From positions 372,001 to 436,000 of the forward strand of contig JASBSY010000014.1 in the NCBI GenBank assembly GCA_030148705.1: 64,000 bases of DNA, in the 5' to 3' direction. The stretch is from Pukyongia sp. GTDB lineage: Bacteria; Bacteroidota; Bacteroidia; Flavobacteriales; Flavobacteriaceae. The translations under genes were made by a program, and so were the position numbers. Shown piece by piece: positions 1-64,000 of this stretch (positions are counted from its first letter, which is position 1; every line of letters begins with the position of its first letter). The notes under the pieces are model-generated. The model was not told where the DNA came from. It was given only the letters and a program-made list of their open reading frames with translations, and made no database searches.

Positions 1-432
1 ATCTTCCTCCAGCGTGACTTCAAAATTGGAGGCGATATGAAGATCTTTTGCAAAGGTGCGAATAAGTCTGTGATTAAAGCCATCTATGGTTTCAACGCTG
101 AAGCCGGCATAATTATGTAGAATATGATGTAGTATGGCCTCAGACTTAACAGCGATTTCTTCAAGACTCAGATCGCATTCCTTTGCCAGCTGTAACATGA
201 TAGCCGGGGGCTTAGACAAAGAGTCCGTTTTTGAAAATTCGGTGAGATGTCCGATGATTCGCTGTTTCATTTCGGCCACCGCCTTATTTGTAAAGGTTAT
301 TGCAAGCAGCGATTTATAGTAATCGTTGGAAGTGGCTTGCAGCAGCTGTTTTAAATACTCCCGAACCAGGGTGTAGGTTTTTCCGCTGCCCGCGGAAGCG
401 TTGTATAGTTGGAAAGCGGGTTTAGTGGACAA
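1..432 (-). CDS. UvrD/RecB-type helicase-nuclease, N-terminal part (truncated by window edge)
   Basis: Reading the minus strand from 432 gives an open frame that runs off the left edge, about 144 residues. It opens with a Walker A motif (NASAGSGKTYTL, residues 9-20) followed by the motif Ia region LLAITFTNKAVAEMKQRI, the standard start of superfamily 1 UvrD/AddA/RecB helicases. The protein should be an ATP-driven 3'-5' DNA translocase in double-strand break processing, but the nuclease part is outside the window. The frame has an in-frame stop (TGA) five codons before residue 1 and no ATG, so the start appears to be the TTG at 430-432. Divergent from sodA. Family call is firm; the exact subfamily (AddA-like is my guess) is not. 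Confidence 0.8.
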   Translation of the reverse strand, partial: MSTKPAFQLYNASAGSGKTYTLVREYLKQLLQATSNDYYKSLLAITFTNKAVAEMKQRIIGHLTEFSKTDSLSKPPAIMLQLAKECDLSLEEIAVKSEAILHHILHNYAGFSVETIDGFNHRLIRTFAKDLHIASNFEVTLEED

Positions 433-529
433 GCTTATAGTTTTTCACTAAATTAAATAAAGGAAATGGTTCTGGCGAACTATAATTTAAATCTATTCAG
501 GAATAAAAATCTTATAAATTCTATAACAG

Positions 530-557
530 TTTACAACTACAAGATTGGCTACCTTTG
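530..557 (+). promoter_or_regulatory. sodA promoter
   Basis: A perfect Bacteroidota -7 element TACCTTTG lies at 550-557, with a weak TTTAC -33-like element at 530-534. Transcription would begin near 563, leaving a leader of about 30 nt before the ATG at 594. This placement rules out the in-frame TTG at 555 as the start of sodA. Confidence 0.6.
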
Positions 558-593
558 AATATCAATAAAATAATAACCAAAAAACCACATATT

Positions 594-1202
594 ATGTCAT
601 TCGAACTTCCAAAACTTCCATACGCATATGATGCACTGGAACCTCATATCGATGCCAGAACGATGGAAATCCATCACGGAAAACACCATCAGGGCTATAC
701 AAACAATTTGAACGCCGCTATAGAAGGTACCGAAAACGAAGGTAAGACCATAGAAAACATCCTTATTAACCTGGACATGAAGAACAAGGCATTAAGGAAC
801 AATGGAGGGGGTTATTACAATCACAACCTCTTTTGGGAAATTATGTCTCCAAATGGAGGCGGTCAGCCGGAAGGTGAAGTAGCAGATGCTATTAAGTCGG
901 CATTTGGCAACTTTGAAGCGTTTAAGGAAGAGTTTTCCAATGCAGCGAAATCGCGTTTTGGTTCAGGATGGGCCTGGCTGTGCGTGCACAAGGGAGGAAG
1001 GGTAGAGATTTGTTCTTCTCCTAACCAGGACAACCCGCTCATGCCGGATGTAGGTTGTGGCGGAACGCCAATTTTAGGTCTTGATGTTTGGGAGCACGCC
1101 TATTACCTCAACTATCAGAACCGACGTCCCGATTACGTAAACGCATTTTTTAACGTGATCAATTGGGAAGAGGTAGCTGCGAGATATCAAAAGAATAAAT
1201 AA
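594..1202 (+). CDS. sodA: superoxide dismutase (Fe/Mn family)
   Basis: 202-residue cytoplasmic superoxide dismutase converting superoxide to oxygen and hydrogen peroxide. The four metal ligands are visible: His27 (EIHHGKHH), His77 (YYNHNLFW), Asp164 and His168 (LDVWEHAYY). N-terminal hairpin and C-terminal alpha/beta domains are both complete and the length is typical. The start is set at ATG 594 ([10 protein letters not shown]) because the promoter -7 element overlaps the more upstream TTG. Monocistronic: own promoter and a strong terminator at 1229-1261. Whether it prefers Mn or Fe cannot be decided by eye. Confidence 0.95.
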
Positions 1203-1228
1203 CAGCACGCAATATTTCAGATAATTGG

Positions 1229-1261
1229 CCGCTTATTTTTGTAAAATAAGCGGTCTTTTTA
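1229..1261 (+). terminator. intrinsic terminator of sodA
   Basis: An 11-bp stem (CCGCTTATTTT / AAAATAAGCGG) with a 3-nt loop is followed by TCTTTTT. It lies 26 bases after the sodA stop. Confidence 0.85.
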
Positions 1262-1420
1262 TTGCAGAATGGTGACCATTGAGAGGAAACACACATTGAT
1301 TCAATCGGAACCATTGGAATGATAACGGGGATTAAAGGCGGGCGTAATTTTGTCCTTCTAAGTGAGGAAAGTTGTATACTTGAATTGAAATTAATAGTTA
1401 GCAACAATTAAAACTGAAAT

Positions 1421-1849
1421 ATGAAAACTATAGTTTACATCGGAATTTTTGCATTAGTTGTTTCGTGTTCTAGTACGAAGCGAACAGTTCAAACCAAGTT
1501 GAAGAATAATCAAACTTTTGAATTAACAGAGATTTCGAATGACCCTACATATGGCTTTTCACAGAATAATCCGATTCAAGTTGGTGGGGTCGATAAAAAA
1601 GAAGGGCCGCTTAATGAAAGAAGATTTCTAAATGCTTTAGCTGGTCCAAATGGAGAAAGCATCTCATATTATAGAGCTGGAAGCTGCTGTCCGATTGAAA
1701 GTAAAAATGACCCTTTTGGTTTTGGCGCTGTTATGTTAGATAATTATCGTGTTACATGGGAGGGAGCCAGAGATACAATTTCGATTTACATTAATATGTA
1801 TGACTATGGAACTTTAAAAGCCCCGGTTGGATTTACCATAAAAGAATAG
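1421..1849 (+). CDS. small conserved flavobacterial lipoprotein
   Basis: 142 residues starting with a lipoprotein signal peptide (MKTIVYIGIFALVVSC, lipobox VVSC, Cys16). The mature part has the conserved stretch RFLNALAGPNGE and a vicinal CC (GSCCPIE), and ends in a short beta-rich region (IYINMYDYG). It resembles a family that databases often label 2-dehydro-3-deoxyphosphooctonate aldolase. Nothing here looks like a KDO-8-phosphate synthase barrel, so that name should not be copied. Function unknown; probably envelope-anchored. The gene is clearly more AT-rich than its neighbours, stands alone, and is bracketed by TAGCAACAA (1399-1407) and TAACAACAA (1854-1862), hinting at acquisition as a unit. 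Confidence 0.75.
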   Translation: MKTIVYIGIFALVVSCSSTKRTVQTKLKNNQTFELTEISNDPTYGFSQNNPIQVGGVDKKEGPLNERRFLNALAGPNGESISYYRAGSCCPIESKNDPFGFGAVMLDNYRVTWEGARDTISIYINMYDYGTLKAPVGFTIKE

Positions 1850-1944
1850 TTTCTAACAACAAGCAGCAAATAGGATTTAATAACTTGATTTTCAGAAATT
1901 TTGACGTTTTACATTAAAAAAACGGACTTTTTGCCTTATTTCTA

Positions 1945-2106
1945 TTGTTTTTAATTTTCGAATCCTTACGTGAGTTTATTGAAGAAGGCACACTATTAAT
2001 AGAAGATAAGTGGACATACATCGGGGCTATCTCGACAGGAATTTTATATATCATCCTCAAATATTTAAAAAAGTATACTTCGGTATTGAATGAGGTAGGT
2101 AGATAA
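1945..2106 (+). pseudogene. possible remnant of a small membrane protein gene
   Basis: An open frame from the stop codon at 1915-1917 to TAA at 2104-2106 encodes two hydrophobic segments around an acidic loop (ESLREFIEEGTLL; then YIGAISTGILYIILKYLKKY). There is no ATG; the only candidate start is TTG at 1945. Upstream of the 1915 stop the same frame continues with non-repetitive residues, which suits a decayed 5' end. I do not recognise the family. It could also be chance open sequence in an AT-rich gap. Confidence 0.3.
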
Positions 2107-2138
2107 TAATTGCATGCAGCACCAGTCAGGATAAATTT

Positions 2139-2867
2139 GATAAGGATAACGAGTATTCAAGGCGGATGTGATACGCCTCGCCACCCCGGAGATTTGGTGC
2201 AATAAAAAAAGGTGAACAAGAGTTCGAGAGAGTGGGATACGACTCGCTGTGAAGCAGTGAATATTAGTAAAGGGAACGAAAGTTTTGTATGAATTTGATA
2301 CAGCTCCTTACTGACCTCTCAGCATCCGGGTAATAAAACGTAAGGTGAACAAGTGTTTGGAGAAGAGGTGATACGGCTCGCTGCTCCGTCAACACCTTTG
2401 AGAGTTGGACATAAAGTGAACGAGTGTTCGAGAGGGTGGAAAGCGCCTTGCTGTGAAGCAGTGAATATTAGTAAAGGGAACGAAAGTTTTGTATGAATTT
2501 GATACAGCTCCTTACTGACCTCTCAGCATCCGGATAATAAAACATAAGGTGAACAAGTGTTGTGAAGGATGTGATACGACTGCTGCTCCGTCAACACCTT
2601 TGAGAGTTGGACATAAAGTGAACAAGTGTTCGAGAGGGGGTGATACGACTCGCTGTGAAGCAGTGAATATTAGTAAAGGGAACGAAAGTTTTGTATGAAT
2701 TTGATACAGCTCCTTACTGACCTCTCAGCATCCGGGTAATAAAACATAAGGTGAACAAGTGTTTGGAGAAGAGGTGATACGGCTCGCTGCTATCGCAGCT
2801 CGCCACCCCGGAGATTTGGTGCAATAAAAAAAGGTGAACAAGAGTTCACCTTTTTTTGCCCCAAATC
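2139..2867. repeat. repeat array 1: nested imperfect repeats with a ~203-bp tandem period
   Basis: Three near-identical long copies start at 2249, 2453 and 2655 (GTGAAGCAGTGAATATTAG...), giving a period of 204 then 202 bp. Inside each period are shorter related modules that share a head of the form GTGAACAAGTGTTCGAG...GTG..ATACG.CTCGCTG followed by different bodies. The right end closes in a long hairpin: GATTTGG at 2813-2819 pairs with CCAAATC at 2861-2867, an A-run (2826-2832) with a T-run (2851-2857), and GGTGAAC with GTTCACC around a 4-nt loop. No protein frame is conserved through it. Array 2 (3185-3750) uses the same modules. Confidence 0.85.
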
Positions 2868-2899
2868 TACCATGAACTTAACCTACTTATGCTATGGTA
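2826..2899 (-). ncRNA. candidate small RNA gene, copy 1, at the end of repeat array 1
   Basis: Read on the minus strand: a consensus -7 element TATATTTG (2905-2912) is followed after 5-6 bases by a putative RNA of about 74 nt. The RNA begins with a 5' hairpin whose arms are TACCAT and ATGGTA (2894-2899 / 2868-2873). A GATTTGGGGC linker and an A-run follow, then a 7-bp terminator hairpin GGTGAAC/GTTCACC with a U-tract (plus-strand A-run 2826-2832). The block 2868-2899 is identical to 3751-3782 in copy 2. A clear -33 element is missing. Expression is inferred, not shown. It may or may not match a known Rfam flavobacterial motif. Confidence 0.5.
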
Positions 2900-2912
2900 T
2901 AATTCAAATATA

Positions 2913-3184
2913 TGTGAATAATAATTTTGAAATTGTAAATTTTAGACCAAGCACCTGTTTTTTCGTTGAAAAGACAAATTTATTAGGAATATCCCTCAAT
3001 TTTAGTAGTATATGGTAATAAATGTAGGAGTTTTTTATGATTTTTACTGAAATATTCGCAAAGATTCTTAGCTGAAATAACCTTATCCGATACATTTTGT
3101 AATCAATTTATTATACCAGCCGAATGTAGCGCACTTTCCAAACTGGGATAACATCTTATCCCCAATTTTGTATTAATGATAAAA
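2913..3184. other. AT-rich spacer between the two repeat arrays
   Basis: No credible coding frame. The only structure noted is a 7-bp inverted repeat GGGATAA/TTATCCC with a 4-nt loop at 3145-3162, just before array 2. Confidence 0.5.
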
Positions 3185-3750
3185 TGGTGAGCCGGTGTTC
3201 GAAAGGGTATGATACGTCGATTACGGCAGCTGGTTTTCGAGTGAGTGGGAAACGCCTCGTTACGAGACCATGGAGAATAGTGACGGCATTGAGAGTTTTC
3301 TGTGAATGTGACACACCTCGCTACTGATCTGTCTGCACAGAAAGAGAATAATAGAATATCATAAAATGAACAAGTGGTCTGAAGGATGTGATACGGCTGT
3401 TGCTTTGCCAACACCCTTGGGAGTTGGACATAAAGAGAACAAGTGTTCGAGTGAGTGGGAAACTTTGGTTGCAGCACCTGGGGAAAAAGATAAATGAGTG
3501 AACGAGAGCGTGTGATATTGGTTGCAGCCTCCCCAGGAGAGTGAAGTAAAAAAGATGAACAAGTGTTTGAGAGGGTGGGATACGGCTCGCTGCTGTCGCA
3601 GCTTGCCACCCCGGAGATTTGGGCCAAAAAAAAAAGTGAACAAGTGTTCGAGTGAGTGGGAAACGCCTCGCTGCTGTCGCAGCTCACCACCCCGGAGATT
3701 TGGGCCAAAAAAAAAGGTGAACAAGTGTTCACCTTTTTTGCCCCAAATCT
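3185..3750. repeat. repeat array 2: degenerate units ending in two exact 81-bp repeats
   Basis: Units recognisable by the head GTGAACAAGTGTTCGAG recur along the segment. The last ones start (TGAAC) at 3556, 3637 and 3718, exactly 81 bp apart. Each carries an inner hairpin GCTGC-TGTC-GCAGC and ends CCCCGGAGATTTGGGCC plus an A-run. Leftward units diverge, each with its own small palindrome (for example CTCCCCAGGAG at 3530-3540). The array closes in a hairpin formed by the end of the last unit and CCCCAAATC (3741-3749). Because 81 is a multiple of 3, long minus-strand frames run through it; they are judged artefacts. Confidence 0.85.
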
Positions 3751-3782
3751 TACCATGAACTTAACCTACTTATGCTATGGTA
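3707..3782 (-). ncRNA. candidate small RNA gene, copy 2, between repeat array 2 and purF
   Basis: Same module as copy 1 on the minus strand: -7 element TATATTTG (3788-3795), 5' hairpin arms TACCAT/ATGGTA (3777-3782 / 3751-3756), linker AAGATTTGGGGC, then terminator hairpin GGTGAAC-loop-GTTCACC (3716-3733) with a nine-U tract (plus-strand A-run 3707-3715). The predicted RNA is about 76 nt. It sits about 115 bases beyond the purF stop, on the purF strand, so read-through from purF is possible. The 32-base conserved block is identical in both copies although the flanking arrays differ, which suggests selection or recent copying. Confidence 0.5.
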
Positions 3783-3899
3783 TAGCGCAAATATAGACGA
3801 TAATCCGACAAATTAATAAGCCTTTTCCTACTTTTAGATGAAGTCCTCGAATCTTCGTTGAACAGCACTTTTTTTGAGAAAAGATGTATGGAGGAATTG

Positions 3900-5798
3900 T
3901 TAATAAGCCCGCTCCGGATTCCCTTCGTAAAAGTGAACGTAAGCCCTGTTCACAACTTTTCTACCTCCATCGGTAGGATAGTTGCCGGTAAAATACCAGT
4001 CGCCGAGATTCTTCGGACAAGCCTTGTGAAGGTCGTTTACAGACTGAAATATCAATTTAACTTCGGCACCTATACTTTCATCACTTATAATAGTCGCAAT
4101 CTTATTAGATATTTCCTCGTCTGTAAACGGATCGTATAATTCCTTCACATGATTTATTACTTCCGAACTTTCCTGTGTAAGCGCCTTTTTGGCCTTTTTA
4201 TATATCTTTTCCAGAATATCTTCCGTTCCGCGCTCTTTGTGTAATTGCAACGCAGCCTGAAAAGCGACCAGATCTTCCAGCCTCGCCATGTCAATTCCGT
4301 AACAATCCGGATACCGTATTTGTGGTGCTGAAGACACTACAATGATCTGCTTAGGATGCAGTCGGTCAAGCATTTTTAAGATACTCTTCTTTAAAGTAGT
4401 ACCTCGCACTATACTGTCATCGATTATTACCAGGTTGTCATTAGGCCTAACAACGCCATAGGTAACGTCGTATACATGAGCAACCAGGTCATCTCTACTA
4501 CTATCCTCGGTAATAAACGTGCGAAGCTTAACGTCTTTTATCGCAATTTTCTCGGTGCGTATCTTATGGGCCTGGATTTCTTCCAGTCGCTCGTTGGTCA
4601 ATCCGGCACCTTCTTTTAAAATGGCCTCGTTCTTTTGTTTATTCAGTTCGTTCTGCGCCGCGTCGAGCATTCCATAAAAAGAAGTTTCAGCGGTATTGGG
4701 AATAAACGAGAAGACAGTATTTTCGGTATCCCTGTTAATCGCGTCCAACACCCTCGGCATTACCAGTCTGCCTAATTCTTTTCGTTCCTGGTATATTTCA
4801 GTATCACTTCCCCGTGAAAAGTAAATTCGTTCGAAAGAACAGGATTTTCGCTCCAGAGGTTGGAGGATTTGCTTTTCTGAAAACTCCCCGTTCTTCTTAA
4901 TGATTACGGCATGCCCGGGGCTGATCTCGTGAATATCCTCGAAAGGAACGTTAAATACTGTTTGAATGGCCGGCCTCTCTGAAGCAATCACTATCACTTC
5001 ATCGTCTTTGTAGTAATAGGCCGGTCTTATCCCGGCCGGGTCGCGCAGCACAAACGAATCTCCATGGCCCAGTAAACCCGCCATGGCATAACCACCGTCC
5101 CAGTCCCTCGCCGACTTTTTCAGGATCTTTGCAATATTCAGTTTTTCAGCTATATAGGGGGAAGCTTCCATTTTATTCATCCCATTGGCTTTGGCCTTCT
5201 TATACAGTTTTCTTACAGCATCGTCCAGAAAATGTCCTATTTTTTCCATCACTGTAATCGTATCGGCTTTTTCCTTGGGATGCATCCCCAGCTTGATCAA
5301 ATTACTGAACAGCTCGGTGGTATTGGTCATATTGAAATTCCCCGCAATGATGAGGTTTCTGTGCATCCAGTTATTCTGCCGGAGGAAGGGGTGCACATTT
5401 TCTACGCTGTTAATGCCAAAGGTTCCGTACCTCACATGGCCTAAGTAGAGCTCACCAATGTAAGGGATGTGTTTCTTTTGTGCGCTAACATCTTCTATGT
5501 ATTCGGGATGGCTCTCGAACTCGAGGTTTATACGCTCGTTGATCTGAGCGAAGATATCCTGAATGGGCTGAGCCGCGTTACTCCGAATTCGACTGATGTA
5601 TCGTTCGCCGGGTGAAACATCCAACTTGATGCTGGCAAAACCGGCACCGTCCTGCCCGCGGTTATGCTGCTTTTCCATCATCAGGTACATTTTATTCACC
5701 CCGTAGAAAGCAGTGCCGTACTTGTCCTTGTAGTAGTCCAGCGGTTTTAACAGCCGTATCATTGCGATACCACACTCGTGTTTTAAAGCGTCACTCAT
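3900..5798 (-). CDS. purF: amidophosphoribosyltransferase-like glutamine PRPP amidotransferase, long form
   Basis: 632 residues, about 130 longer than classical PurF. Residues 1-8 are a short propeptide before the N-terminal nucleophile Cys9 (HECGIAM) of the class II glutaminase domain, with RGQDGAG (48-54) and the GNFNMTN loop (153-159). The phosphoribosyltransferase domain carries the PRPP-binding motif DDSIVRGTT (460-468). Expected reaction: glutamine plus PRPP to phosphoribosylamine, first step of purine synthesis. Extra length sits mainly at about 85-115, 200-225 and 375-415 and at the C-terminus. Bacteroidota often also encode a ~500-residue PurF; whether this genome does is not visible. 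Last gene of the purN-rnhA-pfkB-purF strand. Confidence 0.85.
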   Translation of the reverse strand: MSDALKHECGIAMIRLLKPLDYYKDKYGTAFYGVNKMYLMMEKQHNRGQDGAGFASIKLDVSPGERYISRIRSNAAQPIQDIFAQINERINLEFESHPEYIEDVSAQKKHIPYIGELYLGHVRYGTFGINSVENVHPFLRQNNWMHRNLIIAGNFNMTNTTELFSNLIKLGMHPKEKADTITVMEKIGHFLDDAVRKLYKKAKANGMNKMEASPYIAEKLNIAKILKKSARDWDGGYAMAGLLGHGDSFVLRDPAGIRPAYYYKDDEVIVIASERPAIQTVFNVPFEDIHEISPGHAVIIKKNGEFSEKQILQPLERKSCSFERIYFSRGSDTEIYQERKELGRLVMPRVLDAINRDTENTVFSFIPNTAETSFYGMLDAAQNELNKQKNEAILKEGAGLTNERLEEIQAHKIRTEKIAIKDVKLRTFITEDSSRDDLVAHVYDVTYGVVRPNDNLVIIDDSIVRGTTLKKSILKMLDRLHPKQIIVVSSAPQIRYPDCYGIDMARLEDLVAFQAALQLHKERGTEDILEKIYKKAKKALTQESSEVINHVKELYDPFTDEEISNKIATIISDESIGAEVKLIFQSVNDLHKACPKNLGDWYFTGNYPTDGGRKVVNRAYVHFYEGNPERAY

Positions 5799-5850
5799 GA
5801 TCTGCAGTAAAGGTTAAGTCTAAAGCGCCCCGATTCCTCAGGGCGTGTAT

Positions 5851-6774
5851 TTAAGTTAATTCAATGTCAAATTGTGTGAGCTGCTGGAATTGCCGAAGCC
5901 TTTTCCTTACCTCGGGCGCCTGAAGATCGACTAACCTTTCGGTTCCAAATCGTTCAACACAGAATGATGCCAGCGCCGCTCCGTAGATAATTGCATTCTT
6001 CATGTTCTCATAGCTGTAATCACCCGTTTTCGCAAGGTAACCTGTAAATCCACCCGCAAAAGTGTCTCCGGCCCCCGTAGGATCGAACACCTCTTCAAGC
6101 GGTAATGCCGGTGCGAAAAACACGTCATTCTGATGAAACAACAGCGCTCCGTGTTCCCCTTTTTTAATCACGACGAATCGCGGCCCTTTCTTCATTATCT
6201 CCCGCGCGGCAACAACTAATGAATATTCCCCTGTAAGTTGCCTTGCTTCCTCATCGTTAATAGTTATTACATCCACTTCTGCAATTACCTCCAAGAGTTC
6301 TTTCAGCGTATTATCCATCCAAAAGTTCATGGTGTCGAGCACGATGAGCTTGGGGTTAGACATCTGCCTGATCACACTAAGCTGCACCAACGGATGCAAA
6401 TTACCAAGCATCACAACTTCGGCGTCTGTATAATTTGGAGGGACCTTAGGATCGAAGTTTTCCAAAACATTCAGTTCGGTAACCAGTGTATCCCTGGAAT
6501 TCATGTCGTTGCGGTACTTTCCACTCCAGAAAAATGTCTTACCCTCCTGAATAATTTCCAGTCCGTCTACATTCATTCCCTTTGCCCTGAACATATCGAT
6601 ATATTGCTGCGGAAAATCACCCCCAACTACCGAAACTATGGCGCCATCGGCTTCAAATTGTGAGGCCGCAAGTCCGATATAGGTAGCAGCACCCCCCAGG
6701 ATTTTATCTGTTTTTCCAAAAGGTGTCTCAATGGCGTCGAAAGCAACAGTTCCAACGATAACTAATTTACTCAT
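5851..6774 (-). CDS. PfkB-family sugar/nucleoside kinase
   Basis: 307-residue ribokinase-fold kinase. The N-terminal glycine-rich GGAATYIGLAAS and the C-terminal PfkB signature EVFDPTGAGDTFAGGF, with Asp of GAGD as catalytic base, are both present. It should phosphorylate a sugar or nucleoside with ATP; the substrate cannot be read from the sequence. The start is ATG 6774 (MSKLVIVG): a promoter (-33 TTG, -7 TATCTTTG at 6797-6804) overlaps the upstream part of the open frame, so that part cannot be translated from this mRNA. purF follows after 52 bases, probably co-transcribed, which suggests a nucleoside or ribose-phosphate role (inference). Confidence 0.85.
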   Translation of the reverse strand: MSKLVIVGTVAFDAIETPFGKTDKILGGAATYIGLAASQFEADGAIVSVVGGDFPQQYIDMFRAKGMNVDGLEIIQEGKTFFWSGKYRNDMNSRDTLVTELNVLENFDPKVPPNYTDAEVVMLGNLHPLVQLSVIRQMSNPKLIVLDTMNFWMDNTLKELLEVIAEVDVITINDEEARQLTGEYSLVVAAREIMKKGPRFVVIKKGEHGALLFHQNDVFFAPALPLEEVFDPTGAGDTFAGGFTGYLAKTGDYSYENMKNAIIYGAALASFCVERFGTERLVDLQAPEVRKRLRQFQQLTQFDIELT

Positions 6775-6796
6775 AAAGGGTGTTTCAACGAAAGTG

Positions 6797-6828
6797 CAAA
6801 GATATGTATTTGGCTTCGATACGACAAC
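6797..6828 (-). promoter_or_regulatory. promoter of pfkB-like gene and purF
   Basis: On the minus strand a -7 element TATCTTTG (6797-6804) lies 20 bp from a TTG (6825-6827), the canonical Bacteroidota spacing. The leader before ATG 6774 would be about 17 nt. Confidence 0.7.
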
Positions 6829-6891
6829 TGCTTGAGCCACCATAATTGTCGGTAAATAACCGGGAATTGACAGGATTAATTTCGGACCTTT

Positions 6892-7533
6892 TTATTTTCG
6901 GCCAAAATCTGCCGGTATCTCCCCCCAGGCCTTTGTCTCCCATTTAGCGATCTTGGTTTTATACGAATTTGTCTTTAACCAGGATTCTGCTCTTGCAATC
7001 AGGTCGAAGAGGGGTGCATTCTTAGAGGTTCTCTTGAGCTTGGTATTGCATTTCTTCTTCTTCACCCACCCCATTGCAATTCGGCTGTCGCTGTAAATAA
7101 GGCGATCGCTTTTAATTTTTTTCAGATATGCGAGCCCGTGAACCAGGGCCAAAAATTCTCCAACATTATTTGTTCCCTGTTGAAAGGGTCCCTGGTGGAA
7201 TAACTGCTTATGGGTTTGGGTATCGACCCCCCGGTATTCCATTTTACCGGGGTTGCCGCTGGAAGCCGCATCTACCGATATGGAGTACAGGTCGGGTTCG
7301 CCTATCTTTTTCAGATCTGCCTCGGATAGCTGTCTCTTCTTCTTACCACCCCGCCCTTTGTACTCGGAATACTCACTGTTATAGGCTTTTTTTGCTTCGG
7401 AAAAAGTATCGAAGGACATATACTGGGCTCCTTTCACTCCTTTGATGGAAAGCTGACATTCCTCCCAGCTTCCGAAGATACCTGCCGGGTTTCCATACCA
7501 GACTACGTAGAATTTTTCCTTCTTTTTAGCCAT
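6892..7533 (-). CDS. rnhA: ribonuclease H1 with N-terminal viroplasmin domain
   Basis: 213 residues. Residues 5-50 form the caulimovirus viroplasmin-like hybrid-binding domain (FYVVWYGNPAGIFGSWEEC). A basic linker follows (GRGGKKKRQ) and then an RNase H1 domain from about 80. The catalytic acids appear in order: Asp88 (SVDAASSGNPG), Glu126 (VGEFLAL), Asp149 (YSDSR) and Asp209 near the C-terminus (PADFGRK). It degrades RNA in RNA-DNA hybrids. Overlaps the end of purN by 8 bases, so translation is likely coupled. The two-domain eukaryote-like layout is common in Bacteroidota. Confidence 0.9.
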   Translation of the reverse strand: MAKKKEKFYVVWYGNPAGIFGSWEECQLSIKGVKGAQYMSFDTFSEAKKAYNSEYSEYKGRGGKKKRQLSEADLKKIGEPDLYSISVDAASSGNPGKMEYRGVDTQTHKQLFHQGPFQQGTNNVGEFLALVHGLAYLKKIKSDRLIYSDSRIAMGWVKKKKCNTKLKRTSKNAPLFDLIARAESWLKTNSYKTKIAKWETKAWGEIPADFGRK

Positions 7534-8107
7534 TGGTTTCAGCAGTTAATAATTGTTCGATCACCTCAGGAAAGTGGCGGTGTTCAAGGGTTCGCACTTT
7601 TGCTGCGGTAGTTTCGGGATCATCTTTAGCAGTGAGGGGCGTAGTTGCCTGGAAGATCACTGCCCCTTCGTCGTAGTGTTCATTCACAAAATGGATGGTG
7701 ATTCCAGTTTCAGTTTCCCGGTTATCGATCACGGCCCGGTGCACGTGCTGTCCATACATACCTTTCCCGCCGTATTTCGGCAGTAGTGCAGGATGAATAT
7801 TAATCACTTTCCCCGGAAACGCATTCAGAAGAAGCCGTGGAACCTTAAGCAAAAATCCTGCGAGTACAATGAGATCCGGCTTGGTTTCCTTTAAAATTCT
7901 CAGCACCCCATTCTCTTTTGAAAGCATCTCTTTTTTGAAAGTATACGTCTTAATGTTTTCACTTCCAGCTCTTTGTAAAACCTCGGCCTTTTCGTTGTTC
8001 GAGACCACGAGAACAACCTCCGCTATGGAAGATGATTTAAAGTAGTTAATTATATTTTGAGCATTGGTACCGCTGCCCGAAGCAAAAATTACGATGCGTT
8101 TCTTCAT
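7526..8107 (-). CDS. purN: phosphoribosylglycinamide formyltransferase 1
   Basis: 193 residues, normal for PurN, which transfers a formyl group from 10-formyltetrahydrofolate to GAR in purine synthesis. Visible are the N-terminal nucleotide motif FASGSGTN (8-15), the catalytic Asn103/His105 (INIHPALLP) and Asp146 (VNEHYDEGAV). Start set at ATG 8107 (MKKRIV) rather than the in-frame TTG at 8140, because a -7 element at 8150-8157 would start transcription almost on the TTG. First gene of the minus-strand run purN-rnhA-pfkB-purF, so two purine enzymes share the unit. Confidence 0.92.
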   Translation of the reverse strand: MKKRIVIFASGSGTNAQNIINYFKSSSIAEVVLVVSNNEKAEVLQRAGSENIKTYTFKKEMLSKENGVLRILKETKPDLIVLAGFLLKVPRLLLNAFPGKVINIHPALLPKYGGKGMYGQHVHRAVIDNRETETGITIHFVNEHYDEGAVIFQATTPLTAKDDPETTAAKVRTLEHRHFPEVIEQLLTAETNG

Positions 8108-8149
8108 CTGCTCTGTTCCTTGTTCATAGAAGTGCGACAATATTATTCA

Positions 8150-8157
8150 CAAAAGTA
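8150..8157 (-). promoter_or_regulatory. -7 element of the purN promoter
   Basis: TACTTTTG on the minus strand matches the TAnnTTTG consensus; no convincing -33 element was found. It faces away from the acpP promoter about 90 bp to the right. Confidence 0.5.
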
Positions 8158-8243
8158 AGGCAATAGGGTTTTACTTCGCTTAAAAATTGTTAAATTGGTA
8201 TTCACATTTACAGGCTAAAGTGGGGTTTTAATTTAAAATATTT

Positions 8244-8251
8244 TATTTTTG
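8244..8251 (+). promoter_or_regulatory. -7 element of the acpP-fabF-rnc promoter
   Basis: TATTTTTG matches TAnnTTTG, 30 bases before the acpP start. The -33 region is not obvious. Confidence 0.5.
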
Positions 8252-8281
8252 CCACTTAATTAAATTCTAAAATCAAACATT

Positions 8282-8515
8282 ATGTCAGACATTGCATCAA
8301 GAGTAAAAGCAATCATCGTAGACAAATTAGGCGTTGACGAAAACGAAGTTGTAAACGAAGCTAGCTTCACTAATGATCTTGGGGCAGATTCCCTTGATAC
8401 TGTCGAGCTAATTATGGAGTTCGAAAAAGAATTCGACATTCAAATTCCCGACGATCAGGCTGAGAATATAGCAACTGTTGGTCAGGCTATTTCTTATATC
8501 GAAGAGGCTAAGTAA
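8282..8515 (+). CDS. acpP: acyl carrier protein
   Basis: 77-residue acidic acyl carrier protein. The phosphopantetheine attachment site is Ser37 in GADSLDTVE. It carries growing acyl chains for type II fatty acid synthesis. Followed after 12 bases by fabF, the conserved acpP-fabF-rnc order. Strong conservation makes the call safe. Confidence 0.97.
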
Positions 8516-8527
8516 AAGAACCTCCTT

Positions 8528-9781
8528 ATGGAATTAAAGCGAGTTGTAGTTACAGGTCTTGGTGCCCTGACTCCCATTGGTAACAGCATTCCCGAATATT
8601 GGGAGGGATTGAAGAATGGAAAAAGTGGCTGTGCACCCATAACCTATTTTGATACCGAAAAGTTCAAGACTAAATTCGCTTGTGAAATCAAAAATTACGA
8701 CCCACAAGAGCATTTTGACAGGAAAGAAGCAAGGAAACTGGACAAATTTGCCCAGTATGCGCTGGTTTCTTCCGACGAAGCAATTTTGGATGCCGGAATA
8801 AACCTGGACGACGTAGATAAATTTCGCGTCGGGGTGATTTGGGGAGCCGGAATTGGTGGATTGGAAACCTTTCAGGATGAAGTCATAAATTTTGCAGAAG
8901 GGGATGGAACACCACGTTTCAACCCCTTCTTTATTCCGAAGATGATCGCTGATATTGCCCCGGGTAATATTTCTATCAAACACGGATTTATGGGGCCTAA
9001 TTACACCACTGTTTCAGCCTGCGCTTCATCGGCAAATGCCATGATCGACGCCCTGAACTATATCCGCCTGGGACATTGTGATATAATTGTCACGGGAGGA
9101 AGTGAAGCAGCAGTAACCAAAGCCGGAATGGGAGGATTCAATGCCATGCATGCGCTTTCCACCAGGAATGAAAGTCCCGAAACGGCTTCGCGGCCTTTCG
9201 ATGCCACCCGCGACGGGTTTGTACTGGGAGAAGGGGCAGGCGCTCTAATTCTGGAAGAATACGAACATGCAAAGAGCAGAGGAGCAAAAATATACGCTGA
9301 GGTAGTTGGTGGTGGAATGTCTAGTGATGCATATCATATGACGGCACCCCACCCGGATGGAATTGGTGTTGAGCGCGTAATGCTGAATTGTCTGCGCGAT
9401 GCAGGTATGAAGCCGGAAGACGTTCAGGCCATAAACACTCACGGTACGTCCACCCCCCTTGGTGATGTTGCCGAACTTAAAGCGATCTCCAATGTTTTTG
9501 GAGAACACGCAAAAAACATTAATATCAACTCAACTAAATCGATGACTGGTCACTTGTTGGGAGCTGCGGGAGCAATAGAGGCAATAGCTTCCATCCTGGC
9601 ATTGAAACACAACCTGGTGCCACCTACTATAAATCACAGTACGGTGGATGAGGAAATCGATCCCACTCTCAATCTTACACTCAATATCGCACAAGAACGA
9701 GAGATACAGGTAGCAATGAGTAATACTTTTGGTTTTGGAGGGCACAACGCTTGTGTGCTTTTCAAAAAGGTTGACGAATAA
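8528..9781 (+). CDS. fabF: beta-ketoacyl-ACP synthase II
   Basis: 417 residues, the usual length. The thiolase-fold active site triad is Cys165 (TVSACASSANAM), His305 (NTHGTSTPLGD) and His342 (KSMTGHLLGAAG), diagnostic for KAS I/II elongation synthases. It condenses malonyl-ACP with acyl-ACP from acpP's product. Cotranscribed with acpP; rnc starts 9 bases after its stop. Confidence 0.97.
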   Translation: MELKRVVVTGLGALTPIGNSIPEYWEGLKNGKSGCAPITYFDTEKFKTKFACEIKNYDPQEHFDRKEARKLDKFAQYALVSSDEAILDAGINLDDVDKFRVGVIWGAGIGGLETFQDEVINFAEGDGTPRFNPFFIPKMIADIAPGNISIKHGFMGPNYTTVSACASSANAMIDALNYIRLGHCDIIVTGGSEAAVTKAGMGGFNAMHALSTRNESPETASRPFDATRDGFVLGEGAGALILEEYEHAKSRGAKIYAEVVGGGMSSDAYHMTAPHPDGIGVERVMLNCLRDAGMKPEDVQAINTHGTSTPLGDVAELKAISNVFGEHAKNININSTKSMTGHLLGAAGAIEAIASILALKHNLVPPTINHSTVDEEIDPTLNLTLNIAQEREIQVAMSNTFGFGGHNACVLFKKVDE

Positions 9782-9790
9782 CCCATGTAA

Positions 9791-10534
9791 ATGGCATCCA
9801 TTAAAGACATATTTAATCCTCGTGCTGAAAAGGACGAGGATTTTTTTGATGCGATAAAGAAGATACTGGGGTTTAAACCCAAGAACATCACTATTTATGA
9901 AGAGGCCTTTACACACAGGTCGATGAACGAAACCAACAGCCAGGGCAAGCGGCAAAATTATGAACGCATGGAGTTTCTCGGCGATGCCATGCTTAGTGCT
10001 GTTATCGCTTCTCATTTATACCGGGAAGTGCCGTCCGGGGATGAAGGCTATCTCACCAAGATGCGCTCTAAAGTGGTGAGCCGGGAACACCTAAACGAAT
10101 TGGGAAGAGATCTAAATCTCATCAGCCTACTGAGAACCTCAATTCCCACTGAACAGTTTGGTGGAAATATTCATGGAAATGTGTTTGAAGCACTTGTGGG
10201 AGCTATATATCTTGACCGCGGATTTAAATTTTGCGAAAAATTCATTCACAAACGCGTAATTAAACCCTATGTGGATATCGAACGCCTGGAGGGGAAGGTA
10301 ATAAGTTATAAAAGCCTGTTCATCGAGTGGTGCCAAAAGAACAAAAGAGTATTCAAATTCATAGTGTACGACGATACCGGAGCCGATGAATTAAAACATT
10401 TTGCCGTAAAATTACTGCTGGACAACGATGTGGTAGCCAAAGCCAGGGCAACCTCCAAGAAAAAGGCCGAAGAACGGGCGGCCAAAAGAGCCTTCTATAA
10501 ACTCCAATCGAAAATCGAAGGAGATTTAAGTTAA
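9791..10534 (+). CDS. rnc: ribonuclease III
   Basis: 247 residues. The RNase III domain signature NYERMEFLGDAML (about 57-69) and the second acidic cluster GNVFEALVGAIYLD (about 126-139) supply the metal-binding residues. A C-terminal double-stranded RNA-binding domain follows (about 170-240, ending KKKAEERAAKRAFYKL). It cleaves double-stranded RNA in rRNA and mRNA processing. Third gene of the acpP-fabF-rnc unit. Confidence 0.96.
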   Translation: MASIKDIFNPRAEKDEDFFDAIKKILGFKPKNITIYEEAFTHRSMNETNSQGKRQNYERMEFLGDAMLSAVIASHLYREVPSGDEGYLTKMRSKVVSREHLNELGRDLNLISLLRTSIPTEQFGGNIHGNVFEALVGAIYLDRGFKFCEKFIHKRVIKPYVDIERLEGKVISYKSLFIEWCQKNKRVFKFIVYDDTGADELKHFAVKLLLDNDVVAKARATSKKKAEERAAKRAFYKLQSKIEGDLS

Positions 10535-10647
10535 CACCCCTTCAAACTTTCGAAATTCTTTCCGATTCGCTTAACTTATTATAAATTTAAAGCTATCTGA
10601 ACCTACCATCAGTAAACAATGCCTATTTTTATTGAGTATTTGAACAT

Positions 10648-11139
10648 ATGGCGAACTATAAACTGATTTTAGATGAAGATTTCAGGGAAGATTTCATCCT
10701 GATCGCAATCCACTGTAGTGTGGAAGCATACAAGATGGCATATCTTCTCAATAAACACCTTCGCATTCGGCTTAAACGCAGACCGGTGGATCTCGATTTT
10801 TCCATCGACGGACTGGAGATTACGTTTCCCCGTTATGAGTTTGAAGATGAAACAGATTATATTTCCTATAACCTGCTTGCCAACAAATGTAAAACCGAAC
10901 GGGCCAGAACAGTTGCAAGCGGAGGTTTATTCGGAAACACGAAAGCGGGAGAGATCATTACGGAATATCTAATTCCGGAGAACAAACAAGTAGATTATTT
11001 TTTGAAGGTCTTTTCCGATGATGATAAAGTGCCATTGCGGAAAATGTTGGCTGAAATCAACGAGATTAACGAAGTCATTTCAGCCTATACCGCCGATACC
11101 GATAAATTAAAATCTAAGAATAATTTAATATTCGACTAA
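10648..11139 (+). CDS. IPExxxVDY family protein
   Basis: 163 residues. The C-terminal third carries IPENKQVDYFL, the motif that names this Bacteroidota family of unknown function. The protein is soluble and acidic, with no signal peptide or membrane segment. Its stop overlaps the pyk start (TAATG), so the two are almost certainly co-translated. That linkage to pyk is commonly seen in the family, but no role is established. Confidence 0.85.
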   Translation: MANYKLILDEDFREDFILIAIHCSVEAYKMAYLLNKHLRIRLKRRPVDLDFSIDGLEITFPRYEFEDETDYISYNLLANKCKTERARTVASGGLFGNTKAGEIITEYLIPENKQVDYFLKVFSDDDKVPLRKMLAEINEINEVISAYTADTDKLKSKNNLIFD

Positions 11140-12569
11140 TGCCAAACCGAAAGAAAACGAAAATAGTAGCCACCCTGGGGCCATCAACCTCCGATAAGGA
11201 AATTTTGCGGAAGATGATTGTTGAAGGGGCAGATGTCTTCAGAATAAATTTTTCGCATGCCAACTATGAGGACGTGAAAAAACGCATCCAAATGATCCGA
11301 GACCTGGGTGATGAACTAGGGACCTCCACGGCAATACTTGCCGACCTGCAGGGGCCTAAACTTAGAGTAGGTATGATGAAAGAAGAGGTTGTGGTGGAAC
11401 CCGGGGATATGCTCACCTTTGCCACGGGAAAAGAATTTGAAGGCACTAAAAAGAAGGTGTACATGAATTATGACGACTTCCCAAAGGATGTGAATCCAGG
11501 TGAGCTAGTGCTGCTGGATGACGGAAAACTTATTTTCGAAGTTATTTCAACGAATAAAAAGGATTCGGTGAAGGCAAAAGTGATACAGGGTGGACCCCTG
11601 CGTTCTAAGAAAGGGGTGAATCTTCCAAGCACCCGGATTTCCTTACCGGCAATGACCAATAAAGATAAGGATGATGCTATTTTCGCCATCGAACAACAGG
11701 TCGATTGGATCGCATTATCGTTTGTAAGAAATTCGGATGACCTGAAAGAATTACAGTCTATAATAGAAGCGCATAGCGAATACAAGATTCCTATTATCGC
11801 CAAGATCGAAAAACCGGAGGCTGTCCAGAACATAGACAAGATAATTGCTTATTGCGACGGCTTGATGGTGGCCAGGGGCGACCTTGGAGTAGAGGTGCCG
11901 GCCGAAGAAGTTCCGCTTATCCAGAAACAACTGGTGCTTGCCGCAAAACGCGCCCGAATCCCGGTAATTATAGCCACCCAAATGATGGAAACCATGATCA
12001 GTTCACTAACGCCAACCAGGGCCGAGGTAAACGATGTCGCCAATTCGGTGATGGACGGTGCGGATGCAGTAATGCTTTCAGGAGAGACCTCGGTGGGAAA
12101 ATACCCGGTTGAAGTAATAAAGAACATGGCAAATATCTGCAAACAGGTGGAGAACAGCGAACTTATCAGGGTGCCCCAGGAACCACCCCACGTTCGGACG
12201 AACCGCTTCATTACCAAATCTGTTTGTTATCACGCAGCGAAGATGGCCGATGAGATCGAAGCCACTGCAATATGCACCTTGACCAATAGCGGATATACGG
12301 CCTTCCAGATCTCGGCATGGAGACCCGATGCCCATATCCTTGTTTTTACCTCGAACCGCCGCATCCTATCCAGATTGAATTTGCTTTGGGGCGTGAAATC
12401 CTTTTATTACGACAAATACGTAAGTACCGATGAAACTGTGGAAGACGTTAACCTGATGGCGATAAACTCAGGGTTTGTTTCTTCGGGAGACTACCTGATT
12501 AATCTGGCAGCCATGCCTATTGCCGAAAAGGGAATGGTTAATACGCTCAGAGTTTCACAGATGAAATAA
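11139..12569 (+). CDS. pyk: pyruvate kinase
   Basis: 476 residues, matching bacterial pyruvate kinases. The N-terminal TKIVATLGPST, the DLQGPKLR loop, the active-site signature IIAKIEKPEAV with the catalytic lysine, and MVARGDLGVE are all present. A C-terminal allosteric domain completes it. It makes pyruvate and ATP from phosphoenolpyruvate and ADP, the last step of glycolysis. Starts within the stop of the IPExxxVDY gene and ends at a bidirectional terminator. Confidence 0.97.
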   Translation: MPNRKKTKIVATLGPSTSDKEILRKMIVEGADVFRINFSHANYEDVKKRIQMIRDLGDELGTSTAILADLQGPKLRVGMMKEEVVVEPGDMLTFATGKEFEGTKKKVYMNYDDFPKDVNPGELVLLDDGKLIFEVISTNKKDSVKAKVIQGGPLRSKKGVNLPSTRISLPAMTNKDKDDAIFAIEQQVDWIALSFVRNSDDLKELQSIIEAHSEYKIPIIAKIEKPEAVQNIDKIIAYCDGLMVARGDLGVEVPAEEVPLIQKQLVLAAKRARIPVIIATQMMETMISSLTPTRAEVNDVANSVMDGADAVMLSGETSVGKYPVEVIKNMANICKQVENSELIRVPQEPPHVRTNRFITKSVCYHAAKMADEIEATAICTLTNSGYTAFQISAWRPDAHILVFTSNRRILSRLNLLWGVKSFYYDKYVSTDETVEDVNLMAINSGFVSSGDYLINLAAMPIAEKGMVNTLRVSQMK

Positions 12570-12570
12570 G

Positions 12571-12593
12571 AAAGCGGAGCTAAACTCCGCTTT
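12571..12593. terminator. bidirectional terminator between pyk and the SH3 lipoprotein gene
   Basis: Perfect 9-bp stem AAAGCGGAG/CTCCGCTTT with a 5-nt loop. It sits between two convergent genes, 1 base after the pyk stop and 5 bases before the facing stop at 12599. Confidence 0.8.
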
Positions 12594-12598
12594 ATACT

Positions 12599-13387
12599 TT
12601 ATTTAATGATTTCGATCCTGGAGAGCTTCATAGAATTATCTTGTTTTTCTATGCGGACCGTACTGTCGAATTTTTCTGAATTATAGACATACAGAATATG
12701 TTCAAGCCCGTCGTCATTACGGCTTATCTGTAGCTCGCTTTTCCACACATTCTTTTTTGGTTTCTTATCGGCAATCACCTCGGTTTTCTTGCCAATTTGT
12801 GGTGGAAACTGAAACTCTTTCGGAAAGTCGAATAATCGTTGGGCTATATAAAAAGCCTCGTGCCACTCGGCGTTTGGAAGAATAAGAGTTTCGGTGGTAG
12901 ATGGGTTGGTAACCGACCCCCCTGTTTCGTTCGAATAGCTTACTTCAGGAAAGTACTGTTGTAATTCGGAGGCGTACCCTTTCGCAGAAATATCCAATTC
13001 GGGCGGAAAGTATTTCGACAAGTAGCCGTTAAAAGCGTACCCTTTTTTGTGGTTGTACTCTATTTCATGCATACCGCCCCTAATACCGTCCACCGTCATG
13101 GTGGGGTTGATCTCGGCATTGACGATTTTCACTTTAGTACCGTATGGCATCCGGGCCAGCTTTTCACTTTGCAGGTTGTTAAATTCACGTAAGCTGAGTC
13201 CGCTGGGAGCCGTAACATACAAATATTGTGAGCTGTTAATTTCGGCGGACGTACCAAGCGCCAGGTCTTCGGCAATGGTTTCAGGATCGTTGAGTTCTGA
13301 AGGATTTTTTTCTGAAGAGTCGTTCTTACAGGAAATAATAAGGGTGGTGAGGAGGACAGCGGTGAATACAAAAACTACTTTTTTCAT
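12599..13387 (-). CDS. SH3-domain lipoprotein of unknown function
   Basis: 262 residues. A lipoprotein signal peptide ends in IISC (Cys20), followed by a Ser/Glu/Asp-rich linker. Residues about 55-130 look like a bacterial SH3 domain (LYVTAPSGLSLRE ... MPYGTKVKIV ... KGYAFNGYLS). The C-terminal half is unassigned, with a beta-rich tail. Probably an envelope protein anchored by lipid. 50 bases downstream of dinB on the same strand, so read-through is possible. Confidence 0.75.
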   Translation of the reverse strand: MKKVVFVFTAVLLTTLIISCKNDSSEKNPSELNDPETIAEDLALGTSAEINSSQYLYVTAPSGLSLREFNNLQSEKLARMPYGTKVKIVNAEINPTMTVDGIRGGMHEIEYNHKKGYAFNGYLSKYFPPELDISAKGYASELQQYFPEVSYSNETGGSVTNPSTTETLILPNAEWHEAFYIAQRLFDFPKEFQFPPQIGKKTEVIADKKPKKNVWKSELQISRNDDGLEHILYVYNSEKFDSTVRIEKQDNSMKLSRIEIIK

Positions 13388-13437
13388 GATAGTAAGGAAT
13401 TAAGTTAATAATGAAATGAAAGTAGTTTATCGCATGT

Positions 13438-14544
13438 CTAAAAATCGAGTTTTAATTGAACGTCTATCGCCTTATCCGAAGGAACAACATCTTTGGATTT
13501 TTCTGTATTGTTCAGGTTCGATATTGAAATTCCCAACAAGCGTACCGAATTTTTCATTTCCGACTGGAATAACAAATCTTTAACGTTTTCCATGATTAAT
13601 TCTGAAGATGAAATATATACGGGCAGCGTTCTGCTCCTTGTTTGTAACGTAAAATCACTGTATTTAATTTTAAGCGTTACGGTTTTACCCGCTATCTTAC
13701 TTTTTTTTAACCGTCGTTCCACTTCGTTTGCAATTTCACTCAATCGCTCCATCATAAAGATCTCGCTGGTTATATTCTCGTTAAATGTTCGTTCGGCTGC
13801 TAGCGATTTTTGCCTGCGGATGGGCTTCACTTCACTTTCCTGAATCCCTCTAACGATGTGATAGAAGAAGGCGCCGCTTTTTCCGAAGTGCTCCTCCAGG
13901 AATTCCAGCGATTTCTGTTTGAGATCCTTTCCCGTAAAAATACCGTGTAGGTACATCTTTTCCTTCATCACCTTTCCAACCCCGTAGAATTTCTTTATAT
14001 CCAGGGATTCGAGAAAGCCGAGCACCTCCTCCGGGGGTACCGTCTTTTGTCCATTGGGTTTGTTAACATCACTGGCTATCTTGGCGATAAATTTGTTGAT
14101 CGAAATTCCCGCGGAAGCCGTTAAACCGGTTTTTTCCTTTATGGTTTTTCGTATTTCTGAAGCAATAAGACTTGCACTTGGATTGCCCTTTTTGTTTTCG
14201 GTTACGTCCAGATAAGCCTCATCCAGGGACAGAGGTTCCACCAGGTCGGAATATTCATGGAAGATGCTGCGTATTTGCTGTGATATGTCCTTGTATCGGT
14301 CGAAACGGGGTTTTACAAATACGAGCTCGGGGCACAGTCTTATGGCAAGCGCCCCACTCATGGCCGATCGCACCCCAAATTTCCTGGCTTCGTAGCTGGC
14401 GGCACTTACCACGCCCCTTACTTCACTCCCGCCAACCGCCACCGGCTTACCAACCAAGTGCGGATTATCGAGTTGCTCTACCGAAGCGTAAAAGGCATCC
14501 ATATCCACATGGATGATCTTTCGTATGGGAAGCCCGTCAATCAT
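13438..14544 (-). CDS. dinB: DNA polymerase IV (Y-family)
   Basis: 368 residues. The palm motif HVDMDAFYASVEQ (about 12-24) and SLDEAYLDV (about 103-111) hold the catalytic acids. Thumb and little-finger domains follow, and the C-terminus VQLKLDF is a plausible sliding-clamp binding motif. Error-prone translesion polymerase. No SOS-box-like sequence was noticed upstream. Divergent from the gene at 14595. Confidence 0.95.
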   Translation of the reverse strand: MIDGLPIRKIIHVDMDAFYASVEQLDNPHLVGKPVAVGGSEVRGVVSAASYEARKFGVRSAMSGALAIRLCPELVFVKPRFDRYKDISQQIRSIFHEYSDLVEPLSLDEAYLDVTENKKGNPSASLIASEIRKTIKEKTGLTASAGISINKFIAKIASDVNKPNGQKTVPPEEVLGFLESLDIKKFYGVGKVMKEKMYLHGIFTGKDLKQKSLEFLEEHFGKSGAFFYHIVRGIQESEVKPIRRQKSLAAERTFNENITSEIFMMERLSEIANEVERRLKKSKIAGKTVTLKIKYSDFTLQTRSRTLPVYISSSELIMENVKDLLFQSEMKNSVRLLGISISNLNNTEKSKDVVPSDKAIDVQLKLDF

Positions 14545-14594
14545 CCGGTAAAATTATAATATCTTAGTAAGACTTTTTCCGACTTCCGATATTT

Positions 14595-15248
14595 ATGACA
14601 AAGACCGCCATTCTTCTGGGTGCCACCGGCCTTACCGGTGGGAAGTTACTCGAACTGTTGATCGAGGATAGAAGCTATTCGAAAGTTATTCTTATCAGCA
14701 GGAATTCGGTAAATAAAACCCATCCGAAAATAGAAGAACACCTTATTGACGTATTGCAACTTGAAGAAAATGATGGTTTGGTTAAGGGAGATGTATTATT
14801 TTGTTGCGTTGGCACTACTAATAGCAAAACCAAGGACAGGGAAAAATATAAGGCGATAGATCATGGGATTCCGGTATCGGCCGCCAGGATCGCCAAAAAG
14901 AACGGAGTGAAGGTATTTATGGTGCTATCTGCAATAGGAGCTTCCAAATCCAGCCGGGTTTTTTACAATAGGATAAAAGGGGAAATGGAACGAGACGTAT
15001 TGGCCGCAGGGATTCCTAAAACGTATATACTTAGGCCTTCTCTTATTGGGGGATCAAGGGATGAGTTCAGATTGGGTGAAAGTGTAGCGAAGTTTTTTAT
15101 GGAAACATTCTGGTTTGCCATCCCTGCAAAATACCGAGTAATAAGCCCTCAAACGATTGCCCAAGCGATGCTCGAATTAAGCCGGAAAGATGAAAGCAGT
15201 GGAGTAATTACTTCCGATAGAATCGAGGAAATAGCCAACAATGATTGA
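14595..15248 (+). CDS. NAD(P)-binding Rossmann protein (HTATIP2/TIP30-like)
   Basis: 217 residues. The N-terminal nucleotide motif is GATGLTGGKLLELL. Conserved CVGTTNSK and an SxxGA stretch (LSAIGASKSSRVFYNRIKGE) match the atypical SDR group that includes eukaryotic TIP30/HTATIP2. Probably an NADPH-binding oxidoreductase; the substrate is unknown. It overlaps the CYTH gene by 8 bases and the CYTH gene overlaps the next, so 14595-16234 behaves as one translation-coupled operon. Confidence 0.8.
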   Translation: MTKTAILLGATGLTGGKLLELLIEDRSYSKVILISRNSVNKTHPKIEEHLIDVLQLEENDGLVKGDVLFCCVGTTNSKTKDREKYKAIDHGIPVSAARIAKKNGVKVFMVLSAIGASKSSRVFYNRIKGEMERDVLAAGIPKTYILRPSLIGGSRDEFRLGESVAKFFMETFWFAIPAKYRVISPQTIAQAMLELSRKDESSGVITSDRIEEIANND

Positions 15249-15720
15249 AATAGAACGAAAATATTTGGTAATATCGGACGAGTTTAAGAACGAATGTCGC
15301 TCCCGTACATTAATAAAACAAGGATTTCTCAATACAGACCCCAACCGGGTAGTACGCATTCGCCAGCACGGAGAGGTGGGCTATTTAACCGTAAAGGGCA
15401 GGTCTAATGAAAGCGGAACCACCAGGCAGGAGTGGGAATGGGAGATTGCGCTAAAGGATGCCAATGCCCTGTTACAAATTTGTGAACCCGACATCATCGA
15501 AAAGGTTCGATATGAAGTGATATTTGAAGATCAAAAATTCGAAATTGATGAGTTCCGAGGAGCCAACAGCGGATTAATCTTGGCAGAAATCGAGTTAAAG
15601 ACCGAAGAAGACTTAATAATCAGGCCAAATTGGCTGGGAGAGGAAGTTACCGGCGATATTCGTTACTATAACTCGAATTTAAGTAAGAATCCTTATAAAA
15701 ATTGGCAATATGATACGTAG
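15241..15720 (+). CDS. CYTH-domain protein (inorganic triphosphatase type)
   Basis: 159 residues. It opens with the EIERKY form of the CYTH ExExK motif. Alternating basic and acidic strands follow (RVVRIRQHG, YLTVKGR, RQEWEWEI, EFRGANSGLILAEIEL) that line the CYTH tunnel. It probably hydrolyses tripolyphosphate or a nucleoside triphosphate with a divalent metal; adenylate cyclase activity is the alternative known for the fold. Soluble. Second gene of the overlapping operon. Confidence 0.85.
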   Translation: MIEIERKYLVISDEFKNECRSRTLIKQGFLNTDPNRVVRIRQHGEVGYLTVKGRSNESGTTRQEWEWEIALKDANALLQICEPDIIEKVRYEVIFEDQKFEIDEFRGANSGLILAEIELKTEEDLIIRPNWLGEEVTGDIRYYNSNLSKNPYKNWQYDT

Positions 15721-16234
15721 GAAGTTAATGTTATTACTGGCTGCAACATTGGTTTTTTCGGCTTGTAAAGAACAACACAAAGAAACCAATGATCAGGGGA
15801 ATAATTCAGAAGAAGCGGTCCACGATCATTCTAAATTGGGGGAAGAGTCTGTTGCAGAAATAAAGCAGCGGTTAACCGAGGAGGGGTATCAACTGTTCGA
15901 CTATGTGGATCCGGAAACGGGCGATACATTGATAATGCAACAGTATTTTATGGCGTTCCTAAAGCGCGGTCCGGAGCGAAGTCAGGATTCCGCTACGACC
16001 GCAGCATTGCAGAAAGCACACCTGGATCATCTGGCACGAATGTACCGGGAAGGCTTTGCCGATATTTCCGGCCCCTTTGGAGACGACCAGGAAATCAGGG
16101 GAGTTACCATTTACAATGTGCCCACCCTGAAGATGGCCGACAGTCTTGCAAATCTCGACCCTATGGTAAAGGCAGGAAGGCTGGTTATAGAAATTCGACC
16201 CTGGTGGGCGGCAAAGGGGTATCCGTTGCGTTAA
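15710..16234 (+). CDS. lipoprotein with a YciI-like domain
   Basis: 174 residues. A lipoprotein signal ends in FSAC (Cys19), then an acidic linker with HDHSK. From about residue 80 the sequence matches a YciI-like ferredoxin-fold domain: FMAFLKRGPERSQD, KAHLDHLARMYREG, GPFGDDQEIRG, and a final strand VIEIRPWW. YciI-like proteins are normally cytoplasmic; an exported, lipid-anchored one is uncommon. Overlaps the CYTH gene by 11 bases. Role unknown. Confidence 0.75.
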   Translation: MIRRKLMLLLAATLVFSACKEQHKETNDQGNNSEEAVHDHSKLGEESVAEIKQRLTEEGYQLFDYVDPETGDTLIMQQYFMAFLKRGPERSQDSATTAALQKAHLDHLARMYREGFADISGPFGDDQEIRGVTIYNVPTLKMADSLANLDPMVKAGRLVIEIRPWWAAKGYPLR

Positions 16235-16290
16235 TTCAATCTACCCATGTGAAGCGATATCGACATGGAAACTAATAGGTTTACGGTTTC

Positions 16291-17808
16291 TTACGGGAAT
16301 GTATTTTTGAACAGTTTTCTGTAAGCCCTGTATTCTGCTAAGTTCCAGGAAAGCAAATTCTTAGACTCCCATTTATCCTTGAACTGTCGTTTGCGGTGTG
16401 CAATCCGTAATAGGTACTCTTCGTTCGTCATATCCCGGTCGTAGAATCGAAACTTCTTCTTCTGAAGTTCTGAAAGTAGCATCATTTCTGAAGCAGATCG
16501 ATCGAGGTAGGGCAGTGTTTTGTCTGAAAGTTCCACAAGATATTCCAAATGCAGGTAGGATTGATCGGCATGTGCAAAATTGTACTTTACAATAAACGGG
16601 TCCCAGTTCACAACAGAAGTGATCACGAGGGCGATAAAAATTGCCAGGGCATTTGTTCGGAAGAGGTAAAATGGAGATTTTTTATATCGGATTTTCTTGA
16701 AAATAGTATACAGTCCAAACAACGTAAGCAAAAGGAATACTACAACTCCAATGCGTTTATAGGCCAGGTTGTAATATTCTATATACCAGAAATTGCGCAT
16801 TCCGGCGGAAAGGGCCAGGATCCCATTCTGAAACAGCCAGATATAACTCAACACTTTTAAGGTTTGGTTATTTCGGTAGAAGTTCAGTTTTCCCCTGAAA
16901 AAATACAGTATAACCGCCATTGATATTAAAATTGATGTAATGAGCAAATAGGTCCCTTCATGAACAAATTCTTTTAAGGTTTCACCCTTCCATTCGAAAT
17001 TAAACCATACCCAGTATATGTCCATTCCATTCAAAACCAACAACATGAGATTCAGTATTGTCAGGAGAAAAATTGCAGCTTTCAGTTCATTTTTCAAAGC
17101 GGTTAACCTGAAATGCCTCCTAACTCTCACCTTTATGCGATGCAAATAATCTGAAGCAGTTAAATCCGCTTTTTCCAGAGGAATGTACCTTATTCGGATA
17201 AACAGGTAAGCGCTTATTAGAAGCCCAACAATAAATGTAAGAATCAGGGCCAGATCGAAAACTGAAAAGATATAATCCAGCGCACTCCAGGTTTTGCGGA
17301 ATATTGTGAATACCATGTCGGCGAAGACCGGGTTGGCTAAGCTATAGATCACAATAAACACCACAATAATGGAGATGGGCGCAATAAAGATCCTGGACTG
17401 CCATACGAGCCTTCCGGTCTTTCTTCCGTTTATTTTTGAGGCGGCTAACTGTGAAATCAGCACCTGAGGGGCCTTAAACAAGCTTCGAAAAGATATGCCT
17501 AAGGCTGTTAGAAGGGATCTTGCATTGGCGAAGTTTAAGACTCCTACGAAGATGACAAGACAGATAAAATGCACCCAGTAAGTATAGGTGGAATAATTAA
17601 CAACAGTTGCAATTGCAGTTATACAAGTGGCGATTGCTGTTACGGTGAGATTTTTATTCAAAAAGTTTATCTGCCGCGTAAAAAAGAGCCAGCTAATGAA
17701 GAGTATTTCGAATATCAGGAGGTTAAGTCCGATACCCTGCTTGTAAAAGAGGGAAGTCAGTAAAAAAGCACTGAGTAATACAGAAGGGAGTAACATCTTT
17801 TTCGACAT
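16291..17808 (-). CDS. DUF4173-type multi-pass membrane protein
   Basis: 505 residues with about 12 hydrophobic segments, starting immediately (LLPSVLLSAFLLTSLF). The C-terminal part after the last helix is soluble and charged, ending in SAsEMMLLSELQKK and DRDMTNEEYLLRIAHRKR. The pattern fits the DUF4153/DUF4173 family of inner membrane proteins, without known activity. Its upstream region carries a 14-bp palindrome at 17894-17907. The spacing to the ABM gene start on the same strand leaves room for its own promoter. Confidence 0.7.
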   Translation of the reverse strand: MSKKMLLPSVLLSAFLLTSLFYKQGIGLNLLIFEILFISWLFFTRQINFLNKNLTVTAIATCITAIATVVNYSTYTYWVHFICLVIFVGVLNFANARSLLTALGISFRSLFKAPQVLISQLAASKINGRKTGRLVWQSRIFIAPISIIVVFIVIYSLANPVFADMVFTIFRKTWSALDYIFSVFDLALILTFIVGLLISAYLFIRIRYIPLEKADLTASDYLHRIKVRVRRHFRLTALKNELKAAIFLLTILNLMLLVLNGMDIYWVWFNFEWKGETLKEFVHEGTYLLITSILISMAVILYFFRGKLNFYRNNQTLKVLSYIWLFQNGILALSAGMRNFWYIEYYNLAYKRIGVVVFLLLTLFGLYTIFKKIRYKKSPFYLFRTNALAIFIALVITSVVNWDPFIVKYNFAHADQSYLHLEYLVELSDKTLPYLDRSASEMMLLSELQKKKFRFYDRDMTNEEYLLRIAHRKRQFKDKWESKNLLSWNLAEYRAYRKLFKNTFP

Positions 17809-17893
17809 CTATTCGGAGGTTTTAGATTAATAGATGTAGAAGTGCTCCTTCTAATTACAGATTTAAGAATTAAACAAAAAAATTGTCTAATCG

Positions 17894-17907
17894 AATTAGT
17901 ACTAATT
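17894..17907. promoter_or_regulatory. 14-bp perfect palindrome upstream of the DUF4173 gene
   Basis: AATTAGTACTAATT is its own reverse complement and lies 86 bases before the DUF4173 start. The core AATTAGTACTAA recurs at 50634-50645 before another gene. Operator role is inferred only. Confidence 0.35.
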
Positions 17908-17937
17908 AGAGTATGAACATTTAAAAAGGTTGCGTCT

Positions 17938-18240
17938 TTATTTTTTTCTGAAGGAATATTCTCTTTCCACCTTACAGATACGCACGGTATATTGTTGGTA
18001 CCACCGACTGCGACCAAATTTCTGGGCTTTTAGATGCTCCAGTTGTGCCTTCCAGGCCTTAATGTCTTCAAGGCTTTCCCAGTAACTTACGGTAATGCCA
18101 ACTCCCTCCCGCGCCGATTCAAAGCCGAGGTAGCCGGGTTGCTTTTTTGCCAGGTCTTCCATTTTCAATGCCATTTCCGAATAGCCTTTAGTGTCTTCCG
18201 AAAGCAGGGAAGTAAAAATTACGGCGTAATACGGTTTCAT
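17938..18240 (-). CDS. antibiotic biosynthesis monooxygenase (ABM) domain protein
   Basis: 100 residues, single ferredoxin-like ABM domain. Characteristic are the N-terminal strand YYAVIFTSLL, PGYLGFESAR, the strand ITVSYWESLEDIKAWK and a closing helix with HLKAQKFGRSRWYQQY. Small dimeric proteins of this type include quinol monooxygenases and haem-degrading enzymes; no cofactor residues allow a choice. Starts 3 bases after the stop of the isoaspartyl peptidase gene, so it is in the same operon. Confidence 0.85.
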   Translation of the reverse strand: MKPYYAVIFTSLLSEDTKGYSEMALKMEDLAKKQPGYLGFESAREGVGITVSYWESLEDIKAWKAQLEHLKAQKFGRSRWYQQYTVRICKVEREYSFRKK

Positions 18241-18243
18241 GCG

Positions 18244-19293
18244 TTACTCTTTATAGATACCAATACGCAGTTCTCCATCCGCGTTCATATGCGCTCTGTA
18301 CATGCCGGCGGTATTGAATTCCATACTTACATTGCCATTCTTATCGATTGCAACTATTCCTCCGTCACCTCCCAGAGCGGCGACCTTCTCCTGAATTACA
18401 AGCCTGGCTGCTTCCTGAAGCGAGAGGCCTTTATATTCCATTAGTGCAGAAATGTCATGAGCAACCATCGCACGAATAAAGTATTCGCCCCAGCCGGTGG
18501 AAGAAACAGCACAGGTAGCGTTGTTGGCATAAGTGCCTGCCCCGATTATGGGAGCGTCACCGATTCGGTTCCAGCGTTTGTTGGTCATACCTCCGGTAGA
18601 AGTTCCGGCAGCCAGATTGCCATTCTTGTCGAGCGCTGCACACCCAACAGTACCAAATTTTGAGTCATTGATAAACGGGTCATTTCGTGAAACCGCTTTG
18701 GATTTTTTCATTTCTTTTACCCGTTTCAGGGAATTAAATCGTTGTTCGGTAAAAAAGTATGAGGGGTCTACTAATTCGAAGCCCTGCTCTTGGGCAAAAT
18801 TTTCGGCGCCTTTACCACTCAACATTACGTGAGGGGAGTTAAGCATTACTTCCAGAGCGAGATCGATGGGATTCTTAATCCTCGTTACCCCGGCCACTGC
18901 TCCTGCGTTCAAGGTGGCTCCATCCATCACGGAAGCATCAAGTTCGTTTGTTTCATCGTGGGTAAAAACAGCGCCCTTTCCGGCATTGAACAAAGGCGAA
19001 TCTTCCATTACGTTTATGGTTTTTGTAACAGCCTCCATAGCCGAGCCTCCGTTTTTAAGAATTTCGTGTCCAACCCGTATAGCCTCTTCCAGTTTAGCGG
19101 TATAGGCTGCCTCCAGGGAATCGCTCATATTTTCCTTTAGTATTGTACCGGCACCACCGTGGATAACGATTCCAAAACCGGGCTCATTTTGCACTTCAGT
19201 TACCGGCTCGGAAGAAGATTTTTCGGTTGTTTTATCCTGCCCGCAGGCTAGAATAAACATTATAAATGTTAAAAATGTTAAAATTTTTCTCAT
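18244..19293 (-). CDS. isoaspartyl peptidase / L-asparaginase (Ntn-hydrolase), lipoprotein
   Basis: 349 residues. The signal peptide ends in ILAC (Cys17), so the enzyme should be exported and lipid-anchored. The type 2 asparaginase fold follows, from HGGAGT (45-50). The autocleavage nucleophile is Thr215 in KFGTVGCAA, and downstream substrate loops GTSTGGM and GDAPIIGAGTYA are intact. Cleavage before Thr215 would give alpha and beta chains. It removes beta-aspartyl residues or deaminates asparagine. Cotranscribed with the ABM gene (3-base gap). Confidence 0.9.
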   Translation of the reverse strand: MRKILTFLTFIMFILACGQDKTTEKSSSEPVTEVQNEPGFGIVIHGGAGTILKENMSDSLEAAYTAKLEEAIRVGHEILKNGGSAMEAVTKTINVMEDSPLFNAGKGAVFTHDETNELDASVMDGATLNAGAVAGVTRIKNPIDLALEVMLNSPHVMLSGKGAENFAQEQGFELVDPSYFFTEQRFNSLKRVKEMKKSKAVSRNDPFINDSKFGTVGCAALDKNGNLAAGTSTGGMTNKRWNRIGDAPIIGAGTYANNATCAVSSTGWGEYFIRAMVAHDISALMEYKGLSLQEAARLVIQEKVAALGGDGGIVAIDKNGNVSMEFNTAGMYRAHMNADGELRIGIYKE

Positions 19294-19454
19294 GGTACTA
19301 AAACTTATAAATCGTGCCTAAGATACTATAAAATCTGATGGTTTCAGGAGACACCTCCTATTTCAAAGGTGGATAATTCCTACATTATAAACCATTAAAA
19401 CCGATTAAATGCTGAAAAAATTCGATGAAATGCATTTTTTTTGAATTTATTTTC

Positions 19455-19462
19455 TATATTTG
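19455..19462 (+). promoter_or_regulatory. -7 element of the CAP lipoprotein gene
   Basis: TATATTTG matches the consensus, 37 bases upstream of ATG 19500. No -33 element at the usual spacing. Confidence 0.45.
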
Positions 19463-19499
19463 ACTCAGCATCATGCCCCAAATTTGATGCCCCCCGCTT

Positions 19500-20003
19500 A
19501 TGAACCTACTAAGAACCAGCCTACTGGCTATGGTATTTTGTACAAGCTTATTGTCTTGTGCAAAAGATGAAATCGAAGAAATCGACTCGGTTAATTATTC
19601 AATTGATCTTAATCTTGCTCACGAAACCAATTGGGAACTGGCAGATTCGATCTTAATTCTTGTCAATCAGCATCGTGCATCCCTGGGTTATGCCGCTTTG
19701 AAACGCGATCAGCAGTATGGTTCTGCCTATGCAGTAGATCACACTAAATACATGATCGACCAAAAGCGCATCAGCCATGACAATTTTGAATTTCGGAAGA
19801 ACGCCCTTAAGAACAGAGGTGCATCTACCGTAACCGAAAATGTTGCCTTTGGATATCAAACGGCTGCTTCAGTTGTTAACGCATGGCTTAATAGTCCGGG
19901 TCACAGGCGAAATATAGAGGCCGATTATACACATTCCGGATTTGGTATCATTGCCGACAATCGTGGAAATTACTATTTCACAAACATATTCTACAGAAAA
20001 TAA
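19500..20003 (+). CDS. CAP (SCP/PR-1) domain lipoprotein
   Basis: 167 residues. A lipoprotein signal ends in LLSC (Cys20). The rest is one CAP domain: LVNQHRASLGYAALKRD at the start, HTKYMIDQKRISHDNF with a conserved His, the TENVAFG motif, AWLNSPGHRRNI, and a final YYFTNIFYRK strand. CAP proteins are extracytoplasmic and of mixed function; no protease domain is attached. Anchored to the envelope facing the periplasm or outside. The next gene starts 63 bases on. Confidence 0.88.
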   Translation: MNLLRTSLLAMVFCTSLLSCAKDEIEEIDSVNYSIDLNLAHETNWELADSILILVNQHRASLGYAALKRDQQYGSAYAVDHTKYMIDQKRISHDNFEFRKNALKNRGASTVTENVAFGYQTAASVVNAWLNSPGHRRNIEADYTHSGFGIIADNRGNYYFTNIFYRK

Positions 20004-20028
20004 GATTACTGTTTTCTAAAGTTGAGCA

Positions 20029-20068
20029 ATTGCCGTATTTTTATACAAACACATAAAAATACGGCAAT
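20029..20068. promoter_or_regulatory. perfect 16-bp inverted repeat covering the start codon of the 3-hydroxyanthranilate dioxygenase gene
   Basis: Left arm 20029-20044 (ATTGCCGTATTTTTAT), 8-nt loop, right arm 20053-20068. The right arm includes the first two bases of the ATG at 20067. As RNA it would bury the whole ribosome landing site; as DNA it could be an operator. It lacks the U-tract expected of a terminator for the preceding CAP gene. Confidence 0.7.
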
Positions 20069-20603
20069 GGCTATTTCAAAACCTTTCAATCTTACCAAAT
20101 GGGTAGAAGAAAACCGGGATCTGCTAAAACCCCCGGTGGGAAATAAGAACCTCTACAAGGACGCTGAAGACTATATAGTCATGGTCGTTGCAGGACCCAA
20201 TGCCAGAAAGGATTATCACTACAATGAAACCGAGGAACTCTTCTATCAGCTCGAAGGGAGTATTAAGGTAGTCATCCAGGAAAATGGAGAGCGTAAAGAG
20301 ATGGCCTTGGGCCCCGGAGATATGTACCTGCACCCGGCAAAGGTTCCGCATTCCCCTGTACGGGAGGAAGGTTCGATCGGGCTGGTAATTGAACGCAAAC
20401 GAGACGATCTGGATGCTAAGGATGGGCTTTTATGGTTTTGCGACAACTGTAACAATAAGCTCTATGAGGTCTATTTTCCCTTAACCGATATTGAAACAGA
20501 CTTTCTGAAACACTTCAAACATTTCTATAATTCGAAAGAACTTCGTACCTGCGACAACTGCGGGACGGTTATGGATACCGATCCCAGATTTACTTCCGAT
20601 TAA
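20067..20603 (+). CDS. nbaC: 3-hydroxyanthranilate 3,4-dioxygenase
   Basis: 178 residues, the bacterial length. The cupin core includes DYHYNETEELFYQLEGS (iron ligands His and Glu) and PAKVPHSP (second His). The C-terminal rubredoxin-like site has two CDNC pairs (FCDNCNNKL and TCDNCGTV) typical of bacterial HAO. It opens the ring of 3-hydroxyanthranilate with Fe(II) and O2 in tryptophan/kynurenine degradation. Start chosen at ATG 20067 (MAISKPFNLT), which the homologous N-terminus supports. The start sits in a perfect hairpin. An aldehyde dehydrogenase follows 90 bases on. Confidence 0.93.
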   Translation: MAISKPFNLTKWVEENRDLLKPPVGNKNLYKDAEDYIVMVVAGPNARKDYHYNETEELFYQLEGSIKVVIQENGERKEMALGPGDMYLHPAKVPHSPVREEGSIGLVIERKRDDLDAKDGLLWFCDNCNNKLYEVYFPLTDIETDFLKHFKHFYNSKELRTCDNCGTVMDTDPRFTSD

Positions 20604-20693
20604 TCATCGGGAAAAGCTTTAGAATCCGTTTCACTTTCTGTAAGCGAATGCGTACCTTCGCGCTTACAATAGCAGCATTAAAAAAAATTAAAT

Positions 20694-22247
20694 ATGATAG
20701 CAGCAGCGACTTCCTTTGGAATCGAAGAGGCCCTGAAAAAATTGGGTATTGAAGAAGTTAATTACGGAACCTCAACAGGTACTGAGTGGATGCCGGGAGG
20801 CGAGGAATTTGCCTCTTATTCACCCGTTGACGGAAAATTAATTGGTAAGGTGACCACCACCACCAAAGATGAGTACGAAAAACTGATGAACTCTGCTACC
20901 GAAGCATTCAAAGAATGGCGGGTAATGCCCGCTCCCCAGCGTGGAGAAATAGTAAGACAATTTGGTGAGGAACTTCGCAGATTAAAAGAACCCCTGGGAA
21001 AATTAGTCTCATACGAAATGGGCAAAAGCTATCAGGAAGGTCTTGGTGAAGTCCAGGAAATGATCGATATCTGTGATTTTGCCGTTGGATTATCGCGCCA
21101 GCTGCACGGGTTTACCATGCACAGCGAACGCCCCGGACACCGTATGTACGAACAGTATCACCCCCTGGGCGTGGTTGGAATCATCTCGGCCTTTAACTTC
21201 CCCGTTGCCGTATGGAGCTGGAATACGGCCCTGGCATGGATCTGTGGAGATGTATGTGTGTGGAAGCCTTCTGAAAAGGCCCCGCTCTGCGGAATTGCCT
21301 GCCAGAAGATCGCCGCAAAGGTCTTTGCCAACAACAATCTGCCGGAGGGAATTTCCTGCCTGATAAACGGCGATTACAAAGTTGGAGAGTTTATGACAAA
21401 GGACAAAAGAGTACCCCTTATCTCCGCAACAGGCTCAACCCGTATGGGGAAGATCGTTGCGAGTACGGTAGCCGAACGCCTGGGACGCTCCCTGCTGGAG
21501 CTGGGAGGCAACAACGCCATAATCGTTACTCCGGATGCCGATATTAAAATGACGGTGATTGGTGCAGTATTCGGTGCCGTAGGAACTTGCGGACAACGCT
21601 GTACTTCCACTCGCCGACTCATTATACACGAAAGTATTTACGACCAGGTAAAGGATGCCGTAGTAGATGCCTATAAACAGCTTCGAATAGGAAATCCGCT
21701 GGACGAGAAAAATCACGTAGGGCCCTTGATCGATAAGGATGCCGTGAAAATGTACCAGGATGCGTTAAAACGAGTGGTTGAAGAAGGAGGTAACATCATT
21801 GTTGAAGGTGGTGTACTGGAAGGTGAAGGTTATGAAAGCGGCTGCTATGTTAAGCCGGCCATAGCCGAAGCTGAAGGACATTACGATATAGTCCAACACG
21901 AAACCTTCGCCCCGGTTCTTTACCTTATAAAGTACAGTGGTGATGTGGAAAATGCCATCGAAATTCAGAACGACGTAGCCCAGGGCTTGTCTTCAGCAAT
22001 TATGACCAACAACCTCCGTGAAGCTGAACGTTTCCTGAGTCATGCGGGAAGTGACTGTGGTATCGCCAATGTGAACATCGGAACCAGTGGCGCTGAAATA
22101 GGCGGTGCTTTTGGAGGGGAAAAAGAAACCGGTGGTGGTCGTGAAAGCGGCAGTGATGCCTGGAAAGTCTATATGCGCAGACAGACCAATACGATCAATT
22201 ATACTACCGAATTACCATTAGCACAAGGTATAAAGTTCGATCTTTAA
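20694..22247 (+). CDS. aldehyde dehydrogenase, ALDH7-like (aminoadipate semialdehyde type)
   Basis: 517 residues. Catalytic Cys303 (TCGQRCTSTRR) and Glu269 (LELGGNN), and the NAD-binding ISATGSTRMGK, are all intact. The C-terminal IGGAFGGEKETGGGRESGSDAW matches the ALDH7 (antiquitin, alpha-aminoadipic semialdehyde) group more than the ALDH8 aminomuconate group. Its place after 3-hydroxyanthranilate dioxygenase argues for a role in tryptophan catabolism, while the family argues for lysine catabolism. Sequence alone does not settle this. Ends at a strong terminator. Confidence 0.88.
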   Translation: MIAAATSFGIEEALKKLGIEEVNYGTSTGTEWMPGGEEFASYSPVDGKLIGKVTTTTKDEYEKLMNSATEAFKEWRVMPAPQRGEIVRQFGEELRRLKEPLGKLVSYEMGKSYQEGLGEVQEMIDICDFAVGLSRQLHGFTMHSERPGHRMYEQYHPLGVVGIISAFNFPVAVWSWNTALAWICGDVCVWKPSEKAPLCGIACQKIAAKVFANNNLPEGISCLINGDYKVGEFMTKDKRVPLISATGSTRMGKIVASTVAERLGRSLLELGGNNAIIVTPDADIKMTVIGAVFGAVGTCGQRCTSTRRLIIHESIYDQVKDAVVDAYKQLRIGNPLDEKNHVGPLIDKDAVKMYQDALKRVVEEGGNIIVEGGVLEGEGYESGCYVKPAIAEAEGHYDIVQHETFAPVLYLIKYSGDVENAIEIQNDVAQGLSSAIMTNNLREAERFLSHAGSDCGIANVNIGTSGAEIGGAFGGEKETGGGRESGSDAWKVYMRRQTNTINYTTELPLAQGIKFDL

Positions 22248-22267
22248 TTTTTAGTGTTTACAGGAGT

Positions 22268-22295
22268 ACCGCCCCGACAGGGGCGGTGCTTTTTT
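22268..22295. terminator. terminator between the aldehyde dehydrogenase and metallophosphatase genes
   Basis: 8-bp GC-rich stem ACCGCCCC/GGGGCGGT with a GACA loop, followed by GCTTTTTT. Lies between convergent genes and overlaps the facing stop at 22294. Confidence 0.85.
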
Positions 22296-23019
22296 AATTC
22301 CTTCCTTCCTCTTCGGGATACAACGTCCACACAGGGTCGCTTTGCCAGATTTCCTTGGTATTTACCTCCATAATTGTTAGCGGACCTTTAAAGGCGGCAC
22401 CCGTATCCACATTCCACACATTGGCAAAATTAACCGGTTTTGTATGTCCTATTCGCGTAACCGGAGTATGGCCAATATAGATTTCAGAAAAAAGTTTGAG
22501 ACGTTTTGGATATTTCTCATCCGATTCCGAAAGCGTGTCGTCAAGACTACAAACCATTTCCCAAAGCGTTCGGTCCCAGTACACATTGTGTGGTGCGAAT
22601 TCGTATTGGGGTCCTTTCTGATCGGTAAACCCGGCGTGCAGGAATAATCGGTTATTAGTGTCGATATAATAATTCTCAAGGGCTTCATAAAAGTCGATAT
22701 GCACTGCTATCTCTTTCCTTGAAAGCCGGGCATAACTCTGCCGGGAAGATTCACCCCCGTGCGCCAGCCACATGGGTCGGTCGTCGTCAAACTTCAGATA
22801 ATTATATACCAGTTCATCGTGATTTCCACGCAGAAAAATACAATTGTAAGTTTTAGAAAAATCGATCAGGAACGCTACGGTCTCGGCGTTGTCGCTCCAA
22901 CCATCCACATAATCACCCACATAGATAAACCGGTCTCCCACTTTAGGGGAAAGTCGGTCGAGAGCTTGCTCCAATCCCCGCAAACCTCCGTGAATATCAC
23001 CTACTACCAATGTTCTCAT
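22294..23019 (-). CDS. calcineurin-like metallophosphatase (Ser/Thr phosphatase / Ap4A hydrolase type)
   Basis: 241 residues. The metal-binding motifs occur in order: GDIHG (8-12), GDYVDGW, GNHDE, LHAGF and GHTPVTR. This is the PPP-type arrangement of bacterial protein phosphatases and symmetrical Ap4A hydrolases. Cytoplasmic. It overlaps the stop of the zinc-ribbon gene by 4 bases (ATGA), tying it to the membrane-stress-like pair upstream. Physiological substrate unknown. Confidence 0.88.
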   Translation of the reverse strand: MRTLVVGDIHGGLRGLEQALDRLSPKVGDRFIYVGDYVDGWSDNAETVAFLIDFSKTYNCIFLRGNHDELVYNYLKFDDDRPMWLAHGGESSRQSYARLSRKEIAVHIDFYEALENYYIDTNNRLFLHAGFTDQKGPQYEFAPHNVYWDRTLWEMVCSLDDTLSESDEKYPKRLKLFSEIYIGHTPVTRIGHTKPVNFANVWNVDTGAAFKGPLTIMEVNTKEIWQSDPVWTLYPEEEGRN

Positions 23020-24119
23020 GCATTTATAAAATAAACAATCAACACAAAAATGACAATAACGGCGAGCACAAAAAGGAAAATCTTCCAGAAGGAATAGGGC
23101 CTTTCGCCTGAAAGCAGGCCATTCTCACCATTCACAAAGAAGTTATAGCGTTTGCCTTTATAGCGGTATGCACTCACATATACTGGTAGCAAAATGTGTT
23201 TAAAGGTTTCCTCCGAAAGCTTCATATCAATGCTATGGATTCGCTGTGTATCCCCGCCTATGTCCCGGCGAGCCCATCGATCGGCAATACGTTCGGCCTC
23301 TTTCTTCGCATCCAGGTGACCGTCCTTCAGGGCGATGGTGTACTTTTCAGTTACGAAGCCGGCGAGGTAACTACTGTCGAAAGGAACTAATTTCTTTAGG
23401 TTCCAGCGGGCTATTTTGGCCGGGATGGTTCCCGAGCGTTGCCGGGAAGCCTGGATGAGGGTATCATCCACAAAGCCCGAAATACTTCCTCTGGCCGGAG
23501 TCCAGCGGGTTCGTCTTTCCCGTCTCATTTTAGTAACGGTTCTGCCGTTTACAGTGGTTGTATAGGGTACGGAAACATAATAATAATCCCCCCGCTGTCC
23601 GGTATAATCGGCATAGAGCTGTGCGTCGAAGGTCCAGTAAGGGGCATAAAGGCCCTTTGTATGCTGGGGATCGAGACTGGCTTTTTTCAACTTGTCCGGA
23701 GCCCACCACAAGCCTTTTACCCATTTCTGAAATATGGCATGGGCTTTTTTCTGATCCAGCTGAAATGGCAAAACTGCTCCCGGCAATATCCATTCTTCCT
23801 TTTTCGCATCGTCAATAATTAATGGCGAATTGCAGTACACACAGTGCAATGATTTGTAGGTCTCTTCTATATGTTGATTAGCACCACAGTTGCGACACTG
23901 TATCATGAGAATATCTTCGCTGTGCGAATGCATTCCCATTGAATCCAGATACGATTTTAGTTCGAGTTCACGGAAACTATGCTCCGCCGAAGGAATGGTT
24001 TGTGCATATCCGCAATACTCGCACTTTAATTCGGTAGTACCGGGTGCATAAAGCAGCTCTGCCCCGCAGTTAATGCAGGATTTCTTTAATTCCGATTTTT
24101 TCTCGGGAGCTTCGTACAT
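23016..24119 (-). CDS. zinc-ribbon membrane protein (YdjG-like)
   Basis: 367 residues. Two N-terminal TFIIB-like zinc ribbons: CINCGAELLY...CEYCGYAQ (about 15-37) and CRNCGANQ...CVYCNSPL (about 75-98). A large beta-rich middle follows, with the YYYVSVPYTTTVNGRTV and RRERRTRWTP segments. One C-terminal transmembrane helix (FLFVLAVIVIFVLIVYFI) finishes it. The layout resembles B. subtilis YdjG-type proteins. Immediately downstream of the SPFH gene and overlapping the phosphatase gene by 4 bases. A membrane-stress role is inferred from this context. Confidence 0.7.
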   Translation of the reverse strand: MYEAPEKKSELKKSCINCGAELLYAPGTTELKCEYCGYAQTIPSAEHSFRELELKSYLDSMGMHSHSEDILMIQCRNCGANQHIEETYKSLHCVYCNSPLIIDDAKKEEWILPGAVLPFQLDQKKAHAIFQKWVKGLWWAPDKLKKASLDPQHTKGLYAPYWTFDAQLYADYTGQRGDYYYVSVPYTTTVNGRTVTKMRRERRTRWTPARGSISGFVDDTLIQASRQRSGTIPAKIARWNLKKLVPFDSSYLAGFVTEKYTIALKDGHLDAKKEAERIADRWARRDIGGDTQRIHSIDMKLSEETFKHILLPVYVSAYRYKGKRYNFFVNGENGLLSGERPYSFWKIFLFVLAVIVIFVLIVYFINA

Positions 24120-24190
24120 TTTGGATCTTAACTCCGGCCGGCATTGCAGATTGTAGCAATACCTGCCCGGCTGGTTAACATTTTAAACTT

Positions 24191-25324
24191 TTAGGCACCG
24201 GGGAGTGGAGGCGGGGTATTTCCGCCCAAAAAGGCTTTCAGCTCATCAACGTCTTTAAGAGGAGTCCAGTCCTTCAATCCCTGCTTCCATACAAGTGAAT
24301 CCTTGTTGATGGTCCGATTAGCAAAAAGCGCACTCAGCTGTTCGATGGTTACCGGCCCTGCTTGTTGTCCATTGGCCGCGTAATAATATTGAGTAGGCTG
24401 GGGTATTGGTGGCGGCATGCTAGTGGCTTGTTGAGCAGGGGGTTGCTGCCCTCCCATCTGCGGATTCATCATGCCTCCCATCTGTTGGGCAAGGACAAAG
24501 CCCATTCCCATTCCCATTCCGGCGCCGGCTGTACCACCTTCGTTGGCCGCGGCGGCTTCGATGGCTTTGGCAGTTTTGAATTTGGTGAGTTTGTCGAGGT
24601 CCAGCTTATCTATTCGGCTGTATTCGAAGATTTCCTTTTTGAGATCCTCGGGCATGGAAACGTTTTCAATAAAGAATTTCTCGAGTGAGATTCCTACACT
24701 CTGAAATTCCGGTTGCATGACTTCCTTACAGGTTTCGCTGAGTTCGGTAGTATTGGCCGCATAGAGCTCTATCGGAAGATTTGCCTCCCCCACGGTATCG
24801 GTAAATCGAGTGGCAATAAGGCTTTTAAGGTGTTCGTTTATCTCGAAGTTGGTAAAGTTGTTGTCGGTTCCAACAATGTCTGTAATAAACTTTCCGGCGT
24901 CACTTATTTTGAAGGCATAGGTTCCAAAAGCTCTTATCTCAACCAGCCCAAATCGTTCGTCATTTAAAGTAATTGGGTTTTTGGTTCCCCACTTCTCATC
25001 GGTAAAAAGGTGGGTGTTTACAAAGTATACCTCGGCCTTGAACGGACTGTCGAAACCATATTTCCATCCCTTGAGGGTGGTTAGGATAGGGAGGTTCTGG
25101 GTGTTAAGGGTATATGTACCCGGTGTGAAGACATCAGCCAGCTGCCCTTCATTTATAAAAACAGCAGTTTGTCCTTCCCGAACGATCAACTTGGCGTTGT
25201 TCTTTATTTCATTCTGATAACGCTCAAAGCGGTGGCAAATGGTATCCGGCGTATAGTCCAGCCATTCGATGATGTCGATAAATTCGTGACTTAGTTTTTC
25301 TTTGATCTTGTCGAAAATGCCCAT
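24191..25324 (-). CDS. SPFH-domain protein with C-terminal GYF_2 domain (YdjI-like)
   Basis: 377 residues. The N-terminal two-thirds form an SPFH-type domain of the 'virion core protein'/YdjI class (IEWLDYTPDTICHRF, AKLIVREGQTAVFINEG, GTYTLNTQNLPIL). An Ala/Gly/Met/Gln/Pro-rich linker (about 255-320) follows, then a GYF_2/DUF4339 domain (YYYAANGQQAGPVTIEQL ... SLVWKQGLKDW). No transmembrane helix, so it probably sits on the membrane through partners. The zinc-ribbon membrane protein follows by 71 bases. YdjI in B. subtilis binds PspA; no pspA lies in this window. Confidence 0.8.
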   Translation of the reverse strand: MGIFDKIKEKLSHEFIDIIEWLDYTPDTICHRFERYQNEIKNNAKLIVREGQTAVFINEGQLADVFTPGTYTLNTQNLPILTTLKGWKYGFDSPFKAEVYFVNTHLFTDEKWGTKNPITLNDERFGLVEIRAFGTYAFKISDAGKFITDIVGTDNNFTNFEINEHLKSLIATRFTDTVGEANLPIELYAANTTELSETCKEVMQPEFQSVGISLEKFFIENVSMPEDLKKEIFEYSRIDKLDLDKLTKFKTAKAIEAAAANEGGTAGAGMGMGMGFVLAQQMGGMMNPQMGGQQPPAQQATSMPPPIPQPTQYYYAANGQQAGPVTIEQLSALFANRTINKDSLVWKQGLKDWTPLKDVDELKAFLGGNTPPPLPGA

Positions 25325-25380
25325 GTTGTACTAGATTAAATTTTATAAAATAAAGATACTAAATATAGGTAAGGCTTAAG

Positions 25381-26517
25381 TTAATTATACTTTACCTTCC
25401 TGAGGATCCGTTGTGAATCTTTGAAGGATTGGTATACCTTTCCTCCAATTTGTTTCAAAAATGGTTGCGCTTTCTTGAGTTTATCGATCGCATCCGAAAA
25501 ATCATTGAGATAACAGATTAGGTAGGTGGCCGGCAAATGTTGTAAATCCTTTTGTTCGTCTTCGCGCAATGGGATATTCTTTTGAAGCTTCTCTACCAGT
25601 GAATTGTTGTTGTTGTAAATATGAAACAAGGTCTTTTTGTTGAATTTAGGGGGCTCGAAGATCAGTTCAGACTCCATATTGTAGAATCCGTTTTCCCGAA
25701 AGTTGATGGTTAATCGTTCCAACGGATAGTAGTGATAGTTGTTGTTCAGTCCCAGATGTACATATTCCTCGATTCTGAAATAATCTTCAGTTACACTTAT
25801 GGTAATTTCATCCAATGCCGAATAGAACAGTCGGACTTGTTCGTTTATTAATTCGATATCTACCCTCGAATAATAGGTTTTCCCTTTCACTTGTTTTGGA
25901 ATACCCGCCCAACAAAGCACGAATTGTTCCTTAAAGACCTTATATTCTGAAGGCAGGTCACTGTGTCTGTTATTGATAAAATCGAACACCCCGTCCAGGG
26001 TAAGCTCTATATTATTCTTTGCCCTGTTCTCAATCGCTTTTACGATCTCCGAATTTACATCCTTGATCTCGATATCGAAATCCTTTGGCATGGAGATACT
26101 GCCATCCCGGAGGAAGATGGAGCCACCCCAATACTTCCAGATATTCTTCCTTAATGAGGTGATCTCTCCCGTAGGTCGGATAGTTACCAGGCCTACAACC
26201 TTATCTTCGGGCAGGTTAGGAAACATGATATTCTCGTAGGCGATTAGCGGCGGATTGGTAAGATAGGCGTTCACCAGGTTTTGGATCTTGCTGTCGTCGA
26301 AGAAATCAACCCCCCTGATCTCGTTGGTTTCGTCTTCAACTCCAATCACTATATAGCTGTTATTCCTGGGATTGCTGTTACTGAGCGCACAAATGTGTTT
26401 AAGGAATTTGGCCTTCCCCTCCTTACTTCCCAGATCGATTTTTCGCTTCTTGTCGTAGAAACTGCTCTCGTCGTTATGGGCGAGCAGGTTTTTTATCAGA
26501 AGTCTTTTATTGATCAT
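25381..26517 (-). CDS. AlbA_2 (Schlafen-type) putative DNA-binding protein
   Basis: 378 residues. The N-terminal AlbA_2 domain is recognised by ESSFYDKKRKIDLGS, KAKFLKHICALSNS, NSYIVIGVED and the following strand-rich stretch to about residue 150. The rest is unassigned. Such proteins are often called ATP-binding or transcriptional regulators; binding of nucleic acid is inferred from the family, not from visible residues. Overlaps the SDR gene by 4 bases (ATGA). No toxin or restriction genes adjoin it. Confidence 0.75.
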   Translation of the reverse strand: MINKRLLIKNLLAHNDESSFYDKKRKIDLGSKEGKAKFLKHICALSNSNPRNNSYIVIGVEDETNEIRGVDFFDDSKIQNLVNAYLTNPPLIAYENIMFPNLPEDKVVGLVTIRPTGEITSLRKNIWKYWGGSIFLRDGSISMPKDFDIEIKDVNSEIVKAIENRAKNNIELTLDGVFDFINNRHSDLPSEYKVFKEQFVLCWAGIPKQVKGKTYYSRVDIELINEQVRLFYSALDEITISVTEDYFRIEEYVHLGLNNNYHYYPLERLTINFRENGFYNMESELIFEPPKFNKKTLFHIYNNNNSLVEKLQKNIPLREDEQKDLQHLPATYLICYLNDFSDAIDKLKKAQPFLKQIGGKVYQSFKDSQRILRKVKYN

Positions 26518-27266
26518 GTTTTATTCACTATGGTGGATGAGGCTTGGTCAAGGCACATTACCGTGAGATCGGCAATATTTACATGTGGAGGTCTGGAAAG
26601 TGCAAACCAGATTATTTCGGCTATATCTTCAGCTTGAAGAGGGGTATAACCCTGATATACCTTTTTAGCTCGTTCGGCATCCCCTTTAAAGCGAACTTCG
26701 CTGAAAGCTGTCTCCACGAGCCCGGGGTTTATCGCTCCAACACGAATACCTTTTCCGTTCAGGTCGATTCGCATTCCCTGGTTAATTGCATCCACGGCAA
26801 ATTTGCTGGCGCAGTAGACGTTCCCACCTGGATATACTTCTTTACCTGCAGTGGAACCTATATTTATTACATGACCGTTCTTTCGTTCGATCATCCCGGG
26901 GATTACAGCCCGGGATACATAGAGTAGTCCTTTTACATTGATGTCCATCATAGCATCCCAGTCGTCGGTGTTTCCTTCCTGAATCGGGTCTAGCCCGTGT
27001 GCGTTTCCGGCATTATTTATAAGGATGTCGATTCTTGAAAAAGAATGGGGCAACGAATTGATATTTTTAAAAACCGCTGTTTTGTCTCTTACGTCAAAAT
27101 TAAGTGTATGAACACGAACACCTTTCGAAAGTTGATCGGCCAGGGCCTGCAACTTTTCTTTTCGCCGGCCACACAAGATGAGGTCTATTCCTTGTTTGGC
27201 GAGTAAGATTGCGGTGGCTTTTCCAATTCCGGAAGTCGCTCCGGTGATGATTGCAGTTCTTTTCAT
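26514..27266 (-). CDS. short-chain dehydrogenase/reductase (YdfG-like)
   Basis: 250 residues, classical SDR. NADP motif TGATSGIGKA (8-17) with a basic patch CGRRKEK that favours NADP. NNAG appears at about 87-90 and the catalytic Ser-Tyr-Lys is GSTAG ... YCASK. Closest to the YdfG/serine-3-hydroxy acid dehydrogenase group by its IPGMIERKNGHVINIGS and GIRVGAINPGLVET runs. Cytoplasmic. First gene of the AlbA_2/SDR pair. Confidence 0.9.
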   Translation of the reverse strand: MKRTAIITGATSGIGKATAILLAKQGIDLILCGRRKEKLQALADQLSKGVRVHTLNFDVRDKTAVFKNINSLPHSFSRIDILINNAGNAHGLDPIQEGNTDDWDAMMDINVKGLLYVSRAVIPGMIERKNGHVINIGSTAGKEVYPGGNVYCASKFAVDAINQGMRIDLNGKGIRVGAINPGLVETAFSEVRFKGDAERAKKVYQGYTPLQAEDIAEIIWFALSRPPHVNIADLTVMCLDQASSTIVNKT

Positions 27267-27308
27267 TACTAAAGAATTCTAAAAAATAAGCCAAAATCAC
27301 AGCAGTTG

Positions 27309-27346
27309 TGTTAATCGCTGTTAATTCTGCGATAAAGTGCTGTTAA
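27309..27346 (+). promoter_or_regulatory. phased GTTAA direct repeats upstream of the DUF4382 gene
   Basis: TGTTAA occurs at 27309-27314, 27319-27324 and 27341-27346, spaced 10 and 22 bp (one and two helical turns). The last copy ends 7 bp before the -33 element. The same arrangement precedes the related gene at 28356. Likely an activator or repressor site. Confidence 0.55.
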
Positions 27347-27352
27347 GGGCCA

Positions 27353-27382
27353 TTTGTGTGAAAGTTACAATTTTTATGTTTG
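27353..27382 (+). promoter_or_regulatory. promoter of the DUF4382 gene
   Basis: TTTG (27353-27356) and TATGTTTG (27375-27382) are 18 bp apart. The position shows that in-frame codons before ATG 27412 are leader, not protein. Confidence 0.7.
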
Positions 27383-27411
27383 ACCCGAACAAACCTAAAT
27401 ATAGAATAATT

Positions 27412-28194
27412 ATGAAGTTAATGTTAAGAAAATTTGGAATACTACTATTGGCAGTAATTGGATTTGCTGCCTGTAGTGATGACAATGGAAATGACACAGA
27501 AGGTACCGCAAGAATGTCGGTAAAAATGGTTGATGATCCCGGTGACTATGATGCGGTTTATGTAGATGTACAGGACGTGGTTGTTAAGTACAATGGAAAT
27601 GAGAGTGAGGTCTCTATCGGTGAGATCAACACCGGGGTCTACAACCTTTTAGAATTAACCGGAGGTGTTTCAGCCGAACTGGCAGATGCTGAAATCGCTG
27701 CAGGAACCGTTAGTCAGATTCGACTGGTACTTGGAGACGACAACAGCATCGTTGTGGATGGTGAAACCTATGCCCTTGCAACGCCCAGTGGGCAGCAATC
27801 CGGTTTAAAGATTCAGCTTAATGAAACGCTGAGCGATGGTATCTCTTACGAGTTTATCCTCGACTTTGATGTTGAAGAATCGATCGTTGTAAACGGAAAC
27901 GGTTCGTACACACTCAAACCGGTAATCCGTGCGAGTGCAGCTGCTGAAACAGGTGCTATTTCAGGACTTGTTTTACCGGCAGGTATGCAAACACTTATCA
28001 CAGCCAGAAGTGGTTCAACAGTGATTAGTTCGTATACCAATGCTGAAGGAGCCTTCAAGCTAAGCGGAGTTCCGGAAGGAACCTATGAGCTTACGCTGGA
28101 AGCCGATTCGGCTCTGAATTTACCACCGGTTGTAATTCCTAATGTACAGGTTGAGATAGGTGCTGTTACTACGATTGAAACGGTCGAGTTTTAA
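27412..28194 (+). CDS. DUF4382 lipoprotein with C-terminal carboxypeptidase-regulatory-like domain
   Basis: 260 residues. A lipoprotein signal ends in FAAC (Cys20). The DUF4382 domain (about 33-165: RMSVKMVDDPGDYDAVYVDV ... IRLVLGDD) is followed by a short beta-sandwich, GAISGLVLPAG to the end, like the CarboxypepD_reg/CnaB-type domains. Probably outer-membrane anchored; function unknown. Start set at ATG 27412 because the promoter -7 element lies inside the longer frame. The C-terminal domain is homologous to most of the next gene's product. Confidence 0.85.
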   Translation: MKLMLRKFGILLLAVIGFAACSDDNGNDTEGTARMSVKMVDDPGDYDAVYVDVQDVVVKYNGNESEVSIGEINTGVYNLLELTGGVSAELADAEIAAGTVSQIRLVLGDDNSIVVDGETYALATPSGQQSGLKIQLNETLSDGISYEFILDFDVEESIVVNGNGSYTLKPVIRASAAAETGAISGLVLPAGMQTLITARSGSTVISSYTNAEGAFKLSGVPEGTYELTLEADSALNLPPVVIPNVQVEIGAVTTIETVEF

Positions 28195-28217
28195 ATTGTA
28201 GTTAGAAATTTATCTTG

Positions 28218-28245
28218 AAAAGCAGGCTTTAGGGCCTGCTTTTTT
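28218..28245 (+). terminator. intrinsic terminator after the DUF4382 gene
   Basis: 10-bp stem AAAAGCAGGC/GCCTGCTTTT with a 6-nt loop and a T-run, 24 bases after the stop. Confidence 0.88.
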
Positions 28246-28261
28246 AGTTTCTGAAAGGCGG

Positions 28262-28300
28262 AGTTAAAGTATGGTTAAATACGATGTTAAGCTGTGTTAA
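28262..28300 (+). promoter_or_regulatory. phased GTTAA direct repeats upstream of the small secreted gene
   Basis: GTTAA occurs at 28263, 28274, 28286 and 28296, spaced 11, 12 and 10 bp. The last two lie in a perfect 10-bp tandem repeat (GTTAAGCTGT twice). The last copy ends 5 bp before the -33 element. Confidence 0.55.
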
Positions 28301-28304
28301 GCTG

Positions 28305-28336
28305 TTGGGCCAGCCTCAGTGTTCTTCTTAAATTTA
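28305..28336 (+). promoter_or_regulatory. promoter of the small secreted gene
   Basis: TTG (28305-28307) and TAAATTTA (28329-28336, one mismatch to TAnnTTTG) with 21 bp between them. Confidence 0.45.
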
Positions 28337-28355
28337 GTATAGAAAATTAGAAATC

Positions 28356-28742
28356 ATGATTTGGAGAATATTAATAATATTGATACTGATCGCAGTTCCG
28401 GTAAGTGGGCTGGCGGAGTTTAAAGAGAGTAAAATTGCAGCTGCAGACAGGGATGACGTTCTTCTTAGTACAAACGAAGCACCGGAAGACGGAGCCATAC
28501 TGGGAAGTGTAATTTCTCCTGAAGGAGAAGTGACAATTTGTGCCGTTAACGATTCTTCAGAAATAAAAGGTACAGTAAACGAGGATGGTGAATTCTTTAT
28601 CAACGGCTTTGAACCGGGAGTATATTCGGTGACTATCAGCAGTAAAATCGATGATGAGATCAAACAGCTTACCTATGAAGATGTTGAAGTGAGAATTGGA
28701 GAGGTTACTGCGCTGGGAACTACAGACCTGGAGCACGAATAG
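28356..28742 (+). CDS. small secreted carboxypeptidase-regulatory-like protein
   Basis: 128 residues. The N-terminal signal peptide (IWRILIILILIAVPVSGLA) has no lipobox, so the mature protein should be free in the periplasm or outside. From residue 46 it aligns with the C-terminal domain of the preceding DUF4382 protein: GAILGSVISPEGEV against GAISGLVLPAGMQT, DGEFFINGFEPGVYSVTI against EGAFKLSGVPEGTYELTL, then VEVRIGEVTAL against VQVEIGAVTTI. Probably a duplicated, stand-alone beta-sandwich. It has its own promoter and terminator, and shares the GTTAA-repeat regulatory region with its neighbour. Confidence 0.8.
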   Translation: MIWRILIILILIAVPVSGLAEFKESKIAAADRDDVLLSTNEAPEDGAILGSVISPEGEVTICAVNDSSEIKGTVNEDGEFFINGFEPGVYSVTISSKIDDEIKQLTYEDVEVRIGEVTALGTTDLEHE

Positions 28743-28778
28743 AAAAACACTTATAACTTACGTACTTAATACAATGAT

Positions 28779-28814
28779 TAAGCGCCAAATGACAGGATTT
28801 GGCGCTTATTTTTT
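28779..28814 (+). terminator. intrinsic terminator after the small secreted gene
   Basis: A perfect 12-bp stem (TAAGCGCCAAAT/ATTTGGCGCTTA) with a 6-nt loop, followed by TTTTTT. Confidence 0.9.
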
Positions 28815-28904
28815 AACCAATCATTAACAGTATTTACTATAATAAATAAGCAATTTGCGAGACAAATACAACCACTCCAATTTAGTTTAAAGAATTGTTT
28901 AAAA

Positions 28905-29909
28905 ATGGAAGAAGTAACTACTGCACTCGATATAGGTGCGTTAAATGAGAAAATTGAGAAAGAAAGTGCCTTTGTAGATATTCTTACCCTTGAAATGAAC
29001 AAGGTGATCATCGGGCAGAAACACATGGTCGAACGATTACTAATTGGCTTATTGGGCCAGGGCCATATCCTTTTAGAAGGGGTACCCGGCCTGGCCAAAA
29101 CCCTGGCAATTAATACCCTTGCCAAATCTGTACACGGCACCTTCAGCCGGATACAATTCACCCCCGACCTGCTGCCTGCCGATGTGGTAGGAACCCTTAT
29201 CTACAATATGAAGGTGAACGATTTCAGCATTAAAAAGGGTCCGATATTCGCTAATTTCATTCTTGCAGATGAGATCAACCGGGCGCCGGCAAAAGTACAG
29301 TCGGCTTTACTGGAGGCGATGCAGGAAAAACAAGTTACAATCGGGGAAGATACCTTTGCCCTGGACAAACCCTTCCTGGTGATGGCAACCCAGAACCCTA
29401 TTGAACAGGAAGGAACTTACCCATTACCCGAAGCTCAGGTAGACCGGTTTATGTTAAAAACCGTAATCGATTATCCGAAACAGGCCGAAGAACAACTGAT
29501 AATTCGTCAGAATATGAAAGGTGCTTACGAGCAAGTGAAAGCGGTAGTATCGCTGGAACAGATTCTTAAGGCACAGCAATCGGTACGAGAAGTTTACATG
29601 GACGAAAAGATCGAACAATACATACTCGATATAATCTTTGCTACCCGTGATCCTGACAAATACAATCTTTCAGACATAAAACCACTCATTAGTTTTGGCG
29701 CCTCGCCTCGGGGAAGTATTAACCTGGCCCTGGCATCCAAATGCTACGCTTTTATTAAACGAAGGGGCTATGTAATTCCGGAAGATGTAAGAGCCGTAGT
29801 GCATGATGTGCTTCGTCACCGGATAGGCATAACCTACGAGGCCGAAGCCGAGAATGTAACTTCAGAAGAACTTATCAATAAGATCGTAAACGTAATCGAA
29901 GTACCATAG
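28905..29909 (+). CDS. moxR: MoxR-type AAA+ ATPase
   Basis: 334 residues. Walker A GVPGLAKT (about 58-65), Walker B ILADEINRAP and sensor motif ATQNPIEQEGTYPLPEAQ are textbook MoxR. Such ATPases act as chaperones for VWA-domain partners. First gene of a long co-directional cluster: DUF58, a BatD/DUF4381-like protein and batABCDE. Soluble, cytoplasmic. A hairpin follows in the 90-base gap before DUF58. Confidence 0.95.
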   Translation: MEEVTTALDIGALNEKIEKESAFVDILTLEMNKVIIGQKHMVERLLIGLLGQGHILLEGVPGLAKTLAINTLAKSVHGTFSRIQFTPDLLPADVVGTLIYNMKVNDFSIKKGPIFANFILADEINRAPAKVQSALLEAMQEKQVTIGEDTFALDKPFLVMATQNPIEQEGTYPLPEAQVDRFMLKTVIDYPKQAEEQLIIRQNMKGAYEQVKAVVSLEQILKAQQSVREVYMDEKIEQYILDIIFATRDPDKYNLSDIKPLISFGASPRGSINLALASKCYAFIKRRGYVIPEDVRAVVHDVLRHRIGITYEAEAENVTSEELINKIVNVIEVP

Positions 29910-29922
29910 CTAGTAGTCAGTA

Positions 29923-29951
29923 TCCAGTTTCCGGGCACCGGGGCCACTGGA
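29923..29951 (+). repeat. hairpin in the moxR-DUF58 gap
   Basis: TCCAGT (29923-29928) pairs with ACTGGA (29946-29951), with CCGG repeats inside. There is no T-run, so it is more likely an RNA processing or stability element than a terminator. Confidence 0.35.
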
Positions 29952-29999
29952 CTTCAATTAATACGCGTTTCTGCCAACCGCAAACTGCTTACTAAAGAA

Positions 30000-30863
30000 A
30001 TGGACACAAAAGAACTTCTCAAAAAAGTACGAAAGATCGAGATCAAGACGCGCCGGTTAAGCGACCACGTGTTCGGAGGCGAGTATCACAGTACCTTTAA
30101 AGGTCGGGGAATGACCTTTAGTGAAGTGCGCCAATACCAGTTCGGTGACGATGTGAGGAATATCGACTGGAATGTAACGGCGCGATATAACGAACCGTTT
30201 ATTAAAGTATTTGAAGAAGAGCGTGAACTCACATTAATGCTCATGGTGGATGTTTCCGGGTCGGAGTTCTTCGGAACCGATACCCAGTTTAAGAATGAAG
30301 TGGTTACCGAAATAGCCGCAACCCTCGCTTTTTCGGCTATGCAGAACAACGATAAGACGGGTCTTATCCTCTTTTCCGATGAAATCGAGTTGTTCATCCC
30401 ACCCAAAAAAGGCAAATCGCACGTACTTCGTATAATACGGGAGCTGATCGAATATGAGCCTAACAGCAGAAAAACCAATGTCGCTCAGGCGTTGAAATAT
30501 ATGACCAATGTGATGAAAAAGAAGGCAATCGTGTTTGTGCTTTCCGATTTTATTACAGACAACTACCGGGATACGCTCCGCATCGTGGCCAAAAAGCACG
30601 ACGTTACCGGAATTCGAGTTTACGACGCGCGCGAAGAATCCATACCCAACCTGGGGGTGGTGCAAATGCAGGATGAGGAAACCAACGAACGCCTGCTGGT
30701 GGATACAAGTTCGAAAGCGGTGAGAGATAATTATAATTCCTATTTCCGTGATCGTTCCGATTATTTTCAAGAGGCCTTTACAAAAAGCGGGGCGGGAGCA
30801 ATAAGCTGCCGGGTAGATGAGAGTTATGTGAAAAAGTTATTAGGCTACTTTAAAAGGAGATAA
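30000..30863 (+). CDS. DUF58 domain protein (VWA-like partner of MoxR)
   Basis: 287 residues. It has the DUF58 hallmark GMTFSEVRQYQFGDDVRNIDW (about 38-58). A VWA-like fold follows, whose metal site reads VDVSGSE (DxSxS) with SDF and TxxAQAL elements later. No membrane helix. Proteins of this family couple MoxR ATPases to envelope targets. Operon position 2; next gene starts 7 bases after its stop. Confidence 0.92.
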   Translation: MDTKELLKKVRKIEIKTRRLSDHVFGGEYHSTFKGRGMTFSEVRQYQFGDDVRNIDWNVTARYNEPFIKVFEEERELTLMLMVDVSGSEFFGTDTQFKNEVVTEIAATLAFSAMQNNDKTGLILFSDEIELFIPPKKGKSHVLRIIRELIEYEPNSRKTNVAQALKYMTNVMKKKAIVFVLSDFITDNYRDTLRIVAKKHDVTGIRVYDAREESIPNLGVVQMQDEETNERLLVDTSSKAVRDNYNSYFRDRSDYFQEAFTKSGAGAISCRVDESYVKKLLGYFKRR

Positions 30864-30870
30864 CCGAAAA

Positions 30871-32532
30871 ATGAAAAGAAGAATCAATCTGTATAGCGAG
30901 TCGTTCAGCCTTTTGCTTTCAATGGGAAGACAATGGATTGTATTGCTCATTTTAGGGTTGAACTTTAGCCTTTACGGCCAGGTAAAAACCTCGGTCGACA
31001 CAACGACCATTAGAATAGGAGAAGAGATACTTTACAGCCTGGAAGTAGAGGCCGATTCTACAGAGCTGGTGTTGTTTCCCGAAGGGCAATCGTTTCTGCC
31101 ACTGGAAGTCATCGAATCCTATAAAGTGGACACTGCCTTTGGGGAGGCTAAATTCCGACTGATAAAAAAATACGGGTTAACTCAGTTCGATTCGGGCGCT
31201 TATACCATCCCTTCGCAAAAGATCGTGATAAACGACCGGGTTTACAGCAGCGACTCCATAAGGGTAGAGGTAAGAGATGTACCTGTGGACACCAGCAAAC
31301 AAAAAATGTTCGAGATAAAGCCTGCTATTGAAGTGGGTAATCCACCCTTCGATTTTATTACATTGCTGTATTGGCTTATTCCGCTCCTTGTTATCGGAGC
31401 GCTGCTGTTCTATCTTATACGGAGAAAGAAACGCAAGGACGCCGAAGAAGAAGAACTTCCACCATACGAAGAAGCCCTGGTCTCACTTAAGAAATTGGAC
31501 AGCTCCAACTTGCTAAAAGAACAGAAATCGAAGGCATACTATTCCCAGTTAACCGAGATCGTAAAACGGTATCTCGACAGGGAGATCGATGACACCGCAC
31601 TTGAAAGTACTTCCGACGAACTTATTGCGAGGCTGCAGTTGCACAAGGATGCAGGGAATTTCGATTTTGATCTTCAAACCATCAAAAAACTCGATAGTAT
31701 TTTGAAACGCGCCGATTTGGTGAAATTTGCGAAAATGGACATGGCCGAGAACCAGGCCGTTTCAGACCGGAATACCATTGAGGAGATCATCACCGAAACA
31801 CATGATGCCGTTCCCGAACCTACTGAAGAGGAACTCCTTCAGGATGAATTATACGCCGAAGAATTGCGGAAAAAGCGACAATTCAGACGCGTGCTTTACG
31901 GAAGTGTGGCCGGGCTTGTATTGCTGGTCATCACTACGGTAGCACTGGCGTCGACTTTTGGCTGGGATTATCTTAAGGACAATGTTATCGGGCACCCTAC
32001 CAAAGAACTGGCCGAAGGTGAGTGGTACAGAAGCGAATACGGGATTCCGGCAGTTATAATTGAAACTCCGGTGATCCTGGAACGAAAGGAAGTGGAGATG
32101 CCCGAGGCGATAAGGGAAAGCATACAGGCGAGTAACTTTTTTGTCTACGGAAGTATGCTCGACCATTTTTACCTGGTGGTCAACACTACCTTATATAAAC
32201 AAGCCGTAGACGTCGAATTGGAGAAGGCTTTGGAAGGAGCCTTATCTGCATTTGAGCAACGGGGCGCAAAGAATATGATTGTAAAGACCGAACAGTTCGA
32301 AACCAACCAGGGAATCAAAGGTATGAAGGCCTTCGGTAGTTTCGAATCTGAAAACCCCTTGCAGCAGAACGGAGTGAAGCAAAATTATGAATTGCTGGTC
32401 TTCGGACAGCAGGGTGCAGTTCAGCAAATAATCGTTGCATACATGGAAAGTGATCCATATGCCGCGGAAATGGTTGAGCGTATAATAAATTCGATAGAGC
32501 TGGAAGTTCAACAAAATCAGAGAACACCCTAA
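30871..32532 (+). CDS. BatD/DUF4381-like two-pass membrane protein with unassigned C-terminal domain
   Basis: 553 residues. A signal peptide (best formed from Met18, ATG 30922, MGRQWIVLLILGLNFSLYG) is followed by a BatD-like beta-sandwich (about 38-150) and TM1 (about 165-185). A cytoplasmic DUF4381-like helical segment comes next (ALVSLKKLDSSNLL ... YYSQLTEIVKRYLDREI). Then an acidic stretch, TM2 (about 345-368) and a C-terminal domain of about 170 residues that I do not recognise. It sits where many MoxR operons have a DUF4381 gene. Its stop overlaps the batA start (TAATG). Confidence 0.75.
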   Translation: MKRRINLYSESFSLLLSMGRQWIVLLILGLNFSLYGQVKTSVDTTTIRIGEEILYSLEVEADSTELVLFPEGQSFLPLEVIESYKVDTAFGEAKFRLIKKYGLTQFDSGAYTIPSQKIVINDRVYSSDSIRVEVRDVPVDTSKQKMFEIKPAIEVGNPPFDFITLLYWLIPLLVIGALLFYLIRRKKRKDAEEEELPPYEEALVSLKKLDSSNLLKEQKSKAYYSQLTEIVKRYLDREIDDTALESTSDELIARLQLHKDAGNFDFDLQTIKKLDSILKRADLVKFAKMDMAENQAVSDRNTIEEIITETHDAVPEPTEEELLQDELYAEELRKKRQFRRVLYGSVAGLVLLVITTVALASTFGWDYLKDNVIGHPTKELAEGEWYRSEYGIPAVIIETPVILERKEVEMPEAIRESIQASNFFVYGSMLDHFYLVVNTTLYKQAVDVELEKALEGALSAFEQRGAKNMIVKTEQFETNQGIKGMKAFGSFESENPLQQNGVKQNYELLVFGQQGAVQQIIVAYMESDPYAAEMVERIINSIELEVQQNQRTP

Positions 32533-33533
32533 TGAACAGATTTGAATACGTACATCCCGAATTTTTCTGGCTGCTGTTGCTAATCCCGCTGCTTATTGCG
32601 TGGTTTTTCTGGAATCGCAACAAACAAACAGCCACGCTTTCCATGTCAAGTTTAAAGGGATTTAAAACGGGGAAGAACTGGTTGGCAAAGCTGAGACCTG
32701 CACTGTTTGTACTTCGCTTACTGGCGCTTGCAGCCATCATTGTTGCCCTGGCGAGGCCTCGGATGGTAGACGAGTCCACAAGAATAAAAACCACCAAGGG
32801 GATCGACATAGTCATGGCCATAGATGTTTCGGCAAGTATGCTGGCCCGCGATCTGAGACCCAGCAGGCTGGAAGCCCTTAAGACCGTTGCCGCGCGATTT
32901 ATCAGGGAACGTCCTAACGATAGGATCGGGCTGGTTGAATACGCCGGGGAGAGTTTTACGAAGACACCGCTTACCAGCGACAAGAGCATAGTGCTGTCGT
33001 CTTTAAAAAGCCTGAGTTATAACACCATAATCGATCCGGGGACTGCCATTGGAATGGGGCTTGCAACTGCGGTAAACAGGCTGAAGGAAAGTAGGGCAAA
33101 AAGTAAGGTTATAATATTGCTTACAGATGGAGTAAATAATACGGGTTTTATAGACCCAAAAATCGCAAGTGAATTAGCCGTGGAATACAGCATCAAGGTG
33201 TATACCATTGGTTTGGGAACCAATGGAATGGCCCAATCGCCAATAGGAATAAGGCCGGATGGAAGTTTCCAGTACGGCAGTATTCAGGTAGAGATTGACG
33301 AGGAGTTGCTTAAGGAAATAGCGGCAACTACCGGGGGGCAGTATTTCAGGGCGACAAGTACGACAAAACTGAACGAGATCTACGACGAGATCAATAAGCT
33401 TGAAAAAACGGATATTGAAGAATTTAAATATACCAATTACGAAGAGCAGTTCAGGCCACTTGCCCTGTTGGCGCTGGCGCTGTTAGGGCTGGAGTTTTTG
33501 TTGCGGTATACGCTGTTTCGAAGTTTTATTTAG
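32532..33533 (+). CDS. batA: BatA, VWA-domain membrane protein
   Basis: 333 residues. Two N-terminal helices (LLLLIPLLIAWFFW and LFVLRLLALAAIIVAL) and one at the C-terminus flank a von Willebrand A domain. Its MIDAS is intact: DVSASM, Thr in DPGTAIGMG and TDGVNN. Binds a divalent metal and probably assembles with BatB. In Bacteroides the bat genes protect against oxygen. Start overlaps the previous stop. Confidence 0.93.
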   Translation: MNRFEYVHPEFFWLLLLIPLLIAWFFWNRNKQTATLSMSSLKGFKTGKNWLAKLRPALFVLRLLALAAIIVALARPRMVDESTRIKTTKGIDIVMAIDVSASMLARDLRPSRLEALKTVAARFIRERPNDRIGLVEYAGESFTKTPLTSDKSIVLSSLKSLSYNTIIDPGTAIGMGLATAVNRLKESRAKSKVIILLTDGVNNTGFIDPKIASELAVEYSIKVYTIGLGTNGMAQSPIGIRPDGSFQYGSIQVEIDEELLKEIAATTGGQYFRATSTTKLNEIYDEINKLEKTDIEEFKYTNYEEQFRPLALLALALLGLEFLLRYTLFRSFI

Positions 33534-33545
33534 AAAAGAGAGATT

Positions 33546-34586
33546 ATGTATCAATTAGAAGAACCAATTTACTTTTATCTGCTGTTTGCGCTGCCGGTGG
33601 TGTGGGTGTTCTTCCTGTTGTTACAATACTGGAAGATAAGGACTCAGCGCAAATTCGCCGACGCTCAACTCCTTCGAAAATTAAGTCCGAATCGCTCGGT
33701 ATTCAAATCCGTGTTGAAATTCATTGTCTTTTCTCTGGCCATCGCCTGTTTAAGCTTTGCCCTTGTCAATCCGAAGATTGGAACAAAACTGGAAACGGTT
33801 AAGCGGGAGGGTGTGGATGTTGTTTTTGCACTGGATGTGTCTAAGAGTATGCTGGCCGAGGATATCGCCCCCAACAGGCTGGAAAAGTCGAAGCAGTTGG
33901 TAACTCAGATCATAAATAGCCTGGCCGGAGATCGGGTAGGGATAATCGGGTATGCGGGGAGTGCATTTCCGCAGGTGCCTATCACTACAGATTTTGCCTC
34001 GGCAAAATTGTTTTTGGCGAGTATGAACACCGATATGGTTTCATCCCAGGGAACGGCGATTACCGAGGCCATCGAACTGGCAAAAACCTATTACGATGAT
34101 GACGAACAGACCAACAGGGTATTGTTTATCATTTCAGACGGAGAAGATCATATTGGCAATGTTTCAGAAATTGCAGGCGAAGCCGCTTCAGAAGGAATAA
34201 AGATATTTACTATAGGCGTTGGGACCGAAACAGGTAGTCCCATTCCCATTAAAAGAAATGGGGTGCTGCAATATTACAAGCGCGACCAGAACAATGAACA
34301 GGTTATAACCCGGCTCGACAAAGGGATGCTTACGGAAATCGCCGAAAATGCCAATGGGGTGTATATAGAAGGTAGCAGTACCAAGGAGGTGGTGGAAGAA
34401 GTAACCGCAATCCTCAATGGGATGGATAAAAAGGAATTCGACGCCAAGCAATTCACCGACTTTAAAGACCAGTTCCAGTGGTTTCTCGGCGGGGCATTAT
34501 TTTTGCTGGTATTCGATATACTGTTGCTGGAGCGAAAAACAGCCTGGCTAAAACGATTAAATTTGTTCAATGAAAAGGAAGGATAG
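33546..34586 (+). CDS. batB: BatB, VWA-domain membrane protein
   Basis: 346 residues with the same plan as BatA: N-terminal helices (FYLLFALPVVWVFFLLL and a second near 57-75), VWA domain, C-terminal helix (FLGGALFLLVFDILLL). MIDAS elements DVSKSM, GTAITEA and SDGEDH are complete. It is a likely paralogue of the upstream gene. Starts 12 bases after batA. Confidence 0.93.
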   Translation: MYQLEEPIYFYLLFALPVVWVFFLLLQYWKIRTQRKFADAQLLRKLSPNRSVFKSVLKFIVFSLAIACLSFALVNPKIGTKLETVKREGVDVVFALDVSKSMLAEDIAPNRLEKSKQLVTQIINSLAGDRVGIIGYAGSAFPQVPITTDFASAKLFLASMNTDMVSSQGTAITEAIELAKTYYDDDEQTNRVLFIISDGEDHIGNVSEIAGEAASEGIKIFTIGVGTETGSPIPIKRNGVLQYYKRDQNNEQVITRLDKGMLTEIAENANGVYIEGSSTKEVVEEVTAILNGMDKKEFDAKQFTDFKDQFQWFLGGALFLLVFDILLLERKTAWLKRLNLFNEKEG

Positions 34587-34587
34587 C

Positions 34588-35451
34588 ATGGAAAATTGTA
34601 ATTATACGTCACGGTTTAAAGTAAGACGGTTTGTACTGTTGGGACTACTGTTGTGGGGTTCGGTTGTGATGGGACAGACGAACAAGGATCAGCATAAGAT
34701 TGAAAAAGAAACTTCGAAACACCTTAGGGCGGCCAACGAAGATCTTAAATCGGATAAGTTCACCGAGGCCGAGGTCGATCTGCGAAAGGCGATTTCACTT
34801 TCCCCTACCGATGAGACAGGTAAATATAATTTGGGGAATGCTTATTACAACAAGGCGCTTAATGCCGAGGCGATGAGACGTTATCTGCAGGCTGCGGAAG
34901 TTGCTGAAACCAAACCGGAAAAACACAAGGCCTATCACAACCTTGGGAATACCTTCATGAACGAAAAGAAGTATCAGGAAGCCGTCGAGGCCTATAAGAA
35001 TGCCCTTCGGAACAATCCATCAGACGACGAGACGCGTTACAACCTGGCCCTTGCCAAGGACTTGCTGGAGAAGAATCCTCCCCAGGGCGGCGATGATAAC
35101 AAGGACGACGAGAATAAGGATAAGCAGGAGCAGGACAAGGAAAACAAAAAAGACCAGGGGGAGAATGATGAAGGAAATGAAGGTGACGACGAAGACAATA
35201 AAGACAAGAAGGAAGAGCAGGACGACAAAAAGGAGGGAGATAATCAGGACAAAGGTAAACCCGATCAACCAAAGGATGAGAAAGAGGGAGAAGGCGACAA
35301 ACCAAAACAACAACCTGTTCCCGGCAAATTATCTCCTCAGCAGGTACAGAATTTGCTGGAGGCCATGAACAATGAGGAGAAAAAGGTGCAGGATAAGATC
35401 AATGCCAAGAAACAAAAAGGAGCAAAGGTAAAATCTGAAAAAGACTGGTAA
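34588..35451 (+). CDS. batC: BatC, TPR protein with highly charged tail
   Basis: 287 residues from ATG 34588; an alternative ATG at 34570 would overlap batB. A signal sequence (FVLLGLLLWGSVVMG) precedes three to four TPR repeats (about 60-150: EAEVDLRKAISLSP, YNLGNAYYNKALNAEAM, HNLGNTFMNEKKYQEAVEAY). An extremely Glu/Lys/Asp/Asn/Gln-rich low-complexity stretch (about 155-235) comes next, then a short conserved C-terminus (LSPQQVQNLLEAMNNEE). Acts as a scaffold in the Bat complex (inference from TPR and context). Confidence 0.9.
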   Translation: MENCNYTSRFKVRRFVLLGLLLWGSVVMGQTNKDQHKIEKETSKHLRAANEDLKSDKFTEAEVDLRKAISLSPTDETGKYNLGNAYYNKALNAEAMRRYLQAAEVAETKPEKHKAYHNLGNTFMNEKKYQEAVEAYKNALRNNPSDDETRYNLALAKDLLEKNPPQGGDDNKDDENKDKQEQDKENKKDQGENDEGNEGDDEDNKDKKEEQDDKKEGDNQDKGKPDQPKDEKEGEGDKPKQQPVPGKLSPQQVQNLLEAMNNEEKKVQDKINAKKQKGAKVKSEKDW

Positions 35452-35454
35452 GAA

Positions 35455-37233
35455 ATGAAGCGACTGTATATTCTATACACATTCTTTTTTATTATGGCTT
35501 TCGCCCCTATTCAGAGCCAGGTGCGTTTTGAAGCCAAGGTGAGCAAAGACAAACTTGGAATTAATGAACGCCTGAGAGTAGATTTTGAAATGAACCAGGA
35601 CGGAGACAATTTCAATCCGCCCTCCTTCGAGGGTTTCAGGGTGGTGGGTGGCCCCAACCAGGCGATAAGCAATTCGTATATAAACGGGAAACGAAGCTAC
35701 TCTAAAACCTACTCTTATTTTCTGGCGCCCCAGGCCCGGGGGACATTTTCCATAGGCCAGGCCACGATCGAGATTGAGGGGGAGACCTACAAGACGTTAC
35801 CCGTAAGGGTGGAGGTCACTGCCGCCGTTGATAAACCGAAGGATGGGAATAATGCAGATTATGTGGCCAGCGAGAACGTCCATCTAGTTGCGGATGTTTC
35901 GAACGCTAATCCCTATCTCAATCAGGCTATAACTGTGCAATATCGTTTATATGTATCGAATGAAGTGAACATCACCAGAGGATGGCGCGAAATTGATACC
36001 CCCAAGTATGCCGATTTCTGGAGCCAAAATATCGATACAAGAGGAAATTTTAAAGTGTACGAAGGCAAATACCAGGGACGCGACTACCGCTATGTTATCC
36101 TGAGAACCACTGTGCTGTATCCTCAGAAGACGGGGGAACTCAATATCGAGCCATTGACTTTGGATATTCCCATCGATGTCGAGACAAACAAACGCGACCT
36201 ATTTGGCAGGCGGTTGATGACCCGCGTAAACAAGACTATTTCGGCCGGTAACAGAACTATAAATGTAAAACCATTGCCTGCCCAGGGGCGTCCTGATAAT
36301 TTCAACGGGGCGGTTGGGGATTTTTCTTTTAACGTCAGTGCCGACAGGACCGAGCTGGATGCCAACGAATCCTTGCGATTAAGCGTGCGTGTTTCGGGCC
36401 GAGGTAACCTAAAGCTCTTCGAATTGCCCGGAATTAAACTCGCCAGTTCCCTTGAGCAGTACGAACCTGAACGCGATAATAATATTACTACCCAGGCTGA
36501 AGGAATGAGCGGATCGGTTACCGACACCTATACCATAGTGCCACAGTTTAAAGGTGAATACCCGGTAAGGCCGTTGTCTTTTTCTTATTTCGACCCGGTA
36601 ACCGAGCAATATGTTACCCTGAGTTCGGACGAGATAATTATCAATGTGGAAAACGGGCCTGTTACAAACCGTACTAATGGTGAGCTTAGCGGAGAAAATA
36701 AAGGGCCGGTAACTGTATTGTCTGAAGAGCAATTTAAATATATCAAGTTAAATCCCAATCTCCGGGAAATGGAAGAACTTCCGTTTTTTAAGTCAAGATT
36801 ATTCTGGAGCTTGCTGGGAGGACCTTTCTTGTTAATACCGCTCTTTATCCTAATAGGCAGAAAACGTCAAAAACGTTTATTGGATGTTGAAGGGAACAAG
36901 ATTAGAAAAGCAGACAAGCTGGCAAGGAAATACCTTTCAGAAGCCAGGCGTTCCATGGGAGATAAAGAACATTTTTATGAAGCACTTGAGCGTGCACTCC
37001 ACAACTACCTGAAAGCGAAGCTTTCTATAGAGACAAGTGATTTCAGTAAAGAAAGAATTGCCTCCCTTCTGCGTGAAAAGGGGGCCGAAGAGCAAACAGT
37101 GCACGCATTTATCGACCTGCTGAAGAGTTGTGAGTTTGCCAGGTACACACCCTCATCGGCAGTTACTATAAAGCAGGATTACGACAAGGCCGCAGGTATA
37201 ATTTCTTCTATCGATAAACAACTTTTGTCATGA
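35455..37233 (+). CDS. batD: BatD, oxygen-tolerance beta-sandwich membrane protein
   Basis: 592 residues. Signal peptide, then a long region of repeated beta-sandwich domains typical of BatD (VSKDKLGINERLRVDFEM, YSKTYSYFLAPQARGTFSIG, later VSADRTELDANESLRL). A transmembrane helix at about 445-465 (LFWSLLGGPFLLIPLFILIG) and a cytoplasmic helical tail complete it. It overlaps batE by 4 bases. The large extracytoplasmic part probably interacts with the VWA partners or envelope substrates. Confidence 0.92.
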   Translation: MKRLYILYTFFFIMAFAPIQSQVRFEAKVSKDKLGINERLRVDFEMNQDGDNFNPPSFEGFRVVGGPNQAISNSYINGKRSYSKTYSYFLAPQARGTFSIGQATIEIEGETYKTLPVRVEVTAAVDKPKDGNNADYVASENVHLVADVSNANPYLNQAITVQYRLYVSNEVNITRGWREIDTPKYADFWSQNIDTRGNFKVYEGKYQGRDYRYVILRTTVLYPQKTGELNIEPLTLDIPIDVETNKRDLFGRRLMTRVNKTISAGNRTINVKPLPAQGRPDNFNGAVGDFSFNVSADRTELDANESLRLSVRVSGRGNLKLFELPGIKLASSLEQYEPERDNNITTQAEGMSGSVTDTYTIVPQFKGEYPVRPLSFSYFDPVTEQYVTLSSDEIIINVENGPVTNRTNGELSGENKGPVTVLSEEQFKYIKLNPNLREMEELPFFKSRLFWSLLGGPFLLIPLFILIGRKRQKRLLDVEGNKIRKADKLARKYLSEARRSMGDKEHFYEALERALHNYLKAKLSIETSDFSKERIASLLREKGAEEQTVHAFIDLLKSCEFARYTPSSAVTIKQDYDKAAGIISSIDKQLLS

Positions 37234-37991
37234 TCAAGCTAGTGAACATAAAACCATTTGTTCTGTTGCTGTTGTTGACTTTTACTGCAGCGGCACAGAA
37301 CGAGACGCTGTTTGAAACCGGGAAGCAGGCCTATAAAGAGGAAGCTTACCAAGAGGCCATCGAGAGCTGGAAGAAGATACTGGAAAACGGTCAGCATTCG
37401 GCGGCTGTTTATTTTAACCTGGGCAATGCACATTACAAGAGGAATGAAATAGGTCCCAGCATCTATTATTACGAAAAAGCGCTACAGTTGTCTCCATACG
37501 ATTCGGATATTAAGAACAACCTCGCATATGCCGAGAACGCCAGGGTTGATGAGATAGAGCCCCTGCCGCGAACGGTTTTTGCCTTATGGTACGATACGAT
37601 CTCCGGGATATTGAGTTTCGATGGCTGGGCATGGACCGCGGTAATAGCCTCTGTTTTGGCCGTTGGACTCTTCTTGTTTTATTTCTATGGAACAGCCGAA
37701 CGTAAGAAGCGGTTGTATTTCGTTTCCTTCCTGATTGCTATCTTTGTCATGGCCGGTTCTTTATCGATGGCCTTTATGACTTATGCCGATAAGCAAAAGG
37801 ACAGACCGGCAATTATCTTTGCTGAAAGTGTAGAAGTTCGGGATTCGCCTTCAGTAGGAGGTGAAATCTCATACATCATACACGAGGGGACAAAAGTTCA
37901 GCTGCTTGAGGAGGATACCGATTGGGTACGAATTCGCCTGGCAGATGGAAAAGACGGGTGGATTCCGAAGGTTACAATGAAACCACTGTAG
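37230..37991 (+). CDS. batE: BatE, TPR and SH3 protein
   Basis: 253 residues. A signal peptide precedes two TPR units (AYKEEAYQEAIESWKKIL, YFNLGNAHYKRNEIGPSIYYYEKAL). Two transmembrane helices (about 130-150 and 163-185) follow, then a C-terminal bacterial SH3 domain (VEVRDSPSVGGEISYIIHEGTKVQLLEE). Starts inside the batD stop (ATGA). Last gene of the Bat run; a SulP transporter with its own promoter follows. Confidence 0.92.
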   Translation: MIKLVNIKPFVLLLLLTFTAAAQNETLFETGKQAYKEEAYQEAIESWKKILENGQHSAAVYFNLGNAHYKRNEIGPSIYYYEKALQLSPYDSDIKNNLAYAENARVDEIEPLPRTVFALWYDTISGILSFDGWAWTAVIASVLAVGLFLFYFYGTAERKKRLYFVSFLIAIFVMAGSLSMAFMTYADKQKDRPAIIFAESVEVRDSPSVGGEISYIIHEGTKVQLLEEDTDWVRIRLADGKDGWIPKVTMKPL

Positions 37992-38030
37992 AATTAATAT
38001 AAAATTAACAATCTGATGTCCTTATATTTA

Positions 38031-38038
38031 TATTTTTG
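38031..38038 (+). promoter_or_regulatory. -7 element of the SulP gene
   Basis: TATTTTTG, 44 bases before ATG 38083, suggests the transporter is transcribed separately from the bat genes. The -33 element is unclear. Confidence 0.45.
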
Positions 38039-38082
38039 ACTGTTTAACATTTTTATACAAAAGCTAAACTAAAACCAACCCT

Positions 38083-39933
38083 ATGTTCAAGAATATCTTT
38101 ACCAATGTAAGAGGAAATCTATTTGGAGGAATTACCGCAGGAATTGTAGCACTTCCGCTGGCCCTGGCCTTTGGGGTGCAATCCGGATTAGGACCGGATG
38201 CCGGTCTTTACGGTGCGATTTTTATAGGGTTCTTCGCCGCTTTGTTCGGGGGTACCAATACCCAGATTTCGGGGCCTACGGCGCCCATGACAGCCGTTTC
38301 AATGGTAATTGTTGCCGGAATAGTTGCTGCCAACGACGGGGATGTACAAAAGGCATTGCCGTATATCTTACTGGTGTTCTTGCTTGCAGGCTTGTTCCAG
38401 ATCGTACTAGGCGTGGCAGGCATAGGAAAGTATATCAAGTATATCCCTTATCCTGTTGTTTCGGGTTTCATGACAGCAATTGGGGTAATTATCCTGATTA
38501 CACAAATTCTTCCGATGCTCGGTTATTACACCAGCGACGACAGGGAGTTTATTGAAGAATTCAAACCGCAGGCTGAAGAAGTATTACTGGATAAGATATT
38601 AAAAGAAGAAGCCGGTGAAGGGATACTGGTGCTGGAGGATTTCAGGGAGACAATAAAACGTGCTGAACGCATAACCGAAGAACAGATCTGGCAGGAATCT
38701 GTGGTCCTGGCTAAAAGTGAAAACTCGGGAGTTTTGGGTACCATTAACGCACTACCTCGTGCCTTGCAGAGCATAAACTGGTTGGAACTCGTTCTTGGGC
38801 TGCTTACAATCATCATTATTTTCGGGTTTAAACGGATCACCACGGCAATTCCAAGTACTTTGGTCGCCTTACTGGTAGTATCGGCAGGAGCATATTTCCT
38901 TAATTTGGATTACAGACCTATAGAGGAGATCCCCTCCGGATTCCCGCTACCTAACCTCGATATCTTTGCCAACTTCAGTTTCGGACAAATCTCTCCTTAT
39001 GTGTTTACGGCATTAACGCTGGCATTTTTAGGAGCAATCGATTCGCTGTTAACTTCGATTGTGGCCGATAACATGACCAAAACAAAACACAAACCAAACC
39101 AGGAATTGATCGGACAGGGAATTGGAAACAGTATTGCCGCGGTCTTTGGAGGTATACCGGGCGCCGGGGCAACTATAAGAACAGTTGTGAATATCAATTC
39201 GGGTGGAACTACCAAACTATCGGGAATGGTGGCCGCTGTCTTACTGCTTATCGTATTACTTGCAATGGGGCCTGTGGCTTCACAAATTCCGGCAGCCGTC
39301 CTTGCGGGAATTCTTATTACGGTCGGTATAGGGGTAATGGATTATAAAGGATTGAAAGCCATGCCTAATATGCCGAGAACCGAGATCGTAGTGATGCTGG
39401 TGGTGCTGATATTATCTGTGACCTGGAATTTGGTATATGCCGTAGGAATCGGTCTTGTACTGGCCTCGCTCATCTTTATGAAGAAGATCGGGGATACCAC
39501 TGCCGCAAGGTCTAAATTGGTGCCCCTGGGTGTGGCCGATGAACTCTCTCTTCCCTGGCACGATGAGAAGAACTTCCCGAAAAACCTGCATGAGGAAGTC
39601 TTTATTAAGCGACTTGACGGGCCTATGTTCTTCGGTAACACGGAAGACTTTCAGGAATTGGCAAAGGGAGTTCCGCATACGGCCAAATATGTTATTATTA
39701 GGATGGGTAAGGTGCCGTATATGGATCAGTCCGGTTTGTATGCCATGGAAGAAAGTCTGTACAGGTTTAACAAACAGAACATCAAAGTGGTATTCATAAA
39801 CCTTCAGCAACAGCCTAAGGTAATGATGGAATCCATAGACATTATCCCTGATTTAGTTGCATACGAACACATATTCCCAAGGTTCGAGGATGCCATGCAG
39901 TTTATACAGGAACACGTTAAAGACGAAGTCTAA
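38083..39933 (+). CDS. SulP-family anion transporter with STAS domain
   Basis: 616 residues. About 11-12 membrane helices, starting GITAGIVALPLALAFGVQSG, the SulP signature region. A C-terminal STAS domain (about 510-610) has VPYMDQSG at the usual serine position. An unusual soluble insert of about 85 residues (about 150-235, rich in Glu/Lys) breaks the helix series after TLMLGYYTSDD. Transports sulfate, bicarbonate or another anion; substrate not readable. Own promoter. Confidence 0.9.
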   Translation: MFKNIFTNVRGNLFGGITAGIVALPLALAFGVQSGLGPDAGLYGAIFIGFFAALFGGTNTQISGPTAPMTAVSMVIVAGIVAANDGDVQKALPYILLVFLLAGLFQIVLGVAGIGKYIKYIPYPVVSGFMTAIGVIILITQILPMLGYYTSDDREFIEEFKPQAEEVLLDKILKEEAGEGILVLEDFRETIKRAERITEEQIWQESVVLAKSENSGVLGTINALPRALQSINWLELVLGLLTIIIIFGFKRITTAIPSTLVALLVVSAGAYFLNLDYRPIEEIPSGFPLPNLDIFANFSFGQISPYVFTALTLAFLGAIDSLLTSIVADNMTKTKHKPNQELIGQGIGNSIAAVFGGIPGAGATIRTVVNINSGGTTKLSGMVAAVLLLIVLLAMGPVASQIPAAVLAGILITVGIGVMDYKGLKAMPNMPRTEIVVMLVVLILSVTWNLVYAVGIGLVLASLIFMKKIGDTTAARSKLVPLGVADELSLPWHDEKNFPKNLHEEVFIKRLDGPMFFGNTEDFQELAKGVPHTAKYVIIRMGKVPYMDQSGLYAMEESLYRFNKQNIKVVFINLQQQPKVMMESIDIIPDLVAYEHIFPRFEDAMQFIQEHVKDEV

Positions 39934-39942
39934 TACTAACTT

Positions 39943-40488
39943 TTAGCGAGCCTGATTTTCTTCAGGAACCGATTCAAGATCAGGCTCAGCTTCAATGTTA
40001 AAGTCATCAATTTCCCTTAAAATATGTGGAAGGATCACAGGTGCCAGGGAGGCAACGGGATCATAGAGCACAGATTCCTGGCGTTTTTCAGCCGTCATTA
40101 TGGAGTATTTTTCTGAAGCGTCCACATACATAAAGACTACGCTCACAATAAACGCGTATTTCAGGACATTGAAGACACCTCCCAGCAGCTTGTTGAAAAC
40201 CCCAAGCATGGCGAAGTCGGCTATCTTGGTAAGAAACTTTCCGGCCATTGAAACCAATATCAATACTCCCAGGAAGGTGATTGCAAATGCAACCATGTTT
40301 ACGGTTTGTTCACTCCAGTCGAACCAGCGGGAAATATAAGCGGCTGCAAAATCGGAAAAGTAAATTGCACAGTAAACTCCGGCGATCACCCCAATTAGTG
40401 ATGCCAAAGCCAAAAAGAAACCACGTTTAAAACCTATATAGAAGGCGATAAGGAGGATGGCTCCCAGAACAATATCGATGAGGTTCAT
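39943..40488 (-). CDS. CvpA family membrane protein
   Basis: 181 residues. Four membrane helices in the first 130 residues (IDIVLGAILLIAFYIGFKRG, FLALASLIGVIAGVYCAIYF, a third, then VFNVLKYAFIVSVVFMYV) and a charged C-terminal tail. It is convergent with the SulP gene (9 bases between stops). CvpA relatives are linked to colicin V export and envelope stability; its role in this organism is unknown. Confidence 0.85.
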   Translation of the reverse strand: MNLIDIVLGAILLIAFYIGFKRGFFLALASLIGVIAGVYCAIYFSDFAAAYISRWFDWSEQTVNMVAFAITFLGVLILVSMAGKFLTKIADFAMLGVFNKLLGGVFNVLKYAFIVSVVFMYVDASEKYSIMTAEKRQESVLYDPVASLAPVILPHILREIDDFNIEAEPDLESVPEENQAR

Positions 40489-40569
40489 GTTGTTTATTTG
40501 CCCTAAAGATACTATATATCTTTCAGGAGATGAAGGGGCCGTATCGTGTTGTATTAGCTTCGTACACTA

Positions 40570-40601
40570 TTGGATATTCGAGATTATATAAAGTATCTTT
40601 G
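40570..40601 (+). promoter_or_regulatory. promoter of the small gene before pheS
   Basis: TTG (40570-40572) and TATCTTTG (40594-40601) are 21 bp apart. It fixes the start of the following gene at ATG 40615. Confidence 0.65.
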
Positions 40602-40614
40602 TACCCGATACATT

Positions 40615-40971
40615 ATGGCAAGAGACGAAGACTTAAAAAAACGATGGGAAAGCGTGGTAAGCTTATTGAGCGAGCAATTTGCCGATGGCCAACCCCTGGA
40701 CCTGGACGCAGTAATCTATCTGGTGGGGGTTCAGGAATTAGGGCAATTACACCGTAAATTTAAGAAGGACGAGAAGCTCGATCTCATGCATATTGCCATT
40801 TGTCGCTTGCTGGAACCATATGGGTATTACAGCTTCGAGTATTTCGATGATGACGGCTGGCCCCATTATAAGACCATAGAGCAATTACCTTCACTCCGGG
40901 CAGGTGAACAAAGCGTTTTAATGAAAGAAGCCATTGTACAATACTTTTTGGAAAAGAAAGTGATTGAATAG
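40615..40971 (+). CDS. conserved hypothetical protein before pheS
   Basis: 118 residues, acidic, soluble, no signal peptide. Notable runs are ADGQPLDLDAVIYLVGVQEL, LDLMHIAICRLLEPYG and FDDDGWPHYK. I recognise it only as a family conserved in Bacteroidota, with no known function. The start is ATG 40615: the promoter -33 and -7 elements occupy the longer frame. pheS begins 38 bases after its stop, so it may be in the pheS operon. Confidence 0.75.
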   Translation: MARDEDLKKRWESVVSLLSEQFADGQPLDLDAVIYLVGVQELGQLHRKFKKDEKLDLMHIAICRLLEPYGYYSFEYFDDDGWPHYKTIEQLPSLRAGEQSVLMKEAIVQYFLEKKVIE

Positions 40972-41009
40972 AAATTACGTAGTTTTGCCAACTCGAAAAG
41001 TTTTGGGGA

Positions 41010-42029
41010 ATGATTGAAAAGATCAAAGAACATATTGCTGAAGTTGAGGCGTTCTCAGCAGCTACCAAAGAAGAGGTAGAAGCATTCCGTATAAAATATC
41101 TGGGCAAAAAGGGGTTGCTTACAGGATTTTATGCGGAGTTAAAGAATGTTCCGAAGGAGGAGAAAAAGGAATTCGGGCAAGTGGTGAATACCCTGAAGAA
41201 TGCAGCACAGCAAAAAGTGGACAGCCTTAAGTCGGCTCTGGCATCTACCGAAGATTCGCAGGGAGTTTACGGAGACCTTACGCGACCGGGTGAACCCGTG
41301 ATGCTGGGATCCAGGCATCCTGTGTCCATAGTGAAGAACAAGATAGTCGATATCTTCTCCCGGATTGGTTTTAATGTTTCTGAAGGGCCGGAGATAGAGG
41401 ACGACTGGCATAATTTTACCGCTCTCAACCTCCCGGAGTATCACCCGGCCAGAGATATGCAGGACACCTTTTTTATCCAGACCGATCCTGATGTTTTGTT
41501 ACGTACGCATACTTCATCGGTACAGGTGCGCTATATGGAAAATAACAAGCCTCCTATTCGTACTATTTCGCCCGGGCGGGTATACCGCAACGAGGCAATT
41601 TCAGCGAGGTCGCATTGCTTCTTTCACCAGGTGGAAGGCCTGTATGTGGATAAAGGAGTGAGTTTTGCCGACCTGAAACAAACCCTGCAGTATTTTACAA
41701 CGGAGATGTTCGGAAAATCTAAAATTCGACTTCGCCCGTCTTACTTTCCATTTACCGAGCCAAGCGCCGAGGTCGATGTTTACTGGGGTCTGGAAACGGA
41801 AACAGATTACAAGATGACCAAGGGAACAGGATGGCTGGAGATTATGGGGTGTGGAATGGTAGATCCCAATGTACTATCTAACTGCGGGATAGATCCTGAA
41901 ATCTATTCAGGATTTGCCTTTGGAATGGGAATCGACAGGGTGGCACTCCTGCTTCATCAGATCCCCGACATCAGGATGCTCAGTGAAAACGATATACGAT
42001 TCCTGGAGCAATTCAGAAGTTCGCTTTAG
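41010..42029 (+). CDS. pheS: phenylalanyl-tRNA synthetase alpha subunit
   Basis: 339 residues. N-terminal coiled coil, then class II catalytic core. Motif 2 is the stretch YRNEAISARSHCFFHQVEG; motif 3 is GFAFGMGIDRVALL. Substrate loop GSRHPVSIVKNKIVDIF is present. It charges tRNA-Phe together with PheT, not in this window. A small conserved gene follows 1 base after the stop. Confidence 0.97.
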   Translation: MIEKIKEHIAEVEAFSAATKEEVEAFRIKYLGKKGLLTGFYAELKNVPKEEKKEFGQVVNTLKNAAQQKVDSLKSALASTEDSQGVYGDLTRPGEPVMLGSRHPVSIVKNKIVDIFSRIGFNVSEGPEIEDDWHNFTALNLPEYHPARDMQDTFFIQTDPDVLLRTHTSSVQVRYMENNKPPIRTISPGRVYRNEAISARSHCFFHQVEGLYVDKGVSFADLKQTLQYFTTEMFGKSKIRLRPSYFPFTEPSAEVDVYWGLETETDYKMTKGTGWLEIMGCGMVDPNVLSNCGIDPEIYSGFAFGMGIDRVALLLHQIPDIRMLSENDIRFLEQFRSSL

Positions 42030-42030
42030 T

Positions 42031-42426
42031 ATGCGAAAGGATATTACAATTCCCGAAGTTAAAGAAGTCTATATTGCGGCCGTATTGGAATTCAATAAGA
42101 AATACAATACAACCGACTGGAACGCTTATATCATAAACAATAATAAGGTTCCGCTGGAAACGGTCATCATAGTATCCCAGGGGTACGATGATAAGGATTT
42201 AACGGCTCCCATGCGACATACTATCAAATCTATTCCTGCGCAGGGGTATGCCCGGATAGAATTCCTGGAGGAGAGCATATTAAGGCTTGATAATTTCTTT
42301 TCGGTAACTTATTTCATAGGGAATACCTTGTACGACAAACGTTTCGAGCTGCCTGCAAATTCAGTGATCGAAGATAACCGTGTAGACCTGCCCGTCATGG
42401 AACAGCAGGGAGTACTGGCTCGCTAA
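42031..42426 (+). CDS. conserved hypothetical protein after pheS
   Basis: 131 residues, soluble. Contains WNAYIINNNKVPLETVIIVS and a beta-rich centre (FSVTYFIGNTLYDKRFEL). It reads as a single compact domain; function unknown. ATG 42031 lies directly after the pheS stop, so the pair is translated together. Its stop overlaps the end of gpsA by 4 bases in convergent orientation. Confidence 0.8.
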   Translation: MRKDITIPEVKEVYIAAVLEFNKKYNTTDWNAYIINNNKVPLETVIIVSQGYDDKDLTAPMRHTIKSIPAQGYARIEFLEESILRLDNFFSVTYFIGNTLYDKRFELPANSVIEDNRVDLPVMEQQGVLAR

Positions 42427-43427
42427 TTTAATTTTTCAGTAAGTTTTTTAAACACTGCCTTAGGCTCTTTTCCCTCGTACAGTACTGCGTAAACAGCATT
42501 GATAATCGGGGTCTTGGCCTTCTTCTTCCCCCTTTTCTGATTGAGCTCATAGGCACTTTTAGTGGCGTAATATCCCTCTGCCACCATGCTCATCTCCATT
42601 TGAGCACTTTTAACCGTGTAGCCTTTTCCGATCATATTCCCGAACATACGGTTTCGACTAAAAATAGAATACCCGGTTACCAAAAGATCACCCAGGTAGG
42701 CAGATCCATTGATATCGCGTTTCATCTTGTGAACCTTCTTTACATAGCGTTTCATTTCGCGAATGGCATTGCTCATCAGCACCGACTGAAAATTATCTCC
42801 ATAACCGAGGCCATGGGCGATCCCGGCCGCCAGGGCATAAATGTTCTTTAACATGGCAGCGTATTCGGTTCCAATGATGTCGTCGCTGGTGGTCGTCTTG
42901 ATGTAGTCGCTGGATAATTTATCGGCTACAAATTTTGCCTTCTCCTCATCGGCACATGCAATTGTAAGGTAGGATAGACGTTCCATGGCCACCTCTTCTG
43001 CATGACAAGGCCCGGTGATAACGCCTATATCCTTAAAAGGAATGTTGTAATGGGTGAAAAAATGATCGCCTACAATCAGGCTGCTTTCGGGAACAATTCC
43101 TTTAATGGCAGAAAAGATGATCTTTCCTTCCAGGGATTCACTCAGTTTGGCCAGTTCCTGTTCCACGAAGGCAGAAGGAATTGCAAAGATGAGGTAGTCT
43201 GCATAGGCCACCATTTCGTTGATGTCGTTACTGAGTTTCAACTGGGAGGTTTTAAACTCCACCGACCGCAGATAGTTTGGATTGTGCTGTTCTCTCCGTA
43301 TATGTTCCAAAGCATAAACGCTTCGCATATACCAGCCAACTTCCTCCAGATTTTCGCACAGCATCTTAACGATTGCAGTTGCCCAGCTACCCCCGCCGAT
43401 TACGGCGAATTTTACAGAATCCGACAT
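42423..43427 (-). CDS. gpsA: glycerol-3-phosphate dehydrogenase [NAD(P)+]
   Basis: 334 residues. N-terminal Rossmann motif GGGSWATAIVKML, the conserved ITGPCHAEE loop and the catalytic lysine region EYAAMLKNIYALAAGIAHGLGYGDN all fit GpsA. It makes sn-glycerol-3-phosphate for phospholipids. Own promoter -7 (43447-43454). Confidence 0.95.
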   Translation of the reverse strand: MSDSVKFAVIGGGSWATAIVKMLCENLEEVGWYMRSVYALEHIRREQHNPNYLRSVEFKTSQLKLSNDINEMVAYADYLIFAIPSAFVEQELAKLSESLEGKIIFSAIKGIVPESSLIVGDHFFTHYNIPFKDIGVITGPCHAEEVAMERLSYLTIACADEEKAKFVADKLSSDYIKTTTSDDIIGTEYAAMLKNIYALAAGIAHGLGYGDNFQSVLMSNAIREMKRYVKKVHKMKRDINGSAYLGDLLVTGYSIFSRNRMFGNMIGKGYTVKSAQMEMSMVAEGYYATKSAYELNQKRGKKKAKTPIINAVYAVLYEGKEPKAVFKKLTEKLN

Positions 43428-43446
43428 CTTGTTTGATTATAGAATT

Positions 43447-43454
43447 CAAAAGTA
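43447..43454 (-). promoter_or_regulatory. -7 element of gpsA
   Basis: TACTTTTG on the minus strand, 20 bases before the gpsA ATG. Confidence 0.45.
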
Positions 43455-43552
43455 CTGAATATAAAGAATATCGTAAAATACTGTAAATTAAGCGATTAAG
43501 ACTTTGGCACGCTTTTAGATTTTAGCCTTCCGAATTTGTAAACATCGAAGTT

Positions 43553-44470
43553 ATGAGGACAATTAATTATTTTATCGGAGCCATTATGGCGGTAATGCTG
43601 TTTACTTCGTGTTATACCGAAACCGTGATCGAAGATCCAATTGTAGAACCCGTACAGTCTGTTTCCCTTGGTGAATTATTGCAGTCTTACGAATTGTGGT
43701 ATGTGGATATCAACCGAAGTTCGGGGAATGGCTATATTCCGTTTATGCAAAAGGCGTTCACAGTATCTTTCCAGAATGGAGTGCTATATGCCAATAACAA
43801 CCTCACAGGAATCGGGGATCAGGGATATGGGTTTGGACTGGATGTGGGATTCTACGACACCTTCGATTTTATCCTGGATGTATCGCACGATATCGACGGC
43901 TTCTATTCCTTCGATGTCCACCAGCTGAATAACCGCGAGATTGAGTTATATTATCCTGCACTTAATCTCAGTTATATCCTGGTGGGATATCAGCGAAATA
44001 ATTTCGACTACGACGCCCTGTTCTATGAGAATATTCATTATTTCCTTCAGGAATACGTTACATGGGAAAAGACGTTTACAAGCCCAGAAGGAATTCCGAA
44101 TGAATTCGACAACGAGAACTTTTTACAGTTCCTCCCGGGAGGGGGCCATGGTAATTTCCAGAGTTCACAGGATCCCAACGGTACGAACATTAATACTATA
44201 TATTGGGATTATACAGGCATTTACAACGTGGACGATGTACCCGGAAATCCCTATCTGAAATATTTAACATTGGATTATGATTATCTGGGCAATGAATACT
44301 TCGAGTTAAACGTTATTAATGATCAAACGATAGAGCTCTACCATGAATACTCGGGTACGACCTACAGATTCAGGGGGAAAGGCTATATACAGTTTAAGAA
44401 CAAAGAGGGAAAATTGCGATTATCTAAGTCGGAAATCGACAAGCAAATGATCAAGATCTCTAAGTTCTGA
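43553..44470 (+). CDS. uncharacterised lipoprotein beside nadD
   Basis: 305 residues. A lipoprotein signal ends in FTSC (Cys20). The mature part is rich in Tyr, Phe and Asn and predicted mostly beta, with WYVDINRSSGNGYIPFM and TYRFRGKGYIQF segments. Orthologues in Flavobacteria are sometimes labelled nicotinic acid mononucleotide adenylyltransferase; no nucleotidyl-transferase motif is present here, and the label probably leaked from the adjacent nadD. Role unknown; presumably envelope-exposed. Confidence 0.7.
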   Translation: MRTINYFIGAIMAVMLFTSCYTETVIEDPIVEPVQSVSLGELLQSYELWYVDINRSSGNGYIPFMQKAFTVSFQNGVLYANNNLTGIGDQGYGFGLDVGFYDTFDFILDVSHDIDGFYSFDVHQLNNREIELYYPALNLSYILVGYQRNNFDYDALFYENIHYFLQEYVTWEKTFTSPEGIPNEFDNENFLQFLPGGGHGNFQSSQDPNGTNINTIYWDYTGIYNVDDVPGNPYLKYLTLDYDYLGNEYFELNVINDQTIELYHEYSGTTYRFRGKGYIQFKNKEGKLRLSKSEIDKQMIKISKF

Positions 44471-44550
44471 AAAATATAGATTACAATTTTTTTTGGTTGG
44501 TTATGAATCGCTCTGTGCCCGCTTCTTGGGTTTGCAGGGCGGTTCTGTTT

Positions 44551-45153
44551 TTAGGAAGCAGGGTTTTTGTAAAAATTCATTTCGTCCAGATATTTCCAAA
44601 CAGCCGCAGGAAGTAAGGGCATCATATTCTTGCCGTTGCGGATGCCTTTTCTGATAAAGGTCGAAGAGATCTCCATAATCGGGGCCTTTACCTTTACGAT
44701 ACCGGGATGATCATCGAAGCGTGTTTCGGAAGCACCTTCCGAAATCCTCGGATAAATATAAATGGCATACCGCTGCTGGATTACTTCGAAATTCTTCCAT
44801 TTGTGAAAACTCTTCAGGTTGTCTTCACCCATGATCAGGCAGAAGCTGTGGTCGGGATATTTTTCTTCCAGATGTGCCAGGGTGTTTACCGTATAATTAG
44901 GTTGTGGCAAGTCGAATTCAATATTGCTCGCTTTTAATTTAGGGTAGTCTTCCGTAGCAATGCGTACCATCGCCAAACGATGAATATCGTCGAGCAGGCT
45001 TTTCTTCTTCTTGTGGGGGTTATGAGGGGTCACAACCATCCAAACCTCGTCCAGATCGCTGTACTCCACCATATGGTTGGCAATAACCATATGTCCGATA
45101 TGAATGGGATTAAAGGTGCCGAAGTAGAGTCCTATGGTTTTGGCCTTTGCCAT
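44551..45153 (-). CDS. nadD: nicotinate-nucleotide adenylyltransferase
   Basis: 200 residues. The nucleotidyltransferase HxGH is in GTFNPIHIGHM (12-22), and the C-terminal ISSTFIRKGI motif is present. Adenylates nicotinate mononucleotide in NAD synthesis. Its start overlaps the gmk stop (TAATG). Completes the conserved yicC-gmk-nadD order. Confidence 0.96.
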   Translation of the reverse strand: MAKAKTIGLYFGTFNPIHIGHMVIANHMVEYSDLDEVWMVVTPHNPHKKKKSLLDDIHRLAMVRIATEDYPKLKASNIEFDLPQPNYTVNTLAHLEEKYPDHSFCLIMGEDNLKSFHKWKNFEVIQQRYAIYIYPRISEGASETRFDDHPGIVKVKAPIMEISSTFIRKGIRNGKNMMPLLPAAVWKYLDEMNFYKNPAS

Positions 45154-45743
45154 TATTCTTTTTCTTTTGAAGGCTCCGAAATAAACCGGGCAACCAGTTC
45201 CTCCGATTCTTTCAGGGCGGTTAACAGGTCGTTGTTTTCAATGATATAGTCGAACTGAGGTGCTGTCGCCATTTCAATGGACGCCTTGGCAATGCGCATA
45301 TTGATCTTTTCATCACTTTCCGTCTTGCGTTTCTTAAGCCTGATCTTCAGTTCTTCAACGCTGGGAGGTTTTACAAACACCGCCAGGGTGACGTCGGGAT
45401 ATTTTTTCTTAATCCTCAGCCCGCCTACCACATCTATATCGAAGATTACATTTTTTCCCATCGCCCAAATTCGGTGGACCTCGGTTTTCAGGGTTCCGTA
45501 GAAAATATCTCGGTATACTTCCTCCCATTCCAGGAAGGCACCATTTTTAATATTTTTTTTGAATTCGTCTATGGACATGAAATAATAATCCTTTCCGTCC
45601 TTTTCGGCTCCCCTTCGTTCGCGGGAAGTGGCAGACACGGAAAACTCCAGATTCAAATGTTCCTGTAACAGCAGGTGCCGGACAATGGTTGTCTTCCCAC
45701 TGCCGGAGGGTGCAGAAAAAACTATGAGCTTACCCCCTTCCAT
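45153..45743 (-). CDS. gmk: guanylate kinase
   Basis: 196 residues. P-loop FSAPSGSGKTTIV, then the GMP-binding stretch SATSRERRGAEKDGKDYYF and DIDVVGGLRIKK. Converts GMP to GDP with ATP. Starts on the last base of yicC; both neighbours overlap it by one base. Confidence 0.97.
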   Translation of the reverse strand: MEGGKLIVFSAPSGSGKTTIVRHLLLQEHLNLEFSVSATSRERRGAEKDGKDYYFMSIDEFKKNIKNGAFLEWEEVYRDIFYGTLKTEVHRIWAMGKNVIFDIDVVGGLRIKKKYPDVTLAVFVKPPSVEELKIRLKKRKTESDEKINMRIAKASIEMATAPQFDYIIENNDLLTALKESEELVARFISEPSKEKE

Positions 45744-46600
45744 TACAATACATTTAAGGCTTGCTCTTTAATCTTTTCCAGTTCGTCCTTCATCTGGACG
45801 ACCAGCTGTTGCATTGGGGCAAAATTCGCCTTGCTGCCAATGGTATTTATTTCTCGCCCAATCTCCTGGGAGATAAACCCCAGTTTTTTCCCGTTGGAAG
45901 TGGGGTTTTTAAGGGTTTCTTCAAAATAATTCAGGTGATTCTTAAGTCTTACATGCTCTTCGGTGATGTCGTATTTTTCCAGATAAAAGATCAGTTCCTG
46001 CTCAAACCGATTTTCATCCACATTCTCTTTCATGTCCGAAACGGCCTTTCTAAGTCGCTCCCTCAGGTTCTCTATACGTTGAGGATCGATGGCCATCACT
46101 TCTTCCAGTAGTTCTGCTATTTTGGCAATTCGCATAAGAAAGTCTTTCTCCAGTACTGCCCCTTCATTACTTCGATATTCGTGTATGGACTGGAGGGCAG
46201 TGTCTACGGCATCGGTAATTGCATTAAACTCACTCTCATCGATCTCTTCCCGTTCGGTTTTCAGCGCATCGGGTAAGCGGATTGCCATTCGGAGCAGTTC
46301 GGCATCCTTCACTTCGGAAATCTGCTTTAATTGCTTCATATATTCCTTAACAACAGCTTCATTTACTGAAGCACTGGTCGCTTCCCCGGTGAGTTCCACA
46401 TAAAGGTTGAAATCCACTTTCCCCCGGGAAAGGGAAGTTGCAATGCGGTTTCTCAAGTCGAGTTCTTTTTCGCGATAGGCGGAAGGAACTCTGGCGTTGA
46501 GGTCCATGTTCTTGCTGTTGAGGGATTTAATTTCTACGGTGATTTTTTTCGAAGGCAGTTGCACGATGCTCTTGCCATAACCGGTCATAGACTGGATCAT
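45743..46600 (-). CDS. yicC: YicC family endoribonuclease
   Basis: 285 residues. N-terminal YicC_N (MIQSMTGYGKS, VEIKSLNSKNMDLNARVP) and C-terminal DUF1732 (EELIFYLEKYDITEEHVRL ... GKKLGFISQEIGREINTIGSK). E. coli YicC is an RNase acting on small RNAs; that function is assigned here by family only. First gene of the yicC-gmk-nadD unit. Confidence 0.93.
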   Translation of the reverse strand: MIQSMTGYGKSIVQLPSKKITVEIKSLNSKNMDLNARVPSAYREKELDLRNRIATSLSRGKVDFNLYVELTGEATSASVNEAVVKEYMKQLKQISEVKDAELLRMAIRLPDALKTEREEIDESEFNAITDAVDTALQSIHEYRSNEGAVLEKDFLMRIAKIAELLEEVMAIDPQRIENLRERLRKAVSDMKENVDENRFEQELIFYLEKYDITEEHVRLKNHLNYFEETLKNPTSNGKKLGFISQEIGREINTIGSKANFAPMQQLVVQMKDELEKIKEQALNVL

Positions 46601-46633
46601 ATGCTATCGTTTATGCCAGCAAAGGTAATGAAT

Positions 46634-47014
46634 TTACATGTTTGAGCCGGTATCATCTGCTTTTCTGTTCCCGTGTTCATCGAAGTGTTTTTTCAGATAG
46701 TTCTCTGTATAATACAATATGGAAATTACCAACAGGGTGTTTATTATAATAGTTATAAGAAGGTTGTATTCGGGCAGGAACACATAACAGAATGCCGGAA
46801 CAAAAAAACAATAAATACACAACCGAAGCATCAGCAGTCCGGAATATGTATTTGCCGCTTTCCAGGTCTCATCGTTCTTCATGGAGCGTTTTGACCTGTA
46901 ACCGTAGATGTAGTTTATTTTTTTCGGGGGAAATTTATACAGTATAAATGCCAGAGCAAGCATAAAGGTACAATAGCCAAGCGCCCACCATAATTGTTCA
47001 TCGGGAGTGTCCAT
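46634..47014 (-). CDS. SdpI-family membrane protein
   Basis: 126 residues with three to four helices (WWALGYCTFMLALAFILYKF, LLMLRLCIYCFFVPAFCYVF, LLITIIINTLLVISILYY). The loop NYIYGYRSKRSMKNDETWKAAN is the C-terminal SdpI signature, seen in the immunity protein SdpI and many orphan homologues. No toxin gene is adjacent, so an immunity role is not supported here. Downstream of 47014 the 294 bases before the GMC gene hold no further gene. Confidence 0.85.
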   Translation of the reverse strand: MDTPDEQLWWALGYCTFMLALAFILYKFPPKKINYIYGYRSKRSMKNDETWKAANTYSGLLMLRLCIYCFFVPAFCYVFLPEYNLLITIIINTLLVISILYYTENYLKKHFDEHGNRKADDTGSNM

Positions 47015-47308
47015 TCTTGATCATTTTTAGTTGTCAACCCACATAGCGATAATTTCAGATTAATAGTTGAAAGTTATGAATTCTTATAGTCTAAGATAAT
47101 TCTTCCCTGCCGAAATTTCAATCTGAACCCCTAAATTTCAACAGCGGATACCTCCCATGCTGTGGCTTTCGCCGGTAAAAACCTTATAATTCTTTTAACC
47201 ATTGAATTTTGTTAAATCGAAAAAATTAATGGAAATTAGACCGTATAATGCCTTGCGGTATTCTGCAATCATTGATAGAAACCTAAAACGCTAAACCGAA
47301 AAAACATT

Positions 47309-49006
47309 ATGGCTAACCCGAATGAGATGTATGATGCGATCGTAGTGGGTTCAGGAATTAGCGGCGGTTGGGCGGCAAAGGAATTATGTGAAAACGGATT
47401 GAAGACCCTGGTCCTCGAACGCGGCCGCATGGTGGAACACATCAAGGACTACCACACCATGAACACCGATCCCTGGGAATTCGAATTCAGGGGTAAATTA
47501 AGTCGGGAAGAACTTCAAAAACAAGAGAAACAAGCCAGGGCAGGTTTTACCGTCCATGAAGCACACCGCCATTTTTTTGTAAATGATACCTTACATCCTT
47601 ACAATGAAGAGAAACGTTTCGACTGGATACGGGGATATCACCTAGGAGGGCGATCCCTGGTGTGGGGCCGACAAAGCTACCGCATGAGTGACCTGGATTT
47701 CGAAGCGAATAAAAAGGAAGGTATTGCAGTAGACTGGCCCATTCGTTACAGTGAAATAGCTCCCTGGTACGATAAGGTGGAAGAATTCATAGGCGTGAGC
47801 GGAGAGATCCTGGGATTGCCCCATTTGCCGGACGGCAAATTCGGCCCTCCAATGGAATTGAACTGCGCCGAAACCGATCTCAAGTTCAAGCTTTCAGAAA
47901 ATTACGACGACGGCAGGCTGCTCACAATTGGGCGGGCTGCGCATATCACCGGGGACGGCAGTTATTTCGGAAGGTCCAAATGCCAGTACAGGGACCGCTG
48001 TATGCGAGGATGCCCGTATGGGGGTTATTTCAGCAGCAATTCTTCAACCCTGCCGGCAGCGGAGCGTACGGGAAATCTCGAAATACGACCGCATTCGGTG
48101 GTAAGTAGTATAAATTACGACGAGAAGAGCGGAAAGGCCACCGGGGTGAATGTTATCGATGCCGAAACCAATGAGAAATTCACCTATAAGGCCAAGGTGA
48201 TCTTCCTATGTGCGTCTGCCATTGCATCCGCCAGTATTTTACTGCAGTCGAAAAGCGAGCGGTTTAAGGAGGGCATGGGCAACGACAGTGGAGAGTTAGG
48301 TCATAATATCATGGATCATCATTTCAAAGCAGGTGCACGGGCTACAGTGCCGGGTTTTGAAGATAAGTACTACAGTGGCCGACGCCCCAACGGGATTTAT
48401 ATACCGCGTTTTCGGAATCTGGGGGGAAAGACAGATAGGCCTAATTTCAAAAGAGGATACGGGTATCAGGGAGGAGCAAGCAGAAGTCATTACGAGGAGA
48501 TGGTAGCCGAATTAGCCTATGGCGAAAATTTGAAACAAGCCATCCTAAAACCCGGCGACTGGCAATTCATGTTGATTGGATTTGGCGAATGCCTGCCCTA
48601 TCACAGCAATAAAATGACCCTTAACTATGAAAAGCTGGATAACTGGGGCTTACCTACGGTAACTTTCGATGCCGAGTGGAAACAGAACGAATACGAAATG
48701 CGCAAAGATATGGTAAAGCAGGCCGAAGAGATGTTGGCCAATGCCGGCTATACCAATATTGAACCCATCGACGAACCCGGAGCTCCGGGCCTGGGTATGC
48801 ATGAAATGGGCACGGCCAGGATGGGAGATGATCCAAAGACCTCGGTTCTAAACAAACACAACCAACTCCACGCCGTACCCAATGTGTACGTTACCGATGG
48901 CTCGTTTATGACCTCTTCCGGCTGCGTAAGTCCGTCGTTAACCTATATGGCCTTTAGCGCCAGAGCAGCCAATCATGCCGCACGGCAAATAAAAGAACAA
49001 GCATAG
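47309..49006 (+). CDS. GMC-family FAD-dependent oxidoreductase, catalytic subunit
   Basis: 565 residues. N-terminal FAD motif VVGSGISGGWAAKELC (about 12-27), ERG at 39-41, and GGRSLVWGRQSYRM. Cysteine-rich CQYRDRCMRGCPYGGY is characteristic of the gluconate/2-keto-sugar dehydrogenase branch. The C-terminal HEMGTARMG and NVYVTDGSFM with conserved His are intact. No signal peptide; it is probably carried across the membrane with the Tat-signalled small subunit one base downstream. In Bacteroidota such pairs oxidise sugars at C3; the substrate here is unknown and no cytochrome gene follows. Confidence 0.9.
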   Translation: MANPNEMYDAIVVGSGISGGWAAKELCENGLKTLVLERGRMVEHIKDYHTMNTDPWEFEFRGKLSREELQKQEKQARAGFTVHEAHRHFFVNDTLHPYNEEKRFDWIRGYHLGGRSLVWGRQSYRMSDLDFEANKKEGIAVDWPIRYSEIAPWYDKVEEFIGVSGEILGLPHLPDGKFGPPMELNCAETDLKFKLSENYDDGRLLTIGRAAHITGDGSYFGRSKCQYRDRCMRGCPYGGYFSSNSSTLPAAERTGNLEIRPHSVVSSINYDEKSGKATGVNVIDAETNEKFTYKAKVIFLCASAIASASILLQSKSERFKEGMGNDSGELGHNIMDHHFKAGARATVPGFEDKYYSGRRPNGIYIPRFRNLGGKTDRPNFKRGYGYQGGASRSHYEEMVAELAYGENLKQAILKPGDWQFMLIGFGECLPYHSNKMTLNYEKLDNWGLPTVTFDAEWKQNEYEMRKDMVKQAEEMLANAGYTNIEPIDEPGAPGLGMHEMGTARMGDDPKTSVLNKHNQLHAVPNVYVTDGSFMTSSGCVSPSLTYMAFSARAANHAARQIKEQA

Positions 49007-49007
49007 G

Positions 49008-49649
49008 ATGGACAGAAGAAAAGCATTGAAAAATATCGGATTAGGAGCCGGGTTCCTGGTGGCTACACCTTCAATAGTAAGCCTGTTGCAAAGCTGCAGC
49101 AGCGAACCCGAATTTACCCCTGTGTTCCTTTCAGAGGGAGAAGGCCATGCCCTTCGGAAGATGGTCGACCTTATTATTCCATCAGAGGGGAATGTTCCGG
49201 GGGCGACAGAATTAGGGATACACAACTTTATCGATGCATATTGGAATTCAGTCTTATCTGCGAAAGATCAGGCCCATGTTAAAACAGCTTTCCGGATGCT
49301 GGCGGGAGAATTCCGAACTACCTTCGAAGAGGAACTCAGAGACGGCAAATCGTCCGAGTTCGACGCCATACTTGCCAAATATCTCAAATCTGATGTGGAA
49401 CAACAGCAGCTATGGAAGGAGGACATGAACACGTATTACACTGCTTTTTCCGAAGACAATATGGTAGAACCGGATGTAGAAGCCAATATTTTCAGCCTGT
49501 TAAACAGCATACGGGAAACAACTATTTGGAGTTGGAAGACTTCCAGGGAGATCGGGAAGAACGTATTGTGGTACGAACCCATTCCGGGGAAATTTCAAGG
49601 ATGTGTTCCGCTCAGCGAGGCAGGAAATGGCAACGAAATGGCACTGTAG
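49008..49649 (+). CDS. gluconate 2-dehydrogenase subunit 3 family protein (Tat lipoprotein)
   Basis: 213 residues. The N-terminus MDRRKALKNIGLGAGFLV is a twin-arginine signal, and LLQSCSSEPEF supplies a lipobox Cys. The subunit 3 domain follows: HALRKMVDLIIPSEGNVPGATELGI ... WSWKTSREIGKNVLWYEPIPGKF. It should hold the GMC subunit at the membrane on the periplasmic side. Starts two bases after the GMC stop, convergent with the YheT-type gene (3 bases between stops). Confidence 0.88.
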   Translation: MDRRKALKNIGLGAGFLVATPSIVSLLQSCSSEPEFTPVFLSEGEGHALRKMVDLIIPSEGNVPGATELGIHNFIDAYWNSVLSAKDQAHVKTAFRMLAGEFRTTFEEELRDGKSSEFDAILAKYLKSDVEQQQLWKEDMNTYYTAFSEDNMVEPDVEANIFSLLNSIRETTIWSWKTSREIGKNVLWYEPIPGKFQGCVPLSEAGNGNEMAL

Positions 49650-49651
49650 CC

Positions 49652-50611
49652 TCAGGACTTGTCAAGAAACTCCAGGGCTCTCTTTTCACTGTAAAAATGA
49701 TCACCCTTTTCATAGAACCCCACATGGCCGCCCCAGGCGGGAATTTCAAGGAATATGTCTTTTGATCGGGCGGCGAAGTCGGCCGGAAAACATTTCGGAC
49801 TCAGGAAACTGTCGTTTGTTGCATTCAGGATAAGTACCGGAACATCAATCTGCGGCAGGAATTGTAAACTGCTGTTTTTTTCATAGTAATCATATGCATC
49901 TGCATAACCATGCGCCGGAGCGGTGTAAACCGTGTCGAATTCGAGTAGGGAACCGATTCTTCTTTTGTGTGACTGAGAGGTTTCGGAGGGAAAGCGGGAT
50001 ACCTTTTGGCGATATTTGCGCTTTAAGTCGAAAAGAAATGATGTTCGGTAGATCCAGTTATGGTACTTATTTAACTGCTCCAGCGATCCATCCAGGCGCA
50101 AGGGAGTGGAGACTGCGACCGCCTTATTGATCTCTTTGGGGAGCTGTCGGCCTTCTCCCAAATACTTCAGCAATAAATTTCCGCCCAGGCTGAACCCGAT
50201 AAGGGTTATGGCTTCGTAGGTATCCTTTTGAAGTAAATGGTCAACGATTTCGGCCAGGTCGTCTGTGGTGCCGGCATTGTAAGACCTGTACAACTTATTA
50301 GGTTCACCGCTGCATCCGCGATAGTTCACGGCGCAGACATCCCAACCGTTCTTAATGAGTATGTCGGCCTGCCCTTTCATATAGCTTCGCTGCGCATTGC
50401 CTTCCAGTCCGTGTAGAAGTATTGCTATCCTGGAAGTAGCAGTGCGTGAAAAGGAAAAATCGAGATCGATAAAATCCCCGTCTGAAAGTATTAAGCGTTC
50501 GCGTTCCTGCTGAAGTCTTGGGGTTCTTCTGAGTTTGGCGGAATATATGGTGGAAAAATGGGCGTTCCGAAAGAGACCTTTTGGCCGGTATAAGGATTTT
50601 ATTATAGGCAT
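49652..50611 (-). CDS. YheT-type alpha/beta hydrolase
   Basis: 319 residues. The catalytic triad is readable: Ser in GFSLGGN, Asp in NATNDSF and His in GGHVGFYE. YheT features RPKGLFRNAHFSTIY at the start and LLHGLEGNAQRSY as oxyanion loop are present. Hydrolase of unknown substrate (esterase activity is usual). Cytoplasmic. A palindrome (50634-50645) lies 23 bases upstream; divergent from the TetR gene. Confidence 0.88.
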   Translation of the reverse strand: MPIIKSLYRPKGLFRNAHFSTIYSAKLRRTPRLQQERERLILSDGDFIDLDFSFSRTATSRIAILLHGLEGNAQRSYMKGQADILIKNGWDVCAVNYRGCSGEPNKLYRSYNAGTTDDLAEIVDHLLQKDTYEAITLIGFSLGGNLLLKYLGEGRQLPKEINKAVAVSTPLRLDGSLEQLNKYHNWIYRTSFLFDLKRKYRQKVSRFPSETSQSHKRRIGSLLEFDTVYTAPAHGYADAYDYYEKNSSLQFLPQIDVPVLILNATNDSFLSPKCFPADFAARSKDIFLEIPAWGGHVGFYEKGDHFYSEKRALEFLDKS

Positions 50612-50633
50612 TAATGAGCGAAACGAATCAAAA

Positions 50634-50645
50634 AATTAGTACTAA
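50634..50645. promoter_or_regulatory. palindromic AATTAGTACTAA before the YheT-type gene
   Basis: Shares its 12 bases with the 14-bp palindrome at 17894-17907; the 10-bp core TTAGTACTAA is perfectly symmetric. Regulatory meaning not shown. Confidence 0.3.
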
Positions 50646-50700
50646 AAAGGATTAAAGATACTGGAATTTTAAGAAGTCGCTGAAATGCTTCCATGAGAAT

Positions 50701-50731
50701 TTGGCCATTAAGATACCGTTCGGTATCTTTG
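50701..50731 (+). promoter_or_regulatory. tetR promoter with overlapping operator
   Basis: -33 TTG (50701-50703) and -7 TATCTTTG (50724-50731) with exactly 20 bp between. A perfect 9-bp inverted repeat AAGATACCG-TT-CGGTATCTT (50710-50729) lies between and over the -7. This is a model autorepression site for the TetR protein starting at 50736. Transcription should begin at or next to the ATG, giving a leaderless or nearly leaderless mRNA. Confidence 0.8.
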
Positions 50732-50735
50732 TATT

Positions 50736-51326
50736 ATGAGAAATTCGGAAGCCACCAGAAAAATATTAATTCAGGAGAGTGCCAACCTGTTCAATACCCA
50801 GGGATATAAGGCTACTTCAATTAGCGATATCACCAGGGCTACCGGTTATACCAAAGGGGCTATTTACCGACATTTTGAGAATAAGGAGGACCTGGAGCGG
50901 CAGGCGCTTGCCAGCTTGTCGGACCTTATGTTCGATCGTTTGGGCACCTTGGTGCGGGATGCGCCCACCTTTCAGAAGAAATTCGATGCCGTATTCTCTT
51001 TTTTCGAAAATTATATGAATGCTCCGCTATATGAAGGCGGTTGTCCTTTGCTGAATGCAGCTGTAGAAACCGACGATTCCGACCAGGTTCTTCGGGAGCA
51101 GGCCTGTAAGATGCTTCAGAAGCTAAAACAATCGTTGATTAAAATGTTTGAAAATGGCATTAAGAATAAGCAGGTGCATCCCGATATAGATATTCAGTAC
51201 TACACTAACCTCTTTATATCCGCGCTTGAAGGGGCGGTGATGATCAGCAAACTGGAGAAGGATCCTAGCGCGATCAAACACGCGGTTACCCATTTGCGAA
51301 CACAGGTCGATCAAATTTCTCTGTAA
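50736..51326 (+). CDS. TetR/AcrR family transcriptional regulator
   Basis: 196 residues. The N-terminal helix-turn-helix is ATSISDITRATGYTKGAIYRHFENKEDLERQAL split over residues 26-58. The C-terminal ligand domain is of the TetR_C type with GGCPLLNAAVETDD. It should repress its own gene through the palindrome overlapping its promoter and probably the downstream hydrolase and thioesterase. Ligand unknown; neighbours suggest an acyl or ester metabolite (inference). Confidence 0.9.
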   Translation: MRNSEATRKILIQESANLFNTQGYKATSISDITRATGYTKGAIYRHFENKEDLERQALASLSDLMFDRLGTLVRDAPTFQKKFDAVFSFFENYMNAPLYEGGCPLLNAAVETDDSDQVLREQACKMLQKLKQSLIKMFENGIKNKQVHPDIDIQYYTNLFISALEGAVMISKLEKDPSAIKHAVTHLRTQVDQISL

Positions 51327-51351
51327 GCAATTCACTTAAAGATCATTCACT

Positions 51352-52209
51352 ATGAAAAAATATACTCCCAGGATCCTGGGCGCCTTATTAAACCGGCTTA
51401 CGCCCATTGCTCCGAAGCCCATCCGAAATGCTGCTTTCGAGTTACTGAGCAAGGTAAACACCGTTCCGGTCACGGAAGAGGGAATAGCATTCTTTAAGAA
51501 AGGAAGAACCCACTGGTTGAATGTGGATGGAATAAAGACTGCCCTGCATCAGTGGGGAAAAGGGCCTGTAAAGATACTATTCCTTCACGGCTGGATGAGT
51601 AACTCCCAACGCTGGGAAGGCTATGTGGAGGCGCTGGATCCGGACATATACAGCTGTTATGCCCTGGATGCCCCCGCTCACGGGCTCTCCGCGGGCAAAA
51701 AACTCAACCTTGAGTTGTTCAGGGAAGCGGTGGAACGCGCTTTGGAAATAACGGGGGAAGTAGACACGATAGTGAGCCATTCCTTCGGAAATATGGCTGT
51801 CTATTATCACTTTTTGTACCGAGGGGAGTTGCCGATTAAGAAGTATGTTATCTTGGGTACGCCTACGGGGATGGATGCGATACTTTATTATTTCAGAACC
51901 ACTTTTGGAATATCAACCTCTATGCTTAACAATCTGCTGGTTAAAATAAACGAGGTGTTAAAAATACCACACAGTGAGATCTCAGTCGCCGAATTCCTAA
52001 AGCAGGTAAATAAGCCTGTACTGCTTATACACGAAGAATCGGATGCCATTACCCCCATTGAACCCATACGATTTGCTGTGTCCGGTATAGACAGAATTGA
52101 GACCATGTATACCACCGGCCTATCGCATACGCTGAAACACCCGGAGGTGATCGATCGTGTTACTGCATTTATAAAACAACCTCTTAATTCATTAAAAATA
52201 TGTACATAA
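51352..52209 (+). CDS. alpha/beta hydrolase with a variant nucleophile elbow
   Basis: 285 residues. Oxyanion loop LHGWMSNSQRW, DAPAHGLS, and the nucleophile in VSHSFGNMAVYY. The elbow reads Ser-His-Ser-Phe-Gly rather than the usual Gly-x-Ser-x-Gly. The acid is in EESDAITP and the base in GLSHTLKHPEV. 25 bases after tetR, overlapping the thioesterase gene by 10 bases, so it is likely co-regulated. No signal peptide; substrate unknown. Confidence 0.88.
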   Translation: MKKYTPRILGALLNRLTPIAPKPIRNAAFELLSKVNTVPVTEEGIAFFKKGRTHWLNVDGIKTALHQWGKGPVKILFLHGWMSNSQRWEGYVEALDPDIYSCYALDAPAHGLSAGKKLNLELFREAVERALEITGEVDTIVSHSFGNMAVYYHFLYRGELPIKKYVILGTPTGMDAILYYFRTTFGISTSMLNNLLVKINEVLKIPHSEISVAEFLKQVNKPVLLIHEESDAITPIEPIRFAVSGIDRIETMYTTGLSHTLKHPEVIDRVTAFIKQPLNSLKICT

Positions 52210-52676
52210 AGGAATTTGAAATACGCTGGAACGATCTGGATGCAAACAGGCATCTTGCCAATAGTTCCTATATTAATTATATGAGTCATACGCGAATGAG
52301 CTTCCTGATTGAAAATGGATTCGATCAGAAGGTTATGGCTCAATATAATATTGGCCCCGTAGTCTTTAATGAGCACATTCATTTTTTCAGGGAATCCATC
52401 AAAGGTAAAGTGCGGGTGAGCTTCCAACTGGGAGGGGCGAGTGAGGACGGCATGTTCTTTAAGTTCATCCATAATTTTTACGACGAAAAAGGCCGCAATA
52501 TGGCGTATGGCGAAATGAAGGGTGGATGGATGAACCTGGAAACCCGAAAATTAACCGAATTACCCGAAGAACTCTTGACGAAACTGGCCAATGCGCCGAA
52601 ATCCGACGATTATATGCAACTTACTTCAAAGGATATGCGGGTTCCGGGAGTGTCGCCAAAAGACCTAGACAGCTGA
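52200..52676 (+). CDS. acyl-CoA thioesterase (4HBT hotdog)
   Basis: 158 residues. The hotdog signature EIRWNDLDANRHLANSSYI carries the catalytic aspartate (Asp of NDLDAN). It should hydrolyse an acyl-CoA. ATG 52200 lies within the last codons of the hydrolase gene, so expression is coupled. Its 3' end overlaps the convergent EamA gene by 12 bases. Part of the TetR-hydrolase-thioesterase unit. Confidence 0.88.
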   Translation: MYIKEFEIRWNDLDANRHLANSSYINYMSHTRMSFLIENGFDQKVMAQYNIGPVVFNEHIHFFRESIKGKVRVSFQLGGASEDGMFFKFIHNFYDEKGRNMAYGEMKGGWMNLETRKLTELPEELLTKLANAPKSDDYMQLTSKDMRVPGVSPKDLDS

Positions 52677-53561
52677 GGTTTTCCGCTTGCGAGTTGAAAG
52701 GAAGACACCGGTAAATATCAGCACAGCCGCGAGCACCCTGAGCGGGGTGAGTTGGTCGGCTCCCATTAATATCGCAAATGCAGTGGCTATCAGGGGTTGT
52801 AAATAAATAAATGCGCCTATGGTCGACGGACTCAGTTGTTTGAGGGCGTAGATATTAAACAGATAGGTGAGCACGGTCGTACCGATCACCACAAAGGCCA
52901 ATTTAATAATATCGAGTTGCGATAAAGAGAACCAGCTTACCTCGCTGAATTCAGAAAAACCAATAGGAATGTTCATCAGCAGGGCAAATAGGAAGAAGAG
53001 TTTCATAAGGGTTATGGAGCTGTACTTTGCTACCAATGGTTTAACAAAAATGAGATAGAAGGAATAGGAAGCGGCATTTATCACGAACAGCATATTTCCC
53101 AGCGGTATATTCGGGGCGTTAGGCTGAGTCTTCAGGCCGAAGATGATAAGGGTTAGGGCGCCCGCAAGTCCGATCCCTATGCCTATGGCCTTTAGCCAGG
53201 TGATCCGTTCCCGGAGGATAAGGGCCGAGAGCACCAGCAATAACACCGGGGAGAGCGTAATAACAACCGAAGAATTTATGGGAGTAGAAAGTTCAAGTCC
53301 TTTAAAGAACATATTCATGTTCAAAACCATTCCAAAAAAGGCACAGGCTATTATCCTGAACCAGTCTTTTCGATCGATCTTTTCCGATTTATAGAACAAA
53401 CTGATTATCCAGAACACAACCGCCGCCCCACTCACCCGAAGCAGTATAAAACCAAAGGGACCGATTATGTTTGGCATCAGGCCTTTTGCTATGGTGTGAT
53501 TAATTCCATAGATCCCGCTTGCGGCGGTGGCAGCAAGTAGCGCTAAGAGTCTGGCATTCAT
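52665..53561 (-). CDS. EamA/DMT-superfamily transporter
   Basis: 298 residues, ten helices in two EamA repeats, the first beginning LALLAATAASGIYGINHTIAKG and the second from about 150. Drug/metabolite exporter with unknown substrate. Overlaps the ArsC-like gene by 4 bases (ATGA) and convergently the thioesterase gene by 12. Last gene of the DUF3298-ArsC-EamA operon. Confidence 0.9.
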   Translation of the reverse strand: MNARLLALLAATAASGIYGINHTIAKGLMPNIIGPFGFILLRVSGAAVVFWIISLFYKSEKIDRKDWFRIIACAFFGMVLNMNMFFKGLELSTPINSSVVITLSPVLLLVLSALILRERITWLKAIGIGIGLAGALTLIIFGLKTQPNAPNIPLGNMLFVINAASYSFYLIFVKPLVAKYSSITLMKLFFLFALLMNIPIGFSEFSEVSWFSLSQLDIIKLAFVVIGTTVLTYLFNIYALKQLSPSTIGAFIYLQPLIATAFAILMGADQLTPLRVLAAVLIFTGVFLSTRKRKTSAV

Positions 53562-53917
53562 TTCTCCTGCTTTATCGCGGCCCTGGCAGCTTCAACTGTT
53601 TTCGGGCTGTTCCCAATGAAAATGCTATTGTTAAAAATAAGCACAGGTCGTTTCAGAAAGGTGTAGTGTTCAAGGATAAATCGGCGAAAGTCTGCCTCAT
53701 CCAGGTTCTCATCCTTCAATCCCCGCTCCTTGTAAAGCTTTGCCCTTCGGCTGAAAAGCGCTTCGTAAGAACCGGCCAGCTGCTGCATAATATCGAGTTC
53801 CTTAACGGTAAGCGGTTCTTTTTTTATCTCCCTTAAGATTACATTTTCGGGAAGATTGAGGGTTCGTAGGATTCTTTTACAACTGTCGCAGGTGGCTATG
53901 TAGTAAAATTTGTTCAT
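53558..53917 (-). CDS. ArsC-family protein (arsenate reductase/Spx-like thioredoxin fold)
   Basis: 119 residues. N-terminal YYIATCDSCKRILRTLN has a CxxC at residues about 10-13, and the C-terminal RPVLIFNNSIFIGNSP is the family's cis-proline strand. Real arsenate reductases of this class have one key Cys and an RP motif; the CxxC pair resembles Spx/YffB. Reduction of a disulfide or arsenate is possible, arsenic resistance genes are not adjacent. Overlaps both neighbours (1 and 4 bases). Confidence 0.85.
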   Translation of the reverse strand: MNKFYYIATCDSCKRILRTLNLPENVILREIKKEPLTVKELDIMQQLAGSYEALFSRRAKLYKERGLKDENLDEADFRRFILEHYTFLKRPVLIFNNSIFIGNSPKTVEAARAAIKQEK

Positions 53918-54678
53918 TATAACTGAATGGCGAGAAAGGGTGAGACTTCTTTTATAGGGATTTCAAGATTTATAGGGCCGGCGGCATAACTGGCTACCTC
54001 ATACTGGTTAAAGATAATAATTAGTGAATTTTCGGTGAAGCCAAGGGCCTCGGGCAGATAGAATTCGTCTTCTTCAAACCAGAAACCTGTGGAGTTAATA
54101 CTGTCGTTTTCCAGGATGTCGTTGGCACGTCGAAACCGGGCTTCCACAAATTTTTCGAAGGCCTCGTAATCCTTAAACAAGTTTTCAATGGGAATGGGCA
54201 TCCCGGTGAGCAGGTCGAAATTAGTGAAGGAAGTCGCCCCGTAACCGTGGGCCCCACCTGTGAACAGATATTGATTCATTCGGAGCGACAACAGGTTTTT
54301 AGATTTATAGGTTTCCTTTACCTTTATGTCGGCAAAATATTCCATTTGCATATCGGGAAATTCGGCGCTGTGCGTTCGGTACATTTCTACAAATTGTATT
54401 GCGGCCTCGTCGATATTTTTAGCGGAAGGAGGCATGGTCTCATCGCCAAGATAAAGTGCTTCGACAATGAAATTCTTTACATGGTCGTTGATTACGGCCG
54501 AGATCTCTTCGTCTCCCGAAACGGTTATATAGTTAATATTGATCTCCGGACAGCTCACATCCATACAAATTTCGAGTTCTTCTTCGGAAAATGAAGCGTC
54601 CGCAACAAGTATTTCAGTGGTATTAGAGCAGGCAAGTAATAGGAAAGTGCAAGTTGCGTAAACGTAGGATCTTAACAT
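53917..54678 (-). CDS. DUF4163/DUF3298 lipoprotein
   Basis: 253 residues from ATG 54678 (an in-frame TTG at 54693 is also possible). Lipoprotein signal TFLLLACSN. The DUF4163 region has EININYITVSGDEEISAVIN; the RsiV-like DUF3298 part has FTGGAHGYGATSFTNFDLLTG and ends IIIFNQYEVASYAAGPI. RsiV relatives bind lysozyme and regulate sigma factors, but no membrane or sigma-binding part is here. It is probably a periplasmic-face lipoprotein of unknown role, co-transcribed with ArsC and EamA genes. Confidence 0.8.
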   Translation of the reverse strand: MLRSYVYATCTFLLLACSNTTEILVADASFSEEELEICMDVSCPEININYITVSGDEEISAVINDHVKNFIVEALYLGDETMPPSAKNIDEAAIQFVEMYRTHSAEFPDMQMEYFADIKVKETYKSKNLLSLRMNQYLFTGGAHGYGATSFTNFDLLTGMPIPIENLFKDYEAFEKFVEARFRRANDILENDSINSTGFWFEEDEFYLPEALGFTENSLIIIFNQYEVASYAAGPINLEIPIKEVSPFLAIQL

Positions 54679-54721
54679 TCGATAAAAGTACAACAGAATT
54701 CTCTTTCACGTTCTAATGTGT

Positions 54722-54729
54722 TACTTTTG
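54722..54729 (+). promoter_or_regulatory. -7 element of the trans-sulfuration gene
   Basis: TACTTTTG, 27 bases before ATG 54757. It excludes in-frame codons between 54718 and 54756 from the protein. Confidence 0.5.
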
Positions 54730-54756
54730 TTTTTCAGAAAAATTAATACAACATAC

Positions 54757-55899
54757 ATGAAATTCAACACCAAAACAATTCACGGAGGCCAGCACAATGT
54801 AGATCCTGCCTATGGTTCTGTAATGCCTCCTATCTATCAGACCAGTACCTATTCTCAATCTACGCCCGGGGGGCACAAAGGGTTCGAGTATTCCAGGAGC
54901 GGAAACCCTACCAGGGCCGCCCTTGAACGCGCCTTCGCCAGCCTGGAGAGCGGGGAATACGGACTTGCTTTTGGAAGTGGTCTGGCGGCTATTGATGCGG
55001 TGATAAAATTATTGAATCCCGGAGATGAGGTGATTTCCACAAACGATCTTTACGGAGGTTCATACAGGTTATTTACCAAGATCTTTGAAGGATTTGGCAT
55101 CAAGTTTCATTTTATAGGAATGGAAGAGGCTTCCAATATAGAAAACTTTGTCACCGAGAAGACCAAATTGATATGGGTGGAAACTCCAACCAACCCTATG
55201 ATGAACGTGATCGACATTAAAGCGGCTTCAGAAATTGCCAAAAAACACAACTTGCTACTGGCGGTAGACAACACTTTTGCAACTCCGTATCTGCAACGCC
55301 CGCTTGAATTGGGTGCAGATATTGTAATGCACAGTGCTACAAAATACCTTGGAGGCCATAGCGATGTGGTAATGGGGGCCCTGGTGGTAAAGGACAAGGA
55401 CCTTGCAGAGCGACTTTATTTTATCCAAAATGCCAGTGGTGCGGTTTGCGGGCCTCAGGATAGCTTTTTAATGCTAAGGGGATTGAAGACCTTACATGTG
55501 CGCATGCAGCGCCATTGCGAGAACGGAAAGAAGATAGCCGAGTATCTGCTGGGCCACCCGAAGATCGAGAAAGTATATTGGCCAGGCTTCGAGTCGCACC
55601 CCAATCATAAGATCGCCAAGTCCCAAATGAAGGATTTTGGGGGAATGATTTCCTTTGTAACCAAAGGGAACAACTATGATGAGGCTATTCGTATAGTTGA
55701 AAACCTCAAAGTATTCACCCTTGCCGAAAGCCTTGGAGGAGTTGAAAGCCTGGCAGGTCATCCGGCAAGCATGACTCATGCCAGTATTCCTAAGGAAGAA
55801 CGGGAAAAAACCGGGGTTGTGGACTCTCTCATCCGACTAAGCGTAGGAATTGAAGATGCCGACGACCTTATCGAGGATTTGAAACAGGCCATCGGTTAA
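54757..55899 (+). CDS. cystathionine gamma-synthase / gamma-lyase family enzyme
   Basis: 380 residues from ATG 54757 ([11 protein letters not shown]). PLP fold type [33 protein letters not shown], and the PLP lysine in [13 protein letters not shown]. The closing [21 protein letters not shown] is characteristic of cystathionine gamma-synthase and gamma-lyase. It moves sulfur between homocysteine and cysteine pathways; which direction cannot be decided from sequence. Ends at a bidirectional terminator. Confidence 0.93.
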
Positions 55900-55919
55900 C
55901 CACACTTTTAGCCATAAAT

Positions 55920-55950
55920 AAAGCCCCGAATTCCATCGAATCGGGGCTTT
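55920..55950. terminator. bidirectional terminator between the trans-sulfuration and THC0290_0291 genes
   Basis: A 13-bp stem AAAGCCCCG(A)ATTC / GAATCGGGGCTTT with a 4-nt loop and one bulge. It lies between convergent genes. Confidence 0.85.
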
Positions 55951-55969
55951 GTATTTTATAAAGGGTCGA

Positions 55970-56779
55970 TTAATCCAGGTAATAGATATAGCCTACATTT
56001 AGCCAGTAGATCCAGTCGTTTGCCTTGTTTTCAGGAACCGGAAAGCCGCCGTTGAATTCTTCCGAAGGATTAAGGCCGTCCACCCAGTTGCTGAAATAAT
56101 ATACCCAGCGACTATCGAGCATCAGGTCACTTAATTCGGTTAGTTTGTATCTTATACCAACACTCATGACAATCCCCCAGGTACTGTCGCCTTCCTGTTG
56201 AAAGGCATTTCTGTATTTGGGAAAAGGCGTGGTTGAGGGGGTGTTTAATTCGCCTGGAAGTTCTGTATAGACTTCAGGGTCGAAACTCACCCAGTGTACA
56301 CCTAAACTCCCGAATGGGGCGATTTTATATGCACCTGCCGCAAAATCACGGATACTAAGGGGAAAATATTCCAGTTGCGAACCTATCTCGATCACACGGC
56401 TCTTTCCCTTCATACCCCTTAGCTGGTCGGCAATTACCGACGTTTTATCAGGGTCTACCCACTCTCCGAAATGTTCGAAATTGGTAACGTGATAATCTAT
56501 TTCGTTGCGAATCTTGAAATGGTCGTTAAAATAGACGTCCCTGGTGTAACAGTTACAGTCTGCCCGGTATGAGAAGTTTATATAATGAATAAGACCAACT
56601 CCTATCCCAATATTACCGCTATTGGTTTCGAAGTCATTCCGTTGCCCGAAGTCTGAGTAGAATGCTACAGGACCGGTTATTAACCCAAGTTCATGGGAGA
56701 ATCCAAATTGGCTTAATACTTCCTGTTTTGCGGTTACTAAAAGCAGAAATACCAATAACAATGATCTGGTATTCATCAT
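55970..56779 (-). CDS. THC0290_0291 family protein (outer-membrane-type)
   Basis: 269 residues from ATG 56779 (another ATG follows at 56776). A signal peptide (LLLVFLLLVTAKQEVLS) is followed by a conserved flavobacterial protein with GLITGPVAFYSDFGQRNDFE, NFSYRADCNCYT and EYFPLSIRDFAAG. The alternating aromatic strands and the C-terminal YWLNVGYIYYLD suggest an outer-membrane beta-barrel. Own -7 element at 56804-56811 excludes the more upstream in-frame ATG. Function unknown. Confidence 0.78.
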   Translation of the reverse strand: MMNTRSLLLVFLLLVTAKQEVLSQFGFSHELGLITGPVAFYSDFGQRNDFETNSGNIGIGVGLIHYINFSYRADCNCYTRDVYFNDHFKIRNEIDYHVTNFEHFGEWVDPDKTSVIADQLRGMKGKSRVIEIGSQLEYFPLSIRDFAAGAYKIAPFGSLGVHWVSFDPEVYTELPGELNTPSTTPFPKYRNAFQQEGDSTWGIVMSVGIRYKLTELSDLMLDSRWVYYFSNWVDGLNPSEEFNGGFPVPENKANDWIYWLNVGYIYYLD

Positions 56780-56803
56780 AGAATGGTTTAGATTGAGACT
56801 TAA

Positions 56804-56811
56804 CAAATATA
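56804..56811 (-). promoter_or_regulatory. -7 element of the THC0290_0291 gene
   Basis: TATATTTG on the minus strand, 24 bases before ATG 56779. Confidence 0.5.
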
Positions 56812-56892
56812 TAAAAACATATCTAACGGAGAAATATAAGGGTTATTTTTAGCTATTTCCCCAAAATATGTACGGGTTTTTGGCAGATGGCT

Positions 56893-56900
56893 TATATTTG
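56893..56900 (+). promoter_or_regulatory. -7 element of gdhA
   Basis: TATATTTG, predicting a leader of about 95 nt before the GTG start at 57002. No good -33 partner. Confidence 0.5.
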
Positions 56901-57001
56901 CAACCTATTGTGAAAACGTTTTAAGTTAGATAAAATTATCCTTCGGAAAATGCTTTTTAATCGCAATAAGGGATATTCATTTTAACCAAAATTTTATACC
57001 A

Positions 57002-58345
57002 GTGAAACAAAGTATAAAAGATTTCATCGCCAAAGTAGAGCGAAATAATCCAAATGAGCCGGAATTTATGCAGGCCGTTACCGAAGTAGCGGAAACAGTG
57101 ATTCCATTTATTGAGAAAAACGAAAAATATCAGAACAAAATGTTGCTCGAGCGCATGGTCGAGCCTGAGCGCACCATCATCTTCAGGGTGCCGTGGACAG
57201 ACGACAAAGGCAACACCCAGGTCAACAGGGGCTACAGAGTAGAATTCAACTCGGCCATCGGACCTTATAAAGGGGGACTTCGTTTCCACCCCAGTGTAAA
57301 TCTTAGTATCCTGAAATTCCTCGGGTTCGAACAGACTTTTAAGAACAGTCTTACTACGCTTCCCATGGGAGGCGGTAAAGGAGGAAGTGATTTCGACCCG
57401 AAGGGCAAAAGCGATTTGGAAGTAATGCGTTTCTGCCAAAGCTTTATGACCGAACTCGCCAGACATATCGGTCCCGATACCGACGTGCCGGCAGGCGATA
57501 TTGGTGTAGGAGGACGAGAGATCGGTTATATGTTCGGGCAGTACAAACGCCTGAGAAACGAATTTACGGGAGTGCTAACCGGAAAAGGGCTTTCCTACGG
57601 GGGATCATTGATCCGTCCGGAAGCTACCGGTTACGGAAATGTTTATTTCGCACAAAACATGCTTGAAACTCAGGGCCATAACTTCAAAGGAAAGATCGTG
57701 GTGATCTCGGGATCGGGTAATGTAGCGCAGTTCGCGGCACAGAAAGCCATGGAGTTTGGAGGCAAGGTTGTAACCCTGTCCGATTCCTCAGGGTTTATCT
57801 ACGACGAAGAAGGCCTGAACAAGGAAAAACTGGCCTTTATCATGGAGCTGAAGAATGTAAAGAGAGGTCGCATAAACGAATATGTGAAGAAATATCCTTC
57901 GGCCAGATTCACCGAAGGGGATCGCCCATGGAGTGTACCCTGTGATATAGCCCTGCCATGTGCCACCCAGAATGAACTGAATGAAGAGGAAGCACAAACC
58001 CTGGTTGATAACGGTTGTATCTGCGTGGGTGAAGGGGCGAACATGCCTTGTACGCCCGAGGCTATCGCTGTTTTCCAAAAAGCGAAGATACTGTTCTCGC
58101 CCGGGAAAGCGTCTAATGCAGGAGGGGTAGCAACCTCAGGCCTGGAAATGTCGCAGAACTCCCTGAGGTTAAACTGGACCGCTACTGAAGTAGATGGTAA
58201 ATTACACGGTATCATGAACAACATTCACGCTGCCTGCGTAAAATACGGCAAGGACGGCGATGGGTATGTAGATTACGTAAAAGGTGCCAATGTTGCCGGC
58301 TTCGTTAAAGTGGCCGATGCAATGCTTGCCCAGGGTGTGGTTTAA
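57002..58345 (+). CDS. gdhA: NADP-specific glutamate dehydrogenase
   Basis: 447 residues, the same length as E. coli GdhA. Conserved active-site stretch KGGLRFHPSVNLSILKFLGF, the glycine-rich LPMGGGKGGSDFDPKG with catalytic Lys, and the dinucleotide motif SGSGNVAQFAAQK are intact. It aminates 2-oxoglutarate with ammonia and NADPH. The start codon is GTG 57002. The 5' leader is comparatively long (about 95 nt) and has no obvious riboswitch. Confidence 0.95.
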   Translation: MKQSIKDFIAKVERNNPNEPEFMQAVTEVAETVIPFIEKNEKYQNKMLLERMVEPERTIIFRVPWTDDKGNTQVNRGYRVEFNSAIGPYKGGLRFHPSVNLSILKFLGFEQTFKNSLTTLPMGGGKGGSDFDPKGKSDLEVMRFCQSFMTELARHIGPDTDVPAGDIGVGGREIGYMFGQYKRLRNEFTGVLTGKGLSYGGSLIRPEATGYGNVYFAQNMLETQGHNFKGKIVVISGSGNVAQFAAQKAMEFGGKVVTLSDSSGFIYDEEGLNKEKLAFIMELKNVKRGRINEYVKKYPSARFTEGDRPWSVPCDIALPCATQNELNEEEAQTLVDNGCICVGEGANMPCTPEAIAVFQKAKILFSPGKASNAGGVATSGLEMSQNSLRLNWTATEVDGKLHGIMNNIHAACVKYGKDGDGYVDYVKGANVAGFVKVADAMLAQGVV

Positions 58346-58364
58346 CATCCATAATAAACTGTCG

Positions 58365-58392
58365 AAAGGCTGCCTATTCCGGCAGCCTTTTT
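58365..58392 (+). terminator. intrinsic terminator of gdhA
   Basis: Perfect 10-bp stem AAAGGCTGCC/GGCAGCCTTT with a 6-nt loop and trailing TT. Confidence 0.88.
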
Positions 58393-58450
58393 AGTTTGTA
58401 TACAGCAATAAATAGTATTTTAGCGTGTTATAATACAAATTGAAAATTGC

Positions 58451-60730
58451 ATGAAACAGGGATTATTCGCACTGTTTTTCTTATCCTGCCTGCTTTTAAA
58501 CGCCCAGAACTTTGAAAACGAATGGGTAGGCCATTATTCGTATGTTTCGGTAAAGGCAATATCACAGGGGAATGACCGCATCTTTGCAGGTGCCGAAAAC
58601 GCAGCATTCTCATACGACCTTTCCACTATGGAGATTGAAACCATCTCTTCGGTTAACGGTCTTTCAGGCGAGTCCATTTCAACTGTTTACTACAGCGAAA
58701 ACTTCAATTTATTCGTTATCGGTTATGAGAACGGCCTTATAGAGATCGTTATCGATGGGGAGGAAAACATCCTGAAAGTGGTTGATATACTCGAAAAACC
58801 CACCATTCCGCCCGATCGGAAGCGAATAAACCACTTCAACGAATACAATGATAATTTGTACATCGCTACCAATTACGGGATATCGGTTTACGACCTGTCC
58901 GCACTTGAATTTGGTGATACCTACCTTATAGGCGATTTTGGTTCCCAGATCGAGATCACCCAAACCACCATCTTCGGCGATTTTATCTATGCTTCTTCCA
59001 ACGAAGGCGGTATTCGGCGTGCCCTGGTGGCTAATGAAAACCTTATAGATTACGAGGAATGGACCACTATAGCAAACGGGAGTTTTTTGGGGATACAGGC
59101 CCTGGGCAGTGAACTCTATGCAGCCAGGTCCATAAATAATCGCGTATTCCGCTTTGTGCCCGGCAGCGGCTTTGTGCCCGTAATGGACTTTAATAATCCG
59201 CTTACCGATTTTGGAGTTCAGGGGGCTTATCTCACTATTACAACTGAAGCGGGAATACAGGCTTATACCGAAGGTTTTGTACTTGCAGCTTCCGCCAATA
59301 ACTTCCCCGATTTCGACCTTGTTGGTCAGTCCGGATATACTTTTAATAACGCGCTTTATTTCGGTACTGCAGAGGACGGTCTGCTCGTGATTCCCTTTGG
59401 AACCAGCCAGGTGGAGCAAATTTTGCCCGATGGCCCCATCGCCAATCAACCCTTTACCCTCGACACTTCTGCCGGACAATTATGGGTGGCATTCGGAGAT
59501 GTAGATGTGGACTACGACCCCTTTCCTCTTACCCGTAAAGGGATAAGTAACCTCCGGGAAGGAATGTGGACTAACATAGCGTTCGAAGACATCTTCGAGA
59601 CCAACGATATTGTAAATATTTCCATCAATCCCGAAAATTCTGAAGAAGTCTATATGACCTCTCATAATAAGGGCTTGTTAAAGATTGAAGGGCAGCAGCC
59701 TCTTATTCAGTACAACGAATCCAACAGTCCGCTGGAACTCTTCAGGCCCGAACGCGATATCAGGTTATATGGGTCCGATTTCGACAGGGAGGGAAATCTG
59801 TGGTTTGTGCAAAGCCGGGTGGGCGACGGATTAATTCGCCTGAGTCCCAACCAGGGTTTTCGGAAACACGATCTCACTTCCATCATTCCCGGGGTAGAAG
59901 ATGGCGGAGCCCTGGGGGAGTTGCGTATTAGCAGGGAAGGCTTTGTTTTCTTCGCTTATAACAGGGACGGACTTATAGGCTTTAATCCTCAGAACGGGGC
60001 TCTGAATAAGATTTCGGAAGATGCCGGGGACGGAAACCTGCCGACCAATAACGTACGTGCGTTGGAATTCGACAACCAGAACAGGCTTTGGATAGGTACA
60101 CTGAAAGGACTTAGGGTGCTGTTCAACGTGGGCGGATTCTTTGAAGAAGGTGCAAATATTGAATCCCAACCCATCATTATCCTCGACGACGGCGTACCCC
60201 AGGAATTGCTATTCGAACAACCCATTACAGATATCGAGACCGACGGATCGAATAACAAATGGATCGCTACAGCCACCTCGGGGGTGTTCTATTTGTCTTC
60301 CAACGGGCAGGAGACCTTGCTGCGATTTACGAAGGACAATTCCCCGCTTCCTTCCAATAACGTGCAGGATATCGCCATAGACCCCTTTTCAGGACTGGTT
60401 TATTTTGCCACTATCAACGGCCTTGTGGCCTATAAAGGATCCTCCACGGCACCTCGCGAGAATTTGGATGAGGTTTATGCCTACCCCAATCCCGTAAGAC
60501 CCGGGTTTTCGGGAAATGTAACCATCGACGGGCTCACCGCCAGAGCGAACGTAAAAATCACCGACCTGGAAGGAAACCTGGTTCATGAAGAGACCAGCCA
60601 GGGAGGCAGCATCCTCTGGGATACATCGGCTTTTGGTCGTTACAAGGTTGCTTCAGGGGTGTACCTTGTCCTTATCACCACGGAAGATGCCCTGGAGACC
60701 AAGGTGCATAAAATTATGATCATCCGCTAA
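58451..60730 (+). CDS. porZ: PorZ-like type IX secretion protein
   Basis: 759 residues. A signal peptide (LFALFFLSCLLLNA) leads into two WD-like propellers built of the repeated NxWxGT/ATNxGISVYDL type blades (for example LYIATNYGISVYDL, NRLWIGTLKGLRVL). A C-terminal T9SS sorting domain finishes it (VYAYPNPVRPGFSGNVTI ... SGVYLVLITTEDALETKVHKIMI). PorZ takes part in attaching cargo at the cell surface in type IX secretion. The recO neighbour, overlapping by one base, is a conserved location. Confidence 0.88.
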   Translation: MKQGLFALFFLSCLLLNAQNFENEWVGHYSYVSVKAISQGNDRIFAGAENAAFSYDLSTMEIETISSVNGLSGESISTVYYSENFNLFVIGYENGLIEIVIDGEENILKVVDILEKPTIPPDRKRINHFNEYNDNLYIATNYGISVYDLSALEFGDTYLIGDFGSQIEITQTTIFGDFIYASSNEGGIRRALVANENLIDYEEWTTIANGSFLGIQALGSELYAARSINNRVFRFVPGSGFVPVMDFNNPLTDFGVQGAYLTITTEAGIQAYTEGFVLAASANNFPDFDLVGQSGYTFNNALYFGTAEDGLLVIPFGTSQVEQILPDGPIANQPFTLDTSAGQLWVAFGDVDVDYDPFPLTRKGISNLREGMWTNIAFEDIFETNDIVNISINPENSEEVYMTSHNKGLLKIEGQQPLIQYNESNSPLELFRPERDIRLYGSDFDREGNLWFVQSRVGDGLIRLSPNQGFRKHDLTSIIPGVEDGGALGELRISREGFVFFAYNRDGLIGFNPQNGALNKISEDAGDGNLPTNNVRALEFDNQNRLWIGTLKGLRVLFNVGGFFEEGANIESQPIIILDDGVPQELLFEQPITDIETDGSNNKWIATATSGVFYLSSNGQETLLRFTKDNSPLPSNNVQDIAIDPFSGLVYFATINGLVAYKGSSTAPRENLDEVYAYPNPVRPGFSGNVTIDGLTARANVKITDLEGNLVHEETSQGGSILWDTSAFGRYKVASGVYLVLITTEDALETKVHKIMIIR

Positions 60731-61449
60731 TGATCGTTTCAACCAAAGCCATAGTGCTGTCTGCGATAAAATATTCGGAAGCAGACCTTATTGTAAGTTG
60801 TTTTACCGAAAGCGCGGGGCTTAAAAGCTATTTGCTTCGGAATATACTAAAATCCCGTAAGGGGAAGCTGCGAGTATCGCACTTCCAGTTGCTTACACAG
60901 CTGGAAATTAGTGCAATTCATCGTGATAAAGGTACCCTGGAACGCATACAGGAAGCCAAAGTCATCAATTCCTATTCCAGTTTGCATACAGATGTAGTAA
61001 AAACAGGACTGGTAATGTTCCTGGCAGAGATGTTAAAGATGGCAATTCGGGAAGAAGAGGCAAATCACACCCTGTTTATTTACCTGCAACGCGCATTAGA
61101 TTGGCTGGACGCAAATGATTCTGTGGCCAATTTTCACATCCTATTTCTGTTAAATCTTACGTCTTTTTTAGGCTTCTATCCTGATATGGTAGATTCGGAA
61201 CAGGAATACTTCAATTTACAGGAAGGAAATTTTGAACATTCGGGTACGGGACTTACCTCCGTAAAGGGCCCGCAGGTGGAGGCTTTAAAAGAGTTCTTCG
61301 GCATGGATTTTGATGACATTGGAGGAATCAAATTAACCAAAACCATGCGTTCGGAAGTACTGAATTTGTTATTGTCCTATTATGAATTACATTTGCAGGC
61401 TTATAAAAAACCGAAGTCCCTTTTGGTCTTAAACCAACTATTCAATTGA
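60730..61449 (+). CDS. recO: DNA repair protein RecO
   Basis: 239 residues. N-terminal OB-fold (STKAIVLSAIKYSEADLIVSCFTE ... SYLLRN) and a helical C-terminal domain; Bacteroidota RecO usually lacks the zinc cysteines seen elsewhere, and none appear. It loads RecA with RecR. Overlaps both neighbours by one base (TAATG with porZ, TGATG with the receptor). Confidence 0.93.
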   Translation: MIVSTKAIVLSAIKYSEADLIVSCFTESAGLKSYLLRNILKSRKGKLRVSHFQLLTQLEISAIHRDKGTLERIQEAKVINSYSSLHTDVVKTGLVMFLAEMLKMAIREEEANHTLFIYLQRALDWLDANDSVANFHILFLLNLTSFLGFYPDMVDSEQEYFNLQEGNFEHSGTGLTSVKGPQVEALKEFFGMDFDDIGGIKLTKTMRSEVLNLLLSYYELHLQAYKKPKSLLVLNQLFN

Positions 61450-63854
61450 TGAAACGAACTTACTTCTTTTCAGTATTCCTACTCATTTCAATTTCCATTT
61501 CAGCACAACAAATCCAGGTTCTGGGAGAACTGGACCAGCAACCCGTTTCCGGAGTAGCAGTTTTTAACGAGGATTCATCGAAAAGCGGGATTACAAGTTT
61601 CGACGGACTAGTGGATATCTCCCGTTTTTCCGAGAATGAAAGAATTGTATTCAAGCATATATCACATCTAACCAAAACCCTTACAAAAAGCGAGATCATC
61701 GCAAACGGGAATGTCGTATATCTGCAGGCCGATGCAAGTCAGCTGGATGAAGTGGTGGTTTCCGTTTCTAAGTTCGGACAAAGTAAAAAGGACGTCCCCC
61801 AACAAATAGTTACACTTACTTCGGAAGACGTGCTGTTTAACAATCCGCAGACCTCGGCCGACCTGCTTGAGAGCAGCGGGCAGGTGTATGTGCAGAAAAG
61901 TCAGTTGGGAGGCGGAAGTCCGCTTATTCGCGGTTTCAGCACCAATCGGTTGCTGATTACCGTGGACGGAATACGATTTAACACCGCAATTTTCAGGGGC
62001 GGAAATGTTCAGAATATCATATCCATCGATCCGTTCTCTATTGAACGAACCGAGGTGATTCTCGGGCCGGGATCGGTGGTTTACGGAAGTGATGCCATTG
62101 GGGGGGTGATGAATTTCTACACCAAGAAACCCAAGTTCTCTTTTGAAGAAGGGGTGGCCTTTTCCGGAAGTACTACCGGGAGATATTCCACAGCAAATTC
62201 AGAAAAAACAGGACATATCGATTTTAATATAGGTCTGAAGGAATGGGCTTTTCTCACCTCGGTTACCTACAGCGATTTCGATGATCTGAAGATGGGTAAA
62301 TACGGCCCGGAAGATTATCTGCGCTTCGAATATGCCGACCGCATCAACGGCCGGGACGTTACCATACCCAATCCCGATCCGCGGGTGCAGGTACCCACCG
62401 GTTACGACCAGATCAATGCCATGCAAAAGATCCGGTATATGCCCGGTTCAAACTGGAATTTCGATCTTGGGTTGTTCTATACAACTACCAGCGATTATCC
62501 GCGTTACGACAGGTTGTACAGGAAGCGGGACGGAGAACTGCGTTCAGCCGAATGGTATTACGGGCCGCAGGAATGGCTTAGCGGGAATTTTCAGGCTACA
62601 AACCAATCGGATATGGGAATCTACGACGACAGCAGGTTTACCCTGAGCTATCAGCAATTCAAGGAAAGCAGGAACGACCGAAATTATGGCGAAACCATTT
62701 TGTTTGAATCCGATGAGCAAGTAGATGCCTATTCCGCCGGACTCGACTTCACCAAAAAGCTGAATAAAGCGACAATCTTCTACGGTCTGGAGTATGTATA
62801 CAACAAGGTAAATTCAGAAGGAAGACAAACCGATATTACCACCGGAAGTTCGGTTGCCGATATTTCCCGGTATCCCGACGGAGCCACCTGGCAGAGTTTG
62901 GCGGCCTATAGCAGTCTGCAGTTAAAGCTAAGGGATAATCTGTCCTTCCAGGGCGGATTGCGATATAACCATATCCTGGTGGATGCCTCCTTTGTGGGGC
63001 CTTTCTACGATTTTCCCTTTACGGAGGCAAATATCGATACCGGGGCGCTCACGGGAAGTGCCGGGTTTGCCTGGCAGGCCAGTGATATCCTCGGGTGGAA
63101 GGTGAATTTCGGAACGGCTTTCCGAGCCCCTAACGTGGATGATATTGGTAAGATCTTCGACAGTGAGCCCGGGAGTGTGGTTGTACCTAACCCCAACCTG
63201 GATCCGGAATACGCCTACAATTACGAACTGGGAGCGCTGCTGAACTTCAATGAAGTTGTAAAGCTAGAGATGGAAGGGTATATCACCCAGCTAAAGGATG
63301 CGCTTGTTCGCAGGGATTTCGACCTGGACGGGGTAACCATGATCGAATACCAGGGAGAGCTCAGCAGGGTGCAGGCCATACAGAATGCCGCTAAAGCCGA
63401 AGTTTACGGATTTGAAGCCGAACTCGAAGTAAACTTTACGAAGAACCTTCAGCTTACTTCACAATACAATATCACCGACGGCTATGAAGAAGACGAGGAC
63501 GGTAACCGTAACCCCATTCGCCATGCTGCACCTCAGTTTGGGAATACGCACCTTATCTGGAAGTGGAACAAGCTGAAGTTCGATGCCTTTGCAGAATACA
63601 ACGGCCAGTTCGATTTTGAAGACCTGGCACCATCGCAACAGGCTAATGACTTTCTTTACGCTCTCGACAGTAACGGTCTGCCGTATTCCCCCAAGTGGTA
63701 CACTCTCAACTTCGGAAGTCAGTATGCGGTTACCGAAGCCCTTACCTTAAATGCCGTGATCGAGAATATCACCAACCAGCGATACCGTACGTATAGTTCT
63801 GGAATCTCGGCAGCGGGAACAAACCTTATCGTTGCAGCCACCTTTAAATTTTAA
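61449..63854 (+). CDS. TonB-dependent receptor (haem/siderophore type)
   Basis: 801 residues from ATG 61449. Signal peptide (FFSVFLLISISISAQQ), an N-terminal carboxypeptidase-like domain (about 20-95), then the TonB box region, plug domain (DVPQQIVTLTSEDVL ... GGSPLIRGFSTNRLLITVDG, PGSVVYGSDAIGGVMNF) and a 22-strand type barrel ending LIVAATFKF. Resembles the HmuR/haem-transferrin branch by its plug; substrate not certain. Starts on the last base of recO (TGATG). No periplasmic or ABC partner gene is visible. Confidence 0.9.
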   Translation: MKRTYFFSVFLLISISISAQQIQVLGELDQQPVSGVAVFNEDSSKSGITSFDGLVDISRFSENERIVFKHISHLTKTLTKSEIIANGNVVYLQADASQLDEVVVSVSKFGQSKKDVPQQIVTLTSEDVLFNNPQTSADLLESSGQVYVQKSQLGGGSPLIRGFSTNRLLITVDGIRFNTAIFRGGNVQNIISIDPFSIERTEVILGPGSVVYGSDAIGGVMNFYTKKPKFSFEEGVAFSGSTTGRYSTANSEKTGHIDFNIGLKEWAFLTSVTYSDFDDLKMGKYGPEDYLRFEYADRINGRDVTIPNPDPRVQVPTGYDQINAMQKIRYMPGSNWNFDLGLFYTTTSDYPRYDRLYRKRDGELRSAEWYYGPQEWLSGNFQATNQSDMGIYDDSRFTLSYQQFKESRNDRNYGETILFESDEQVDAYSAGLDFTKKLNKATIFYGLEYVYNKVNSEGRQTDITTGSSVADISRYPDGATWQSLAAYSSLQLKLRDNLSFQGGLRYNHILVDASFVGPFYDFPFTEANIDTGALTGSAGFAWQASDILGWKVNFGTAFRAPNVDDIGKIFDSEPGSVVVPNPNLDPEYAYNYELGALLNFNEVVKLEMEGYITQLKDALVRRDFDLDGVTMIEYQGELSRVQAIQNAAKAEVYGFEAELEVNFTKNLQLTSQYNITDGYEEDEDGNRNPIRHAAPQFGNTHLIWKWNKLKFDAFAEYNGQFDFEDLAPSQQANDFLYALDSNGLPYSPKWYTLNFGSQYAVTEALTLNAVIENITNQRYRTYSSGISAAGTNLIVAATFKF

Positions 63855-63896
63855 AGGGCGCAGCGTAACGAATCGTCTCCAATAAGTAATAGGAGA

Positions 63897-64000
63897 TTAT
63901 AACGCGATCGCCGAAAACACAGCGCTTATTGTGGGATTTATCAGGCCTATAAGTTGTACGAATACTCCTATTTTCCACCCGGTTTGCTGAAAATTACCTA
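63897..64000 (-). CDS. possible C-terminal end of a gene entering from the right edge
   Basis: The minus strand has one open frame across the last 104 bases, ending at TAA (63897-63899), coding hydrophobic NFQQTGWKIGVFVQLIGLIN and then TISAVFSAIAL. It could be the last helix of a membrane protein, but 33 codons are not conclusive and the family is not recognised. No terminator of note lies between it and the receptor gene. Confidence 0.35.
   Translation of the reverse strand, partial: GNFQQTGWKIGVFVQLIGLINPTISAVFSAIAL

Follow-up and report, generated by a model that had tools for sequence, protein, structure and literature searches.

What does a long perfect inverted repeat do when it is laid across the start codon of a catabolic gene? 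The question is raised by a locus of Pukyongia sp., in a stretch of 64,000 nucleotides (positions 372001–436000 of contig C2, in a genome of 2.9 Mb) referred to here as the window. The gene concerned (20067–20603, plus strand) encodes a 178-residue 3-hydroxyanthranilate 3,4-dioxygenase of the nbaC type, called HAO below, which was identified by the NCBIfam and Pfam models NF009763 (272 bits for a cut-off of 220), TIGR03037 (209.7 bits, cut-off 145.95) and PF06052 (174.7 bits, cut-off 25). Translation is taken to start at residue 1, where the alignment begins in most of the orthologues listed. Upstream and in the same direction lies a gene for a CAP-domain protein of 167 residues (19500–20003, plus strand), which scores 56.6 bits with PF00188 (cut-off 21.1) and 60.3 bits with the YkwD model TIGR02909, under the cut-off of 171. 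The stretch between the two genes is 63 nt long (20004–20066). On the other side of HAO, the gene at 20694–22247 codes for an L-piperidine-6-carboxylate dehydrogenase (NF050084, 836.6 bits for a cut-off of 730), and among 90 orthologue loci searched by tblastn, many have a homologue on the downstream side of HAO.

The two arms of the repeat, at 20029–20044 (ATTGCCGTATTTTTAT) and 20053–20068 (ATAAAAATACGGCAAT), form 16 perfect base pairs around an 8-nt loop (20045–20052), and the structure can be stretched to 20025–20072, with 19 of 20 pairs matching and a single mismatch. The right arm comprises the predicted 5' untranslated region together with the A and the T of the HAO start codon (20067–20069). 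The repeat is real and lies beyond chance. The predicted fold of positions 20000–20120 has a z-score of −5.39, with none of 200 dinucleotide shuffles equally stable, and a census of perfect hairpins (arms of at least 12 bp, loops of 3–12 nt) over 436 kb of the contig, of which the window is a part, retrieved ten, among which this one ranks second in length. The first-pass annotation, made from the letters of the window, had given the same arms, loop and ATG placement, and its judgement that such a hairpin would hardly arise by chance at this place is borne out by these numbers. The absence of a U-tract, which it also pointed out, is correct as well, since no T-tract follows the stem.

Of the ten hairpins, that of HAO alone is located where a gene with homologues here begins. 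The hairpin at 3710–3739 of the window overlaps the first codons of a mechanically called 217-residue ORF (3103–3756), which contains internal repeats and has little resemblance to a genuine gene. This hairpin and the one at 2826–2857 are near-identical, of 13 and 14 bp, respectively, with GGTGAACA..TGTTCACC-like arms and a T-rich right side; they lie about 0.9 kb apart, in and beside the repetitive ORF. When the folding energy of the segment from −52 to +6 was computed for 367 ORF starts of the 436 kb, the mean minimum was −6.3 (SD 3.9), and the value of −22.8 at HAO was the second lowest among the candidates listed. The lowest value belongs to an hppD-like ORF at position 105251 of contig C2, outside the window, whose listed start, as read by eye, is probably too early. 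A long imperfect hairpin (minimum free energy −27.5) lies there (about 105251–105310, or about 5251–5310 of locus L215), between this ORF and a homogentisate-dioxygenase-like one, both named by eye.

Orthologous loci were then collected in two ways. A search across the family, covering 199 genomes, detected HAO in 159. From these, the 90 loci with the best scores were retained as a first sample, the last 11 of which (L112–L122) form a group further removed from the rest, at about 55% identity. The second sample consists of 80 named loci, the best 80 of 576 relatives, the nearest ones being Flavobacteriaceae, and it is biased towards close relatives because only these 80 were kept. The 170 pooled loci, minus five exact duplicates, gave 165 distinct HAO loci, and a homologous hairpin was recognized in 31 of them, designated the core set. 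Nineteen core loci come from the 199-genome search, where they are spread over 18 genus codes, and 12 from the second sample, six of them titled Aequorivita and six uncultured or without a name. L100 was left out despite a passing score because its sequence is unrelated, and L066 was added despite an ungapped score below 10. In all 31 loci, the last pair of the stem falls between −3 and +3 of the ATG, the stem overlapping the start codon or ending no more than 2 nt away. The z-scores of the core folds are all below −2, with a mean of −6.0, as expected for a set that was chosen by pairing.

More telling is the way the two arms have changed together. In the alignment of the 28 distinct sequences among the 31 core loci (A1), both sides have changed with pairing kept at six of the 16 pairs, a figure as high as this being reached in none of 500 shuffles, which take no account of relatedness. 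Sliding the partner by one to three columns gave six controls, all of them lower on every measure. A G–C pair is replaced by A–U in L054 and by U–A in L085, and the outer stem is altered in L062. The compensatory changes in orthologues that the first-pass annotation had proposed to look for are thus present. Comparison of tree-based independent pairs, using a weakly supported HAO tree of 154 rows from which L112–L122 were left out, yielded three pairs on supported branches, on average 2.2 of them in the expected direction versus 0.1 against, which is too few for significance. The strand-specific count, performed on 14 pairs of 27 ungapped sequences, found 5 G–U versus 6 A–C cells amid 36 other mismatches, many of which fall in the two innermost pairs. 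RNAalifold retained seven of the 16 pairs on alignment A1, the upper stem probably having been broken up by gaps and mismatches. Correction of quasi-palindromes during replication can also mimic compensatory change.

The right arm comes at a cost. An A at position −3, which favours initiation in Flavobacterium johnsoniae (PMC6847099), is present at 85 of 133 other loci and at none of the 31 core loci, and in the six bases immediately preceding the ATG, the GC fraction amounts to 0.65 in the core set versus 0.22 elsewhere. Taken with the covariation in the core sequences, there is evidence that the pairing is under selection.

The left arm carries a signal of another kind. The flavobacterial −7 box has the consensus TAHHTTTG and is followed by 4–5 nt up to the transcription start (PMC6847099), and the octamer TATTTTTA at 20036–20043, inside the left arm, is the predicted −7 element of HAO, with an A in place of the near-invariant G. 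Such a box occurs in all 31 core loci, wholly inside the ungapped left arm in 28 and overlapping it in three; its sequence is TATTTTTA in 28 loci and TACTTTTA, TAACTTTA and TACCTTAG in one each. The motif TAHHTTTV fits 30 of the 31 boxes, L066 fitting a looser version only. The same motif is found between −46 and −20 in 63 of the 134 orthologues lacking the hairpin, versus 11.8 expected from shuffles, so that the box looks like a promoter regardless of the hairpin. Given the published spacing, transcription of HAO is predicted to start around 20048, in the loop, 4 nt past the box. The leader would then measure 19 nt in the window and 18–23 nt across the core loci; the median untranslated region in F. 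psychrophilum is 24 nt (PMC9723704).

Since this predicted start lies in the loop, the mRNA of HAO itself would be devoid of the left arm, and only RNA coming from the CAP gene, the presumed source of read-through, could then fold the hairpin. Folding predictions over the 31 loci give a mean unpaired probability of 0.143 for positions −8 to +3 in the read-through RNA versus 0.668 in the mRNA of HAO; the folds predicted for the window and for the core loci place the stem over the start codon or the ribosome-binding region. The following scheme, to which we assign a probability of roughly 70%, would account for this arrangement: the hairpin hides the HAO start codon on read-through transcripts, and the gene's own mRNA escapes through its start in the loop. 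An RNA begun at CAP and running into HAO would carry both arms, fold and bury the ATG; an RNA initiated in the loop, from the promoter of HAO with its −7 box in the left arm, would carry the right arm only and be open to translation. The left arm begins 25 nt past the CAP stop codon in the window and 24–44 nt past it across the core loci with CAP, probably too far for a ribosome terminating on CAP to reach it. The transcription start, the read-through RNA and the block to translation are all deduced from sequence, at variance in status with the hairpin itself, its conservation, covariation and placement at the ATG, its association with a nearby CAP gene lacking a terminator and the promoter-like motif, which are direct observations. 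The first-pass annotation had suggested that the hairpin may shut off translation, and counted a transcription start within the right arm, after 20053, as an argument against it. The suggestion finds support in a restricted form, the shut-off probably concerning read-through RNA only, and the start predicted at about 20048 comes close to that region and would indeed strip the left arm.

The company kept by the hairpin points in the same direction. CAP lies 59–83 nt upstream, in the same orientation, in 30 of the 31 core loci, and it is a close neighbour in 15 of the 134 loci without the core hairpin. Orthologues lacking any pairing had been named beforehand as evidence against a function; they are numerous (134 of 165 for this hairpin), but they are mostly loci without CAP close by. 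A terminator-like structure between CAP and HAO was detected in none of 30 core loci, in one of 15 other loci with a close CAP and in 22 of 40 loci with CAP further off, by a scan that requires a T-tract and therefore misses other terminators. Hairpin and terminator thus appear, on the strength of these comparisons, to act as substitutes between the two genes; in the proposed scheme, the hairpin would insulate HAO translationally from the gene next to it, at a place where many related loci have a transcription terminator.

A significant structure at the start (z < −2) was observed in 31 of 31 core loci, in L100, L074, L093 and L072 out of the 15 others whose CAP is no more than 93 nt away, in six of 40 with CAP further off, one of 48 with another co-directional neighbour, none of 30 with a divergent neighbour and none for the single unclassified locus. 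Pooling all loci whose CAP is that close gives 34 of 45, of which 30 are core loci, versus eight of the remaining 120; with the core removed because it was chosen by pairing, the figures become four of 15 versus seven of 119. Some of the six significant structures at loci with a distant CAP are ordinary terminators (L058, L172). In 11 of the 45 close-CAP loci, neither a significant structure nor a terminator was found by the T-tract scan.

L104 and L123 look like cases of loss. Among loci with a divergent neighbour, the hairpin occurs in one of 31, which is the one with a remnant of CAP: L104, the core locus that departs from the rule and to that extent counts against it, has a weakened hairpin and no intact CAP gene, with a stretch resembling the CAP 3' end when read by eye, and L239, of the same genus code, has both CAP and the full motif. 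In Aequorivita viscosa (L123), for which no CAP is shown, the left arm and its box are largely kept, the right arm has decayed and an A is found at −3; the eight other loci of its clade (tree support 83) retain the hairpin. In Leeuwenhoekiella, CAP is 325 nt away and followed by a terminator in L131 and is not close in L134, and neither locus has the core hairpin.

Hairpins of unrelated sequence were also seen at this place. L074, L093 and L072 have one over or near the ATG, within the last 50 nt, with CAP 55–76 nt upstream, and they are possibly independent inventions of the same device. In L100 (genome G190), the last 50 nt before the HAO ATG contain an unrelated 17-bp hairpin with TACATTTA at the loop, followed by a T-tract; it is apparently a terminator of CAP wrapped around the promoter box of HAO.

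Could the structure serve the upstream gene instead? An intrinsic terminator was rejected, since a T-tract directly follows the stem in none of 30 core loci. The hairpin might still mainly make or protect the 3' end of the CAP mRNA, through trimming after Rho-dependent termination or through RNase III, with any effect on HAO being secondary. Its tie to CAP and its occupation of the place held elsewhere by terminators would suit such a role, as would the L100 hairpin, unrelated in sequence, in the same place, terminator-like with its T-tract, and with a −7-like box in its loop. A structure of this kind would nevertheless be free to sit anywhere between the genes, yet the stem reaches the ATG or stops within 2 nt of it in 31 of 31 loci, the −7-like box of the core loci falls within the left arm or overlaps it, and none of 30 core loci has a T-tract after the stem. 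We therefore regard a predominant 3'-end role as unlikely, bearing in mind that it may coexist with start masking. The hairpin could also form in the mRNA of HAO itself, starting farther upstream, and work as a translation switch responding to temperature, a ligand or a protein, along the lines that the first reading of the window had proposed. The stable predicted fold is compatible with such a switch, but the left arm contains a −7-like box, loci without CAP seldom have the hairpin and no Rfam family was recognized at the gathering score, all of which make this the hardest of the alternatives to believe. More precisely, Rfam 15 gave no match at gathering score in the window; at E ≤ 1, eight matches appeared, all to models of microRNA precursors and all falling well short of the gathering score (the best, on the minus strand, with E 0.00039), and they are taken as generic hairpin matches.

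A last alternative reads the palindrome as DNA: a dimeric repressor would bind it as an operator covering the HAO promoter and might sense a compound of the kynurenine pathway, as had also been put forward from the letters of the window. The palindrome covers the predicted −7 box and start site, and the count of 5 G–U against 6 A–C does not tell RNA from DNA symmetry. A regulon of kynurenine operators should be visible at the scale of whole genomes, and was not. The pattern GCCGTATTTTTAN{6,16}ATACGGC was found in 17 of 397 genomes (seven of them not in the earlier sample), at one place in each and always at the start of HAO, with CAP 62–72 nt upstream if the distance is taken from the final CAP codon in the alignment. 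The 199 genomes were also scanned with a covariance model of the hairpin, under strict filters that lose weak matches; it hit 18 genomes at E < 1e-7, all at HAO, plus one weak HAO match (G118) and further weak rows corresponding to the minus strand of the same HAO places. Outside HAO, the search for a second site in these 199 genomes returned seven weak matches (E 5e-4 to 5.5e-3), none of them convincing. One, L206 (G027:C7; E 0.0015), is at a start judged by eye to be aconitase-like; its stem is shorter and ends next to the ATG, the left arm includes a −7-like box, and the match may have arisen by chance. Besides, the span between the GCC and GGC half-sites varies from 33 to 38 nt among 27 distinct core sequences, and this variable span together with the single place per genome speaks against a repressor operator. 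The outer half-site letters change together on both sides, and the presence of the hairpin follows the neighbouring gene. The proposal of a regulator sensing a kynurenine compound is thus not supported, in view of the single occurrence, the variable span and the dependence on the neighbour, and an operator is quite improbable. A dispersed family of palindromic repeats was likewise rejected: with up to three mismatches, the Pukyongia genome contains 91 matches versus 67 for the reversed control, and the exact ones are the two arms only.

Masking of a start codon on read-through RNA, the reading preferred here, has precedents. In IS10 and IS50, read-through RNA folds over the transposase start, which shields these elements from outside transcription; unlike HAO, they are transposable elements. 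The leader hairpin of T4 gene e, coding for lysozyme, was described by McPheeters in 1986, as recounted in PMC3014915, and according to this source cuts synthesis 100-fold with respect to RNA lacking it. As proposed for HAO, the long early transcripts of gene e hide the start, and RNA from the late promoter lacks the 5' portion and is translated well; in related phages, a late promoter lies within the stretch encoding the 5' strand (PMC3014915), as predicted at HAO. The differences are that gene e is under phage timing control and has a Shine–Dalgarno sequence, whereas HAO is a metabolic gene, considered here at the level of sequence, in a phylum described as devoid of Shine–Dalgarno sequences (PMC6847099). 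For I-TevI, the hairpin is similarly present only on transcripts from upstream promoters, RNA from the gene's own late promoter being unable to fold it, and comparable arrangements are reported for I-TevII, I-TevIII, segB and Aeh1 mobE; these homing endonuclease genes of the T4 type are, unlike HAO, mobile-element genes in phages (PMC2988022). A large hairpin has also been proposed for the read-through RNA of Bacillus subtilis sigG, which in contrast to HAO encodes a sporulation sigma factor in Firmicutes (PMC5942855). The anatomy of the HAO locus, as predicted here, agrees with the arrangement of T4 e, I-TevI and sigG. The masking mechanism is thus already known; the HAO instance did not turn up, and no report of this element was found in the literature searched on flavobacterial read-through start-codon hairpins, read-through RNA hairpins and HAO regulation in Bacteroidetes.

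A wider conjecture, which we put forward tentatively and hold to be somewhat less probable than its negation, is that start-burying hairpins in Bacteroidota are an evolvable alternative to terminators. Wherever a neighbour on the same strand leaves too little room for a terminator, they would evolve time and again from unrelated sequences, be built from the promoter box, and degenerate after loss of that neighbour or the gain of a terminator; L100, L074, L093 and L072 would then be independent inventions. Whatever the fate of this conjecture, the documented cases of read-through masking are phage genes, to which a sporulation sigma factor has been added as a proposal, and here it would concern an ordinary catabolic gene, over at least 18 genera (by genus code) of one flavobacterial family. 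The HAO case makes testable how compact genomes without Shine–Dalgarno sequences keep adjacent genes separate.
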